Assembly (NCBI RefSeq): GCF_041146795.1
Contig: NC_135177.1
Coordinates: 37,294,560-37,358,559 of the forward strand
DNA from: Maylandia zebra
Taxonomy: Eukaryota > Chordata > Actinopteri > Cichliformes > Cichlidae
Direction: 5' to 3'
Length of the DNA: 64,000 bases
The notes under the pieces were generated by a model. The model had not been told where the DNA came from, ran no database searches, and saw only the letters and a program-made list of their open reading frames with translations. Below, piece after piece: positions 1 to 64,000 of this stretch. The number at the start of each line of letters is the position of its first letter. Positions within the stretch are counted from its first letter, which is position 1. The translations under genes and the position numbers were made by a program.

Positions 1-339
1 GTTTTGGATACTTACTAAAACAATATATGAAAGTAATGTGAAAGTGGCCACTTTCATGAGTAAATCATATACGTTTTTACTATTTCTTTTCCATATGGGC
101 AGGACCTTCTTGCTGTGCGGCAACAGTGCTCACCACCGTGCCCTAAAACGATCTAGGGGATTTACGGTGGCCCTGAGAGGCCAAACGGACTGCAACTTAA
201 GAAAACACCAGCAATAAGAAAAACGCTGCAAAAGCACACTGGTCCGTCGGCTTATTGTCTCCCCAGAAACACTTCCCTTGTGCATTTGGAAACCTATTTT
301 TTCCTATTTCCGCTTTTGTTTTTTCTGTTTCCTATTTCA

Positions 340-761
340 GGATATTTGAACGAGATCGCGGATACAAGCGGCAGAAATGAGCTTCCTCCGAAGGGTGGCT
401 GGCCTCTCCCTTAGAGATAGGGTGAGAAGTTCGGCCATCCGGGAGGGGCTCAGAGTAGAGCAGCTGCTGCTCCACCTCGAAAGGAGCCAGCTGAGGTGGT
501 TCGGGCATCTGACAAGGATGCCCCCTGGGCGCCTCCTGGGTGAGGTGTTCCAGGCATGTCCCACCGGGAGGAGGCCCCGGGGCAGACCCAGGACACGCTG
601 GAGAGATTATATCTCTCGGCTGGCCTGGGAACGCCTTGGTATTCCCCCGGATAAGCTGGAGGAGGTGGCTGGGGAGAGGGAGGTCTGGGCCTCTTTGCTT
701 AGGCTGCTGCCCCCGCGACCCGGCCCCGGATAAAGCGGATGAAGATGGATGGATATTTGAA
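340..761 (+). mobile_element. 5'-truncated non-LTR retrotransposon (LINE C-terminal end) with target-site duplication
   Basis: An open frame at 377-733 encodes the extreme C-terminal part of a fish LINE polyprotein, with segments such as RWFGHLTRMPPGR, GRPRTRWRDYISRLAWERLG and ASLLRLLPPRPGPG. This tail recurs in many teleost genomes. It is followed by a short GATG-type tail ending at about 750. The 11-mer ggatatttgaa occurs at 340-350 and again at 751-761, directly flanking the element. That is what a target-site duplication from a truncated insertion looks like. The frame is intact but lacks reverse transcriptase and endonuclease, so it is a dead-on-arrival copy and not a host gene. The LINE clade was not determined. 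Confidence 0.8.
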
Positions 762-1221
762 TCCATTCAGTTTACGCAGACCCACAGGACACTCCCACTG
801 ATTTCTGTTAAAGCCGCTGTCTTCAGCTTCATTTTAGAGGGTCACAAATGTGAGCCAACACAGGGGAGAAGCTTCCCGTTCAAAGAACTACCGGCTCAGC
901 GGCGCCGTTACTGCCTTTGATTTCACGTTAAAGCCAAAAGGCTGCTGGGAAATCAAATTCACAGCCTGAATTTATAATTTATGGGCAAAAAAATCTATTT
1001 CATTCAGTTCTTTGAGCCCTCACTGTGATGTGCACTGAAAGGGGCTTTTCTTCAGCTGCTCACCAAGCCAGGAGCGCCGACCGTCCGTTGCTATGCAACT
1101 ACGGAGAAAGGATGTTTGAAGTGCGACGCTCAGATGCTCCTGAGATCGTGTGTTTTTGTTTGGCTGAGAGCAGAGAAACACAAGCTCCGACCCTGAACTG
1201 TAAACCAGAACGAGACCAGAG
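762..1221. other. Intergenic, nothing recognised
   Basis: Short open frames here have no recognisable domains, splice context or similarity that I can see. Confidence 0.4.
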
Positions 1222-1274
1222 AAGGAAGAAAGGAAGGAAGGAAGGAAGGAAGGAAGGAAGGAAGGAAGGAAGGA
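1222..1274 (+). repeat. (GGAA)n microsatellite
   Basis: Tandem GGAA units with little interruption. Low-complexity peptides read through this run are artefacts. Confidence 0.95.
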
Positions 1275-2439
1275 TTTCAATCAGAAGTCATAGAGAGATT
1301 CGCAGTCACTCAAATGAACTCTGACCCTGACAGTCAGCAGGAGACACACCCACCAGCGAGCTACAGTAACATGAAGATGAAGTAGTTCCTTTTATTCGGA
1401 CTCCACGATTTCCATCTGGTGACATCAAACATGATGTTTGTAATAAAAGCACCAGAGGAACAAAAACTACACCAAAAGGCTCCCGCTGCATTTGAACTCA
1501 GGACCTTCTTTCTGTGAGGCAACATTAAGAACAGAAACATGATGTGAGCAAGGTGAGCAGAGGTTACAGAGGCCGAGGGCGGAGCCAGGTGAGATACACA
1601 AGCTTACAGCTCAGGGTTCAACCCCAGAGCTGCTGCTCTACCCTCCTCAGTGGAGAGCGTGATCCTCCTGTGTTTGTACTCAGGGGCCACGACTGAGAGC
1701 AGGAAGGCTGCACTGAGGGTCATTAGCACCCCCCAAAAAATCACTGGCTGCCCTCTGACACACCTGGAGGCCATCGCCAGATCCTCCTGTCTCAAGTAAA
1801 CCAGGGCCATCACAGGTGACCCCGCCCCCCACCTGTTTGACCCACTGCTCTCTGGTCTGCGCCTCAGGTCAGTCAGCTGCCACACCTCCAGACTCACTAA
1901 CAGCTTCTCCCCCGACCCCTGCCCACCAATCTGAGTGGCCCTCATCACTCAGGACGCTCACACAGACTCTATTAACTCTTTGTACTGATTTCAAACACTC
2001 CTGCTCCTTTCTCCTGCTTTTTTATTTATTCCTGTCGTCTAATATGTCTATTTCACTCCTGCACAGTTGCTGTTGAGCATAATAAATTGTTGGTATAAGA
2101 GAACAAATCGTTTTGATTGACTTTTCAGACATAAATGATTCAAACACGTCGCCAGGTGAAGCTTCCTCTGGCCTGCTGCGACGTTCCACCTGTCCCTCAG
2201 GTGATCGTTTTATCTCAATGCATCCTCCAGCATCTGAGCCTCTCCGAGAGGCCGCCCAGCTGGCTCCTACAACTTCCTGCTGAAGGGAAAGCTTAACAGG
2301 AAGTGGATAAATCAGCACAACAGGAAGTAAGATTTTAGAGCCTCAGCAGGCTGGACGAGCACAGGCAGCAGTTTGAGACATTTGAGCACACTGATCAATC
2401 ACTCAGACAGATTATGAGTTCACAGGACATGAGAGAAAT
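1275..2439. other. Intergenic, no gene recognised
   Basis: Unique-looking AT/GC-balanced sequence. No conserved exon, RNA gene or clear transposon end was seen. Confidence 0.35.
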
Positions 2440-2730
2440 GATGGGAGTATTATTGGGCTGCTCTAAAAGCTCCCTGAAACGTCTTCAGTTGAACCAAAAT
2501 GCCACAGCAGGCGTTTTTCTTCTCATTGGCTTCCTGTTAACTGCAGATTTTTTCCACATGTAGTCCTGAATAAACAGGATCATAACATTAAAGACCTCAC
2601 AGTTCCTCATCAACCTAATAAAGGACTTCTTTCTCAGACTGCTGATTTATTTGTGGTTTCGAGAGTTTCTAAAAGTAGAACAGGAGGCAGAGCCTTCGGC
2701 TTTGAGGAGCTGCTGCAAAGAAACCGCGAC
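2440..2730 (+). mobile_element. Degenerate L2-like LINE fragment (C-terminal ORF region)
   Basis: Translation gives broken matches to the C-terminal part of the L2-like LINE that is better preserved at 51.4-52.7 kb. SSLKRLQLNQNA resembles [12 protein letters not shown], and VSRVSKSRTGGRAFGF resembles [16 protein letters not shown]. The reading frame is interrupted, so this is an old fragment. It explains the open frame that starts near 2653. Confidence 0.65.
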
Positions 2731-3309
2731 TGGGGGAGATCAAGAATAAGACTCCGAGGACCCGAAGCAGGTGTGTACGAACCTTTGGAGCAGATCTCAG
2801 GTGAATTCAGGAAGTTTGTGCTGAACGAACCTGAGCGTGTTCTGTCAGAGACTGAAAACAGAAACTCCAGGTGTGGCAGAGACGATGGAGGTCACACAGC
2901 TGCTCCTAAAACCTCAGAGGAGACGAGCTCAGGAGAGTCACTGCTTGCATCATGTTGTCTGTGTGAGAGCGTCACTGTACAGCCAGAAGTATGTGGACAC
3001 GATTGTATTCTGGGTAAACAGCATTCACACATGACATCCATGCTCCTGTTGGCTGCATTTGAAAAGTTCTTCCCGGCTTTCAGGAGCAGAAGACAAATGA
3101 GATTCTTTTTCGATGCTTTAAATAGAGCCGGCCTGTAGCTTAAATGGGTCAGCAGCAAGCTGCTTGAGAAAATCATTTACAAAACAGCTTCCTGATATTA
3201 AACACGCACAACAGCATGACATATACAACTCTACGCATCAAACACCAAAAGGGTCCACGCCCCAGAGCCTGGTACGCTTTTCACAAAGGTGTCTGTTATA
3301 CAGCAGGTG

Positions 3310-3656
3310 TGCATCCATCCACTCATTCATCCATCTGACCATCCAACCGTCCATCCATCCGTCAGTCCATCCGTCCATCCGTCCATCTGACCATCCAACC
3401 ATCCAACCGTCCATCCATCCATCATCGATCCATCCAACCGTCCATCCATCCATCATCGATCCATCCAACCGTCCATCCATCCATCATCGATCCATCCAAC
3501 CGTCCATCCATCCATCATCGATCCATCCAACCGTCCATCCATCCATCATCGATCCATCCAACCGTCCATCCATCCGTCAGTCCATCCGACCATCCAACCA
3601 TCCAACCGTCCATCCATCCATCATCGATCCATCCAACCGTCCATCCATCCATCTTC
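3310..3656 (+). repeat. CCATCCATC-rich minisatellite with 31-bp higher-order unit
   Basis: A ccatc/cgtcc-type short repeat surrounds at least five near-perfect 31-bp units. The atcatcgat core starts at 3421, 3452, 3483, 3514 and 3545, then again near 3621. The spacing is direct and unit-to-unit with no unique spacers, so this is not a CRISPR-like array. Confidence 0.93.
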
Positions 3657-3679
3657 TTCTGCTTATCCAATTATTTTAG

Positions 3680-5760
3680 TACCAGTAAAATGTGTGCGTT
3701 TTTAACTGTTATGTTCTCCATATTTTACACGTATTCTAATGTTTACTTTCTCAGCAACATTAACCACATCTGCAAAAGCTCCACTTTCTAATTTTCTAGG
3801 TTACTGCAGACAAAGGAAAACATCTGCCGACATATGTGAGACCGGTCTGTAATGTCTCATTTAGGGTGATTAAAATCTCCAGCACCTGCTGCACTGAACA
3901 GAAATGTTTCACCGCATGTGGTGTTCAGTGTTTCAGCTGACAAACAGATGGGACTTTTGGATTTTACCCAAACTTCACCTCATGCAGTAAATCCACAGTG
4001 CAGATATCACTGTGAGATTCCCGGGAATGCCATCCAACAATGAACCACTGCATCCTGTGAGTGTCTGCAGATGAAAATGTAAAAACCAGCATCTGAGACA
4101 CATGAATTTTAAAAGCAAGCATTTTGTAAGAGAGTTTGGAGAATTTGTGTCCCACTTTTAGGTTTTCTGGTTGTTTGGAGGTGTTTCTTCTTCTGTTCTT
4201 TGTCTCTGGAGAAAACGCTAAAGATAAAAAAAAAAAAAAACCGCAGAACGAAGCATCTTTAATCAATCTTTAACTTTCAGTAAGCAGAAAATAATCTTAT
4301 CCCATGGGACTATTCATTTTTTATGTATTTCATTCCCTTTAAACCTACATACAGTTTTATTCAACAAAAACATGTCCAATAGTTCATCTCTGCTACCAGA
4401 AGCTTCCTGTGCATGATTTGCATCTTTGTCCATGAGGCCTTCTTCGGTGGACATTATCTTCTGTGGACATTATCCTGTCAAAATATACATTTTTAGGCAA
4501 AGTTTAAATGTAACATCTGATGGTTGCACATTAGGTTTGGGGAGAGAGTTTCTGGATCTTTGCTCCGTCCTCAGAGTGACTTTGTCTGCTTCCTGAAGAT
4601 GAAAATAAATGTAAAAGATCACTTTTCAGTAGATCCAGCGTTACAGAAGTAGTTTCGATTTTTATGGACGTGTTCTCACAATTTTTTGGTCACACTTTGT
4701 ACGACCTGCTTTCCACAAGGATCTGTACTCAGATTTCACTGGTGAGGCTTTATGTCCAGCTTTTAACTCATGGTAAAAATTAGAGATGTGCATCCCTCGT
4801 TAATTTAAACATGTAGCAATTTTACTTCTACAAGGACTTTGATTTAATTTGTCAACTATTCAGACTAAATATTGAACTGAAATTCACTCTGTTAGCTCAC
4901 AATAAACTAATAAACTTCTACACGGACTGTAAACCATCATCGGTTTCTCTGATGAATCCTGCTCTCTGCTTTGTCTTCAGTGTACTGACAGCTTCTTTTC
5001 AGAGTTTCCTCCATCTTGATAACAACGCTCAGCCGTGACACGTGCTGCACTTCTGTTGCCATGGAAACCGCATCCAAACGGATAGAGGGGTCACGTACCT
5101 GGGGCGCTTAGCGTTTTCATTTTGTCCTCTAAAGTCTCATTTTTTCCACCGTAATCAAGCGGAGCGCTCTTCCTCACTCCCGACGTGCGACACACGGTGA
5201 AAACCACGAAGGCGTGAGGCCGAGTCCGTCTCTGGCACACGGAGATGTCAGAGATTTATGAGCAAACGCTGACACGTCGATCAGGCCACCCAGTCCAAAT
5301 TTATCAGAGAGGGAGAGGCGAGAGGGGGGAGGAGGTGAGGAGAGGGGGGTGAGACCTGTCAGATGGTGAAAAGGGCAGAGATGACGACTCTAAACAACGG
5401 CTCGCCATCTGCTTTCTGACAACACAAAGACTTCTCACGGTCGGCTTCTTTCTGAATGACGCCCTGCAGAAAGAGTCAGAAAACCGTCCTTCAGCGGCGC
5501 CGCTTCCTGAGCCAACGCCTCGCAGCCACGCAGCACTCGACGTGCCACATGCACCGCCATTAGAAAAGTTTGTTTTCAGTCAGACAGCGCAGGAAGTTCA
5601 GCGCAGAGACTAGATTCTTTTTACTGAACTGTTTACTACAACGAAGGGTGAAGCCAGCTTAGAAAAGGAGCAAACGAAGGCTTTTAAAATTATTTTCAGC
5701 CGTAATCTTAACCTGACACTGGCTGTGACGTCGCCCACTCATGGAACCTTCTTGAATCCT
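3680..5760. other. Long intergenic stretch, nothing recognised
   Basis: Mostly AT-rich sequence with an A-run near 4228-4241. A more GC-rich patch lies at about 5040-5560. No splice-bounded conserved peptide was found on either strand. Confidence 0.35.
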
Positions 5761-5769
5761 CGACAGTGT

Positions 5770-6255
5770 TTTGAGACCAAACATGATGAGAAATATTTTT
5801 GTTCATGGTTTTGGTTTTGGTTAGGGATTCAGCCTGTGTTTAATCTCTGCTCCCGTGTCCCACGTTTCATGTCATGTTGTCTCATGTTGCGTGTCTTGAG
5901 TCTGAGTTCGGTCTGTGTGTTTCCTGTTTTATTTTGATAGTCCTTGTCCTACATCAGCGTATCTAGTTTTGCCTCCCCTGTCTCGTTGGGTCTGATTAGT
6001 CCCCGCTGTGTTCCCACCTGTTCCCCATCCTGCTCGTGTTTTCCTCTGTCTGTCATCGTGTCGTACCCTCACGATGCTGTGTTTGTCCCTCTGTGTTACT
6101 AGTTGTCAGTTCCTGGTTTGTTTTCTAGTTTAGCTTTGTATTCGATGTGAGTTTTCCAGCAAGCTGCCGTTTTGAGTTTTTTCCTTCGTCTTGCGTCGTG
6201 CACATGGGTCCTCGCCCTGCCTGCCACACAGCACAACCACGACAGATATGACTGA
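5770..6255 (+). mobile_element. Non-autonomous repeat, 'gggtcc' family, copy 1
   Basis: T-rich plus-strand sequence shares ordered blocks with 8024-8506, including tgttttattttgata, cccctgtctcgttgggtct and cacatgggtcct. It ends in a ccacgacag-like terminus. The family terminates in short inverted TGTCA/TGACA-type ends, as an LTR or a non-autonomous DNA element could. Class not resolved. Confidence 0.5.
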
Positions 6256-6707
6256 GAAACAAAAATCTTCTTTTTTAATCGTCCCTTTGGCTCCAACTGG
6301 ACCATAATTTACAAAACAAACACGATTTCATAAAATAAGAGCTGTTATATTCACTGCCACCAGGGGGAGACTCCTCCCAAAAAGAAGAGATAACGCTGCT
6401 GCTCGCTTGATCTGTGGCTCTATGATACTATTTATTATGGTCCCCTTAGAGTCAAATGTTACCAGCATCCATCTGGCCCTTCTGGATTCAAAACACTGGT
6501 AGCCACTAGAATACTTCACCTCGCCCGTGTCGGCTGTACGCTGACATAAAACACAGACGTAACAGACGGAGGGATGATGGCGAGTCGCACAAGCCTGGCT
6601 TCATGGACACTTTGATCTGCACCACACTCAAGTTTGTTGGCGTTCCAAAGAAAAACCTTTCCTGCCTCCTGAGCTCTGAAGCTTTATTTATTTATCACTT
6701 AGTTATG

Positions 6708-7018
6708 AGACTCATACGGAGCCCCGCAGGGGACATGGGAGAAAAAAAAATTAAGACGGACTTTTGCGAGTTTTGCGAGATCTCGCAACAGTTTTAGCCG
6801 CATTCTTCGGGCGCCGGCTCGAAGCCGACCGGGAGGTCGAGGCACGATGTGCCGGGAAAGCGGTGTTCCTCCCGGCTGTAGTAGGTCTCGACCTCCCGTT
6901 AGCTTCGAGCTAACGGGAGGTCGAAGGCCGAAGAATACGTTTGTTTTGCGAGATCTCGCAAAAGTCCGTCTTAATTTTTTTTTTCTTCCATGTCCCCTGC
7001 GGGGCTCCGTAGACTCAA
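6708..7018. mobile_element. Palindromic MITE with long TIRs and 7-8 bp target duplication
   Basis: The element body is 6716-7010. It starts acggagccccgcagggg and ends with the reverse complement ccccctgcggggctccgt-like sequence. The terminal inverted repeats continue inward through an A/T run and gacggacttttgcgag. It is flanked by agactcat (6708-6715) and agactcaa (7011-7018), seven of eight bases identical, as expected for an 8-bp hAT-type duplication. A perfect internal hairpin lies at 6889-6923, with arms cgacctcccgttagct. No coding capacity. Confidence 0.8.
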
Positions 7019-7432
7019 TCTTCCCGTTAAACAAACAGAGGATTAATTTATCTTCTTTACGAATCCTCAAAATCCCTCCTCGGTGCTCGCCCTGTCCGAG
7101 TAAACCACAGAGCCCTTCATTGTGAGCATGTCCCTGGACAACACCTCCAGCTAAACACCGTGAACCGCTGACAACAGCTGAGGGCAGAAGATGGATTGGG
7201 GGCTGCAGCTAGCCTTTATTAGAAGGACTTTCAGGAGATAACAAGGACAAAGAGGAGCATAAGCAGGAGGCGGCGTGGGGGGCGGCACCTGAGATTGAGC
7301 AGCACACTCCAGATTGATCCAAAAACAGCTGAGAGCTATGAGCTCAAATGTGTGAGAGTAAACATGCAACAGCACCAAAGGTCTATGGACATCTGAGGGC
7401 ACAAATATTAACAGCTCCACACTCATCACAGC

Positions 7433-7600
7433 AATAATTCAATTTTATTCATATAGCACCAAATCACAACAACACTCGCCTCAAAGCTCTTTATGGTGGA
7501 AGGTACGGACCCTTTAATAACACAGAGAGAACCCAGTGTTGGTGGTGACGGCGGGAAGGAAAAACTCCCTTCTAACAGGAACGAATCATCTTCATGGGCA
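7433..7600 (-). mobile_element. L2-like LINE 3' tail, minus orientation
   Basis: Starts aattcaattttattcatatagc, the reverse complement of the 'gctatataaataaaattgaatt' LINE terminus. It continues with the reverse complement of the conserved 3' untranslated part (ggaaggaaaaactccc, aacaggaa). Confidence 0.75.
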
Positions 7601-8023
7601 CGAATGTCGTGGTCATTTTGGCTTTTTAATCATTTTCTTTAATCTGTTCTTTTCCTGGACTGGAATGACTGTACAGCTTACACGATTTTAAAAAGCAGGA
7701 ATTTGGTACACAAATATGAAATTCGTTTAGATTTCTCTTCTCCACACAGCATCAACATGTACATACAGCCCCACTAACAACAACAACAAGCATAATTGTG
7801 TCTGCATACATAAGCACACTGAACTGGTTTCTCGGCACAGACCTGAGTTTTGAGTGTAGGCCACAAATCTTAATTCAGCCGTATTCAAACACACATCAGA
7901 AGAGGTTTTGGAATCAGGCTAACAATACATGGTCCTCCCCGACCTCCACGCTGTTACAACTACACTTAAAAGCCGAATCTGTACCAGGGAACAATCATCT
8001 TTAAATGAACCTGACCAATTCGT

Positions 8024-8506
8024 GTCACGGTCCTGGTCAGTGACAGTGTTTAGTCTTTTGGTTTATGGTTCTGTGTTTCTAGCTCTAGTAGTTCTTTGTT
8101 CTGGGATTTTAGTTCTTACGTTTTGTTTCTGTGTTCCCTTTGATCGGTGTCAAGTCCATGCCTCTTCCTGTTGTGTTTCCTGTTTTATTTTGATACTTCC
8201 TGTCCTGTTTGCAGTGTGTCTGCTTTTGCTTCCCTTGTCTCGTTCGGTCTAAGTTCTCCCAGCTGTGTGCCCCTCCTGTCTCCCGTTCCCTGATTACTCT
8301 GGTGTCTATTTAACCCTGTGTTTTGCTCGCCCTCTGTCATGTTGTACCCTCATATCTGTCTGTGTTCTGGCTGCTGGAGACGCCTTGTTATGATTCCAGT
8401 CTAGTTAGTTTTCTGTTTGTTTGCCATCTGGCAAATAAAGCTGAGTTTACGTTGGCCGTCTTGAGTCCTGCACTTGGGTCCTGCCTGCCGCACACAGACC
8501 GTGATA
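8024..8506 (+). mobile_element. Non-autonomous repeat, 'gggtcc' family, copy 2
   Basis: Begins tgtcacggtcctgg and ends accgtgata, giving short inverted ends. It carries an internal aataaag and a cttgggtcctgcc block near the right end. It shares ordered blocks with 5770-6255 and 48.2-49.1 kb. It could be a solo-LTR-like or a DNA-type element. Open frames in it are not genes. Confidence 0.55.
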
Positions 8507-8523
8507 ATTCTGCTGAGAAGGTA

Positions 8524-8833
8524 AATGGTAAATGGCCTGTATTTATATAGCGCTTTTACTAGTCCCTAAGGACCCCAAAGCGCTTTACACATCCAGTCAC
8601 ACACACATTCACACACTGGTGATGAAGCTACATTGTAGCCACAGCCACCCTGGGGCGCACTGACAGAGGCGAGGCTGCCGGACACTGGCGCCACCGGGCC
8701 CTCTGACCACCACCAGTAGGCAACGGGTGAAGTGTCTTGCCCAAGGACACAACAACCGAGACTGTCCGAGCCGGGGCTCGAACCGGCAACCTTCCGATTA
8801 CAAGGCGAACTCCTAACTCTTGAGCCACGACAG
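8524..8833 (-). mobile_element. tRNA-derived SINE, minus orientation, copy 1
   Basis: Read on the minus strand, the right end is a tRNA-like head with an A-box-like tggctcaagagtt and a B-box ggttcgagcccc. Next come a body (cttgggcaagacacttcac) and a left-hand 3' end (agcgctatataaatacagg). A second copy lies at 36061-36374. The head is slightly truncated at about 8831. It is a SINE and not a functional tRNA, because the body continues far past the tRNA part. Confidence 0.8.
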
Positions 8834-8839
8834 ATGTGG

Positions 8840-9756
8840 ACAAAACCCCGACAGAAGTCTGGTCAAGGTGCAGCTTCCTAATGAACGTTTAAACAAATAT
8901 TGGCTGTACGTTCACTCTGACCCCGTTTGCTTCAGAGAAAATCCAAAATAATGAAACATATATTTTTTAAAAATCAATTCTTGTAAAGATTCCAGCAAAG
9001 GAAAATAAATGTTCAAAGAAATCATTAAAAGCGTAAATTTACCATGACATTCATGCCCATTACGAGTGGATGTAAACATGTGACCAGTCTCAGCGTTTGT
9101 CCACTTTCTCACAGGAAGTTTCTCTTCCTGAAAAGAAACAATTTTCTAAAAAAGTCTTTCCTGTCACTTTAATGTAAATCTGATTCTAACCTGATCTGAT
9201 CCAAACCCATAAACAGTCCTTTGAGTCCCAAAGTGACCAGAGATAAAGTCCTTAGAAGGTCTAACACGATGACCCGTCCTCACAAACATGGACATTTGAC
9301 CACAGACACAAAACGCACTCTGCTGCTGAGTTTTGGCCGTTGGATTCTGGTTTGGAGATGACAGAAAGATGTGCTGGAAGGACAGCATGCTGCATCCCTG
9401 TGTGTGTCGCCCACTCGACCATTCATGTGTTCAGTCACTGAGGTGAGGAGTCAGAGACGTGATAATCATGAAGGCGGTGAGGATTTCTCAGGTCCTCGTC
9501 CTGCTGTAAAACTGCCTGAGCATGCTGTCATCCTCCCTGGCTGGACTGAAGAGTGCGCGTGTTTGTTTGTACTTGTATCACAGAGTCTGTGGGGACTTAA
9601 ATCTGTTGGACACATTGTGGGAGCACGTCTCGTTTTGGGGACAAAGAGCGAATCTGTATAAGTGCAGGTGCATCTTGGGATGAAGACTGGGTTTAAGGTT
9701 ATCCTCCTGATGATGAATGTACACGACTGTAACGTCAACTTGATGATGAAGGCGTG

Positions 9757-9757
<1 letters not shown>
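8840..9757. other. Intergenic, nothing recognised
   Basis: No exon or transposon end was identified on either strand. Confidence 0.3.

Positions 9758-9821
<64 letters not shown>
9758..9821 (+). repeat. (TG)n microsatellite
   Basis: About 32 uninterrupted TG units. Confidence 0.97.
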
Positions 9822-9822
<1 letters not shown>

Positions 9823-10177
9823 AGGGTTGGCGAGGAAGCGACAGAGCGTGACCGATGGAAAACGAGAGGAGTGATGAGATGGAGGTAGACGCAGATAGGA
9901 CAGAGATAGAAGAGATATGTTATCAGTACTTGTGTCAGGTATTTCCTGTGAGTGTCTCCATCTGAGCTGATTAATAAGGACCTCAGATCTCTACATCAGC
10001 ACAGCACAAATAATAAGGTGTGATTAGAAGTATTTCAGCATAGTCAGAAAAACTTTACTCTTGATTACATCTCTGAATCCTAAACTTCCTCTAATACTGC
10101 AGCTGCAAGCGATCCATGCAGGCTAACACAGCATTCATCCCCCCTGGTCCTCCTGTCCTGGGACACTTCAGGCCAAC

Positions 10178-10400
10178 AGTCGACCCAGTTTTATTTCCAT
10201 AGCACCAAATCACAACAGTAATCACCTCAGGCTGATTTATATTGTAAGATAAGCAGCCTACAATAATATAGAGAAAACCCCAAAATTCAGACACCCCCTT
10301 CTGAGCAAACACTTGGTGACAATGGAAAGGATAAACTCCCTTTCAACAGGAAGAAAGCTCCAGCAGAACCAGACTCGGGGAGGCGTGGCCATCTCAAAAA
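10178..10400 (-). mobile_element. L2-like LINE 3' tail, minus orientation
   Basis: The sequence ttccatagcaccaaatcacaac followed by a diverged ggataaactccctttcaacagg block is the reverse complement of the L2-like 3' end seen at 52.5-52.7 kb. Confidence 0.65.
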
Positions 10401-13211
10401 GGGCGAGGTCTCTTTGACTGACAGATGGATGGAGGGCAGGCAGCTCCTACCTGCCTGCTGGGCTTCTCCTTGTTCTGCAATTGAAAGTATTTAATATAAT
10501 TGTCCAATGAAATCCCTGCTGTGTGGTTAACTGTACAAACACGCTACCAAAGACGTCCATGCTCCAGCTTTCTGATAGAAATTCTCCCATTTTATTGAGT
10601 CAGCACAAGTTTGCAAGTATCTGCACGCACACATGCACAAGGCTGACGGCTAGAAGTCACTAACAAAGTCTGCTAGTATTAGCAAGTTTGTTACTCCGTG
10701 CTCTCATCCTTATTTGATCAGTTCTTTCTAATAATAAAACGAGGGAGCCAAATGTTAACAATGTTTGTCACGTGAAAATGACATTTTTGGGCTCCACTCA
10801 TTATCAACATCATGAAGCAGGAAGTCTTTGGAATGGAAGTTTTTTCTTTTTTAGAGCTCAGAAGAACTGGGTGCTGCCCCTCAGCAGGCTTCCAGTAATT
10901 GACCAGTCACAGTAAAGCATATTTTTAGGGAGGGGAGCGAACAACAGGAGCTAAAATGACTTGTTTCGAGATGAATCGTGCACTATAACAAGGATAGGAA
11001 CTGTTTTAAACGCTCAATCATCCAAAGCTGGTCCATGGATAAGGTACGCTTTAATAACAGATGTTACTCGATTTTGATCATTTCATAAATGAATGTCTGA
11101 CACGCATAAGTGTGTTTGTTATTAAAGAGTCCGGCCACGTTAAGTGCACATGAAAGAAGAAGACGTCAGATTGACTCTCTGTGAATCAGAGCCGCTTCAG
11201 CTCGGACAGAAAGGACAGAGATGCTACGTTCAGCTCATGAAAGGCTCGCAGTCACCAGCTGCTGAATGCATCCCGAGCACAGGTTTGGTGTCTCTTCTTA
11301 TCTGTGATGTATTTAATTATGCGTTTGTTCAAAGTCGCATTTACGACTGACAGCTCACCGCTGTTGAACTTGCACACAAAGAAAATCTTTGTGATGACGA
11401 CAAGCAGCTGAAGGAAACCAGTGAGACCAGTTCATGTTCTCACATCTTCTTCTGCTGGAACTATTTCGCAGCCTCAAAGCAACGAGCCGCAGTGCAATCC
11501 CACTGAGCTCTGTGTGACGGGAAGGAGGCGGCTCTGTTCGCCGAGATCGCTCCACACAGACGTGAATGAGTGTACCGTCAGCTGACTCACCGTCTCTGCT
11601 AACATCCACAGACAGGTTCCTCGCACAAACAGGAGGAAACAAAGCATGAGAGCAGGAAGAAGAGCTGAAAGCAGCGAAGAAGAGATAAAATCCCAAGGGT
11701 GAGGACGACAGCGCAAAACTCATGATGTGCACAATTCTTTTTTGCTCTTTTTTAATAGCCAGTACATAAAACTAAGCTTTGGTGATACAGAGCATACACC
11801 TGAGCAGTTTCATGGTCCCTCATGGAAGAATTTTCATCAGCGCCCTTATTTCCCCGCGGTCGCCACAGCAGATTGATCCACGTGTTTGATTTGGCATAGA
11901 TTTTCCCCCAGATGCTGTTTCTGATGCAATTATCCCAGTTTGGAACCAGCACTAGCCGTACATCAGCTTGTCAAATACCGAGGGTGGGTTTGCATCTTCT
12001 CCCAGTCTCAAACCAGGAATCCAGCATAGGCACTGAACCCTCAGAGAGTCAGGGCCTCTGAGTTCTGCCAGTACGATATAATCAAATTAAAAATGCTCCA
12101 AAAAGCTCAAACAGCACAAACAAGGTCCAAAGATCCAGTTCATAATTCTCCAAAAATAAAACACCTACCTTTTGTTTGACTCTGTCTGTAATCACACAAA
12201 CGGCTTCATTACGTGAAGCCAACACTGTCAGTAACTAAAGGTGATTTTCAGTAAAAGCTGAAATTTGACAGAGTAATAATGTAAAAATGACTCGTGTTTC
12301 CTATTGTTGTAATTCTTCTGTTATTCAGTTTTATGGAAATATTTTCAGTTTATCAGCATCAAAGTTTCATGTTTTAAATATTTGTTGCAAATTGATGAAG
12401 TAAAAAAATGCTCTTCCTTTTTCTGCCTCAGACCAGTCTGACCTCTGAGCCTCCTTCCCCACAGAGCGGATGCTCTACGTCCCACGAGCCTGGAAACAGA
12501 CCTCCAAATCCTCCACCTTGCACTGCCACTCGAGCCACAGCACAGCGTCTGAAGACAACAGTCTGAGTGAGCTTAGACGAAGTTCAGTTAAAGCTGCTCG
12601 GTGGCAGGAGCTGAACAGGTGGGTGATCTCTGATCACTAATCAGCCTGATTGATTTTACTGCTCAAAGACTGTAGCACATCTGCTGAAGGAGCTACAGTG
12701 CAAGCATGTACAAGCCAATATCGCCATCTAGTGTCCGTCTGCAGAACTGTTTCTGTCCTGCAGCTTCAGCACTGCTCTGTGTCCTCTGAGCTCGAGTGCG
12801 AGGCCTCCATCAGCAAAAGTCCAAACGTTCCAAATATTACCATCAAACATTTACAAATCCACTCAAGAGGAAGCAAACGTTTATAAATAGATCGTAAACA
12901 CTTTCACATCTGACCCACGAGTTTTGTGAACAGAATCGTTAGTTTTTACTTTTTCATGCTTCAGTTTTTATGTTTTTACTCATTTTTAAATTCATTTTGT
13001 TTGTCTTAATGTGCCTTTATCACTAATTTTACTTATTACTCTAAATATGTTCTCTATGTAACCTATTTTCTACACTAAAGCATATATATGTATGTATTTA
13101 TTGAAACGTGTTAAATAAATGTAATTTTTTTTATCCAACAATCAAATCTAATTGGGATTAAAAAGCAGCAAAAACATCCAGATGCCAACAAGATGATTCA
13201 AAGCTACTCAC
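10401..13211. other. Probable nek11 intron 1 (part); no exon recognised
   Basis: This lies downstream, on the minus strand, of the nek11 first coding exon. I searched for kinase motifs (HRD, DFG, catalytic lysine region) on the minus strand and found none. It is therefore most likely intron, with later nek11 exons left of the window or too small to see. Confidence 0.35.
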
Positions 13212-13382
13212 AGCTTCTCTCCATCTGCAGCTTTGGCATCCTGAACCAGAAAAACCGAACCAAAACTTCCTCGGCCCAGATTCTGCAGGATGCTGTATCG
13301 CTTAGCGACCAGACCACCGCCTCCGGGGGTCAAAGGTTGGCCGGCTGCCACCTCCTGGAACCGAGGCATCCTGTCAGCTCAC
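13212..13382 (-). CDS. nek11: NEK11-like serine/threonine kinase, first coding exon (partial gene)
   Basis: Reading the minus strand from the ATG at 13367-13369 gives 52 codons plus two bases. It begins MPRFQEVAA and continues LVAKRYSILQNLGRGSFGSV then FLVQD. This matches the N-terminus of vertebrate NEK11, whose human protein starts with a similar MLKFQEAA and has an IARRY...LGSGSFGTVYLV stretch. Residues 32-39 form the glycine-rich ATP loop GxGxFGxV. The exon is bounded by an acceptor (ttccacag before 13382) and a GTGAGT donor just below 13212, ending in phase 2. The start codon is preceded by 13 bases of 5' UTR in the same exon. NEK11 is a NIMA-related kinase linked to DNA-damage G2/M arrest. 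The catalytic lysine, HRD and DFG exons are not visible in the window, so only this exon is claimed. Confidence 0.85.
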
Positions 13383-13439
13383 CTGTGGAATAAGAAGAGG
13401 CGACGGAGAGCTCAGAGTCACTAAAAGCGCAGTTCGACT

Positions 13440-14400
13440 TCCCCGAATGGGAAAATGATATCCATGTATTACGTCTGTGTGTTCACACTGGCCCTCCACA
13501 GTAATTCACTGGTCCAGTGTTCCACGACCAGGACGAAATACGTGTCATGTTCCTTCCACCGCCCGACAATATCCTCAGTCGTAATCAGTAACGCTACAGC
13601 CGCAATATACACAGTACAGGTAGAGCACCGCTTTCCCCTCCCGAGTCGCCTGATGGTTATCAGCTGCATCCAAAGTCCCACAGGCTAACCAAGCCTGATA
13701 AGACTCCTTCTTTAGCACGATGGTTCCTTTTACCTCTGATGTCCACCATCTTCTGTGGTTAGCACCATGACAGGCACCAACCACCTTGCAGCCCCAGCTC
13801 AGTGCAGCAGCTTCAGCAATGGCGGGGCTGAACACGGTGCATTCAAACTCAGTGTTTCCCTTGGAATGCTGTCAACTCTCTGCCAGGGATGCTCCCGGAC
13901 TGTGGGCTCTGCTAGGCATTTCCAGTGTACCCTCAGTATACATTTAGGCACATTGGGTCTATCCAACATCCTCCTTGGCCACCTGATCCAACCCACTGCA
14001 TCTGGTTGAAACCTCTCAACCTCACGCATAAGCTCACGCTCCTTCCACACCAGACAGGTGACGTTTCATGTCTCGATAGCCGGGCATTGGTCTACCAGGA
14101 TCTCCACCCTTGGTCGCCACCCAGCACACTGCATGCAACCCCTAAGCCACCTTCTGAGGGTGGTGGGCCTACAGGATTGTGAGCCCAAGTCCTTTCCTGC
14201 CTGGCTCCAGGGCGGGACCCCGGCAACCCTATCTCAGACACGTTGAACTGTTTCCTAGGCTTTTCACTCATGAGGGTTTCTGAATAGCTCTTTGTCTGGT
14301 CCTTCACCCAGGACCAATTTGTCATTTGACAACATAGCCCCTGGGATTCCTGGGATACACAAAACCCTCCACCATGATAAGGTAGCGATTCACAGAGGGG
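13440..14400 (-). mobile_element. Degenerate LINE (ORF2 remnant), minus orientation
   Basis: Minus-strand frames include LKKESYQAWLACGT, AIAEAAALSWGCK and WVKDQTKSYSETL. These are decayed pieces of a fish LINE polyprotein in which a KKESY-AWLACGT segment is common. Frames are broken and overlapping, so no functional protein is expected. The fragment sits just upstream of nek11. Confidence 0.65.
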
Positions 14401-14689
14401 ATCATAGATTAATTTCTAAAGACAGAGTAAAATAAAATCACAGATGTGGTATTTCTTTCATTCTGAAAAGAAGAAGAAACCAAAAAAGTCTAAGAAACAA
14501 TCAAATCCATCCCAGAGTGAGAGAAGTGAAGCAGAAAACTGTTAAGGCTTTCATCAGAGGAGTTATTTTATTTTGAAAACATTTCAGGAAATTGGTTTTA
14601 TTTTGAAAATGTGACCGGACCCATAAATGCACACACTCAATCGCTTTGTCCGTTAATGGAACTCGGGTACCAGTATCATGTCTTTTTAA

Positions 14690-14920
14690 ACAACTGTTTT
14701 CTCGAGCTTAGAGCATGCGCGGGTGGAGGATACGACAACCGGAAGCTTATCAGCTGTTTGTATCCGCTGCTTTAATCAGCTCGTTTGTTCCCGTAAAACC
14801 GACGGCGGAGACGAAAAAAGGAGAAAAAGAGCTAAAAGTGTCCGATAGTGAAGTTCTGAGGATCTCGAGTAGCGGAAAAGCTGCCGCGTCATCTCGCGAT
14901 ATTTGGGTTTTTAAATGAAC
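14690..14920 (-). promoter_or_regulatory. Candidate promoter region upstream of nek11
   Basis: A locally CpG-richer patch (gcatgcgcgggtgg, cgacggcggagacg) lies about 1.3-1.5 kb upstream of the nek11 coding start. It contains atctcgcgatattt, close to the TCTCGCGA motif typical of TATA-less housekeeping promoters. A non-coding first exon is implied by the acceptor at 13383, so the start site should lie upstream of it. The link to this patch is an inference. Confidence 0.35.
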
Positions 14921-15009
14921 CATTTAACCAGGTAAATAAACTGGAGCGATGATTTGTTGCTCGTTTGTGTTGTTGTGTTTGCACATCTCTGTTGCTTGTG
15001 GGGCTCGCA

Positions 15010-15100
15010 CACAAGAATTTCACTCGCATGTGCTGTGCCAGTGTGCCTGCACATGTGATGTGACAATAAAAGTGATTTGATTTGTTGTGTTGTTTACCTG
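15010..15100 (+). repeat. Short retroelement tail
   Basis: The block cgcacacaagaatttcactc ... gtgatgtgacaataaaagtg followed by atttgatttg is a recurrent fish repeat terminus with a polyadenylation-like aataaa and a short tandem tail. Confidence 0.45.
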
Positions 15101-15866
15101 CAGCAACTCTGGATGGCGGATTTCCGTGTTTCCATGGAAACTAAAAACAACGAACGCGCAGGCGCACTGACAAATGCAGGGGAGGAGCTTACGTCAGGAG
15201 CTCTCACCAGGTGTTCTCACCTTGTTTACTTCCTGCGACCAATCTGCTGCTTCCTCTGTGGTCACATGAAGCTGAGGCGACACAAACTGAATATATTGCA
15301 TACTGTTACTTCTTGCTGTCAGTAGCATTTAAGCTGACAAAGCAACAAGCTGTGTTGAAAGACCTTCAAACTATACGTCAGTTTTCACATTTTATTTTAT
15401 TAGAATAAAAAAATATATAAGCGATGCTTTTCTCTGAATTCTATCGATACGTTTGTGCTGCAAGAAATTGTTAAAAAATGAAGCATTTTCTAAGGACAGC
15501 ATGAAAAACAGTAAAGAAAGAAAAATGCTGCCTCTTTCCTATTGGTTGAAAAATGTACCATGTCGACCAATTGAAAAAAAAACCCCGACAACACGTGGTT
15601 GTTTAGGAAGAGAGAGAGAGGGCGGGATTTGTGATGTTTAGTGTGTTGGGAGTGTGTTGTGTGTCAGTGAGGGCACTAATGAATGTGACAAAGGCTGCAG
15701 TGCAAACACTGTCTCCAGGTGGAAACAGGAGCAGTGATGCACGTCCTGCTGTCAGGCCTGCAGCTTTGTCCCTGTGCTGTTCTCTGTCTCGTGGCCACAA
15801 ACTCATTTTCTTCACTGACACCAATGATTCGTGCGGCATCTTATTGTGACACCTGCTTGTTCTCTC
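15100..15866. other. Intergenic, nothing recognised
   Basis: No conserved exon found. Short open frames are without features. Confidence 0.3.
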
Positions 15867-15903
15867 CAGTGGCGGTCCTAGCCTGTTTGGCGCCCCGGGC
15901 GAA

Positions 15904-15912
15904 CCCCCCCCC

Positions 15913-15943
<31 letters not shown>
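15904..15943 (+). repeat. Poly-C run followed by (AC)n
   Basis: About 26 consecutive C bases, then an AC dinucleotide run, inside the hAT-like element. Confidence 0.95.
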
Positions 15944-16189
15944 AAACAGACACATAAAACATATTAAGGATTGTACATTAACATAAAACTGTTGTCGAAA
16001 TTCACCAGAGAAACACAAACACACACACACATGAAGAGAGAGAGAGTATGCATTGTATGAGAACAGGACATATAAACAACTGACAATCACTAATTAATAT
16101 TAAAATCTGTAACATAATGTGTTGTTTGGAGTTTAGTTTGTTACTGTTACTATTTTTACCATTTCTTCTTGGAGCAACTGTAACGCACA

Positions 16190-16230
16190 TCATTTCCTCA
16201 GGGATTAATAAAGTATTCTGATTCTGATTG
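16190..16230 (+). repeat. Retroelement tail with ATTCTG tandem
   Basis: The sequence cagggattaataaagtattctgattctgattg is a common fish LINE/SINE 3' end. A near-identical tail occurs at 35165-35205. Confidence 0.55.
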
Positions 16231-17264
16231 GTTCAGGATGAGCTGCCATCATCCAATCACACATCTGCTTACCTGCATCTTTTGCTCGTTTCTCCTCCTC
16301 TTCTTTTCTCTTTTTTCTAAACTGAGCACCTGATGGCTTTGAACTTTTCTTGTCCATCTTCCATTGGTTTTAATTTTGCACTCCAGTATGAACACCCATC
16401 CCTCAACCCGAGGATCACCACAACATGATCAACACACCTACACCTTAGTTCACAGATTCACTTTGTCTAAGACGCATTTCTGGGATTTCACACAACCCAG
16501 GATTCAAATCATGAATACATAATGGATTTGGATTTACATCATTATGAATGAAATGTGCTCTACTTGGAAGCAGCTGGCCCCTCCCCTTTTGACAGGTTGT
16601 GTGTGAGACTTTAAATCATCAAACTATAAATTATAAATTGTCATTGATCCTTTACCCCGAGTCCTAAAGTGTATATTTATTTTCTTACTGTTCTTATGTT
16701 TATTGTTTGTTTCCTTGCACTACTGTAGTTGGAGCCTCGTCATCTCGTCTCTATATGCTGGACTGTCTGTAGCGGAGATGACAATAAAGTTTACTTTGAC
16801 TTCAGCAGCGAGCAGGCGCACCGAGGGCTCTCGCGCTCACTTCAAAGAATTTTGAAAAAACATCGGTGCAAATTATAAGTCTGCATCATGATGTCTGGTG
16901 TTTTCATGTTTGTTGTTTTGTTTTTATTTTGTTTTATTTTGTGAGTTGGTTATTAGATGCTGCTCCAGCCACCAGAGAATCCCCTGTCGCCCCGCCCTCT
17001 CCTCCCTGTGCCGCAAGCAGCAGGCGCACCTTGCAAACGGAGGGCGCCCTTACTCCCAGCAAATGGGCGTAAGAACACCGATCCCCACTATACATTATAT
17101 ATATATACTATACATTTTACTTTGGGTGTCAGATTCAGATAATTATTTATTAAAAGCTCGACATTTTAAATGAGAGTAAGAAAGAAAAGTATGTCTTTGT
17201 GCCCCCTTTTCCCTGTTACTGCCCTATCGGCCCCCCTGGCTAAACCATGCTAGATCCGCCCCTG

Positions 17265-19920
17265 CACAGTTACGTCAGCTGCGTAGAAAAGGATCCTGGT
17301 GTAGAAAGTAATATTAAATAAATTCTAACAGCAGCTTATCAAGCTTAAACGTGCTGCTGTTGTTCAGCCGCTGGTTTCCTCTTTCTGGTGCAAAGTGGGC
17401 CAAAAACAAACAAGAGAGACGATCAGCTGATCATTGATCATGATTGAAGCAGCAACAGGAGAGGGAGGGGGAGGCAGTCGCTCCGTATATCAGTTAAGCT
17501 TAACGTGGGAATGCTTTACAAACATTCAGAGATGAACTTACACACTTGCTTTACTTCTCTCTGCGATAACTTTGTCGGAGATGAAATGCCGGGTTGGTAG
17601 CGAGGCTCCAAATCAGGGGCGATTCTAGGATCAGAGCTTTGGGGGTGCTGAGCACCCAGACAGCTGCCCAGCCAGGCAAGATCAACTTTACTCGTCACGA
17701 TGAGACGTCTTCCCCGTCTCTGTCAGTCCCTGCATCCTTAAATGTCTCCAGTTGTCCAGAGTTGTCTCTGAATGTCTCCTTGGTGCATTTAAACCCCTGT
17801 TCCTCCCTGTGCGCATCGTCTGTTATCTTCGTCTCCATTATCAGTCATCATAATTTTACCATCTCTGTGCAAGTCTGCAAATTTCTTTATTAAATCATAA
17901 GATTCTTAAATTCATCAAGTCTCTCTGTGCCTGGGTCCTCGTCACAAAACATGACATCACTGTTTTGCACATTTGAACACAATTTAATCCCACATTTGTG
18001 AAAGAAAAGAAAAACACTTTTTTGAAAAGTCTGTAACAAAACCATCAAATCTGATAAAGGTTATTTAAATGCTGCTAAAGAAGAATGGATTGGAATAGAA
18101 AACATACATGTGCTAACCTTAGTTACTGGGAGAATAATGAACGATGCTCACAGTGAGTAAGAAGTAAACAGTATAATACAGATACATAAAAAAACAGAAT
18201 ACATTTTTACAAATAAATTATTTCAAAATATTAATAAAAACTATAAAAATAGAGGCAACTTTGCTGTGGTAGAATGAATAAAATGTATGAAAACATCTTT
18301 ACTGCAGATGCTAATTTTACTCATTTAGTAAAACTAATTTTGTGTTGTAAGAATTATGACTTTCATGCTTTCATGGTGGTACTTAGGAGAGCTTGACCTT
18401 TTATCAGGTGGTCCACACTGTAACAAGTGTGAGAAACACTGATAAGTGTCTGTGTGCTTTTGGAAAACATTTAAAGCTGCAGTACAGAATCTTTGAAACA
18501 AGCTTAAAACATTTTTAGAAACAGAGCATCTGCTTCTCTTTACAGCTGCTCGCTCCACCAGGGCTGTTTGGCTCTTTCTGATAGTGAGCACATGTGATGC
18601 ACGTACTGCGGCAGTCATGCAGACAACTGGACGGTCCAAAGGTTGGCCGACCTGTTACTGGCTGAGGTTTTAGCAGAGCTGTGGCTGAACCACATAAAAA
18701 TATATCATTAATGCTTCAGCACCCCCAAAAATGGGCTAAAATCGCCCTAACTCCAAATGCTCAACCAGACCGCCGTCAGGTCTCGCACGCTACAGCCGCT
18801 CTATCACGTGACACATACTGCTCCGACGTGCTCCGAGTTACGCCACGTCGCAAGTTTTGTGAGGTACTTTCATTATATTTAATGGATCGGATTACATTTT
18901 TTTATTTCTCTCCGATGCCCGATCCAGTAATTTAGGTCAGTATCGGACCGATTCCCATACGTCATGTCGGATCGGTCCATCTCTAAATAAAACTGAACAG
19001 ATCTAAAGAAGGTGTTCCTGAAATTTGGCTTTATTAGAACAGGACGGATGGATGAGCACAGCCCTCTCAGCACAGGGCTGACAGGACTTATAAACCATAA
19101 TGTACATCAAATACACAGTGACTTAAAAGAAATCAATAAATACACAAACACTTCAACCGCTGCTTCCTCAGACTGCATGAGTAACAGGAACCACTCACTG
19201 TCGGATCTGTGAGCGCTAAAATGACTCTGTTACTAGAGCCATCCAGTCGTTCTCTAAAAGTGAACATTAACTTTCTTCAAAGTGCTTTAAAAGTCCAAAC
19301 ACCCACAGCTACAAACATCTGGCTGGCACTACCCCCTCTAGGTCTCCTGACCACAAGGGGGCAGTATATAACGGTATGCAACAAACATAAATCAACAAAA
19401 TCACTTAAACAAAAGCTGAATTTGTGTCAAACAGTATTTGCCTGCACATAGAGCTTACATCTTTGTCTGTATATGTCATCGTTTCTGTGGTCAGTAGTAA
19501 AGTAACCGAGGTATTTCCCCTTTTTGAAAGAAAAAATGTGTAACCCCTGGACTAAAGAACAGATGCTCCAAGTGGGCGAGGTGCTAATTTTCAGATGGCA
19601 GGTCTACATCTAGAATCAAAATGAGCACAAACATCAACAACCAAAGTGAAGCATTAAGACAAAACAGAGCAATGTCACACAGGATCCACACATTTGGGCC
19701 ACAAAATAGATGTAAATTGACTAAAGTAAGACACAAATCAGACAAAAACAGATGCAGCAGGATCACAAACAGACACATGTTGGCTACATGTTGATGCTAA
19801 ATGACTAAAATCACACGTGCAACACTTTCTACATATTTGACAACAGAAGAAGAACACAAACAAAGTTGGAATGTATTTTTAATTATTTTAAATTTTTATT
19901 TTATGCCAAATTAGATATTT
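17265..19920. other. Repeat-derived intergenic region
   Basis: Contains another CAGGGGCGATTCTAG hAT-like terminus near 17614-17670. A palindromic 'cggatcgg/ccgatc' patch lies at 18880-18985, another transposon-like signature. No exon was recognised. Confidence 0.4.
19351..19366 (+). promoter_or_regulatory. CTCF-like motif
   Basis: The sequence ccacaagggggcagta fits the CTCF core CCASYAGRKGGCRS well. Motif match only; occupancy is unknown. Confidence 0.3.
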
Positions 19921-19924
19921 TGCA

Positions 19925-20125
19925 TAATCAAGCACCAAATCACAAAGTCTCCTCCCTGTTTGTACTGTAAGGTCAAAACCCTACAGTACTACAGAGAACC
20001 CCAACAATCAAACGATCCCCCTCTGAGCAAGCACGAGGCGACTGTGGGGAAGAAAAACTCCCTTTTAACAGGAAGAAACTTCCAACGGAACCGGGCTCAG
20101 AAGGGACGGCCATCCGCTGCGACCG
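19925..20125 (-). mobile_element. L2-like LINE 3' tail, minus orientation
   Basis: Caccaaatcacaaagtctcc, then aagaaaaactcccttttaac and aggaagaaac, are the reverse complement of the L2-like 3' end. It lies just downstream of the 887-residue gene. Confidence 0.7.
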
Positions 20126-20259
20126 GTTGGGGGGGATGGAAATCAAAAAGGAGACGAGATGGCGTGAACTACAGTTGTTAGAATTTGGATTTGGTGCTAA
20201 AATTCTGCTTCAAGATGTTAAAAGAAGCAGGGCGGCGGGGAAAAGCCAGGATGGTCATT

Positions 20260-22923
20260 TCAATCATCTCTGGCTTTAGTGAACCACCTGAAGGGTTTTC
20301 GCAGAGTTTTTCCCAACGCTGAAAAAAACCTGGAAATTTTGGACTTTTTGGGAGGACCGGGGATGACTCCGAGGCGCATTTTTAGATGCTTTGTCAGAAC
20401 CTCATCAAAAGACGCATCCTTTGCCATCGCAGCCTTTAACACAGTGTCTGGGGAGCCAAACTCCTTGATGAGGCATTTGGTCATTTTCTTGATGAACTTT
20501 TTCTTGTCCTTCATCAGACTTGTGACGGACTCTGTGCTGCTGAGTTCAGGCTGCATCAGATCTCTCAGACGCTTGAGGATCGCGTCAGGTTCTTTTGTAG
20601 TACATGCTGCACTGGCAAAAAAGTGCTGAGTTTCAGGTTTGGATTTTCTGATGACTCTCATCATGAGGAGAACGGCGAGGTCACTGGAAATTTTCTCAGC
20701 ATCAGAAGATGACGCTGATACAGACCTCATCTCTGACATGTCAGAGGAATCCTTGGGTGAGCCTGAAACACTGGCAGAGCGTTTTTGTGGGGAAATGCTC
20801 CCAGACTTTGGTGTCTGATCAGGTGTCTGATCAGGTGAGTGATCAGGTACCAGAAAGCATTTTTCTGGGGTACTGCTCCCAGACTTTGGTGACTGATCAG
20901 GTGACTGATCAGGTGACTGATAAGGTACCACAAAGCATGTTTCTGGGGTACTGCTCCCAGACTTTGGTGTCTGATCAGGTGACTGATCAGGTGACTGATC
21001 AGGTGACTGAAAAGGTACCACAAAGCATGTTTCTGGGGTACTGCTCCCAGACTTTGGTGACTGATCAGGTGTCTGATCAGGTGACTGATCAGGTGACTGA
21101 AAAGGTACCACAAAGCATTTTTCTGGGGTAATGCTCCCAGACTTTGGTGTCTGATCAGGTGACTGATCAGGTGACTGAAAAGGTACCACAAAGCATCTTT
21201 CTGGGGTACTGCTCCCAGACTTTGGTGACTGATCAGGTGACTGATCAGGTGACTGATAAGGTACCAGAGAGCATTTTTCTGGGGTACTGCTCCCAGACTT
21301 TGGTGTTACAGGTGTCGGAACAGATTCTCTTCCACTTCCATCTGAATCTGTGCTGGTTTCCTTTGTTGGGATCTTCGTTCTTTTAATAATGTTCTGGATT
21401 TCTTCCACAGCCACAGAAATTTTGTCCTCAATCAGGTGATCTTCGTCTTCGTTCTCCACCCAGAGTAAAAGTTTTTGTACAAACTTTTCTACTGCGTCTT
21501 CTACGAGCACATAGAGGACTTCAGCAGAAAAGGGAGGCTTGGATCCATGTGCTGGTTGTGGAGTCCTGCAGATGACGGTGTCAGACAGGGATCTACCCAT
21601 TACAGGTTCGGGGACTTGATACAGTCGATCCGTCATAAGTAGATCAAACATTTTTGCCGTTAACTCCACAGTGAAATCTCTGGTTGCTCCACCAGTTCTA
21701 AAGTTTTCCACTGTTTTGTGGATGCTGAAGAGTTTTTCTTCCTTTGTTAATTTCTCATACAACTGATTAACGTCTGATCTAATCGCGTCGAAGTCGACGG
21801 GAGAGGAGCGTATGTAACGGAGCAGTGTGTTTCGGCTGGAAACCGTACTGTTATCAGAGGGCACCGTGTCACCTTTGGGGTCCTTGCAAATGTTTTTCAG
21901 ACAAACAAGAAATTTTCTGTTTGCCTTTATTACTTTTCTCAGGTCTTTTTTCGTTGTTTCAAATTGTTTTCTGGCAAACATGGAAAAGCGCTGTTTGCGT
22001 GCTTTGAGCCGGGAGTGAGAGGTGGATTGCAAACATCTGGAGAAGAAGTCTCTCAGCTTGTTGGTAATTAATCCTGCATTAAAGGCAGGACTCCTCTCAC
22101 AGGGCTCTTCGCTGCTTACATCCATGTCGCCAATGATCTCATTTACGATGTCAGCTGCAACCACTTCTACTGGGGTTGCAGCCCGGAAACTTTGGCTTCC
22201 TGCGGCTCGTTTTGTTTCGTCCTTTTCTGTTAGAGTTTCTTCCTCATCTTCATCTGTCATCTCTCCATCTGAGCTCCTTGATGACAGAATCACAGAAATC
22301 TCTTTGATTGCTGATTGCACGGACATCTTTGAATCCGTACTTTCTGTACCGGAATCAGAGCCGCTCGACAGCTCACGCGCGTGCCTTTTAAGGCACGAGG
22401 CAGCGTGGCAAACCATGCGGTGCAGCTTTTTAATATCACTACATTTGCCGCTGACATAAACGGCGGGGTCTTGCGGGAGATCGGGGCTTTCTCTAACGAG
22501 TTTGACCGTTGAGCTGACCTTTTCGGAGATCTCTTCCTCAACCATCCGTGTCAGCTCGTCAGTGCTCTCAGGTCGCTGTTCCAGGACGTTAAGAGCGCCG
22601 GCGATGGCAGCTGAGATGGAGTCTCCGAGGGACGGGCTTATTTTCCCCGCACCTAAAGGCTCCGGATCTTCCTTCATCATGCGATCCTGAATAACAGGAA
22701 GGGCATTTTTGAGGATTCTGCTAGAGGCGGTCTGAATGATTTCACAAATCATATCAGCGAGCACCGCTCGGACGCCTGAGTCGCATGTGCCACTTTCTAT
22801 CATGCTCCACTCAGCTCCAGAGAGCCTTTGGAAGCACCTGTTGAAAGGTGGCATAATCTGGTCTGGTGTGACCACGACTGTATTTTCGTTTTCGCTGCGT
22901 GTTGACATGGTTGTATCGCACAT
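20260..22923 (-). CDS. 887-residue single-exon protein of unknown family with SPDQ/TPKS tandem repeats
   Basis: An uninterrupted minus-strand frame of 887 codons runs from an ATG at 22921-22923 (a second Met is codon 6) to a TGA at 20260-20262. No signal peptide or membrane segment is seen. Residues 1-180 and 250-530 are mixed helical. They include related-looking segments, ADMICEIIQTAS near residue 56 and AADIVNEIIGDM near residue 258, that may be repeated helical modules. Residues around 220-240 are acidic. Residues about 538-712 are seven 26-30-residue repeats (SPDQSPDQTPKSGSSTPE...FVVPFQ) dense in S/T-P sites. The C-terminus is basic and amphipathic (FFSALGKTLRKPFRWFTK). I do not recognise the family. 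Length, codon integrity and a plausible upstream TATA-like box argue for a real gene. A retrogene-like or lineage-specific origin is possible because it has no introns. Confidence 0.75.
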   Translation of the reverse strand: MCDTTMSTRSENENTVVVTPDQIMPPFNRCFQRLSGAEWSMIESGTCDSGVRAVLADMICEIIQTASSRILKNALPVIQDRMMKEDPEPLGAGKISPSLGDSISAAIAGALNVLEQRPESTDELTRMVEEEISEKVSSTVKLVRESPDLPQDPAVYVSGKCSDIKKLHRMVCHAASCLKRHARELSSGSDSGTESTDSKMSVQSAIKEISVILSSRSSDGEMTDEDEEETLTEKDETKRAAGSQSFRAATPVEVVAADIVNEIIGDMDVSSEEPCERSPAFNAGLITNKLRDFFSRCLQSTSHSRLKARKQRFSMFARKQFETTKKDLRKVIKANRKFLVCLKNICKDPKGDTVPSDNSTVSSRNTLLRYIRSSPVDFDAIRSDVNQLYEKLTKEEKLFSIHKTVENFRTGGATRDFTVELTAKMFDLLMTDRLYQVPEPVMGRSLSDTVICRTPQPAHGSKPPFSAEVLYVLVEDAVEKFVQKLLLWVENEDEDHLIEDKISVAVEEIQNIIKRTKIPTKETSTDSDGSGRESVPTPVTPKSGSSTPEKCSLVPYQSPDQSPDQSPKSGSSTPERCFVVPFQSPDQSPDQTPKSGSITPEKCFVVPFQSPDQSPDQTPDQSPKSGSSTPETCFVVPFQSPDQSPDQSPDQTPKSGSSTPETCFVVPYQSPDQSPDQSPKSGSSTPEKCFLVPDHSPDQTPDQTPKSGSISPQKRSASVSGSPKDSSDMSEMRSVSASSSDAEKISSDLAVLLMMRVIRKSKPETQHFFASAACTTKEPDAILKRLRDLMQPELSSTESVTSLMKDKKKFIKKMTKCLIKEFGSPDTVLKAAMAKDASFDEVLTKHLKMRLGVIPGPPKKSKISRFFSALGKTLRKPFRWFTKARDD
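20790..21310 (-). repeat. Coding minisatellite, 78-bp unit with 12-bp SPDQ subunit
   Basis: Seven units of roughly 78-90 bp encode [SPDQ]2-3 followed by (S/T)PKSGS(S/I)TPE-x-C-(F/S)-(V/L)VP. Unit length varies by whole SPDQ (12-bp, tgatcaggtgac-type) steps, so the frame is always kept. Because unit lengths are multiples of three, other frames and the opposite strand are also open here; those frames are by-products. Confidence 0.93.
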
Positions 22924-23075
22924 TAGATTTTCTGGGTTTGAGAGAACAGCTGGATAATTTCCTTGTTGGGAGAACGCCGACTGTTGAACATTTGCAAACA
23001 GGTGAGCAGTGATGTTTCTGTGTGAGCGCTCCTATTTAAAGCTTTCCCTGCCTGTGACGTGGCTGTGACGATCAA
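22924..23075 (-). promoter_or_regulatory. Upstream region of the 887-residue gene: TATA-like box and CRE-like sites
   Basis: Read on the minus strand, tttaaatagg (23031-23040) lies about 110 bases before the ATG. Behind it are two cgtca half-sites, 23055-23060 and 23066-23070, resembling CRE elements. This arrangement fits a short 5' UTR of about 80 bases. Function is inferred from position only. Confidence 0.4.
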
Positions 23076-23159
23076 AGCAGAAGCTGATTCCTTTGATCTG
23101 CCAGTGACGCCACACAGAACGCACGAGCGCACGGATAGAAGCCGCGCCCTCACCATATC

Positions 23160-23500
23160 CCAGGATTCACTGCGAGTCAGCGGTTGAAGAAAAATGGCGG
23201 ACGGCCGAAGTGAAGCGCAGAAATACCGTCTTCAAAGTGAGCGCGGCGCTTTTGTCCCACTGCAAATATACCGCGGAACAAATGTTAGCATAATGAAAAG
23301 TCTTAAAGTCGCATTTAGCGACCCTTCGGCTAAGTTACGTGACGTTAGTGAGGTCGCGTTTAACGCGCTCTTTCTCCGTTAGTTCGTTCAGGTTTCTGCC
23401 GAAGCTCCGTCTGTTTGTCGCCGTGAAGCCAAACGTACTTAAACGGTTCAGGAAACACCGAGCAGACGGTTGAGCAAATATGTGGCCCGCGAACTGCGGT
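23160..23500 (+). promoter_or_regulatory. CpG-containing patch, possible divergent promoter
   Basis: Many CpGs occur in a short span (gcgcggcgcttttg, taccgcgg, gttacgtgacgttag). At 23190-23204 the motif aaaaatggcggacgg resembles a YY1-type start-site element. A 62-codon plus-strand frame starts at this ATG (23194-23382, MADGRSEAQKYRLQSERG...). I cannot tie it to a protein family, so it is not called a gene. The patch lies 240-580 bases upstream of the divergent 887-residue frame. Confidence 0.35.
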
Positions 23501-24255
23501 GAGGACGCAGACTCAAGCATGCTGTGCTGCAGTTTGTCCTTAAAGAGCTCTCATCCTGTTTAAAGCGCTAACAATGAGACAGACAGTAGATGGAGAAGTC
23601 CTCCTGCTGTTTCCTGCTGTTGTTGTCAGGCTTATATCAAACAACCCGAGTCTGTCACCTTTGTTATAAAGACCAACACTCTGCAGGATCCTGTTTCTCT
23701 CTGATTCAAACACATAAAGTGTGTCTTTGTGACGATAAGAGGAAACGGTGTTTTCATCCTGCAAGTTCACACAGATTTGATAAACTTCTGCTGCTTTTGT
23801 TGCTGACTGCTGTGGTTGATTTCCTTCTGCAAGTGTCCAGAGTCAGAAGAGCCTGAGAAGGTGAGAGGAGACGGAGGCTCTCCACCCCTGATGAGACACC
23901 AGGACAGATCCAGGACAGTGTGAGGAGGAGGAGCCAGCAGCAGCTGAGAGATGCAGAGGAGAGCAGACAGCTCTCTGTAGTTGAGGGACTGCTAAAAACA
24001 CTGAAAACACTTTTATATTTGCTTCCTGTATCTGCAGAAGCATCTCCAACACAACCTGTAACAGCTGCATACAGGAACCACTCACTGCTGTTCGTCCTGC
24101 AGGATCTGAGAGGGAACCAAGGAAAAATAAGGGAACCACAGACAACTTTGATAATGCTTTGATTTATCCAGAATATATGTAGTTCAAATGTTGTTTTCAT
24201 CAGTGGGATTGTGCTGGTTTCAGTGGGGAAAGTGTGCAGCTCATTTAGACACAAA
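23500..24255. other. Intergenic, unassigned
   Basis: Contains leucine-rich and serine-rich short frames on both strands without domain features. A possible donor (gagaag|gtgagag) at about 23858 could belong to a plus-strand transcript from the CpG patch, but no continuation was found. Confidence 0.3.
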
Positions 24256-24257
24256 GT

Positions 24258-24315
24258 TGTCCCTTCATAAGATAAGATAAGATAACCTTTATTAGTCCCA
24301 CACGTGGGAAATTTG
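24258..24315 (-). mobile_element. Rex-type LINE 3' tail
   Basis: The sequence aagataagataagataacctttattagtcccac...gtgggaaatttg is the reverse complement of a common fish LINE 3' end with an ATCTT tandem tail. Confidence 0.6.
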
Positions 24316-24980
24316 TAAAGTGTGTCAGTATTTTCTAAAGATGTTTCTGTATCATCTCTCTGCTGTTAGAGCCTCCAAACATCAGCCTGCTTATGCTCTC
24401 ACATCTGCAACATCTGAAGTAAATTATGCTGCACAGTTTTGTCATCAATAAGAGAAGATTTACTGCATCAGTTTGTCTTCATTTCATCTGAAACACACAC
24501 GGATCAAATCTCTGACTTTATTTTTGGGATATTGCCCTTAAATGTAACTAAAGCTTTCACACAGGGCTCGTAAATGATATGAAATAGAAATAAATACCTT
24601 GAATTTTGACTGAAATGTCATATTTGATTCCACCACTGAGCTTTCTTTGTGCAGAATCAGAATGGGTTTTATTTCCAAATGTTGAGCAGCTTTACAACAT
24701 TAGCAAATTGCTGCTTAGTGCAAAACATACTGTCAGACAACGCTGAAAGAAAGCAAAACTGAAAAGTGCTCAGTAGATATATACATGATAGCAGGTGGTG
24801 CTCAGTGCAAGCATGGAGTGATGCAGTGAACAGTGTAGGCTCACTGTGTTCTGTATCTAGTAAATATCAATGATGTCACTCCTGATACGTTTGTACCATC
24901 AAACTGAGCATCAGTCTACACATCTGCTTTAAACACAACTGTAAAAAACACGTATCTGACATTATTCCGTCAAACTGTCA
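24316..24980. other. Intergenic, nothing recognised
   Basis: AT-rich; no feature seen. Confidence 0.3.
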
Positions 24981-24989
24981 CAACACGTG

Positions 24990-26580
24990 TTTTATTTAGG
25001 ACCATTAACTCTGCTCCGACTGTATCGAGGCCTCGTCTGCAGCCTGTGAACGGTTTGTACGCTGTTTTATTGAGAAGGTCTCCTCCACCAGGGCTCAGAT
25101 CTTTCTGCTCATGACCTCTCAGTCTCTGCTTCCTGCTCTGCTGTCTTTGAGCCGGTGACTCTGTCCGCTTTAAAGGAGACTGTTGGTCATTTTAAGCCTG
25201 CAGGGTCTCCAAACGATGCTGCCCCTCCTCGACTCTTAAAACACGTGTTAACTGCAGTTGGACCTTTGCTTTTTGAGCAAACCACAGTTTGATGTCAGGT
25301 GTTGTCCCTAAAGATGTTAAACATGCTGTAGTCAAACCCCTGATTAAAAAACCTGCTCTTGATCCTATGACTCTTGTAAATTACAGGTCTATCTCCAAAC
25401 TACCTTTTCTTTCCAAATGTCTTGAAAAGAGCTCACAGCCAATGAATGGCCTTCCTGGGAAAGCAAAATGTTTTAGATGTTTTCCAGTCAGATTTTAAAC
25501 CCTTTCACTGAATCAGCCCTGTTCAAAGTTTTAAGGACATATTTTTAGCTCCTGACGCTCGGGACTGTGTTGTTCTGGTGCTTTTAGATTTGACAGCTGG
25601 CTTGATACAGTGCATCACGCCATATTACTCTCTGGTTTGGAGCACTGGGTGGGCACGAGGGGCCCTGGAGTGGTTCAGGTCCTGCTTGGCAGGGTGAACT
25701 TTTTGTGCCGTGCTGTCCTCTGTGGTGTGGTGTCCCACAGGGCTCAGTTCTCGGCCCCCTCTTGGTTCTGTACTGAGTTAACTCAGTTGCATTGTATTCC
25801 CCTTTTATGCTGATGACTGAACACATACTCCACACAGCCACTACTTCAGTGTCTTGAAATTAAGGCTTGCATGTCTCTTAACTTTTTAAAATTCAATGAC
25901 AAAAAGACCGAGGTGATGGTTTTTGGTAGCCCCACTGAGACCCCCAATATTTAGATTCCTTTGCCCAGCATGTTAAACCAGCTGTCACAAACCTGGGGGT
26001 CAAAGTGACTGTGATCTGACGTTTGGCAGTCAGATTGAGGCAGCTGGCTAAAGCAGGTTTTTCACAGCTATCCACGCCTTTGTTAGCACTCGGCTGCATT
26101 ACTGTAATGCACTCTATACTGGGGTCAGCGCATCATATATTACTCGTCTACAGAGGAGGCAAAATGCCGCAGCTCGTCTTTTAACTGGCACTCGACAGTT
26201 TGAGCACATTTCCCGTTTCAGCTTCACTTCACTGGCTGCCAATACTTTTAGGATTCCTTTTAGAATTCTTTTATTTGCTTTTAAAGCTCTCCACGGTCTC
26301 GCCCCATCTCATCTCTCTGAGCTGCTACAGCCTCATACACCCACCTGCTCTCTCAGGCCAGCTGATCAGCTGCTCCTGCATGTACCCCGGACATGGCGTA
26401 AACTTAGAGGAGATCGTGCTTTTGCTGTAGCAGCTCCCAAACTGTTTTTAGTTGGTTCTATGTTGTTTTTTAATACAGGGCTGTTTGAAATTTTATTTTT
26501 TTTCTTAACATATCTGCTGTACAGCACTTTGGTCCTGTGCTGGCTGTGTTAAAGTACTTTATAAATAAAGTTGGATTGGA
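24990..26580 (+). mobile_element. Degenerate L2-like LINE (reverse transcriptase region to 3' end)
   Basis: Broken plus-strand frames show LINE polyprotein pieces in order: LKETVGHFKPAGSPND, then VVKPLIKKPALDPMTLVNYR and SKLPFLSKCLEK (the N-terminal reverse transcriptase region). Later comes the LHWLPILLGF-like C-terminal part. The 3' end reads ttaaagtactttataaataaagttgg. Frameshifts and stops throughout mark it as a dead copy of a different, older subfamily than the one at 51.4 and 60.7 kb. Confidence 0.8.
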
Positions 26581-26594
26581 TAAAGTGTCCAAAG

Positions 26595-26825
26595 ACATCC
26601 AGCTTGTGGGGACAGGTTGATTGGATAATCCAAATTGTCACTAGGTGTGAATGTGTGAATGAAAGTGAGCACGAATGGTTGTCTGTCCCTGTGTGTTGGC
26701 CCTGCGACAGACTGGCGACCTGTCCAGGGTGTACCCCGCCTCTCGCCCTATGACAGCTGGGATAGGCTCCAGCGCCCCCCGCGACCCTGAAAAGGATAAA
26801 CGGAAGCGAATGGATGGATGGATAC
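26595..26825 (+). mobile_element. Retroelement 3' end with GGAT tail
   Basis: The widespread fish block cctgcgacagactggcgacc ... gggataggctccagcgcccc ... aacggaagcgaatgg ends in a (GGAT)n tail. It abuts the L2-like 3' end at 26580. Confidence 0.65.
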
Positions 26826-27844
26826 AGTGCTGTGGGTTTTCCACAGGGACAACTTTTAGGACTCTTTATCTTTCTAATGTTTGCTAATAATCCACACGGT
26901 TCTCTACATGCCGCTAACGCTTTCATGTGTTTTCAAAATGTGCCTCAAACATCAGATTAGCGAAAACTGAAAGCATTTATTTTACACACAGATTTTTCCA
27001 CCCACAGCAAAATGCTAAACCTCTACACACACTGATGACTGTTTTACACAAAGACGTTACTAAACAGATAAATGCATCATTTTGTTAACTTTAATAATAC
27101 TTTGTTTCCATTTTTCATGTGTTTGTTCCTCGTGTTCTATGAAACTAGCAGAGACAGAACTGGTGCAATGAGCCTTTAATTCACAACATGCAATAAATCA
27201 CAACTTGTAGTTTGAACACATTTTAAAAATGTAGAAAAACAACTCGTGTTTGTGATGTCACTCAAACACTGTACACATCTTTTATTGTAATATAATAAAA
27301 TCACAAGTCCAGCCTGATCGTGGCTCCTCACAGAAGTCAAGTGACCAATCCACACCCACAGAACATTAAGGCACTTTGGAGAAAACACTAAATGAACTAC
27401 CAGGTGACCGTGTCCACTGGGCTCCTCGCTCTCATGTGTATACATTTATCCTAGTCTCGATCTCAAACATTCGATTCACAGATTCGGGAACTTTAAGAAG
27501 CAAACGTCCAATCAGAATTTAACGTTGGAGAAAGAAAACCTTTGAAACAGCTGTTAGGACGGCTGCTCCACGACCTGCTGTTACAGCTTTTCCTGGCGCC
27601 GCCCCGTGTGTCATCACAGGAAACAGCAGTGACGGGATTCAGCTCAAACAAAAAGATTTAATATGAGCTGAATAATCGACCAAATGTATGCAGGACTTTA
27701 GTCTGTAGTAGAAACACAATCAGTGGCATTAAAAATGAAAGAATAGACCTGAGACTAAAAGTTGCTGTTGAGTAAAATGTTTCCATGTGTGAAGCTTTGT
27801 TGGTCTCAAATGAAACAAACAGACTCGAGATTAAAGAAAGTCAC
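26826..27844. other. Intergenic, nothing recognised
   Basis: AT-rich sequence. A minus-strand AATAAA (plus tttatt at 27281-27286) could be a poly(A) signal of a minus-strand transcript such as cmtm7, but this is unproven. Confidence 0.3.
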
Positions 27845-28005
27845 GTTTCTCACTCACTATGTGTTCACAGACTCTCTGCATCGAATCATATCTGTTATTA
27901 ATCTCTGTCTCTCCTCCACAGCATGTCTTCATCCTGTCTTCCTTCTCTCACCAACCAATCACAGTGATTGGCCCCGCCCCTCCCTGAGCCTGGTGCTGCT
28001 GTAAA
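27845..28005 (+). mobile_element. L2-like LINE 3' UTR fragment
   Basis: Matches the 3' untranslated segment seen at 52.37-52.52 kb: tctcactcactatgtgtt, aatcatatctgttatta, ttctctcacc and ccccgcccctccctgagcct. It is truncated on both sides. Confidence 0.7.
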
Positions 28006-31000
28006 TGAATCTGTGGCATGTGTAGAAAACAGGGTCAAGACTTGTACAACTAGAAGACTTCCAAGTCTTGCCCAATTGCATACGAGCTTTGGCTGCTTTC
28101 CACTAAACTGGAACATTTGTACAAACAAATCTCACCTGGAGACCGAGTCGTTTCCCTCCGACAGTGAAAAATGTAATGAGCAGTAATGTATTATCAGCGG
28201 TCCAGATTCATAGCCAGTCTAATGAATGTTTCTGTCCCCCAGTGGACACGCAGCCATACATCAGGTCACTTTGCATCAGTGAGAATATCATCATCAAGCT
28301 GGAGCCAAAATAAATAATGTAAACAGTGTGGTTTGTCTATGGTGGAGCCCGGATCCATCAGAGTACTCGAGGCATGGAAATAACTGTAAACGCTCACAGC
28401 AACGCCTTCAAATAGCCTTCAGGAAAACCACATCGCTGTCCCACTCTGACTGACAAACACCTTCGTTTTGGATTCACGCAAAACATCCAGACGGAAAATT
28501 AAAGCCCAGCTTTAGGGTAAAAAAAATAAGTCCAAGGAAACAGAAACAAGAAAAGTTTGAATTTTATCCCAAACTGGAAAAACAGCATAGTAAAAGTTCA
28601 ACCATAGAAATAGTAAATACATACAAAACTCAAATGTAAATCTTTTCACGTGTTGTGATTTAACACGATGATGTAACGGCCTGCTGCAGTAAGCTTATCA
28701 GTGCATAAGAAACCAAACTCTTACAAATGAAGCTGGTGCAGACAGGAAACCAAAGAGGCAGCGAGCACAGCAAGTGAGCATGGTGCACCATTACGAACAG
28801 CATCACAGCGTGAAATAAAGCTTATGAGACACGTGACGTTAATGGGACGGGAACCCCTCCACACTGTGCGACCCTCAGGGGTTCAGGCCCTGACGTACCG
28901 GACTCACTGGGAGCAGGCAGGATGTGATGTCACTGTTGTGAAGTCAGTCCCTGCAGCCTATCAAACAGGACCGTGACTGTATGAGGAACTCGCAGTCTCT
29001 ACCTGCAGGGTCACATGACTTCATGACCAGCTTCAGATAACGAAGAGCTGAGTGACCGCTCTTATTCAGTGTCTCAGTCAGTGGCACGTTTTACTACTGA
29101 AACCCTGTGGGCGGGGCTTGTACCCTGGACAGGTCACCCCACCTACGTCTTTGGACTGTGAGAGGAAACCCAGACAGGGAAAACATGAAGCTCCAACCGC
29201 TGCACCGCTAAGCCACCACAACCTAATTATGCTTTTTAAAGTTAGTTTATGAAGTTGTCTGAAGCTGAAAGCATTCGTACAAAAAGCTCACATGCTTTCA
29301 TCAAGTTCCTACACCAACTAGAACATCCTGACGGTTCCCACAGACCAGTCGAGCAGGAACCCGTTACGATGTCACACAGTGTGTAGAGGCTCCAGGATCA
29401 GACACTAACGGGTATTTAAATGTACTACAAAGTACTGTGTAAACCTTCCACAGTTTAACATTCAGTTTGAATCCAATTAGAGGTCAGGCCTTCATTTGGT
29501 GCTCTGAGCTACTTCAGAGGAAATTTCAGACACATTCAGTGCACAGTCAGAAGCATCGCACAGTAAGGCAGTAATCTCAGGATTATCGTTACACACCGAA
29601 TGGTTTTACTCGTTTGTTAACGACAGGTGGCAGAAAAGGGTCTAACTTTGAGCCTTTTTATTCTAAGAATTAAAGCGAAACCAGTTTGGGTTCTATGAAG
29701 AACACGCAGCAGAAAAACTGGAAATGTGTTTTTCCTCCAAGACGTTCACAGCAGTTTATCTGCACACCTGTAAACTGGGATTAATCGCTAAAAACAATCA
29801 AACAATAAATGGCACTTTGTTATTAAAGACCAATAAGACAAGCAGCAGCTGTCATGTGAACACTGACATGTTAGCATGAACTCCCCTCCTGTCCAATCAG
29901 ATCGGCAGTGCAGCCGAGAAAAAATGGGCGTGGCATCAACAATAGTCATGCTAGGTCACGCTTGTTAGCTAGTGCTGCTATATTAACCTCTTCATTAAAT
30001 TCCATTTAATAAAATGTTAACTATGTATCAGTAATGCACAGTCAACAGAAAACATAAGCATGGTTTAACCATTTTCAACAAACTCTTAATTCTGTCTCTT
30101 CAATTTGTTTTAATAATCACTTAGCTGTAAGCTAACGTCTCGGCTAACGTTGGCTACCTGCCACATTTGGCGTCTCTGTCTCGATTCGTAACGATTGTTC
30201 ACGTTAAAGTTTTTAGGTTCAGAGGTGTGACTTCATTTTCCACGTAAGTTCAACTGAGCGTTGAGTCAATCAGAGATGTTTGCAGAGCTGACAGCCCAGA
30301 GGTGCTGCATGCGGTCGGAGCTAGCAGTTAGCGGGAGTGGACGTCACCGTGTGCAGATTAATAAACGTTTTCTGTCACTGAGTGAAAGCACAGATTAAAT
30401 AACTATGATCAGAACGAACGGGCTGGGAGAGGTACGCAGAGATTGTGCTTAAACAGTCGGACGATTGTAAAACGGCTAACACGCTGCGCTCAGTGCAGCA
30501 CATTGAATATTTACAGCATCTTTTCATTGTTAGCTCGTCTGTGCGTTCACTGATGTGGCGTTGCAATGACTTCTTTTGGAAAACACACATTCTCCAAAAA
30601 TGTAGCTTCCAACATATAATTATAAATCCAAACACTTTTAAATGGATGATGTTTAATATTTACTACAATATGTCTTCGTCTGTCCATAGATACACACTTT
30701 TAATCTCTTTGGTTCATTTGAATCCATCTCAGCGCGTCTGAACGAAGTATCATTGATCATTAATCACGTGAATATTTGGATAATCTGAATGAATCCATGT
30801 CATTACATTTATTAATCTGCACAGATTTCCACACAGTTCATTTTTAATCCTGATATAATTTATACATCGCTCTCTTTTGGCATCCTCTAAAATAATCACA
30901 GATGTGCTTTTTAAATACAAAATTCAGACTGAATTTTAAATTCAAATGGCTAAAAGTTTGGTTCTTTTAAGCACCGAGGACAGCTGAACAAAAAGAGTAA

Positions 31001-32620
31001 TTACAATAATCTGCAGTTCCTGCTGAAACGTCTCTAAACTGTTCAGTTACAGATTGAATCCACGTCAGTGACATATTACATGTTCTTCCTCCATAACACA
31101 GACGCTGTGCTTTGGCCTTTATTTCTCTTATTGTCAGTAAATCCCACAAGCAGACATCAAACACTGGAGCTTCCCACAGAACACCTCTCGACACACAAAA
31201 ACATTCAGGTTTATCTCCTGTACATGTGTCTACGGGACACACGGCTCCCAGCTGTGGTCTGATTTAACGCGACACAAACTGAACCGCGTGTTTTCTGATG
31301 TATTTGTCGGGTTTTCGAGCATCTCAAGCAGAACAGCTGGAGACATTTGTCTTTAATGTAAGTGGGCGTGTCCATGAGTCAAACTGGTTCTTATATTTAT
31401 CTGCAGCTTGTTTTGTAATATAAATGAACAATGACATCATTACAGACCCACATAATCAATGTGAGATTTTTTCAATCATTAAAACTTGCAACCTGTTTAC
31501 ATGCGTGTGGTTTGCACTGTTTACATGCAGCGTCTTCAGCTTCCTTGAATCTTTAAAAATGACCCAGCTGGCTAAAACAAACTGAACCTCCAGCAGGTTA
31601 GACTCCGCCCACGGGCTTCCTGACAATCAAAGAAATAACGATTTCTGCCACGTGTCTTTACTCGCCAAAAATGACGATGTTTTGTTCTTTTGCTTTGTTG
31701 GCATGCCGACGTTTTACCTGTTTCATTTGTTAGCATGCTGCTGTTTTACAGCCCCTGAGTAAATTTTTAGCATGCTAACAACAACATTAGCATGCAACTC
31801 GTGTTTGAGTGATAAAAATATTTCAACACTAATATTTTAAAGTAGAACTGCTGTAATTTTAATGCATCTGTGGTCCAAACTGCTTCTGCAGAGCTCGAGG
31901 AAGTTTCAAAGGAGCAGAAGGATGGGCGCTGTAAACCGTGAGGACACGCTCATTTATGGCACACAGCAGTGTGAGGGCGCCATCGCTTTAGAGCCCACGC
32001 CTCATTCTTAAGGACAAAGAAAGAAAACAACAGGAATGATGGGAAATATAATAAAGGTGACAATTCCAGGTGACTGTGCTGTCGTTCATGAATGAGGATT
32101 ACCGATGGTTCAAATGTGACCCAGAGCACCGTTACCATGGAAACGTGACCACAGCGGTCCGATTTAACGAGGAAGTAAAAGAATGACACTGACTGCTGTC
32201 CAGCCCAGCCGGTGCTGCGTCGGCGCTCCTCTGCAGTAAGAGTTATGATCACATCGATTTATCCAGGTGGTCGCTTGGCAGAGAAGAACCAGGACACAGC
32301 AAACTGCCAACACAGCCATCTGACTCCATCATGACGGGACGCTTTTTACATGGCTGCAGAAAAGCATGATGGGAGAAACATGCGGGGAGAGAGTGTTAGA
32401 GTCTCAGGGCAGTGGAAGTAATTGCTGTCATGTGGATCGGCCTCACATCTTTGGATGTGGCTCGAAGAAAACAGTTGGCTCACTGTTTGGAAAAAAAAAA
32501 GCACTTTTAACTGATTAGCATCGTTAGCATCGTTAGCATTCCTCAGGGAAACCCTCCTCTTATCACAGGGAACTCAGCTCGAGCAGGGAGGTGCACGCTT
32601 GCATTATTTATACGATAACA
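28006..32620. other. Long intergenic stretch left of cmtm7
   Basis: Mostly single-copy in appearance. Part may be cmtm7 3' UTR or a terminal cmtm7 intron. A retroelement-like patch lies at 29095-29215 (accctggacaggtcacc). No further conserved exon could be assigned. Confidence 0.3.
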
Positions 32621-32629
32621 ATGTTTTAA

Positions 32630-32935
32630 ATGTGGTACGCAGCCCCCTTCAGTCCAACTGTGGACAAATATGCACCAGTCAGGTGTAACATAATGACCGT
32701 GTGCCTAATGTTGTGTCGGCCCCCCTTTGGCTGCACCCATCGAGGCTGTGCTGTGGGTGGAGCCTCTGCAGATTGGACCGTTTGTGCAGCACCTCGCACT
32801 GATGCTCTGACTGAGGTGGCCCGTGACCCCGTGACCCCTGCTCCTTCCTTGGAGCCCCGCAGGAGCTGCAGTGTCGCAGCTGCTCTGAGCCAAACTGTCA
32901 CAAATCCTCACGCTCGTCCGATTTCCTGCCTCTAA
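32630..32935. repeat. Probable old transposon fragment
   Basis: The block accagtcaggtgtaacataatgaccgtgtgcctaatgttgtgtcggcc is familiar as a recurrent fish repeat. Open frames on both strands here are not credible genes. Confidence 0.4.
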
Positions 32936-33159
32936 CATCGACTTTGAGCACAAAACGCTTACTAGTCCCTGAATGCACTGCAATTTAACAACATGCTTCA
33001 CTTGAAACGTGCTCATAAAAAGCAGATGAGGCCATGAAGGTTTGATTCTGCAGCGCGTTAAAAAGACGACACCCTCGCCCAGCGCTGGAGACGTTTAACC
33101 CAAAACCACGTGAGCAGGTAACAGGCTCAGACCAGAAGCAGGTGAAGGACAGCACCTAC

Positions 33160-33238
33160 CAGACTGAGGCCCACAAGCCACGCTGTAAGACGTCCACAAG
33201 TTCACGGCCATCAGGAACGTCGCTATGAATCCAAACAC
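33160..33238 (-). CDS. cmtm7: cmtm7 exon 4 (coding)
   Basis: 26 codons plus one base between acceptor gttcacag and donor TCTG|GTAGGT. Encodes TM4 (VFGFIATFLMAVNLWTSY) and the start of the C-terminal tail. Confidence 0.85.
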
Positions 33239-36200
33239 CTGTGAACGAACACACAATGCGTTACAAACACCTTTCAAAGTAAAGCTGCTCAAGTCTACTG
33301 ACGGATCGCACTCAGCTCAGAGAAGTTCAGGCAGGACCAGATTTCTGTTCTCAGGAAAGAACTTAATGTGACGTCCTGCGTGATCAGAGGGAGGACTCGG
33401 TCTGCAGGAGCCACACACAGCTGGTCTGCTGCAAAGTGACACAACGCGAGTCTCGCAGTTGTGCGCTTACGTACCGATCCGGCCACCAGCGCTGAAACTC
33501 CACCGCTATTCGCCGAGGCGATGATGGAGGCGATGAGGATGAGGATGCATCCCACAGAGTAATGGAAGAACTCCTGAAACAGCAGAGGAACAATAAACAT
33601 TTCTCAGCATCTGTCAGCACCTCGTGTCCACCACAGAGGAGCTCCGAGCCTTCCTCAGAGCTCCGCTTTAGTGAAGGCTTCAAAGTCGGGTCTGCTTCTG
33701 AAACCAGGATGCAAACATTCACTCTGCCGGAGCTTCAAGTCCCGTTTCACTCGCACGAGTTTTCATAGATTCATTAATAAATACCGCTGGACAGGAAGTG
33801 CTTTTAATTTCCAGCACGTCTCTCATCCTGCAGCCGGATGAGCTCGCTGAGAGTTCAGCACAGGAACCAGACCTGCACCGCAGCTGCTGAACTTTCAAAA
33901 TAAGAGCAAGGGCCTGACCGCTGCTGAACAGATGTGCGTACAGATGTGCAGAGGATGCTGGGGGTCGGGTGACATGGAGGCAGGTGCTCTGCTGTGGAGC
34001 TTTATTAGTACTGCTTACAGCTGAGCAGACTGCATATATGTGCAGCGTCCACATGAAGATCAGCAATCATCTCACAATGTTTAACATTTCTCTGGATTCA
34101 ACAGAACAGGAAGAGGAAGTCTCGCCATGTGTGGAAGCATAAATCTGAGCCGAGCGACTAACAGCTGCAGGGTGATGTTTCGTCTCAGGCTGAGATCTCC
34201 CAGCACGTTTGGTGCTCATGAACCTTTTCAAGGTCACAAAGCTCTCAAAAGGTTAAGGAACAATTTGCAGCAGCTGATTTGTTTCATTTTGATCAAAAGT
34301 CTGAGATTTGCTCTGAAAATCACCTCTGCTCACGGCCGACTGGTCAGGAAGGTAAACGAGGGACTGCTGGTGCACTGCAAGCATCCGCACATCAGAAGCT
34401 CTCTTCCTTCCTTGAACTCCACAGAGAAGCCAGAGGAACATTTGGGTTCTTCTGGCTTCTCTGCGTTGCATAACAGCAGCTTCCTGTTACGCTACGCTGA
34501 GAATCAAACGCTCAAGTCTTCGATGCAGAAGTTTGGCTGAAATGCAGAAGCGAGACCGACACAGACGGATGGAAGCGTCGCTCCTCTTACCGTCAGCGGC
34601 CAGTTGATGCAGGGCATCCTCGTCTGCAGCCTGCACAGGTGCATGAGGAAGAAGATGAGGAAGGCTACGAGGAACCACAGCGTCACCACCTCGAAGTACT
34701 GGAAGGCCGGCCAGCTGGGCCAGCCGCGAGTGCAGAACACACACAGGAAGGCGATGAGCAGGGAGATCTGGCAAAAGGGAAATTCATTTTAATATGTGCT
34801 TCCTTTGCATTAGAGGCGAGCAGCGGTTTGAGGACGTGCATCACATGTTTTTGCATCTGCTTGTTTAAACAAGCAAAAGAGAAGAAAGCGATGCGCCGCG
34901 TTCACGGCCGACGGTTTTCAGAATGAGTTTTTATTTTCACACAATAGATAGATAGATCATTTGGTTCTGGCAGCTTCAGCTCAGGTAAACGCTGTGTGGG
35001 GATGTGTGCAGGCTGTGGCTCTGATTGGCTCTGTGGCTCTACACTAACTTTTTGCCACTAAATGTTTTTCTTAGGCGCATCAGCACAAAAGTTAGGCGCA
35101 CCCAAAGCTTTCAACCACATCGCCTAACGCTGCAGTTTTACATGTGCACTTTTAATAATAATTCCCCCCAGGGATCAATAAAGTATTCTGATTCTGATTC
35201 TGATTAAAGGGGGAAACTGATGTCACAGACAATATTCATTTGCAAATGATTAACTAACAATCTTATGCTTGTCCTTAAAGTGCGTGGCTCTCTTTGGTAA
35301 TGCTGTAGGCAACGTTAAACGTATTCGTCACATCGGCTCCTCTGACGACCTGCCTGCTGCTGAAAGGCAGCGGGGGGGGGGGACACTTGGGCATTTATTG
35401 CTCTCATTTACTGTTTGGTGGTTGCTGAAATAGTTTGTGAGCTTTAACCTGAGATTCTGGTGTTTCTGGCAAAATACGTTTATATTTAAAAGTCCATTCA
35501 GGATTTAATGACTCGATATCGGATATCTATATCAGAGAGGTCCCGCCCCTGACTGTCTCTGATTGGTTTAGACCACGATAGGGGCATGATGTGTGTCTGA
35601 CCACACGGAGACGTTCAGAGTTGCAGAGACCTTTTTTTTCTTTCTAGTTGCACCATTAAAAAACTGGTGGCACTCCAGAGCCCTGCTCTGTTGCCACAGA
35701 AACTCTGATATTTAGCTCACATAAGCAGGAGTTGCTCCTGATGTGACGGCACAGCCTGAACCAACCAGGCCAAATGTGGCAGAAAGCTGTAAACATGGTT
35801 GTTCTGGGTCAAACAGCTGTTGGGTCTGAGTAATCGTTCAGCAGCCGATTTGTGTTTTTGTTTTAGTTCAAAGAATATTAGAATATTACCAAACCCTCCA
35901 GCGTCGTGGTCTCAGAGGAACACGTTTCAGACTGTTGACAGTACACGTGTTGGAGTACACGTGTTGGAGTACACATAGGAAACTGCATACAAACCACCGT
36001 GTTCAGAAATAATGAAGGAGGCGAGCTTCACTCCTGCAGGTCTGTTCTGAGACGGCGTTAAATGGTAAATGGCCTGTATTTATACAGCGCTTTACTAGTT
36101 CCTAAGGACCCCAAAGCACTTTACATATCCAGTCACACACACATTCACACACTGGCGATGGCAGCTACATTGTAGCCACAGCCACCCTGGGGCGCACTGA

Positions 36201-37880
36201 CAGAGGCGAGGCTGCCGGACACTGGCGCCACCGGGCCCTCTGACCACCACCAGTAGGCAACGGCTGAAGTGTCTTGCCCAAGGACACAACGACCGAGACT
36301 GTCCAAGCCGGGGCTCGAACCGGCAACCTTCCGATTACACGACGAACGCCCAACTCTTGAGCCACGATCGCCCTTTAAAGGTTTTACACAGACGGTCAGA
36401 CTCACCAGACACTTTATTAGGTACACTTGTTCAGCTGCACGCCAACACAAATATCAGCCAATCACATAGCAGTGACTCACTGAGACGACCTGCTGAAGTT
36501 CAGAATGATGGAGAAAGGCGACCTGAGTGACTCTGAACATGGTTGTTGGTCTGAGTGTGTCAGAAACCAATTTCTGAGCTGACAGGAAGGCACCAGGACC
36601 TCGAATACAGCACGATCTGGCATCCTCGTGTCGGTGTTGTTCCCACATCATCATCATAAATGTTCCAGGTTCAACATTGCGAGTGACCAATCACATTGTT
36701 GTGACGTCATACTTTTGCAAGCCGAGCGATTCATTCATTTACGAAATTCCAATGTTGCAAGGACAACATGCATAAATCTTACCGTTTGTTACAGAACAGC
36801 ATCCTGAAATGCAAAGATTCAAATCGCTGCATCGGAGGACAGAGGCCGTTACGCAGACTTTTTTTTACAGCGCTTTTTTTTACGAAGTCGCAAAAGTGTG
36901 ACATCACAACAATGTGATTGGTCACTTGCAATGTTAAACCTGGAACAACATTTATGATGATGATGTGGGAACAACACCGACACGAGGGTGTCAGATCATC
37001 ATGATGAACACTCGTTACGACCATCGCATGCAGAGCATCAATGAACGTGTGGAACATCGAGCAGATGGGCTACGGCAGCAGACGACCACACCAGGTGATC
37101 AGAGAAACGCTGCCTGGTCTGATGAGTCTCAGTTTCTGCTGCAACCGTCAATGATGGAGTCAGAGTTTGAGGAAGCAGCATGAAAGTGTGGATCCACTCT
37201 GGCCTGTTTCAGCGGTAAGAGCTTCACCGAAACGCCACAGCCTGCCTGAGTGTGGCATCCCTTTTTGACCAGAGTGTACCATCTTCTGATTGGCTGCTTC
37301 CAGCAGGATGACGCTCCATGTCACAAAATCATCTCACTGTGATCACATGACCAAAGCCCCTGAGAAATGTTTCCAGCAGCTTGTTGATTCTGAGCCATGA
37401 AGAATTAAAACATCTCTAATAAAGTTGCTTGTGAGTGGGTCTAATGGTGCTATTATAATAACACGAGGACACGTAAAACAGCTGGAGAGGTCCCCTGTAA
37501 AAGCCTGGGGGTCTGTAGCTGTCTCTGAGCCCCGGGCCCCGTTTTCTGTTCGCCCGTCCCTGTCTGGATGGAAGTTTTTACGAAAATCAATATTTCTCCA
37601 TCAGGAGCCGATCACTCCGAGCATCACAGGCCGATCAATAACAACAACAGTCGTTTAAATATTTCACAGTTAAAGTTTCTCGTGTCTAAATCTTTAGAAA
37701 ACCAGGCGCACACAAACCCGGGTAGAACCGGGTAAAGCCCCGGGGTTTGTCCACCGGACCGACTCTTACCAGCTGTCCGATCTTGAGCAGTCCCGGGATG
37801 GTCTGGGTGTAGCCCAGGTTCAGGCCGCTCTCCCCGGATGTCCTGGTGGTTGTTGTCGTGGTGATGACGGTGTGAGACAT
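33160..37880 (-). CDS. cmtm7: CMTM7-like MARVEL-domain membrane protein (four exons recognised)
   Basis: Minus-strand exons at 37770-37880, 34591-34767, 33475-33573 and 33160-33238 join cleanly (phases 0, 0, 0). They encode about 155 residues. The protein matches vertebrate CMTM7: an MSHTV start, a short Ser/Thr-rich cytosolic N-terminus, then four hydrophobic MARVEL helices. Key segments are YFEVVTLWFLVAF, CINWPLT, LILIASIIASA and VFGFIATFLM. CMTM7 is a four-pass plasma-membrane or endosomal protein linked in mammals to B-1a cell development and receptor trafficking. The start at 37880 is chosen over an in-frame upstream ATG at 37898 because it aligns with the family. The last seen exon ends in phase 1 at a GTAGGT donor, so a very short terminal exon should exist to the left. 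Alternatively, read-through would add about 20 unrelated residues. Confidence 0.88.
33475..33573 (-). CDS. cmtm7: cmtm7 exon 3 (coding)
   Basis: 33 codons between acceptor tgctgtttcag and donor TCG|GTACGT. Encodes TM3 (VGCILILIASIIAS). Confidence 0.9.
34591..34767 (-). CDS. cmtm7: cmtm7 exon 2 (coding)
   Basis: 59 codons between acceptor ttttgccag and donor ACG|GTAAGA. Encodes TM1 (ISLLIAFLCVF) and TM2 (VVTLWFLVAFLIFFLMHL). Confidence 0.9.
34768..36060. other. cmtm7 intron 1, unannotated part
   Basis: Contains the retroelement tail gggatcaataaagtattctg with ATTCTG repeats at 35165-35205 and three direct copies of 'gtacacgtgttgga'-like sequence at 35940-35976. Nothing else recognised. Confidence 0.4.
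36061..36374 (-). mobile_element. tRNA-derived SINE, minus orientation, copy 2
   Basis: Full-length relative of 8524-8833. On the minus strand it begins gggcgatcgtggctcaagag (A-box region), has B-box ggttcgagcccc, a cttgggcaagacacttc body and ends in atacaggccatttacc. Inserted in cmtm7 intron 1. Confidence 0.85.
36380..37395. mobile_element. Degenerate transposon fragment interrupted by a foldback sequence
   Basis: Flanking pieces (accagacactttattaggtacac; aggtgatcagagaaacg; gattggctgcttccagcaggatgac) are recurrent fish repeat sequence in one orientation. The middle holds a long inverted repeat, annotated separately. No coding capacity remains. Confidence 0.5.
36625..36986. repeat. Foldback inverted repeat with ~95-bp arms
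   Basis: The left arm (about 36625-36720) begins ctcgtgtcggtgttgttccc, and the right arm (about 36893-36986) ends with its reverse complement gggaacaacaccgacacgag. Arms stay complementary through catcatcatcataaatgttc and ccaatcacattgttgtga, around a loop of about 170 bases. Confidence 0.85.
37770..37880 (-). CDS. cmtm7: cmtm7 exon 1 (coding)
   Basis: 37 codons from ATG (37878-37880) to the donor CAGCTG|GTAAGA. Cytosolic Ser/Thr-rich N-terminus ending IPGLLKIGQL. Confidence 0.88.
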
Positions 37881-38179
37881 GATGCCGGTAAACAGCACGG
37901 TAAATGAAACGTTTAAACGAGTTTAACCGCAGCGGAAAGTCACCGTCGACCGCGCGACACGGCACAGCCCGTTTTTATCGCTGACGTCAACGCGCAGCAG
38001 ATAAACGCGACTGCTTCCGGGATATATTTCATAATAAAAGCACCGACAAAACCCCGTCCTCTCAAAACACTTCAGTGTGTATTGATATATTCTCAGTATA
38101 ATAACAGTAGCATGTTTTTAATTTAATTTGTTTTTTGAGTGTATTTTTCTGAGTGTGTCTGAAATATCAATTTTTATGA

Positions 38180-38960
38180 GTTCCATAGACTGTATATAAA
38201 GATGGACACCACCACTTTGACGTCACCCCCTGGTTTTGGACATTTTAGAGCCTTGTTTTCTTATTAGTGTACATCCACACACACATATGTCTGCTAATCA
38301 GTGTTCAATAACATCTTATCACTCTCCTCCTTCACAGGTGAGCCACTCTGACAGAAACTTTGCGCGCACATCATTGAGATTGGGTCATTAACATTTATTT
38401 TAAATCACAGTTCGTTCGATTTTCGTGTAAATTCTGGTCATTTCATCATCCTCTGTGAATAAAATGTCGTGTTCTGCTTTTGCGTTTCTTTCATGTGTCA
38501 AGCTCAACATACATCACCCGTATATGACTCAACAATCACCAAAGCTTTGGTGTACCCTCAGTGAAATCCTTGAATTTCAGTCACTAAAAACTGGAGCTCC
38601 GCCTTCTTGAACACTCTGTTAGTATAGGACCTCACAGCAGACATGTTATTGGCCACATGATGTCATTAAAAATTCTCCAAAATGCTCCAGTGGCACAAAC
38701 ACCGTGCAGAGGTCCAGTTCAGGGACTCCAGCCACACCCTGTGACCATCCAGCTGTTAGTCAATGACTGGCCACGCCCATAAATTTAAGTCTCAAAACTC
38801 ACAGATAAAAAAATCAATTACTCGGTTACAGTTGTTATGAAGGGGGAATCTGTAGAGACCAAGCAGTTTATATCTTTGCTGTAAAGTTTAACATGGGAGT
38901 CTATGGGGACTGACTCTCTGCTGCCCCTGCTGGACATCACAGGAACTGCAGGTTGTGGTG
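38180..38960. repeat. Probable non-autonomous transposon copy ('atagactgtatataaa' family)
   Basis: Starts near catagactgtatataaagatgg and contains gacgtcaccccctggttttgg. A related copy begins at 46688 (cagactgtatataaaagatgg ... gacatcacccactggttt). The boundaries are approximate. Confidence 0.5.
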
Positions 38961-41840
38961 ATTTTATCTCATTTATTTATTGTTGCTTGTTTTATAATAA
39001 ATGAAATTTGATTTATAAAAATAAGTTAAAATGATCAATTAAAATTATATTAAAGCTGAACGTCAAGTTTGATGTTTGAGGTGTTTATTCTAACTCAAAC
39101 ACGGCTCTCGTTTTGTTGGTGAATTTGCTTCTTTTAATTTTCCATCAGATACTTCATGATCCATCATGATTCAGAAAATAATGTGGGGAGATCTCTGATA
39201 AGACCATAGTTTGTTGTTAGGATACCTAACAGGAAATTAAACAGATGCTAGAGAGTCAGTAATATCACTGAATCCCATCTTTATTTATGTCATTGTAATA
39301 TTGTGGTTTCTGTTATTTCCCTTTACATGTGAGAGTCATTTATAAGATAACTTTAATCAGTCTGAGACGGCTGCAGCAGACACACACAATCATGAGTGGT
39401 GCCTGATAACGCTGGACTTTATGTTGTTTTCTGACTGAAACATGCTGTGAGTCTGCTTGTGTTTGTTTGGCCTTTATTTTGAAGCAGACATCCTGTGTGT
39501 GCAGGTTTTTGGGTGGCTGAGGTGTCAGCGTTGACCTGTGGGCTGAGTGGAGGTGTGGTCTCTGTCAGGAAGCACTGCAGCAGCAGCTTCCAGAGAGGCA
39601 CGAATGTTCCCGAGCAGCAGGACAACAGAGCTGCTGTCAGGACGTTTCCCTTTAAACTGAACACACGCACACACACACTCACACTCACGCACACATGCAC
39701 GCACACGCACACTCACACTCACGCACACATGCACGCGCACGCACACACACACTCCTCCATTCAGAGCTCAGCACCATTTTCTCTGTTTTCTGTTTGAATA
39801 TTTCACGTTTAAGCAGGAAACATGAGATTAAAACCTTCGTTTTAAAGAGTGTGCAGACATGCAGACCAGCTCACGAGACAACAGTGAGATAAATATAGAG
39901 GAGTAAACTACGTCAGTCGTCTGAACACACACAGGGCGGTGATGCTCGCCTGCATCCTGAGGTAACAGAAAACGAGCTGAAGTTCATTAATCACACTCTC
40001 TCAGGCTGAGCTGCGAATACGAATTTTTCTGATTTCAACTCGATCTTCGTGGACACACAGAAGGACACGAGGTTTCTGCGCTTCTGCGATGGATGCAGCT
40101 CAGGTTCACTACATCAGCTCTGTACATGACCAGAAATGGGAGGAGCTACAGTTGAGCTGTTGTGCTTTAGAAGTACAAAATCAATCATTAAGCACATCAC
40201 GCTCGCCAGCTTGTTTCTGTGCCGCGTTCACGAGTACAGATCGTGTTCCTGTGCAGGTGATAAATGCTAAACTTCTGTGCACCACAGAGCTGAGAGGTGG
40301 TGCCTGTTCCAGTCACCATCCAGAGCTCCCAGTCAAAGGTGAGGGTGGGGGCGTGGATCGACCTCTGAGTCGACAGCTTTGTTTTTACCACCACAGGCCG
40401 GTACGGCGTCCACGTCACTACAGAGGCGTCACCAACTCATCATAGAGGAGGCCCCGAGACACTTGAACTCGGATCCAGCTCAGACTGGAAGTACTAACTC
40501 TCAATCCCAACACTGCACATGTAGCTGTGAACTCTCAGTGCAAGCTGGACGCCACCCGGAGAAGCCAGGCGAGTCACAGAGATGCTCAGACCACCACAGG
40601 GAAGCACCACCCGGCTCCACGAGAACACTTGACAAGCTGCAGCATCACGAGCCGCTGATGCGACAACGTTACTGTGTGACGGCAGAACATCGCAGACAGA
40701 CGTGAGAATGCTTTTCTATCGCCGGCTCTAACGAGTCCGTTTTTATGTTTCTGTTTAGTCTCAGGCTGGTTTTGTTTCAAGGACTCTGTTTGTGATCAAA
40801 CGGTGACGTCTCTGTTTCAGAAGGCGGGAGCTGGAGGAGTCTTCGACTAAAATGCTCTCAGAGCATCATTCATAATTCAGACAGCGGCCTCAGAAGCAGT
40901 AAACCTGAAGGAGAAGGAGACGCACATCAGCACAGCTGAGCTGCAGACTGAAGATGCTGCTGTGGTCCGGCCTGCTGCGAGGCTGCAGTTGTTTCTGTCA
41001 CTTTCATGTCCGCAGCAGCTCTTTCTTGAGTCTAATCTGACAGTAATATAAAGTTTTATGTGAGGACTATTGAATTATACTGATGGGAAAAGTCCCACAC
41101 AGAGGACATGTTGAACACGGCAGGATTAGAGGATGTGTGTTTGCTGCCGACGTGATGTTGGCGTGGCCGCTGACGCTCACTTCCTCTCCCGAGCCTCATA
41201 TGAGGTTTGCTTTTTGTAAATCCTAATAAGGTGTGTGACATCATACGTGGTACGGGGCGATTCTGTGGATGCTTCAAAGCTACGATATAAAAGCGCTGCT
41301 GATGCGAGCCAGCGTGTTTCCGTCTGGTCCAGCGGTCTGTAGGTGAGCAGTGGAAGCTTCTCTGTGTCTGTGGGTGGGCCGTCAGCTCCTCTGCTTCCCT
41401 TTCTGTAAATTCAGCGCACGTCACTGCAACAGAAAATGAGAATGCCCTTTCACAGGTGAAGACTTCAGGCGCTGTCTGAGATTACTCCCACGGTGGGGGT
41501 TATGTGGGGGGTTGCTGAGAAAAGGATAAACCCCCGTCGCTGTCTCAAGAGTCTTCGTGATACTTTTACCTCTAAAATACGTCATCCTTCTTGCCGCGCT
41601 GGTCAAAGTAAGCATTAAGTGACTCACTGACTGATATAGAACAGACAATGACACAATAACCACAGACAGCTTCGACTTCCTGTCTCATGTGAACATGAGC
41701 GCAGGGCTGAAGCACAGTAATGTTCACGGAGGCGCTGCTTCGACCGAGGTACGCCTGAGCAGCAACTGCAGCACCGAGCATGAAGTTTCACAAGCTGCAG
41801 TCCCTGTGATGGAGCTGCGTCTGCCTCCAGCAGCGTCCTC
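38961..41840. other. Intergenic between cmtm7 and the lectin genes
   Basis: CA-rich low-complexity sequence at 39660-39755. A 118-codon plus-strand frame at 40089-40445 has no domain signature or splice support and is not called. Confidence 0.35.
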
Positions 41841-41845
41841 AGAGA

Positions 41846-42085
41846 CGTTAAGACAGTGGTGTCCAACTCCAGGCCTCGAGGGCCGGCGTCCTGCAGGTTT
41901 TACATCCCACCCTGGGTCAACACACCTGAATCAAATGGTTAGTTCATTAGCAGCATCTGGAGAGCTTCAGGACATGTTGAGGAGGTCATTTAGCCTTTAA
42001 ATCAGCTGTGTTGGATCGAGGACACGTCTAAAACCTGCAGGACGCCGGCCCTCGAGGCCTGGAGTTGGACACCTGTGCTTTAAGA
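41846..42085. mobile_element. hAT-type MITE with 8-bp target duplication
   Basis: Body 41854-42077 has inverted ends (cagtggtgtccaactccagg and its complement before 42077). It also has an inner palindrome, ctcgagggccggcgtcctgc. Flanks cgttaaga (41846-41853) and ctttaaga (42078-42085) match at seven of eight bases. Ends and duplication length fit hAT. Confidence 0.85.
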
Positions 42086-42160
42086 CGTCCAAGTGATCGA
42101 CGTACGGTCACGCCGCAGCGTCACACAGCCGGAGGGCAGAACTGTTCGTGCTCTGTAGCT

Positions 42161-42364
42161 CAGGGGTGTCCAACTCCCGGTCTCGAGGGCCGGCGTCCTG
42201 CAGGTGTTAGATGCGTCCTTGAATAAATCACAGCTGATTTAAAGGCTAAATTTCCTCCTCAGCATGTCTTAAAGTTCTTCAGAGGCCCAGTAATGAACTC
42301 ATCATGTGATTCAGGTGTGCTGACCTGTGGGATGCCGGCGATCGAGGCCTGGAGTTCGACACTA
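42161..42364. mobile_element. Second hAT-type MITE copy, right end eroded
   Basis: Begins caggggtgtccaactccc and ends with ggcctggagttcgacact, the decayed partner end. Same family as 41846-42085 and only about 80 bases away. Confidence 0.75.
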
Positions 42365-42496
42365 AATGTTAATGGACTGATTCTTATATAGCGCTTTTCT
42401 TCTTGGCAACCAGACTGGAGCAGACTGGGATCAAACCATCAACCTTCTGGTTAGTAGATGACCTGCTCCACCACCTGAGCTGCAGCCAGCCTGTAA

Positions 42497-42960
42497 GTAA
42501 GTAAGTAAGTAAAATTTATTTATATAGCACTTTTTTAAGACAAAACGCTGTTACAAAGTGCTTCACAAGAAAACATGTCAAACAAACAATATAGCAACAT
42601 AAAGAAAGTATAAAAGCATATCAAAAAAGCAATAGTACAATATAAATATAAAATAAAACAACATGTTACGCATTAACATTTCCCAAATGCCTGTCTAAAC
42701 AGATGAGTTTTAAGCTGTTTTTTGAAAGAAGCCATCGTGTCGATGGTGCGTAGTGGGGGGGGTAAACCATTCCACAGTATAGGAGCCAGGGTTTGAAATG
42801 CGTGATCCCCCTTTGTTTTCAGACGAGTCCGTGGGATAGATAGACGACCGCTATCAGTGGATCTAAGAGTTCGCTTTGGAGAATAGGGCTGGAGAAGCTC
42901 CGAAGCGCCTGGAGGCAGCAGAGGCTGCGCTTGTTTTACAACAGTTTGGCTCGTTAGACT
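42497..42960 (-). mobile_element. LINE C-terminal and 3' end, minus orientation
   Basis: Minus-strand translation gives LAPILWNGLPPPLRTIDTMA and FKKQLKTHLFRQAFG, the C-terminus of an L2/CR1-type LINE polyprotein. The 3' end is at the left (aagtaaaatttatttatatagcac), preceded by a (TAAG)n tail at 42494-42511. 5'-truncated. Confidence 0.75.
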
Positions 42961-43808
42961 GGAGCCACTTTCATGACGGCGTTTGTGCGTTGGAGTCTTT
43001 TTCATGTAACTATCTGACCACACGTGGCTCCACAAAACCAGCACAGGCAGAATCCATCTTCATCCAAATGCACCTGATTTTCCATTTAGGGCGCGTCACA
43101 CCTGATCCTGTTTGAATGGAAGCTGCGTGCGGCCTTTTCATGAATCTCCATTTGAACGATTACAGAAAGAAGCGATGAGACTGTCGGAGCTTCACCTTAA
43201 GTAACACATACGTTTTGTGCTGTGTTTGTGGGTTTTAACACTGACGTGCGCTGTCCTGCTGGCAGCGGGCAGGTGAGCGGTGGGTTTTTGTAAGCTGGTG
43301 TTGCTGAAAGCAGCCTGCACGGAAAGCGAGGCCCAGAACAGCCCGTGTGCCCCGACCCGGCTCTGCCAACAACACGTCCTTCATCCTGGGCCTTCGGTGG
43401 TTCACGGTCTGCACCGCCATGCGTCACTGCACGAGCTGGAAAATTCAAAGAGACAAACAAGCTGCAAAAACGACAAAAACGTCTTTTCTTCAACTCCGAA
43501 AGTGTTTTTTAACACCTTTCATGTTCCCATAGCGACGTAACAACTGTTGCTTCACACTTTCAACCACATCCTGTGGCCACAAGGTGGTTAAACACATACC
43601 AACATGAACTGAAACACACACACACTCGTTTTCATGTCTTACTGAGGACGTTTGATTGACATAATGCCTAACCATGAAAATAAACCGAACTGTGACCCTG
43701 CAGCTAAAACCACACTTTGAATCTCAAACATGCTTCAGACTCGTGGGGACTTTGTCCCCTCCAGTATAGTGGCACGCCAATTTTCTGTCCGCACAAAGAT
43801 GTCCAAAC

Positions 43809-43812
<4 letters not shown>
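42961..43812. other. Intergenic, nothing recognised
   Basis: No exon-like peptide with splice support found. Confidence 0.3.

Positions 43813-43890
<78 letters not shown>
43813..43890 (+). repeat. (AC)n microsatellite
   Basis: About 39 AC units; the His/Thr and Cys/Val frames across it are artefacts. Confidence 0.97.
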
Positions 43891-43896
<6 letters not shown>

Positions 43897-45410
43897 ATGC
43901 AGCAGCAGGAAGTGAAGCTCAAAGCTGCAGCATCTTGTGGAGTTCAGGTTGAAAACCAGCCGGGCAGAAACTGACCGGACGATGCTGCGCGTTGGTTTCA
44001 CATGACGACAGCACACATGTGCCGAGGAATCAAACCCCAACCCAGCCTCACATGAACCACAACATCCGCTCTTGTACCCACAAAGGGTTTTGGCTTTTTA
44101 TCTTGAAGCTAGTTTAACCTGCTGAAACAAACCAAACTACCAAAATAAAAGCACAGCATCCGTGTCACCCCTGCAGTACCGAACTCCTCTCTCCTGCGTC
44201 ACTGGATTGTTGGATTGTAGTTATGTCAAGTGGTAACGGCTCTACTTTTTATCTCCTGACCAAACGCTCAGTGTGCTTCTCCCGCTCTGCTTCCTTACTG
44301 GATCTCTCTCTGACCTCTGACCTCTGTTTGGAGGAAAGGACCTGCCCCCTCTCCCCTGTCCTCACCTTAGCTGCCTGAAACCAAACCTCAGTTTTCTTGC
44401 TCTCAGCGTTGTACTGTACTTATGTGTTGTGGGAGTGTGCACGTGCTCGTGACTCATAACTGCAGAGCAAACCTTCCTCCGCATACAAATAAGGTGACAC
44501 GAACTTCCTGCAGTTTCATTCCTGCGCTGCTGTAAATAAATCATCTCTGAGTTTTCATTTGACTTCGTTAAAATATTATGAAAAGCTCACATAAAACCAG
44601 TAAAATGTGTAAAAAGATCAAACCTGAAACAAAACCAGCTAAATGACCTGTGATACCAACTAAACTGTATAGTAACGATAATGATAATATGTGCTTTGAC
44701 ATGAACCACAGTCACAAATGTGACATGAATTGAAAATAAATGCTGTGAAACCCAAAAGGGTTCACAAAGCTGGCCACATAAGTCTGTGTGGTGTGGGTCG
44801 TCGGTCCTCTGTGGGATGAGTTGGAGTCACAGTGGGACTTCCTGCTCTGGGCCTTTGGCTTTGTGCTGTTTCAGTGCTGCTGCAGCTCTGATCAAACACA
44901 TTATTGTTATTAACACTGACGCTCAGACGCATGACGGAAAACAAAGTGAGAGAGACCTCCGACCGTTTCCACTGAGCGCTCTGAGCCCGGTGTTTAAATC
45001 GATCTCTGGCGCCCCCTGCTGGACATTTGTTGGACGCAGACAAACGCCTCCTGGTTCAGAGCTTTAAAGGACATTTAAAGCAGGAAAAAACAGTAAAATA
45101 CACAAAATGAACGACTCAGATCTGTAATATCAACTTTAATCTTCTCTTTGTTATCAGCAGCTCTAACATGGTTATCAGCCTGCAGCCATGTGAGCATCAC
45201 ACAGGCACACCTGTGCTGTTAGCGGACATTAGCGGAAGTGCAGGCTGTGATCATGTGACCTCGCGAGGATGATCTGTTGATATTGAAAATAGTGTGAATA
45301 ATAAAGATGTGTGTGAGAATAAGAACAATAAAAACAAAGGAAACGAAGAGGTGAGCACAAACTCAGCATCAAACATTAAAAGCTCTGATGGAAAATAATA
45401 AAACAAACTT
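43891..45410. other. Intergenic, 3' of lectin gene A
   Basis: No gene recognised. Holds the CTCF-like motif annotated separately. Confidence 0.3.
45006..45023 (-). promoter_or_regulatory. Strong CTCF-like motif
   Basis: The minus strand reads ccagcagggggcgccaga, matching the CTCF core CCASYAGRKGGCRS at every position. It lies about 400 bases beyond the poly(A) signal of lectin gene A. Motif match only; such sites are sometimes carried by repeats. Confidence 0.4.
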
Positions 45411-45414
45411 CTTG

Positions 45415-45845
45415 TGATTCTTATTTGAACAAAACTTTATTAACGAAAAAACATGAAACCTGATGTTCAGTGTTTCACGTTTTTACACATTTGTCTAACA
45501 ATGAAAGACCCCCGCTCGATCCCGGGAGGAGACACGAATCTGCCACATCTAACAGGGTTCAGCTGCGAGGCATCAGCTGCGAGGCGAGTAACAGTAGGTT
45601 AGCTGAAAGCAGGCGATGGGGAGCAAGAACAGGAGCGGCGTGCGAGTGTTGGGTAGTTTGAGCGGTGGAGCTGGACCAGGTGAAGCGTGAGCGACAATGA
45701 CGGAGGCTGGAGACAATGTCTGAATTAAAAGCTCCACGTTGCTGAGCAACAGAACAGCTTCGTGATGTTTCCAAGTCTGGACGAACGTCGAGGTGTGACT
45801 TTCAAAATTCAGGTTGTTTGGCAAGTCTGACTTTTTCTGCTGTTC
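45415..45845 (-). other. siglec15l: siglec15l A 3' UTR exon with poly(A) signal
   Basis: Acceptor tgtttattttcag ends at 45846. A minus-strand AATAAA (plus tttatt at 45436-45441) lies near the end, placing cleavage at about 45415-45425. The open frame in this exon lies after the stop codon and is not expected to be translated. Confidence 0.5.
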
Positions 45846-48800
45846 CTGAAAATAAACACACATCTGAATCACACTTGATGCTCTTTGTTTATTCATAGTA
45901 TATGTTTATAAGTTAATCAGAGATGTTTTTAATACCTCGCTCAGTCGTGGATGTTCATTGGAGAGTACAAGTCGCCTGAAACAAAGAACAGTTCAGCCGT
46001 TAAAGTCTGATCTCAGGTCTGTTTGACACAGCGTCCACACACCAGAATGACCACGGGTTGTGTTTCATCTGAACCACACGGTTAAACCATCTGACGCGTC
46101 TAGAGACCAGTTGGCATCTGGTTGCTGGAGATTGCCGGCTGTCACTGGGTGAGAATCGGTTGCAAACAGATTTATGCTTTTTCACCAAAAACCTCCTTGT
46201 GATTGCTTCGGTCACTGGCAGGTTGCTGTTGTCGTGTAGTTTGCATGCAGGAAGCTGATTTATCTGAAAATAGCTGCACTAAGTGAAAATTCGAAACAGT
46301 ACTTTGAAGTATTGTTTCAAAGTAAAAGCTGAACTCTGCAGGAGTCACAATAAGTCTGGGAGCAGCTTGTGTGAATGAAGCTGCTTCTGTCAATGACAAA
46401 TAAGGTCAGCAGAGATAATAACTTCCTGTTCTCACAGGACTCACAGGATATAGAAATGGCCTCTGAATAAACCTCCTGAAGCTCCTCTTCTCTTCCTGCT
46501 GAGACCTGCCGGTGATGATTTTCCACTTCAGGTGCAGAGACGAGAACAGAAAAAAAATCAGGTAAATATAAAAGTTATGAGTTGTTGAAGACAAACAGCA
46601 GCAATTACAGAAAGTTTGAGCTAAAGTAGAAAATGAGCAAACACTGAGCAAACTGTGTTTGTTTTTAACCTTTTCTGGAGGAAAACCACAGACTGTATAT
46701 AAAAGATGGATGTTTCCACTGTGACATCACCCACTGGTTTCTGACTGGTTTTAATCGTCAGCATCAGTCTTTCGGCTTTAACCGTGCTGGTTTTTGGAAA
46801 CAGAAGTGACCATGTTTGGGCGAGAAGGTGGAGTGTTAGCTTAGGGTAGCTAACTTGATGTCAGGCTGCATGCATTAACTGTGTGGATAGCCACTGATAC
46901 CTGCTAATTACTGCCAGGGCAGCTTTGCATGATTCACAGTGGAAAATAATCCTCCTTTATCCCATACTGGGCTTTGGTGAAGCCCTTCAGTCGATCTCTC
47001 TGACAGCATAAAAGATGGACGTAGCTCCCGAGTATGAAAAGTGTCTGAAACATGGATTCTTTCTAATTGCCACCAGGGGGCGATACATGTATTTGGAAAA
47101 AGACTTAAATTCCTAAAGCAGACTACAGGAAAATGACCCTTTGCCTCACCAACTGTGATGAGTTTATGGGCTCAGTCGCTCATACTAAGACAGACGTTGA
47201 GTCCTTTAAATTTCTGATCATATGCAGACTAGATTATCCATTTAAATAGTTGTTTTGGCCTCTTTCAGCTTTATTTGATAGACACGGAGAATAAAGGACA
47301 GGAAAGCGTGGGCCAGAGTGGGACCTGGGCTGGCTGCTGTCAGCTGTATGGTATGTAGTCGCCCGCTCAACACACTGAGCCAGTAGCGGTTTTAGATACG
47401 GGCGACACGGGCGGTTGCCCGGGGTGGCATCGTGGTGGGGGGGGGGGCATCACGGGCATCGGCAAAAAAAAAAAATGCTCGTACTCATGCTGCCCCGACG
47501 TCAGTGAAACATCGTTAGTATGTCACTGATATTTTCACTGAAGTAAATATATTAGTAAAACGCTCCCTCAGACTAATGTGACAAAACAACAAATATAATC
47601 ATGTAATAAAGAATGAATAATAAACATAAAAAAGAAAAGGTGCAAAAATGAAGACCGTTGATAAAGTAATTAACCACATTATTAAAAGGCAGCTTTGTTT
47701 CTCGGGCAGAACTCACAGGAGGCGGGTTCGTGCACGGTGACCACTGAGTAAACCATCTGCTGCTCTCGTTCAGCTGGACAGGCTGAGACCCGCTGACCAT
47801 GATTTTCCACTTCAGATACAAACACAGAGAGCAGAACAGAAGACAGAAGGTTTATTTATATAGCGCCAAGTCACAACAACGGATGGCTCAATGAGTTTTA
47901 TATTGTAAGGTAAAATATTGTACCAATAATACAAACAGGTGCTAGAGCAGCTTTGCATAATTCATAGTCCAAAATAATCCTTCTGTATCTCACACTGGGC
48001 CTCAGTCATCCTCCGCGGACGATCCATCGTCCAGTTTGCATTTCTGTTTGAGCGTTCTGATAAAAAACTATGAAACCTTTAATAATCGGTGACTCGTTTG
48101 AAGTTTGTGATATTTTATATAGTCACGATTTGACTGGACTTTTACTGCGTTTTGACATCAGGTGGTTCATTTTTTAAATATTTGGGCCTTGAGATTGTGA
48201 TTTTATAAACTTCTGAATAATTTTTCTAATACATTGTCAGGGGCTGCGTCTGTGTCCCAGCATTTTTTGAGTTATTTTGGTGTTTTGATTGTTTATTATA
48301 TACAGAGATAATGTTAGCTTATGTTTCATCTCTGTGTTTATGAGTCTTTTCCTTTGTTCTGTGTTCGTCTGTCTTGTCCTCTTTGTTTAACATCTAGTGA
48401 TTCCTGTGCGCTCGTCTCCTTTATCTGTTCCCGTGTGTCCCTCCTTGTTCCGTGTCTCCACAGTCTGTCGTGAGTTTCATGTCTGTGTCCACGTTGTCGA
48501 GCTCGTGTTGCCATGTCCATGTTTCCTGTTTAGTTTTTTTATTTTGAGGCTCTGCCGCTCATGTTCAGTGTGTTTAGTTTTACTTCCCCTGTGGCGTCAT
48601 GTTTGTCAGCTGTGCTTCTCAGGTGTTTCCACTTCCATCATTACCCTTCTGTGTATTTAAGTCCTCTTTCTTACTCTGCTCAGTGTCAGGTTGTCTGTTT
48701 GTCTGGTATCATGTACTTTACGTCTCAGGATTGCTTTCGTGCTTCGGTTCATGTTCATTTTCAGTTTTCGCATGCACCTGTTCTCATTCATGTGGGAGCT

Positions 48801-51800
48801 CTCTTCACTCTCTTCACTCTCTTCGCTCTGATCCTGAGGCTCTCTGGTTGGATACGTCCTCTCCGTGTGGTTTAGTGCACCCTCCGCCCTGCAGGTGAGC
48901 TCCTCCTCCTCCAGGTTCGGCACACAGCTGGTCACATGGTACGGGCTGGACTGTGAGGACTTAGTTTATCCCAGTTTAGAGTTTCATTTAGTTTTTTCCC
49001 AGCTCGCCTTGCCTTGTTTTCTGTTTGATATCAGCCTTAATAAACAGCTCGCTTTTCTGTTATACTTCGTTTTCTCTCCCGTGTCTGCTTTTGGGTCCAC
49101 GCCACAACACCCCGGCTGCTCAGCCATGACAGAACATCCTGATTCCAGACTGTTTCCCAATGTTGAAGGCTCAGAATCTACTCAGTGCGTCGCTACATCT
49201 CCAGGATCTGCATCTGAAAGTACAGTCTCAAATCTACCTGTGAAAGGCTTGTACTCTCTGTCCCGGGTTAGTAGACCTCAGAATGGCGATGTTAGTCCAG
49301 AACTCTTGTTGCAATTCATACGACTGGAATTTCTGACAAGACGGCTTAACAACTGCATAACAACTCGTGTTGTTGAGCCAGCCATGACCATTTCTGTTGA
49401 CTCCTTATGTGAGTTAAGTTATAGACTTGTGTACAGTTGGTAATGCTAATGGTGGGACAGAACGAGCCACCCAAGAGACAGAAACTAACCACTGACTGAT
49501 AAATCATGCTTTCAGGGACGATCATGTTAAAGATGTTTTTTGTGTGGATGAACCGGCTCCTCCGGAGATAAAATCTCTGCCCGGGGCCTCGGAGAGGCTG
49601 AGCTGGAGGCTTCAGTAAACTCGGACCCCTGGGAGTAACTGAGCTGGGGCTCTGGAGAGCCGTCCAGCATCCCGCCATGCCGCTGGCTCAACCGCGGCTT
49701 CACGTCGTCATCTACAGCCCCACCACCTCTTCAACGTTCTGTAGCTACCCATGCTGCCCTCAGCTCAATGCCTGCAGCTGCCACGCCACTACCTGCTCAA
49801 CAGGTTATGGTTTCCATTCTGCCATCTGGCCTTGCCACGTCCCAGCCAGAGGTCAACGCTTTGCCGAGTTGGTGCTCATTCTGAGGTCAACGCGTTGTCG
49901 GGACTTGTCCAGCATGCCAGGCATCCTCCAAGATCCATCCGGCGCCCACCAAGCCACCAGAGGATCTTTATTTTGGGTCCACGCCACAACAACCAGCCTC
50001 AGCCGTGACATAAAAACTGGCTGATGATGTTTCTAAGTGATGTAAGGTTTCAGCCTGCGGTGTTATGGTCATAACTTAATAACATTTACTTATTTTAATA
50101 TTTGTGCTGCTTCTCTAATAATACAAACACTGCTTATGAGTTGTGTTTCGTTCCAATCAATGAATGAACTTCAGTCAGTCAGTGCAGAGCAGTTAAAAGG
50201 AGCTCCAGACGTCCAGCTACAACTATCAAACATTTCCAAAATAAAAATGCAAGTGAGCAAAACCTGACTCAAAACGTTTTTGAAAAATAAAAATAAATAA
50301 ATAATAAAATAATATTGAATACTAATAAAAAAATATATGAAAAACATTGAATCAAATTAAATCAAGAGTCAAACAATTTAATTAGTAAATATGTAGCCTG
50401 TGTTAGACCTGCGACAGACTGCTCCGGCCCCTCGATCAAGACGAGGATAAGTGGAAGAGGATGGATGAAAAACACTCACAGGAAGTGGAGTCGGGCGTCG
50501 CAGCCACTGAATAAAATGCCTGAAATTCTTCTTCATGAGCTGCAGACTGTGAGACCTGCTGTGGATGATCGCGCCCTTCAGACAGAACAAACGTGACAAA
50601 GGAGGAAAGAACCGAAATATGAGCCGGAGTATGTGAACCACAGCAGCTGTGCTAAAGTGAAACAGGAGCTCACTCAGGCAGTAAAAGACGATTCCTGCGA
50701 TCAGGATCAGGAGAGCGATGACAGCACACACGATCAGAGGGATCTTCAGAGAGTCGCTCTCTTCACTCTCTTCACTCTGATCCTGAGGCTCTCTGGTTGG
50801 ATACGTCCTCTCCGTGTGGTTTAGTGCACTCTCCGCCCTGCAGGTGAGCTCCTCCTCCTCCAGGTACGGCACACAGCTGGTCACATGGTACGGGCTGGAC
50901 TGTGAGGACTCACCCTTGTTCTCTAACATGCGTCTGGAGGCCAACAGCCACACAATCTTAGGCGGCGGGTTACCTTCAGCTTGACACTGCAGCCTCCGGG
51001 GGGCGCTGTCTGAGCCACAGGGCATCTCCACCACAGAGAGGTTCAGGATGTGAGGCTCAGCTGGGAACAAGAAGCAGAAAAGTGATCTGATTAAAAATGG
51101 TTTTCCATCATGTGACACCTTAAACCAGCCTGGCATGAAACGCTCTCTGCTCCATTCACCCTGTTTGTTCATTGGCTTCCAGCCATGAGCCTGCGGCTAC
51201 GACCACACGAATGCGTTTTAGTTTGGAAACATCGTTTTCTCTCCATTTGCCCTCCCGTCCACACTGAGACGCGTTTTCCCCGAAGGAATACGAAGCATTT
51301 TGAAAACGGTGCTTTCGCGTCGTAGTGTGGACAGCAAAAACGGAGACTTTTGAAAATGATGACGCATGTTAGCCATGTGATGCAGTCATGTGGCCAATTA
51401 TTAGAACATGCTGTAGGTATTACAGGTACTGCACTGCAGTGGTTTGTATCATATCTATCTAATAGACTCCAGTTTGTGCATGTAAATGGAGAGTCCTCTT
51501 CACACACTGAGGTTAATTATGGAGTTCCACAGGGTTCAGTGCTAGGACCAATTCTGTTTACATTATACATGCTTCCCTTAGGCAGCATCATTAGAAGACA
51601 TAGCATACATTTACACTGCTATGCAGATGACACCCAGCTCTATCTGTCCATGAAGCCAGATAACACACACCAATGAGTTAAACTGCAGGAATGTCTTAAA
51701 GACATAAAGACCTGGATGGCCGCTAACTTTCTGCTTCTTAATTCAGATAAAACTGAGGTTATTGTACTCGGCCCTGAAAAGCTTAGAAATATGGTATCTA

Positions 51801-53996
51801 AACTAGTTCATGCATTTATTACTTCCAGGCTGGACGACTGTAATTCATTATTATCAGGAAGTCCTAAAAACTCCCTGAAAAGCCTTCAGCTGATCCAAAA
51901 TGCTGCAGCAAGAGTCCTGACAGGGACTAGAAAGAGAGAGCAGATTTCTCCTGTTTTGGCTTCCTGTTAAATCCAGAATTCAAAATCCTGCTCCTCACAT
52001 ACAAGGTCTTAAATAATCAGGCCCCATCTTATCTTAATGACCTTGTAGTACCATATCACCCTATTAGAGCACTTCGCTCTCGCTCTGCAGGCCTACTTGT
52101 TGTTCCTAGAGTATTTAAAAGTAGAATGGGAGGCAGAGCCTTCAGTTTTCAGGCCCCTCTTCTGTGGAACCAGCTTCCAGTTTGGATTCAGGAGACAGAC
52201 ACTATCTCTACTTTCAAGATTAGGCTTCAAACTTTCCTTTTTGCTAAAGCATATAGTTAGGGCTGGACCAGGTGACCCTGAATCCTCCCTTAGTTATGCT
52301 GCAATAGACGTAGGCTGCCGGGGGATTCCCATGATGCACTGGGTGTTTCCTTTCCAGTCACCTTTCTCACTCACTATGTGTTAATAGACCTCTCTGCATT
52401 GAATCATATCTGTTATTAACCTCTGTCTCTCTTCCACAGCATCTCTTTATCCTGTCTTCCTTCTCTCACCACAACCAATCACAGCAGATGGCCCCGCCCC
52501 TCCCTGAGCCTGGTTCTGCCGGAGGTTTCTTCCTGTTAAAAGGGAGTTTTTCCTTCCCACTGTCGCCAAAGTGCTGCTCATAGGGGGTCATATGATTGTT
52601 GGGTTTTTCTCTGTATCTATGAAGCGCCTTTAGGCGACTTTTGTTGTGATTTGGCGCTATATAAATAAAATTGAATTGAATTAAACAAAGATAGTGGAGG
52701 GCGTTATACAGCAGTTGTTTTGTTTGACAGCCCTGTTAAAGATTAATATCAGCCTGCACACGCTCCAGAGAGCTTTTCTTCAAATTCTTTAATTCTCACT
52801 CGCTTTTGCAACTTTGTACTTTTGTGTTACTCGCAGCAACAACTCCACCTCATTGTTAGTCCATTTAACACACTCGCTGCTTTTCCTCGACATTTTGCCG
52901 CCACGTTTCAGAGAGCGGGAAAGTAAATAAGCGGCAGAGACAAATGAGGCAGGTCGAATCTTCTTGCGTTTCACGCATGCACAAGAATAATTTACAGTCC
53001 AGTGTGACTCAAACCTCGGCAGAGTCAGAAGGTCGCTGTGTGGCTATCTTTCATTACAGTCTTTGCACCACAGAAGAAAGTGACTCATACGACTTTGATA
53101 ACTTTCAGTAAAAGCTGAACTCAACCTTACCTCCAACATAAAGCTTTGTCTTTGCTTCCTTAAAGTTCTTCCACCCGTCGAGCTTCACTCTGCAGAAGTA
53201 CGTGCCGTTATCAGTCACCTGTACATCCCTGATGAGGAGCGACCCATCCCCCCATCGAGGGTCTCCTTTCAGGGAATGTTTTAAATCGGAAAATGCACAG
53301 GGATTGGCTCCATGCATGGAATAATTTTTTACTGGACAGTCCAAGAACGGAGGAGTGTTTGATGCTGTGAACTTCCATGTGACCTTGATCATTCCTGAAT
53401 AATCCCGTGTGGGGGTGAAGAAGCAGCCGAGGACAGCATCTTCCCCTCTGGAGACTCTGACCCCTGGAGAGACGGTCAGCTTCCATCCAGCTGAGACAGA
53501 ACCTGACAGAACACATCTGGATGGTTATTTTCATGTTTGAACTCACTGCACAGCTCCAACCAGCGACACTGGGACTCTAGCAGACCTCTGAAGATGCTCT
53601 GAGACACCAGCAGCAGGTTCTATAAGACCTGCAGAACATCCTCCAGCCTGCTGCGTCTGGACCAGGAGCCCCTCGGCCTTCAGAGACGCTCCTGGTCCAA
53701 CGAGGACACGTTTATCCATCTGTGGCCTGGTTTGAAAAAGCTCTAACCTCTGTGCTGTGGTGTTCACCACCGACCGCCGTGACTTTCAGTGACGGAAATA
53801 CAAAGCCGTTCCTCATTAAATTCTTATGTCCTGTGTGTCTGAATGAATGACTTAAAGGAAAATCCAGATCTAAAGTCAGGATATCTCTACTGTGAGTCTT
53901 ATGATCCTCTCTGGTGCCATCCTGCTTCAACCCAGATTCAAAGTTCTTACCTGAGACGATCGCACTCAGAATGAGGGAGAAACGCTGCGGCCACAT
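45415..53996 (-). CDS. siglec15l: Siglec-15-like lectin receptor A, tyrosine-bearing tail (seven coding exons plus 3' UTR exon)
   Basis: A minus-strand gene of about 369 residues. Coding exons: 53951-53996, 53131-53502, 50674-51060, 50480-50575, 47717-47809, 46445-46525, 45941-45975. All junctions are phase 1. Residues 1-16 form a signal peptide. Residues 16-139 form a V-set domain with C42-C119, an extra C71/C84 pair and Arg120 in YFCRV, at the place of the sialic-acid-binding Arg of Siglecs. Residues 140-240 form a C2-set domain ([24 protein letters not shown]) as in Siglec-15. The TM segment (about 246-266) is uncharged. The tail has tyrosines at 290, 321, 351 and 362. YSVV (321) is ITIM-like with a non-standard -2 residue, and YSPM (362) is a YxxM motif. 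The role is inferred as a sialic-acid-sensing immune receptor. The tail exons at 46-48 kb are assigned here by phase and because the gene's stop and poly(A) signal follow them; a separate broken gene is the alternative. Confidence 0.8.
45936..45975 (-). CDS. siglec15l: siglec15l A exon 7: C-terminus and stop
   Basis: Acceptor ctttgtttcag; reads (C)[10 protein letters not shown] then TGA at 45941-45943. A donor GCGAG|GTATTA follows the stop and joins the 3' UTR exon. Flanking sequence aligns with the terminal exon of paralogue B. Confidence 0.65.
46445..46525 (-). CDS. siglec15l: siglec15l A exon 6: cytoplasmic tail module 3
   Basis: 81 bases, phase 1-1, acceptor ctgcacctgaag, donor TCCT|GTGAGT. 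Encodes [10 protein letters not shown] ... [11 protein letters not shown]. Confidence 0.65.
46688..47125. repeat. Transposon copy ('actgtatataaa' family) in gene A intron
   Basis: Shares its start with 38180-38960. It includes gccaccagggggcgata (47069-47085), a CTCF-like match probably carried by the repeat. Confidence 0.5.
47395..47475. mobile_element. hAT-like terminus with poly-G run
   Basis: The sequence ccagtagcggttttagatac ... gggcggttgcccgggg followed by a G-run resembles the left end at 15867 (cagtggcggtcctag, poly-C). Fragment only. Confidence 0.5.
47717..47809 (-). CDS. siglec15l: siglec15l A exon 5: cytoplasmic tail module 2
   Basis: 93 bases, phase 1-1, acceptor gtatctgaag, donor TCCT|GTGAGT. 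Encodes [10 protein letters not shown] ... [11 protein letters not shown]. Same pattern as modules 1 and 3. Confidence 0.65.
47845..47940 (-). mobile_element. L2-like LINE 3' tail fragment
   Basis: The sequence ggtttatttatatagcgccaagtcacaac is the reverse complement of the L2-like 3' end. Confidence 0.65.
48236..49131 (+). mobile_element. 'gggtcc'-family repeat carrying a Siglec exon fragment
   Basis: Blocks ttatttt-gaggctctg, cccctgtgg and gtatttaagtcctc, an aataaac signal, and the end gcttttgggtccacgccac ... ccatgaca match the family at 5.8 and 8.0 kb. Inside it, 48798-48961 is lectin-gene sequence. Confidence 0.5.
48798..48961 (-). pseudogene. Orphan fragment of a siglec15l C2/stalk exon
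   Basis: About 164 bases are nearly identical to part of exon 3 of the two lectin genes (compare 50757-50911), reading [18 protein letters not shown] and [12 protein letters not shown] on the minus strand. It contains one extra 9-base cttcactct-type unit in the acidic stalk part and several substitutions. It stops abruptly at both sides, with no splice sites, so it cannot be used as a normal exon. Confidence 0.85.
49132..50010 (+). mobile_element. Second 'gggtcc'-family repeat with degenerate proline-rich frames
   Basis: The right end tattttgggtccacgccacaac ... agccgtgacat repeats the terminus found at 49.1 kb. The interior (ggctctggagagccgtccag, gccatctgg) resembles the interior of 56.4-57.3 kb. 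Frames are broken. Confidence 0.5.
50480..50575 (-). CDS. siglec15l: siglec15l A exon 4: cytoplasmic tail module 1
   Basis: 96 bases, phase 1-1, acceptor ctgtctgaag, donor TCCT|GTGAGT. Encodes [10 protein letters not shown] ... [12 protein letters not shown]. Homologous to paralogue B exon 59738-59827. Confidence 0.7.
50674..51060 (-). CDS. siglec15l: siglec15l A exon 3: C2-set domain plus transmembrane segment
   Basis: Acceptor ttgttcccag, donor CTGA|GTGAGC. The C2 domain has Cys165 and Cys213, an acidic stalk (QSEESEES) and TM segment [17 protein letters not shown]. Confidence 0.9.
51170..51366. mobile_element. DNA transposon remnant, left part (copy A)
   Basis: The sequence ggctacgaccacacgaatgcg ... 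gtccacactgagacgcgttt ... cgtcgtagtgtggacag is typical of a fish DNA transposon. It is continued on the far side of the LINE insertion at 52684-52990. Confidence 0.55.
51367..52683 (+). mobile_element. L2-like LINE, 5'-truncated, inserted in a DNA transposon (copy A)
   Basis: Reverse-transcriptase C-terminal half with [18 protein letters not shown] and the catalytic CYADDTQLY motif. Next come [12 protein letters not shown] and [16 protein letters not shown], then the 3' UTR and the tail ctatataaataaaattgaatt. A TGA after MKPDNTHQ breaks the frame. Copy A also lacks 182 bases present in copy B. Lies in the V-C2 intron of gene A. Confidence 0.9.
52684..52990 (-). mobile_element. DNA transposon remnant with Myb/SANT-like frame start (copy A)
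   Basis: A minus-strand frame at 52789-52974 begins [11 protein letters not shown] and includes [19 protein letters not shown], a tryptophan-led DNA-binding-like start common in fish transposon-derived frames. It is cut off after 61 codons. Not a host gene. Confidence 0.5.
53131..53502 (-). CDS. siglec15l: siglec15l A exon 2: V-set domain
   Basis: Acceptor tgttctgtcag, donor GGAG|GTAAGG. The V-set carries GCFFTP (first Cys), DNGTYFCRV (second Cys and candidate sialic-acid Arg) and WKF. N-glycosylation sequons NYS and NGT. Confidence 0.92.
53951..53996 (-). CDS. siglec15l: siglec15l A exon 1: signal peptide
   Basis: ATG at 53994-53996, [15 protein letters not shown], donor TCAG|GTAAGA, phase 1. 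Identical in paralogue B. Confidence 0.8.
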
Positions 53997-54329
53997 CCTC
54001 AGACTGACAAAGAAATGAAGCCGTCAAACAACAAATTCAGGAAGTGTCAAATGTGTCATTTCTAAATTGATCATTTCCTGTTAGTTAAAGAGAAGAATAA
54101 ATATGTGAGCGAGCCCAGGGCCACCTCAGGGTTTCACACATTTTACTGCCTGTTTTCTTTGTGTTTTCATGTTTGTCAATCAGGACGTTTGCTGGAGTCT
54201 GGTGGTCTTCATCAAAGCCTGTCTCTGTGACGAAGCTGCTTTTCACAGTGTGCTTGTCACTGTGATGATTTCTCTGCTCGATTCTTGATTCATTTGAGTC
54301 TGTGGTTCCTGTTTTGACTGTCTTCTAGT

Positions 54330-54710
54330 GAATTATCCTGAATATAGTCGAATACAAAAGAATAGAATAATCCTTTAATTGTCCCACAAGGGAAATTTGG
54401 TTATATCAGCAGCAAAAACACACATATACAAACAGAACAGAAAAACATTTTTACATATTTACATCATGGACCATAGTTACCAAAGCAGAGTACTGTACAG
54501 GTATTAAAATTAGAATACAGGTGAGTGGCAAAGCCAGGCTGTAGTGTGCAAACAGAGCAGGATACTGAAAGATGTTTAAATAGTTGAGAATATTTAGAAT
54601 GATTAGAAAGGTGCAGATTGTGTGACCGTACCTGTGCATTAAAAAGTAGACCCTAAACAACCAGAGGAGTCTGTTTAGCGACAGGTTGCTTCTCCCGGAG
54701 TAAAGGACCA
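54330..54710 (-). mobile_element. Rex-type LINE 3' tail
   Basis: The sequence aatagaataatcctttaattgtcccacaagggaaatttgg is the reverse complement of a common fish LINE end. The remainder (ttaccaaagcagagtactg) fits its 3' untranslated part. Confidence 0.55.
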
Positions 54711-56420
54711 ACACACTTCAAAACTCCTTTGTCCCGGAGTCTGGTGACGTAGGCGCAACGTTCCCTGTAATGTTTCACGTGTCTGAACACACAAACTCCC
54801 TGAGCGGACACTCGGACCACTGTGAGCGACAGCAGACGTGCACTGTGGTCACGCCAGCATCGAATCATCCAAGTCACATGTTTATTAAAATAATCTAATT
54901 ACAGCATTTATGTTAGACGACTTTTAATTAACTGCTTTAGCCCACTTACAATGAAATTTAAAAAATAAATCTTGTTCATGACCTGCAGCATGTTAACACT
55001 ATTGGAAGCAAAAATAACTTCAACTCCAATAAAGCTCTGACTGTATTCTGAGTCTGAGTCTGGGAGAGAGTCTGTAACTCTGTCTGCAACATACAGTAAA
55101 TAATGACCAATGTTGGGCAGTTAATGATACAGTTACTTCTTCAAAGAAGTAACTGAGTTTTTTGCAGCTGTTTACCTGAATATGCAGCCAAGGGTTTTTT
55201 TAAATAAACATTTCAAACTATTTACAGAACAATCAGCTGTTCTGTTATTTTTTGATTGGTCCACATGGTACATTTGTCCACCAATAGGAAAGGCTGAGGT
55301 TCTTTGGTTTCGTCTTTGCTCGCAGGCTTTCGAGCGTTTTCCTTATCAAACGCAGTTTTTACCGTTTCTTCCTGCAGTAAATATAAACAACGACAGTATT
55401 CAGGAAGAAAAACAAACATTGCAGATATTTTATCATAACTCTGGTTTTACGCGGCCGATCAACACAATTTACAAACTGGTATAAAGTCCACACTTTGTCC
55501 GTCAGTTGTTCCGTCTGTCCTGCTCACATCTCCAATGGTTGTACACGTTGTCATTAACGTGGCTTCACTCCACATCAGCCGCTTTGCTCGCTAAAACACC
55601 GGCACATAAGGACGCTGTCATAGCCTGTCAACCACGTGGATCAGGTGCGTATATACGAGTGTGAATTGCATCATTGGCTGGACTGTGGGATAAGGTGGCA
55701 TCGTTCTGATCCCATACAGGAGCAGCCAGTCACTGACTCACACTGCAGAACAGGATTGTTAAAGTTTAAATTTCAAATCAGGTTGGATTTTTTTTGTGCG
55801 CAATGCAGATTTTCTGTGCGCAGAGACGTGCCAGTAGTGCATAATTGCGCACGCGCAGCTCAGAGGGAACATTGCGTAGGCGGTCAAGATGGCAGCTTGA
55901 ATGGGGAAGCTCCATCACAGTGGCAGCTGATTTGCTTTAGATTTAGAACAGTACGCAGGAAATATCGCCTCAGGAGAGCGGGAAGCTTGAAGAGTCTTTG
56001 TGAAAGCTCATATTGCCGAGTCACAGACAAAAACGTACGCTTCGACAGCAAAATGGCGCTAGCAAGGAACCCTTGGTGAAAGCTAATGATGTACATGTTT
56101 GAGAAGGCCCTGGGAGGCCTGGGGGTCCCAGATTTACTGTTTTACCATTATGCTTTCAGTCTGAGACACATGGTTCACTGGCCCTCCCTCCAGAGCGAGC
56201 CCCCCCATGGTTTAGTCTGGAGAGTACTTTGTGCTCACCACTCCCTCCGATGCACATTTTAACCACCAAGCTCTGAGCAGATATACAAACCCACCCCTTC
56301 TTTCATTCCTGCAGACGGTCTGGAAGAAGGTGGCCTTTTACTGAATTTTAACTCCCACCTTCATACTGAAGCTCTCACGGTCCCTGGGTCTGTGACCCAG
56401 TGTTTTGTTTTCTGTATTGC
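54711..56420. other. Intergenic between lectin genes A and B
   Basis: Includes a transposon-like cagttacttcttcaaagaagtaactgag palindrome at 55128-55157. No exon recognised. Confidence 0.4.
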
Positions 56421-56429
56421 TACTGAGAT

Positions 56430-57310
56430 AGATTTTTGTCATGATTTATCAGTTCTTGGTTTGGGGGTATTTTAGGGTTGAAGTTCTTAGTCTTCTGATT
56501 TCGGTGTTCAAGAGCTGGTCGATTTAGAGACCGTTACTCTCTCCAGGGCCTCTCCAGAGGCTGAGGTTCAGCTCTAGGTGACTCTGGACCCTGGAGACGA
56601 AGAAGCCAGTGCAACCTGTTTTTCCTGAGAGCTTTACTGGGCTGTCTCAGCAGCCGTCCTCTGCTGGAAGCTATAGTGAGTTCATTTGGCCAGCTGAGGA
56701 CTTCATCCTGCTGTAACTGCCTGGGCAGAGCCATCTCTACCAGAGGTCTTCGTACCTGCTGGTCCTGTTTCTGCCTCTGCCGGAGGGTCTGAGGGGCCCG
56801 TCCAGTTGCCTTCTGTTCCCACTGGGGGTTCAGGAGAACCGCGCCAGCATCACGCCACATCAGCTGGGGGTTCTGGTGAGCCTGGCCAGCATCTCCTCGT
56901 GTCTGTTGACGGCTCCGGTGAGTCTGTTCAGCCACCAGCTCCCATGCTGCCATCTGGTCCTGTTCATGCCTCTGTGTTTAAGCCTTGTGTTTGCCTCTGT
57001 TAGTTGGTTTGTCTGCGTACCTTCCCCTGTATTTCTGCTGTGTGTCTCTCCATGTTCCAGGTTCCACGTCTCAGGTTTTCAGGTTTCTTATTGCAGGTTT
57101 TTTTGGTCCTTGTATTATTATTTTGTAGCTGTTCCCAGTTTAGGTTTGGTTAGTGCCGCTCCCTGCCATGCTCTGCCTTGGTTTGTATTTTGTTTTCCTT
57201 TATTAATAAACTTTGTCGCAGCTACGCTGTCGTCAGTGCTTGCGTTTGGGTCCACATCATTCATCTCCTGACGATCTGCCTCGCAGATTGTGACAGAGGT
57301 CTCCATATGA
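56430..57310 (+). mobile_element. 'gggtcc'-family repeat with degenerate frames
   Basis: The interior (gctgaggttcagctctagg, ccatctggtcctgttc) resembles 49.5-49.9 kb. The right end tttattaataaactttgtcg ... gcgtttgggtccacatc ... attgtgaca matches the family terminus. Confidence 0.5.
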
Positions 57311-57950
57311 CTCAGTCCAACACTCTGCATTAATAAGTCTCCATTTTCCTGGAGACTGTGGGTCTAGAGAGGGATACTTGTTCTTGGAGACCTGTATCAG
57401 GGGAGAATTCTCACGTCCTTTAATGACCTTAAACCACAGATTCAGTTTTGGAGGTATTTGCAGCTACAGTATTTATTGCTCAAAACCTTTGGTTCCCCCT
57501 CCACACCACCTCCAAGTACTGACCATCTCAGCTACATCAAGAAAGTGTTTGGGGGAGGTCGTGAGGTCTCTAATTAAAAATTTGTTCCCAAAATCAGGGG
57601 ATGCAACAGGCATGAGCTTACTGCAGCCTTTATTTCATGTGTTTTTCCTTTCAATTTAATCAGCAGCAGCACTATGTATCTATTTGTGGACGTCCCCATG
57701 CCCACATTTAACCTCCATCCACTCTGCCTCCACTAATGGCCCGGGGTGAACAAGGGTTTGGTGGACCAGAGACTGCATGCAGCCCTTGTCCAATCTTGAC
57801 ACCTTACCAGAATGCTGTATGTCCCTCCTGGACCGGGGGAGGGTCCAGAATATTAAACAAATTAAATCTATATGGTTGACATTTTACTCTAAACTGTAAA
57901 ACTTTGTAATTTTGGTATTTTCACTGTAGAGGATGTGCAAATATTAAGGG
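57311..57950. other. Intergenic, nothing recognised
   Basis: No feature assigned. Confidence 0.3.
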
Positions 57951-57954
57951 TAAC

Positions 57955-58135
57955 CAACTGTTGCAGTGCTGTAGAGGTCCTACAATAACACAGAAAACTG
58001 ACAAAACATCAACGATCACGTTTCCCAATGAGCAAGCACTTTGGCGACAGTGGGAAGGAAAAACTTCCTTTTAACAGGAAGAAAACTGCAGAACCAGGGA
58101 GGGGCGGGGCCATCGGCCACGACCATGTTACTGAC
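57955..58135 (-). mobile_element. L2-like LINE 3' UTR fragment
   Basis: The sequence gtgggaaggaaaaacttcct ... aacaggaagaaaactgcag ... ggcggggccat is the reverse complement of the L2-like 3' untranslated segment. Confidence 0.7.
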
Positions 58136-58601
58136 CTGATGCCAGTTAGTCCGGTTAGTTACAAAAATGTTCGTCCAGCTGTTTCACTTTAGTACCACTT
58201 ACCTTTTTTTAAACGTTTCTGACATCAGTGGGCGTGTTTTTCTTTTAATATGGTAAATGTTCTTAGTTTAAAGATTTGATATGTTTGTTGTCGTTTATAA
58301 ATGAAGTTCATGAGATTCTAAAAATTAGCGTTCTATTGTTACATTTTACACTGTGCGCCAACCTTTTCAGAACTTGGGTTTCAGAAAAAAACAAACGTTT
58401 TCAATTTAAAAACATGTCAGCTGTGAGTGTTATTGTTGTGTTTGGATGTGATTGTAGAAACAAAACAACACGAGTCGAGCTTCACATGTTAAAACAGATT
58501 TAATGATTTTTAATTGAGTCATTCGCTGACAAGTTTTACAATAAAACTCACCACACTGGTGAGTTTGTGTCGTCTGACCAATCACAGACTGTGTTTGAAT
58601 G

Positions 58602-58607
58602 TTTATT
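58602..58607 (-). promoter_or_regulatory. siglec15l: Candidate poly(A) signal of lectin gene B
   Basis: Minus-strand AATAAA about 380 bases beyond the stop codon of gene B. Position only. Confidence 0.3.
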
Positions 58608-58982
58608 TTTTTCTGTCTTCATTACAAGTTTTCTCCACAACACTGGAAACAAAATCAATCTCTCCTTAAAACACAGCAGAATAAAGGAATGATGTAATGG
58701 TTTGTGCAATAGCTCAGTAAAAACAATGTGACTGAATATCTTAATTGTGCTTATAAATGTCAGGAACTCTGTTGCTGTTTGTGCTGAAGACAAAGCTTAA
58801 ATGGAAAAGAAGAGAAGACTGGCTTTACAAAGCTTTGACAGGATGCTGCTGTACTTCTGTGGACAGTAAATCATTAAAAGTCTTCAGGCTCTTGGGAAAA
58901 ACAGCCGGGCCTCGTCTCACTGGGTTGTTCCTGAGAACAGGACAATGTTTTCTGACTGGTGTTTTTCCACACCTGGAGTTCC

Positions 58983-58999
58983 TCAGATGGCACATGACC
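58983..58999 (-). CDS. siglec15l: siglec15l B exon 6: C-terminus and stop
   Basis: Acceptor tcgtttcag; reads (G)SCAI then TGA at 58983-58985. Acceptor and upstream intron align with the terminal exon of gene A (gaaac...agttcagccrttaaag on the plus strand). Confidence 0.55.
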
Positions 59000-61900
59000 C
59001 TGAAACGAAATGAAGAGTTCAGCCATTAAAGCCATTATCAGATGACAATATCAATATCATGGTGCTGCAGAGCTGAAAGTGACTTTAATGCCTTTTATAC
59101 TGTACAGTCATATTTTTGGTTTTCATTGGCGCAGATTCAGATCATTTCTTATTTCGTCAGAATAACGAAGGAGCAAAAATGAGACATGTTTAGCCTGACC
59201 AAAATAAAGATATCATCTGTCACAGCATGATTATCAAATGATGCGAGCATCAGGAATGTGGAGGTTCTGCTGTTTCCATTAGTAACAGCTCAGGTGAGGA
59301 AGACGAGGCAGGTGTGAAACCAGCTGTTACCTTGCTGTGTTGTTTATGTGTGGACACTCAGAGCACTTTTACAGTATGGTCTCACCTGGTCGCTCTGTCA
59401 GCTGTCAGCTCCTCACTCACCTGCTTCCTCGTTGGTTTCTGGAGCTGAAAGAAAAAAAATCTCATCTGAGGTGAAAACAGCTGCTTTGCTCACAGGATTC
59501 GTTTCATTTCCAGTCGAAACAGCAGAGAATCCTCACGGATGGACTCGCTGCTACAGGTCCTCTCAGGTCTGTGCATAAAGGTGACCTGCTCTGCTCGTTC
59601 CCACATTCACTGTCTAAAATTATCCTTCTTGGTCTCATGCTGGCCCCTCAGCGTTGTTGTTTCAGATCAATGAATTCTTTATTGATTTCTTTTCACATCC
59701 ATGAAAAAGCTGAAACTTTAGAAGCTTTGGGACTCACGGGAAGTGGAGTCGGACATGGCGCCGGCTGAATGAACTGTCTGAGGATTTCCTGCTGCGGAGT
59801 CTGAGACCTGCTGCTGACAACTGTTTCCTTCACACACAAACAAGATGACAACAATGACTGAAAGACTCCAGCTGCCTCAAACTAAGCTCTGAACAGGCCA
59901 CAGGTTGTTTTATGTTGCAATATCTGGAGTGACCACTAAGAGAACCTGGCAGCACTGAGTAGAAACAGGAGCTCACTCAGGCAGTAAAAGACGATTCCTG
60001 CGATCAGGATCAGGAGAGTGATGACACCACGCACGATCAGAGGGATCTTCAGAGAGTCGCTCTCTTCACTCTCTTCACTCTGATCCTGAGGCTCTCTGGT
60101 TGGATACGTCCTCTCCGTGTGGTTTAGTGCACTCTCCGCCCTGCAGGTGAGCTCCTCCTCCTCCAGGTACGGCACACAGCTGGTCACATGGTACGGGCTG
60201 GACTGTGAGGACTCACCCTTGTTCTCTAACATGCGTCTGGAGGCCAACAGCCACATAATCTTAGGCGGCGGGTTACCTTCAGCTTGACACTGCAGCCTCC
60301 GGGGGGCGCTGTCTGAGCCACAGGGCATCTCCACCACAGAGAGGTTCAGGATGTGAGGCTCAGCTGGGAACAAGAAGCAGAAAAGTGATCTGATTAAAAA
60401 TGGTTTTCCATCATGTGACACCTTAAACCAGCCTGGCATGAAACGCTCTCTGCTCCATTCACCCTGTTTGTTCATTGGCTTCCAGCCATGAGCCTGCGGC
60501 TACGACCACACGAATGCGTTTTAGTTTGGAAACATCGTTTTCTCTCCATTTGCCCTCCCGTCCACACTGAGACGCGTTTTCCCCGAAGGAATACGAAGCA
60601 TTTTGAAAACGGTGCTTTCGCGTCGTAGTGTGGACAGCAAAAACGGAGACTTTTGAAAATGATGACGCATGTTAGCCATGTGATGCAGTCATGTGGCCAA
60701 TTATTAGAACATGCTGTAGGTATTACAGGTACTGCACTGCAGTGGTTTGTATCATATCTATCTAATAGACTCCAGTTTGTGCATGTAAATGGAGAGTCCT
60801 CTTCACACACTGAGGTTAATTATGGAGTTCCACAGGGTTCAGTGCTAGGACCAATTCTGTTTACATTATACATGCTTCCCTTAGGCAGCATCATTAGAAG
60901 ACATAGCATACATTTACACTGCTATGCAGATGACACCCAGCTCTATCTGTCCATGAAGCCAGATAACACACACCAATGAGTTAAACTGCAGGAATGTCTT
61001 AAAGACATAAAGACCTGGATGGCCGCTAACTTTCTGCTTCTTCATTCAGATCAAACTGAGGTTATTGTACTCGGCCCTGAAAAGCTTAGAAATATGGTAT
61101 CTAAGCAGATTCTTACTCTGGATGGCATTACCTTGGCCTCCAGTAACACTGTGAGGAACCTTGGAGTCATGTTTGACCAGGACATGTCCTTCAATGCACA
61201 TATTAAACAAATATGTAAGACTGCGTTCTTCCATTTGTGCAACATCTCTAAAGTTAGAAATATCCTGTCTCAGAGTGACGCTGAAAAACTAGTTCATGCA
61301 TTTATTACTTCCAGGCTGGACGACTGTAATTCATTATTATCAGGAAGTCCTAAAAACTCCCTGAAAAGCCTTCAGCTAATCCAAAATGCTGCAGCAAGAG
61401 TCCTGACAGGGACTAGAAAGAGAGAGCAGATTTCTCCTGTTTTGGCTTCCTGTTAAATCCAGAATTCAAAATCCTGCTCCTCACATACAAGGTCTTAAAT
61501 AATCAGGCCCCATCTTATCTTAATGACCTTGTAGTACCATATCACCCTATTAGAGCACTTCGCTCTCGCTCTGCAGGCCTACTTGTTGTTCCTAGAGTAT
61601 TTAAAAGTAGAATGGGAGGCAGAGCCTTCAGTTTTCAGGCCCCTCTTCTGTGGAACCAGCTTCCAGTTTGGATTCAGGAGACAGACACTATCTCTACTTT
61701 CAAGATTAGGCTTCAAACTTTCCTTTTTGCTAAAGCATATAGTTAGGGCTGGACCAGGTGACCCTGAATCCTCCCTTAGTGATGCTGCAATAGACATAGG
61801 CTGCCGGGGATTCCCATGATGCATTGAGTTTTTCCTTTCCAGTCACCTTTCTCACTCACTATGCATTAATAGACCTCTCTGCATTGAATCATATCTGTTA

Positions 61901-63481
61901 TTAACCTCTGTCTCTCTTCCACAGCATGTCTTTATCCCGTCTTCCTTCTCTCACCCCAACCAATCACAGCAGATGGCCCCGCCCCTCCCTGAGCCTGGTT
62001 CTGCCGGAGGTTTCTTCCTGTTAAAAGGGAGTTTTTCCTTCCCACTGTCGCCAAAGTGCTGCTCATAGGGGGTCATATGATTGTTGGGTTTTTCTCTGTA
62101 TCTATGAAGCGCCTTGAGGTGACTTTTGTTGTGATTTGGCGCTATATAAATAAAATTGAATTGAATTAAACAAAGATAGTGGAGGGCGTTATACAGCAGT
62201 TGTTTTGTTTGACAGCCCTGTTAAAGATTAATATCAGCCTGCACACGCTCCAGAGAGCTTTTCTTCGAATTCTTTAATTCTCACTCGCTTTTGCAACTTT
62301 GTACTTTTGTGTTACTCGCAGCAACAACTCCACCTCATTGTTAGTCCATTTAACACACTCGCTGCTTTCCCTCGACATTTTGCCGCCACGTTTCAGAGAG
62401 CGGGAAAGTAAATAAGCGGCAGACAGAAATGAGGCAGGTCGAATCTTCTTGCGTTTCACGCATGCACAAGAATAATTTACAGTCCAGTGTGACTCAAACC
62501 TCGGCAGAGTCAGAAGGTCGCTGTGTGGCTATCTTTCATTACAGTCTTTGCACCACAGAAGAAAGTGACTCATACAACTTTGATAACTTTCAGTAAAAGC
62601 TGAACTCGACCTTACCTCCAACATAAAGCTTTGTCTTTGCTTCCTTAAAGTTCTTCCACCCGTCGAGCTTCACTCTGCAGAAGTACGTGCCGTTATCAGT
62701 CAGCTGTACATCCCTGATGAGGAGCGACCCATTCCCCCATCGAGGGTCTCCTTTCAGGGAATGTTTTAAATCGGAAAATGCACAGGGATTGGCTCCATGC
62801 ATGGAATCATTTTTTACTGGACAGTCCAAGAACGGAGGAGTGTTTGATGCTATGAACTTCCATGTGACCTTGATCATTCCTGAATAATCCCGTGTGGGGG
62901 TGAAGAAGCAGCCGAGGACAGCATCTTCCCCTCTGGAGACTCTGACCCCTGGAGAGACGGTCAGCTTCCATCCAGCTGAGACAGAACCTGACAGAACACA
63001 TCTGGATGGTTATTTTCATGTTTGAACTCACTGCACAGCTCCAACCAGCGACACTGGGACTCTAGCAGACCTCTGAAGATGCTCTGAGACACCAGCAGCA
63101 GGTTCTATAAGACCTGCAGAACATCCTCCAGCCTGCTGCGTCTGGACCAGGAGCCCCTCGGCCTTCAGAGACGCTCCTGGTCCAACGAGGACACGTTTAT
63201 CCATCTGTGGCCTGGTTTGAAAAAGCTCTAACCTCTGTGCTGTGGTGTTCACCACCGACCGCCGTGACTTTCAGTGACGGAAATACAAAGCCGTTCCTCA
63301 TTAAACTCTTATGTCCTGTGTGTCTGAATGAATGACTTAAAGGAAAATCCAGATCTAAAGTCAGGATATCTCTACTGTGAGTCTTATGATCCTCTCTGGT
63401 GCCGTCCTGCTTCAACCCAGATTCAAAGTTCTTACCTGAGACGATCGCACTCAGAATGAGGGAGAAACGCTGCGGCCACAT
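58983..63481 (-). CDS. siglec15l: Siglec-15-like lectin receptor B, TM arginine and tyrosine-free tail (six exons)
   Basis: A minus-strand tandem paralogue of gene A, about 311 residues. Exons: 63436-63481, 62616-62987, 59977-60363, 59738-59827, 59421-59444, 58983-58999. All junctions are phase 1. The ectodomain matches A (signal, V-set with C42/C119 and Arg120, C2-set). Replacements are T61I, Y76D, D101N (creating sequon NGS), V111L and V176M. The TM segment carries Arg251 ([17 protein letters not shown]) where A has Cys. The tail ([35 protein letters not shown]) has no tyrosine; His288 replaces the tyrosine of the A module. A charged TM residue close to the outer face with a short tail is the pattern of activating receptors that pair with FcR-gamma- or DAP12-type adaptors. 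That function is an inference. The two last exons are short and rest on splice sites and phase only. Confidence 0.8.
59421..59444 (-). CDS. siglec15l: siglec15l B exon 5: 24-base tail microexon
   Basis: Acceptor tttttctttcag, donor GCAG|GTGAGT, phase 1-1; encodes PETNEEA. Short, so tentative. Confidence 0.5.
59738..59827 (-). CDS. siglec15l: siglec15l B exon 4: cytoplasmic tail module
   Basis: 90 bases, phase 1-1, acceptor gtgtgtgaag, donor TCCC|GTGAGT. Aligns with gene A exon 50480-50575 (QQVS-SAA ... MSDSTS versus TPDSTS), but strongly diverged. Confidence 0.7.
59977..60363 (-). CDS. siglec15l: siglec15l B exon 3: C2-set domain plus TM with arginine
   Basis: Four base differences from gene A, all amino-acid changing; three fall within five TM codons (C251R, A252G, A255T). 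Donor CTGA|GTGAGC conserved. Confidence 0.9.
60473..60659. mobile_element. DNA transposon remnant, left part (copy B)
   Basis: Same sequence as 51170-51366. Confidence 0.55.
60660..62165 (+). mobile_element. L2-like LINE, 5'-truncated (copy B)
   Basis: Same insertion as 51367-52683 but keeps the 182 bases lost from copy A. It therefore has a longer frame after the shared stop codon, 61019-61456 ([20 protein letters not shown] and onward). Same CYADDTQLY motif and same inactivating TGA. Confidence 0.9.
62166..62480 (-). mobile_element. DNA transposon remnant with Myb/SANT-like frame start (copy B)
   Basis: Same as 52684-52990, with substitutions V12L and K30E in the short frame ([20 protein letters not shown]). 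Confidence 0.5.
62616..62987 (-). CDS. siglec15l: siglec15l B exon 2: V-set domain
   Basis: Four base differences from gene A, all amino-acid changing. Keeps YFCRV with the candidate sialic-acid Arg. Confidence 0.92.
63436..63481 (-). CDS. siglec15l: siglec15l B exon 1: signal peptide
   Basis: ATG at 63479-63481; identical to the gene A exon, donor TCAG|GTAAGA. Confidence 0.8.
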
Positions 63482-63745
63482 CCTCAGACTGACAAAGAAA
63501 TGAAGCCGTCAAACAACAAATTCAGGAAGTGTCAAATGTGTCATTTCTAAATTGATCATTTCCTGTTAGTTAAAGAGAAGAATAAATATGTGAGCGAGCC
63601 CAGGGCCACCTCAGGGTTTCACACATTTTACTGCCTGTTTTCTTTGTGTTTTCATGTTTGTCAATCAGGACGTTTGCTGGAGTCTGGTGGTCTTCATCAA
63701 AGCCTGTCTCTGTGACGAAGCTGCTTTTCACAGTGTGCTTGTCAC

Positions 63746-64000
63746 AGCTGGGGCAGCAGTCGTGTGGTGGAGTTAAATGAGGACCCAAGATGCAGGAAAC
63801 TGCTAGATGCAGGTGAGCGTTTTATTTACAACGTGTGAAATATACAGAGAAATGAGGGTGTCGAGGACTGCACGAAGACACGAACCTAAACTAGGAAAAA
63901 CGAATAAACCTGAAACACGAGATGGAACAGAGAAACACGGAGAGATACCAACTAATGCAGAGAAACACAGACGACGCGACGAGGAGCACAGGCAGACACA
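63746..64000 (-). mobile_element. 'gggtcc'-family repeat, minus orientation, running off the window
   Basis: The sequence agttaaatgaggacccaagatgcag is the reverse complement of the family's 'ttgggtcct' right end. The element begins at the exact end of the segmental duplication and continues past the window edge. Confidence 0.5.

Follow-up and report, generated by a model that had tools for sequence, protein, structure and literature searches.

Can two neighboring receptor genes with nearly the same ectodomain carry different signaling ends, and what would each end do? The question is raised by a 64,000-nucleotide stretch of Maylandia zebra DNA (C11:37294560-37358559, here called the window) from a genome of 962 Mb in 63 contigs. 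On its minus strand lie two related, side-by-side receptor genes, A and B, with B upstream of A. The original prediction held that B had gained an arginine in its transmembrane (TM) segment and lost all tail tyrosines, which would make it an activating partner of an inhibitory-type A. We modeled A with seven coding exons (369 predicted residues) and B with six (311 predicted residues). All introns of both models have GT/AG ends and phase 1, and neither C11 model contains a stop or a broken splice site. The exons are as follows.

63436..63481, minus strand: gene B exon 1, coding for the signal peptide (open frame from an ATG, phase 1, donor GTAAGA)
62616..62987, minus strand: gene B exon 2, coding for the V-set Ig domain that holds the YFCR Arg (97% to the A V exon in the own-genome search; splice sites)
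59977..60363, minus strand: gene B exon 3, coding for a C2-type Ig domain, a stalk and a TM that carries Arg251, Gly252 and Thr255 (exon model, block alignment, copy on contig C1)
59738..59827, minus strand: gene B tail exon 1, homologue of an A tyrosine module, the Tyr position being occupied by His (68.6% between 59732-59865 and A 50474-50610, E 9e-11)
59421..59444, minus strand: gene B tail exon 2, a predicted exon of 24 bp (phase-compatible, with CAG as acceptor and GTGAGT as donor)
58983..58999, minus strand: gene B last coding exon, predicted, no Tyr (74 columns aligned with A 45942-46012 at 73%, E 0.001; other frame, by eye)
53951..53996, minus strand: gene A exon 1, signal peptide (gene model)
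53131..53502, minus strand: gene A exon 2, coding for the V-set Ig domain (the protein joined from exons 1-3 matches Pfam V-set at 1e-13)
50674..51060, minus strand: gene A exon 3, coding for a C2-type Ig domain, a stalk and a TM without charge (gene model, own-genome search)
50480..50575, minus strand: gene A tail exon 1, AFYSVA (gene model, motif scan)
47717..47809, minus strand: gene A tail exon 2, MVYSVV, a near-ITIM (gene model, motif scan, own-genome search)
46445..46525, minus strand: gene A tail exon 3, EVYSEA (gene model, motif scan, own-genome search)
45941..45975, minus strand: gene A last coding exon, DLYSPM, a YxxM (gene model, motif scan)

The interval 59977-60363, where the TM difference with Arg in B had been claimed, is exactly one minus-strand exon, exon 3 of B, with CAG and GTGAGC flanks in phase 1, and the TM text reads as quoted. 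Four tail modules, three in A and one in B, are preceded by the weaker AAG form of acceptor; in-frame CAG acceptors lie within these modules, and the same tyrosines result from them (read by eye). The last two B exons are tiny, and the B tail is built from predicted exons. In A, the frame of the TM exon stays open through the following intron and tail exon 1 (50381-51196, 272 aa), and intron retention there would yield another tail. Elsewhere in the window, the minus strand at 20263-23031 holds a 923-residue open frame with an internal tandem repeat, for which no Pfam or PDB match was found at E 0.001.

To place the two genes in a family, we searched PDB sequences with A. Human Siglec-15 (7zoz) matched at i-E 1.4e-18 in one stretch across both Ig domains, the strongest single stretch among the best 60 of 137 matches. 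DSCAM topped the ranking through summed weak repeats (whole-sequence E 5.2e-19), with no single stretch within the limit. The YFCR Arg and an extra Cys pair of the V domain align with 7zoz; the V exon of A modeled alone in AlphaFold2 gave a mean pLDDT of 39.8, too low for a fold comparison. A genome search with the V exon placed a third gene on the plus strand at C11:37364092-37365913, 5.5 kb beyond the right end of the window; its match to human Siglec-15 has an i-E of 3e-47. As judged from its sequence, this neighbor is the canonical SIGLEC15, and because SIGLEC15 itself adjoins them, A and B are SIGLEC15 paralogues and not SIGLEC15 itself. The claim that the pair is Siglec-15-like was thereby borne out by the 7zoz match, the YFCR Arg, the extra Cys pair, and the gene next door. 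The neighboring SIGLEC15 is modeled with a TM Lys (GAKVLLLVGM) and a short tail lacking Tyr, a prediction in which the frame ends shortly after the TM and the first exon was picked among several joins. It lies in divergent orientation to A and B, and 81 of 275 aligned residues are identical.

Searching the same genome with the exon for the C2-type domain and TM returned six places, namely A, B, and a fragment described below, each on contigs C11 and C1. Of 123 candidates scored for the V exon, 78 places had an E up to 1; the clear ones are four A/B copies and two SIGLEC15 copies, and 71 others begin at E 2.6e-4 and extend upward. A place on contig C2 (C2:38208521, E 6.8e-6) was considered as a further paralogue and set aside by eye, as it reads into Fn3-like frames. 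Arrays with many V-set exon matches were also seen on C21 (2.9-3.8 Mb) and on C18 (0.8-1.5 Mb) when 150 out of 3195 candidates were scored, and these arrays are probably immune-receptor clusters. In PMC7226832, the Siglec-15 Arg (human R143) is described as essential, the Lys that binds DAP10/12 as conserved from fish to mammals, and cloned zebrafish Siglec-15 as not binding strongly to the tested glycans, which makes a shared sialic acid ligand of A and B unsure.

The signaling ends of A and B differ in both TM and tail. Codons 251, 252, and 255 read TGT, GCT, and GCT in A versus CGT, GGT, and ACT in B. The TM starts at residue 246, so that Arg251 of B is residue 6 of a 23-residue TM, whose hydrophobicity is kept despite the Arg (best 19-mer mean KD 2.58); the A TM is without charge. 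The A tail has 101 residues with four tyrosines over four exons (AFYSVA, MVYSVV, EVYSEA, and DLYSPM), versus 43 residues and no tyrosine across the three predicted tail exons of B. In module 1, AFYSVA of A faces TVHSAG of B, with His at the Tyr site. Both the four-tyrosine tail and its Tyr-free counterpart, with this His, had been predicted correctly. Tail exon 1 of B is related to tail exon 1 of A (68.6%, E 9e-11; score 308 versus a maximum of 171 in 200 shuffles) and more weakly to A tail exon 2 (58%, E 3.5e-8), and the two last exons match at 73% (E 0.001; score 174 versus a shuffle maximum of 145) in different frames. The own-genome search found modules 2 and 3 at four places at E up to 1, all of them in A on C11 or C1. 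The His of B is probably derived, because the homologous site is Tyr in all three A modules. A transcript that reads through, in which exon 3 of B is spliced to the tyrosine exons of A about 9 kb downstream, would join a charged TM to a tyrosine tail or give mixed transcripts. The two genes share a strand with B upstream, and the exon 3 donor of B and the tail exons of A are all phase 1; however, in-phase tail exons that close with a stop follow exon 3 within B itself, and the transcript must skip these as well as exons 1 to 3 of A, which leaves such splicing quite improbable.

Of the claimed gain of Arg and loss of Tyr, the loss is probable; for the Cys/Arg change at 251, either gene may be the changed one. 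The charged TM could be ancestral in the pair, with A having lost it through a CpG-type CGT to TGT change. CGT to TGT is a common type of mutation, and the canonical SIGLEC15 next door carries a TM Lys. However, that Lys is absent from both A and B. In a three-sequence MAFFT alignment its column is Leu256, five residues inside Arg251 rather than at 251, and Arg251 stands opposite a gap, although the placement of the Lys on Leu256 is uncertain because only 81 of 275 residues are identical. The Ala255/Thr255 change, moreover, argues the opposite way by the same CpG rule. We regard this reversed direction as rather unlikely. It concerns history only, is compatible with the explanation that we favor below, and its likelihood does not add to those of the other readings.

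We next give the extent of the similarity between the two genes. They share a block of 3.6 kb that begins upstream of exon 1 and stops 15 bp beyond the TM exon.

50659..54260, minus strand: recently copied block, A side, covering exons 1-3 plus upstream sequence (alignment to 59962-63745)
59962..63745, minus strand: recently copied block, B side (alignment to the A side)
48805..48961, minus strand: broken third copy of a stretch of the C2 exon, within the region of the A tail (its 157 bp are 97.5% like A and B; protein match 86%, one TAA inside)

Over the block, A and B differ by 31 substitutions (0.86%), one 183-bp indel, and one 1-bp indel, and beyond the TM exon identity drops from >99% to about 69%. 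The ectodomains are near-identical, with 5 of the first 245 residues differing, or 8 of 268 when the TM is included; together with the gene models, the copied block upheld the claim of near-identical ectodomains with different signaling ends. From these identities we read the block as recently copied and the tail exons as anciently diverged. Duplication of the whole locus as the sole recent origin is out, given the fall from >99% to about 69% past the TM exon. Upstream of the block, the single match links A-side 58591-58371 to 77347-77132 in window numbering (61.5%, E 5e-9); its partner lies >13 kb from the B block and was taken for a repeat. No old homology was found upstream of the block beside B, so the layout may stem from conversion or from insertion of a block before an older tail. 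Weak 3'-flank matches join 48344-48649 and 48962-49206 to 56957-57353, taken for repeats, and 47930-48104 to 59572-59744. The middle of the block contains transposon-like sequence, recognized by eye. The fragment at 48805-48961 has the look of a dead third copy.

The region is present twice in the assembly, in the C11 window and at C1:40713549-40823548, where it is colinear and about 99.6% alike (386 mismatches in 105,726 aligned colinear bases, counted over blocks of more than 2 kb with gaps left uncounted). About 580 kb further left, one 9-kb sample was 97.1-98.5% alike. The C1 copy may be the other haplotype, part of a sex-chromosome-like pair, or a recent duplication. On C1, A again has Cys and B has Arg, the TM versions and tail exons are identical to those on C11, and the B coding sequence has no premature stop. 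Because the C1 copy keeps both TM versions, a base error at the Arg codon, the possibility that had been named as damaging to the original prediction, is very unlikely. An assembly or base-calling artefact more generally could be suspected, since the near-identical second copy on another contig is an unexplained assembly duplication. Yet many sites, as well as the 183-bp indel, distinguish A from B, and on C11 and C1 alike the two genes are present at the same distance from each other and with the same TM codons. We therefore reject assembly error as the source of the pair and consider an artefact of either kind extremely improbable. Between C1 and C11 the V domain differs within genes (62616-62987 and 53131-53502): an N-glycosylation site at 101 is absent only from A of C11, and residue 122 of A, two past the YFCR Arg, is Lys or Glu.

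To what extent could the substitution pattern be due to chance? Exons 1-3 comprise 805 coding bases; eight of the 31 substitutions lie there, and all eight are nonsynonymous (P of none being synonymous, 0.067). Three changes lie within 13 bp of the TM, with P 0.12 over the whole block; when the transposon-like part, whose bounds were set by the analyst, is taken out, 16 substitutions remain in 2291 bp and P is 0.038. Other small substitution clusters exist within that part. The probability that at least three of eight changes strike TM codons was 0.025, and that at least one Lys or Arg arises in the TM from eight random changes was 0.031. These chance tests overlap, were chosen after the data had been seen, and are weak. 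When the C1 copies are included, nine codons vary, all nonsynonymously; six are fixed between A and B, and three of these six lie in the TM. The TM triplet is fixed between copies, and three V-domain sites vary within genes.

This pattern bears on the main rival account, in which B is a drifting or decaying copy whose ectodomain was refreshed by recent copying while its old tail eroded and its Arg went unselected. The eight nonsynonymous changes fit relaxed constraint as well as they fit selection, and the last exon of B relates to that of A in a different frame (by eye). PMC5701461 likewise reports relaxed constraint in the SIGLEC11/SIGLEC16 tract. However, the C11 models are free of stops and broken splice sites, the C1 coding sequence has no premature stop and tail exons identical to those of C11, and the TM triplet is fixed between copies while the three V-domain sites vary within genes. 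We judge a drifting B unlikely, though a real rival.

What, then, would the two ends do? For B, the TM exon of the FcR-gamma/zeta family (PF11628) was found at five places in the same genome, all five over the cut-off. One of the five, at C3:47299838, reads ICYILDGILFLYG, and we take it to be FcR-gamma-like by its motif. A DAP12 TM peptide query gave one weak place in the genome (E 0.31, with a very short query). PMC2413239 describes one set of FcR-gamma partners whose TM has NxxR at its N-terminal end, and another motif for classical Fc receptors; NxxR was not seen at that end of B, which reads LIVR. A catfish receptor with a TM Lys and a short tail is described in PMC4810170 as having bound FcR-gamma and not DAP12. 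Adaptor coupling of B was thus upheld as plausible by the Arg at TM residue 6 of 23, the tail without Tyr, and the FcR-gamma-like exon, and the absence of the NxxR of PMC2413239 speaks against it.

For A, a pattern scan of the tail with [ILVS]xYxx[ILV] for ITIM and TxYxx[VI] for ITSM gave no strict ITIM, no ITSM, and no ITAM, the nearest match being MVYSVV; the same scan found one YxxM. By the meanings of these motifs, MVYSVV could act as a relaxed ITIM and YSPM as a PI3K site. The label "inhibitory" for A was therefore not sustained: it is unproven because the tail offers no strict ITIM, only MVYSVV and YxxM, and the output of A may be either inhibitory or costimulatory. As for the anatomy of a paired receptor, the neighboring near-identical ectodomains and a basic-TM half with a short Tyr-free tail were found, and the ITIM half was not. 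As PMC6890642 has it, a tail ITIM and a basic TM residue are mutually exclusive among Siglecs, and the A/B pair obeys this rule in outline.

Our preferred explanation is that A and B form a tandem Siglec-15-like pair, between which a 3.6-kb block with exons 1-3 was recently copied or converted, and that the older tails would have stayed different while the ectodomains were homogenized. Because its TM is uncharged and its tail has four tyrosines, A probably signals by itself, via SH2 proteins at MVYSVV and YxxM. Because of the Arg at the sixth TM residue and the short Tyr-free tail, B probably is adaptor-coupled; it would sit on the membrane with an Asp-bearing ITAM adaptor and activate, with FcR-gamma a more likely adaptor than DAP12. 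We lean towards this account as a whole, with B as the adaptor-coupled partner of a tyrosine-signaling A, and hold it to be somewhat probable. An FcR-gamma-coupled activating receptor is the favored form of B, the choice of adaptor and the direction of signaling being what we infer from TM and tail. The arrangement suggests that the two receptors could give different signals from the same trigger, on the presumption, drawn from the gene sequences, of splicing as modeled, expression of both genes, and a shared ligand.

Paired Siglecs are known from mammals; in primates SIGLEC5 and SIGLEC14 are, like SIGLEC11 and SIGLEC16, neighbors. In CD33-type Siglecs the C2 domain and TM lie on separate exons; in A and B they lie on one common exon. 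The closest likeness is to SIGLEC11 and SIGLEC16. In that pair, according to PMC5701461, about 9 kb separate the two tracts and conversion keeps the ectodomains similar: A and B, too, are neighbors about 9 kb apart with homogenized ectodomains and differing signaling ends, and their block edge likewise falls just past the TM exon, with diverged tails beyond. A basic TM residue is reported for Siglec-14 and Siglec-16 in PMC5701461 and PMC6890642. Unlike both mammalian pairs, the A/B lineage is Siglec-15-like, its tyrosine-bearing member A has no strict ITIM, and its functional pairing is a proposal. With Siglec-15 they share the V plus C2 architecture, phase-1 exons, the YFCR Arg, the extra Cys pair, and an adjacent locus; in contrast to it, they lack the TM Lys, A has a four-tyrosine tail, and the basic residue of B is an Arg aligned five residues nearer the outside. 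The TM1/NxxR receptors (LILRA2, PIR-A, NKp46, GPVI, and Xenopus XFL), as described in PMC2413239, resemble B in an Arg near the outer TM end and a short tail, whereas B lacks the Asn of NxxR and belongs to another Ig family. In zebrafish, siglec15l marks dendritic-like cells and brain macrophages according to the excerpts of PMC12698085 and PMC8501082; its name and myeloid/dendritic-like expression hint at a related gene, no pair is described in those excerpts, and the cells that express it hint at where to look for A and B. No paired Siglec-15-like set in fish was among the matches listed from titles and abstract starts of the open literature, in which subscription papers are mostly uncovered.

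More tentatively, and as a possibility rather than a probability, three signaling solutions may have been built at a single locus on one Siglec-15 frame: SIGLEC15 with its TM Lys; A, which would have lost the charge and gained a tail with tyrosines; and B, which has the ectodomain in common with A and would have re-acquired a basic TM residue at another depth suiting FcR-gamma. A and B would then be a paired Siglec set of fish origin, separate in its evolution from the CD33-type pairs of mammals and kept in step by ectodomain copying. If true, the pair would be a system in which a TM triplet and a tail separate two outputs, and, set beside the mammalian pairs, it would show the same solution arising repeatedly, namely one ectodomain with two opposite outputs and a likeness kept by copying.
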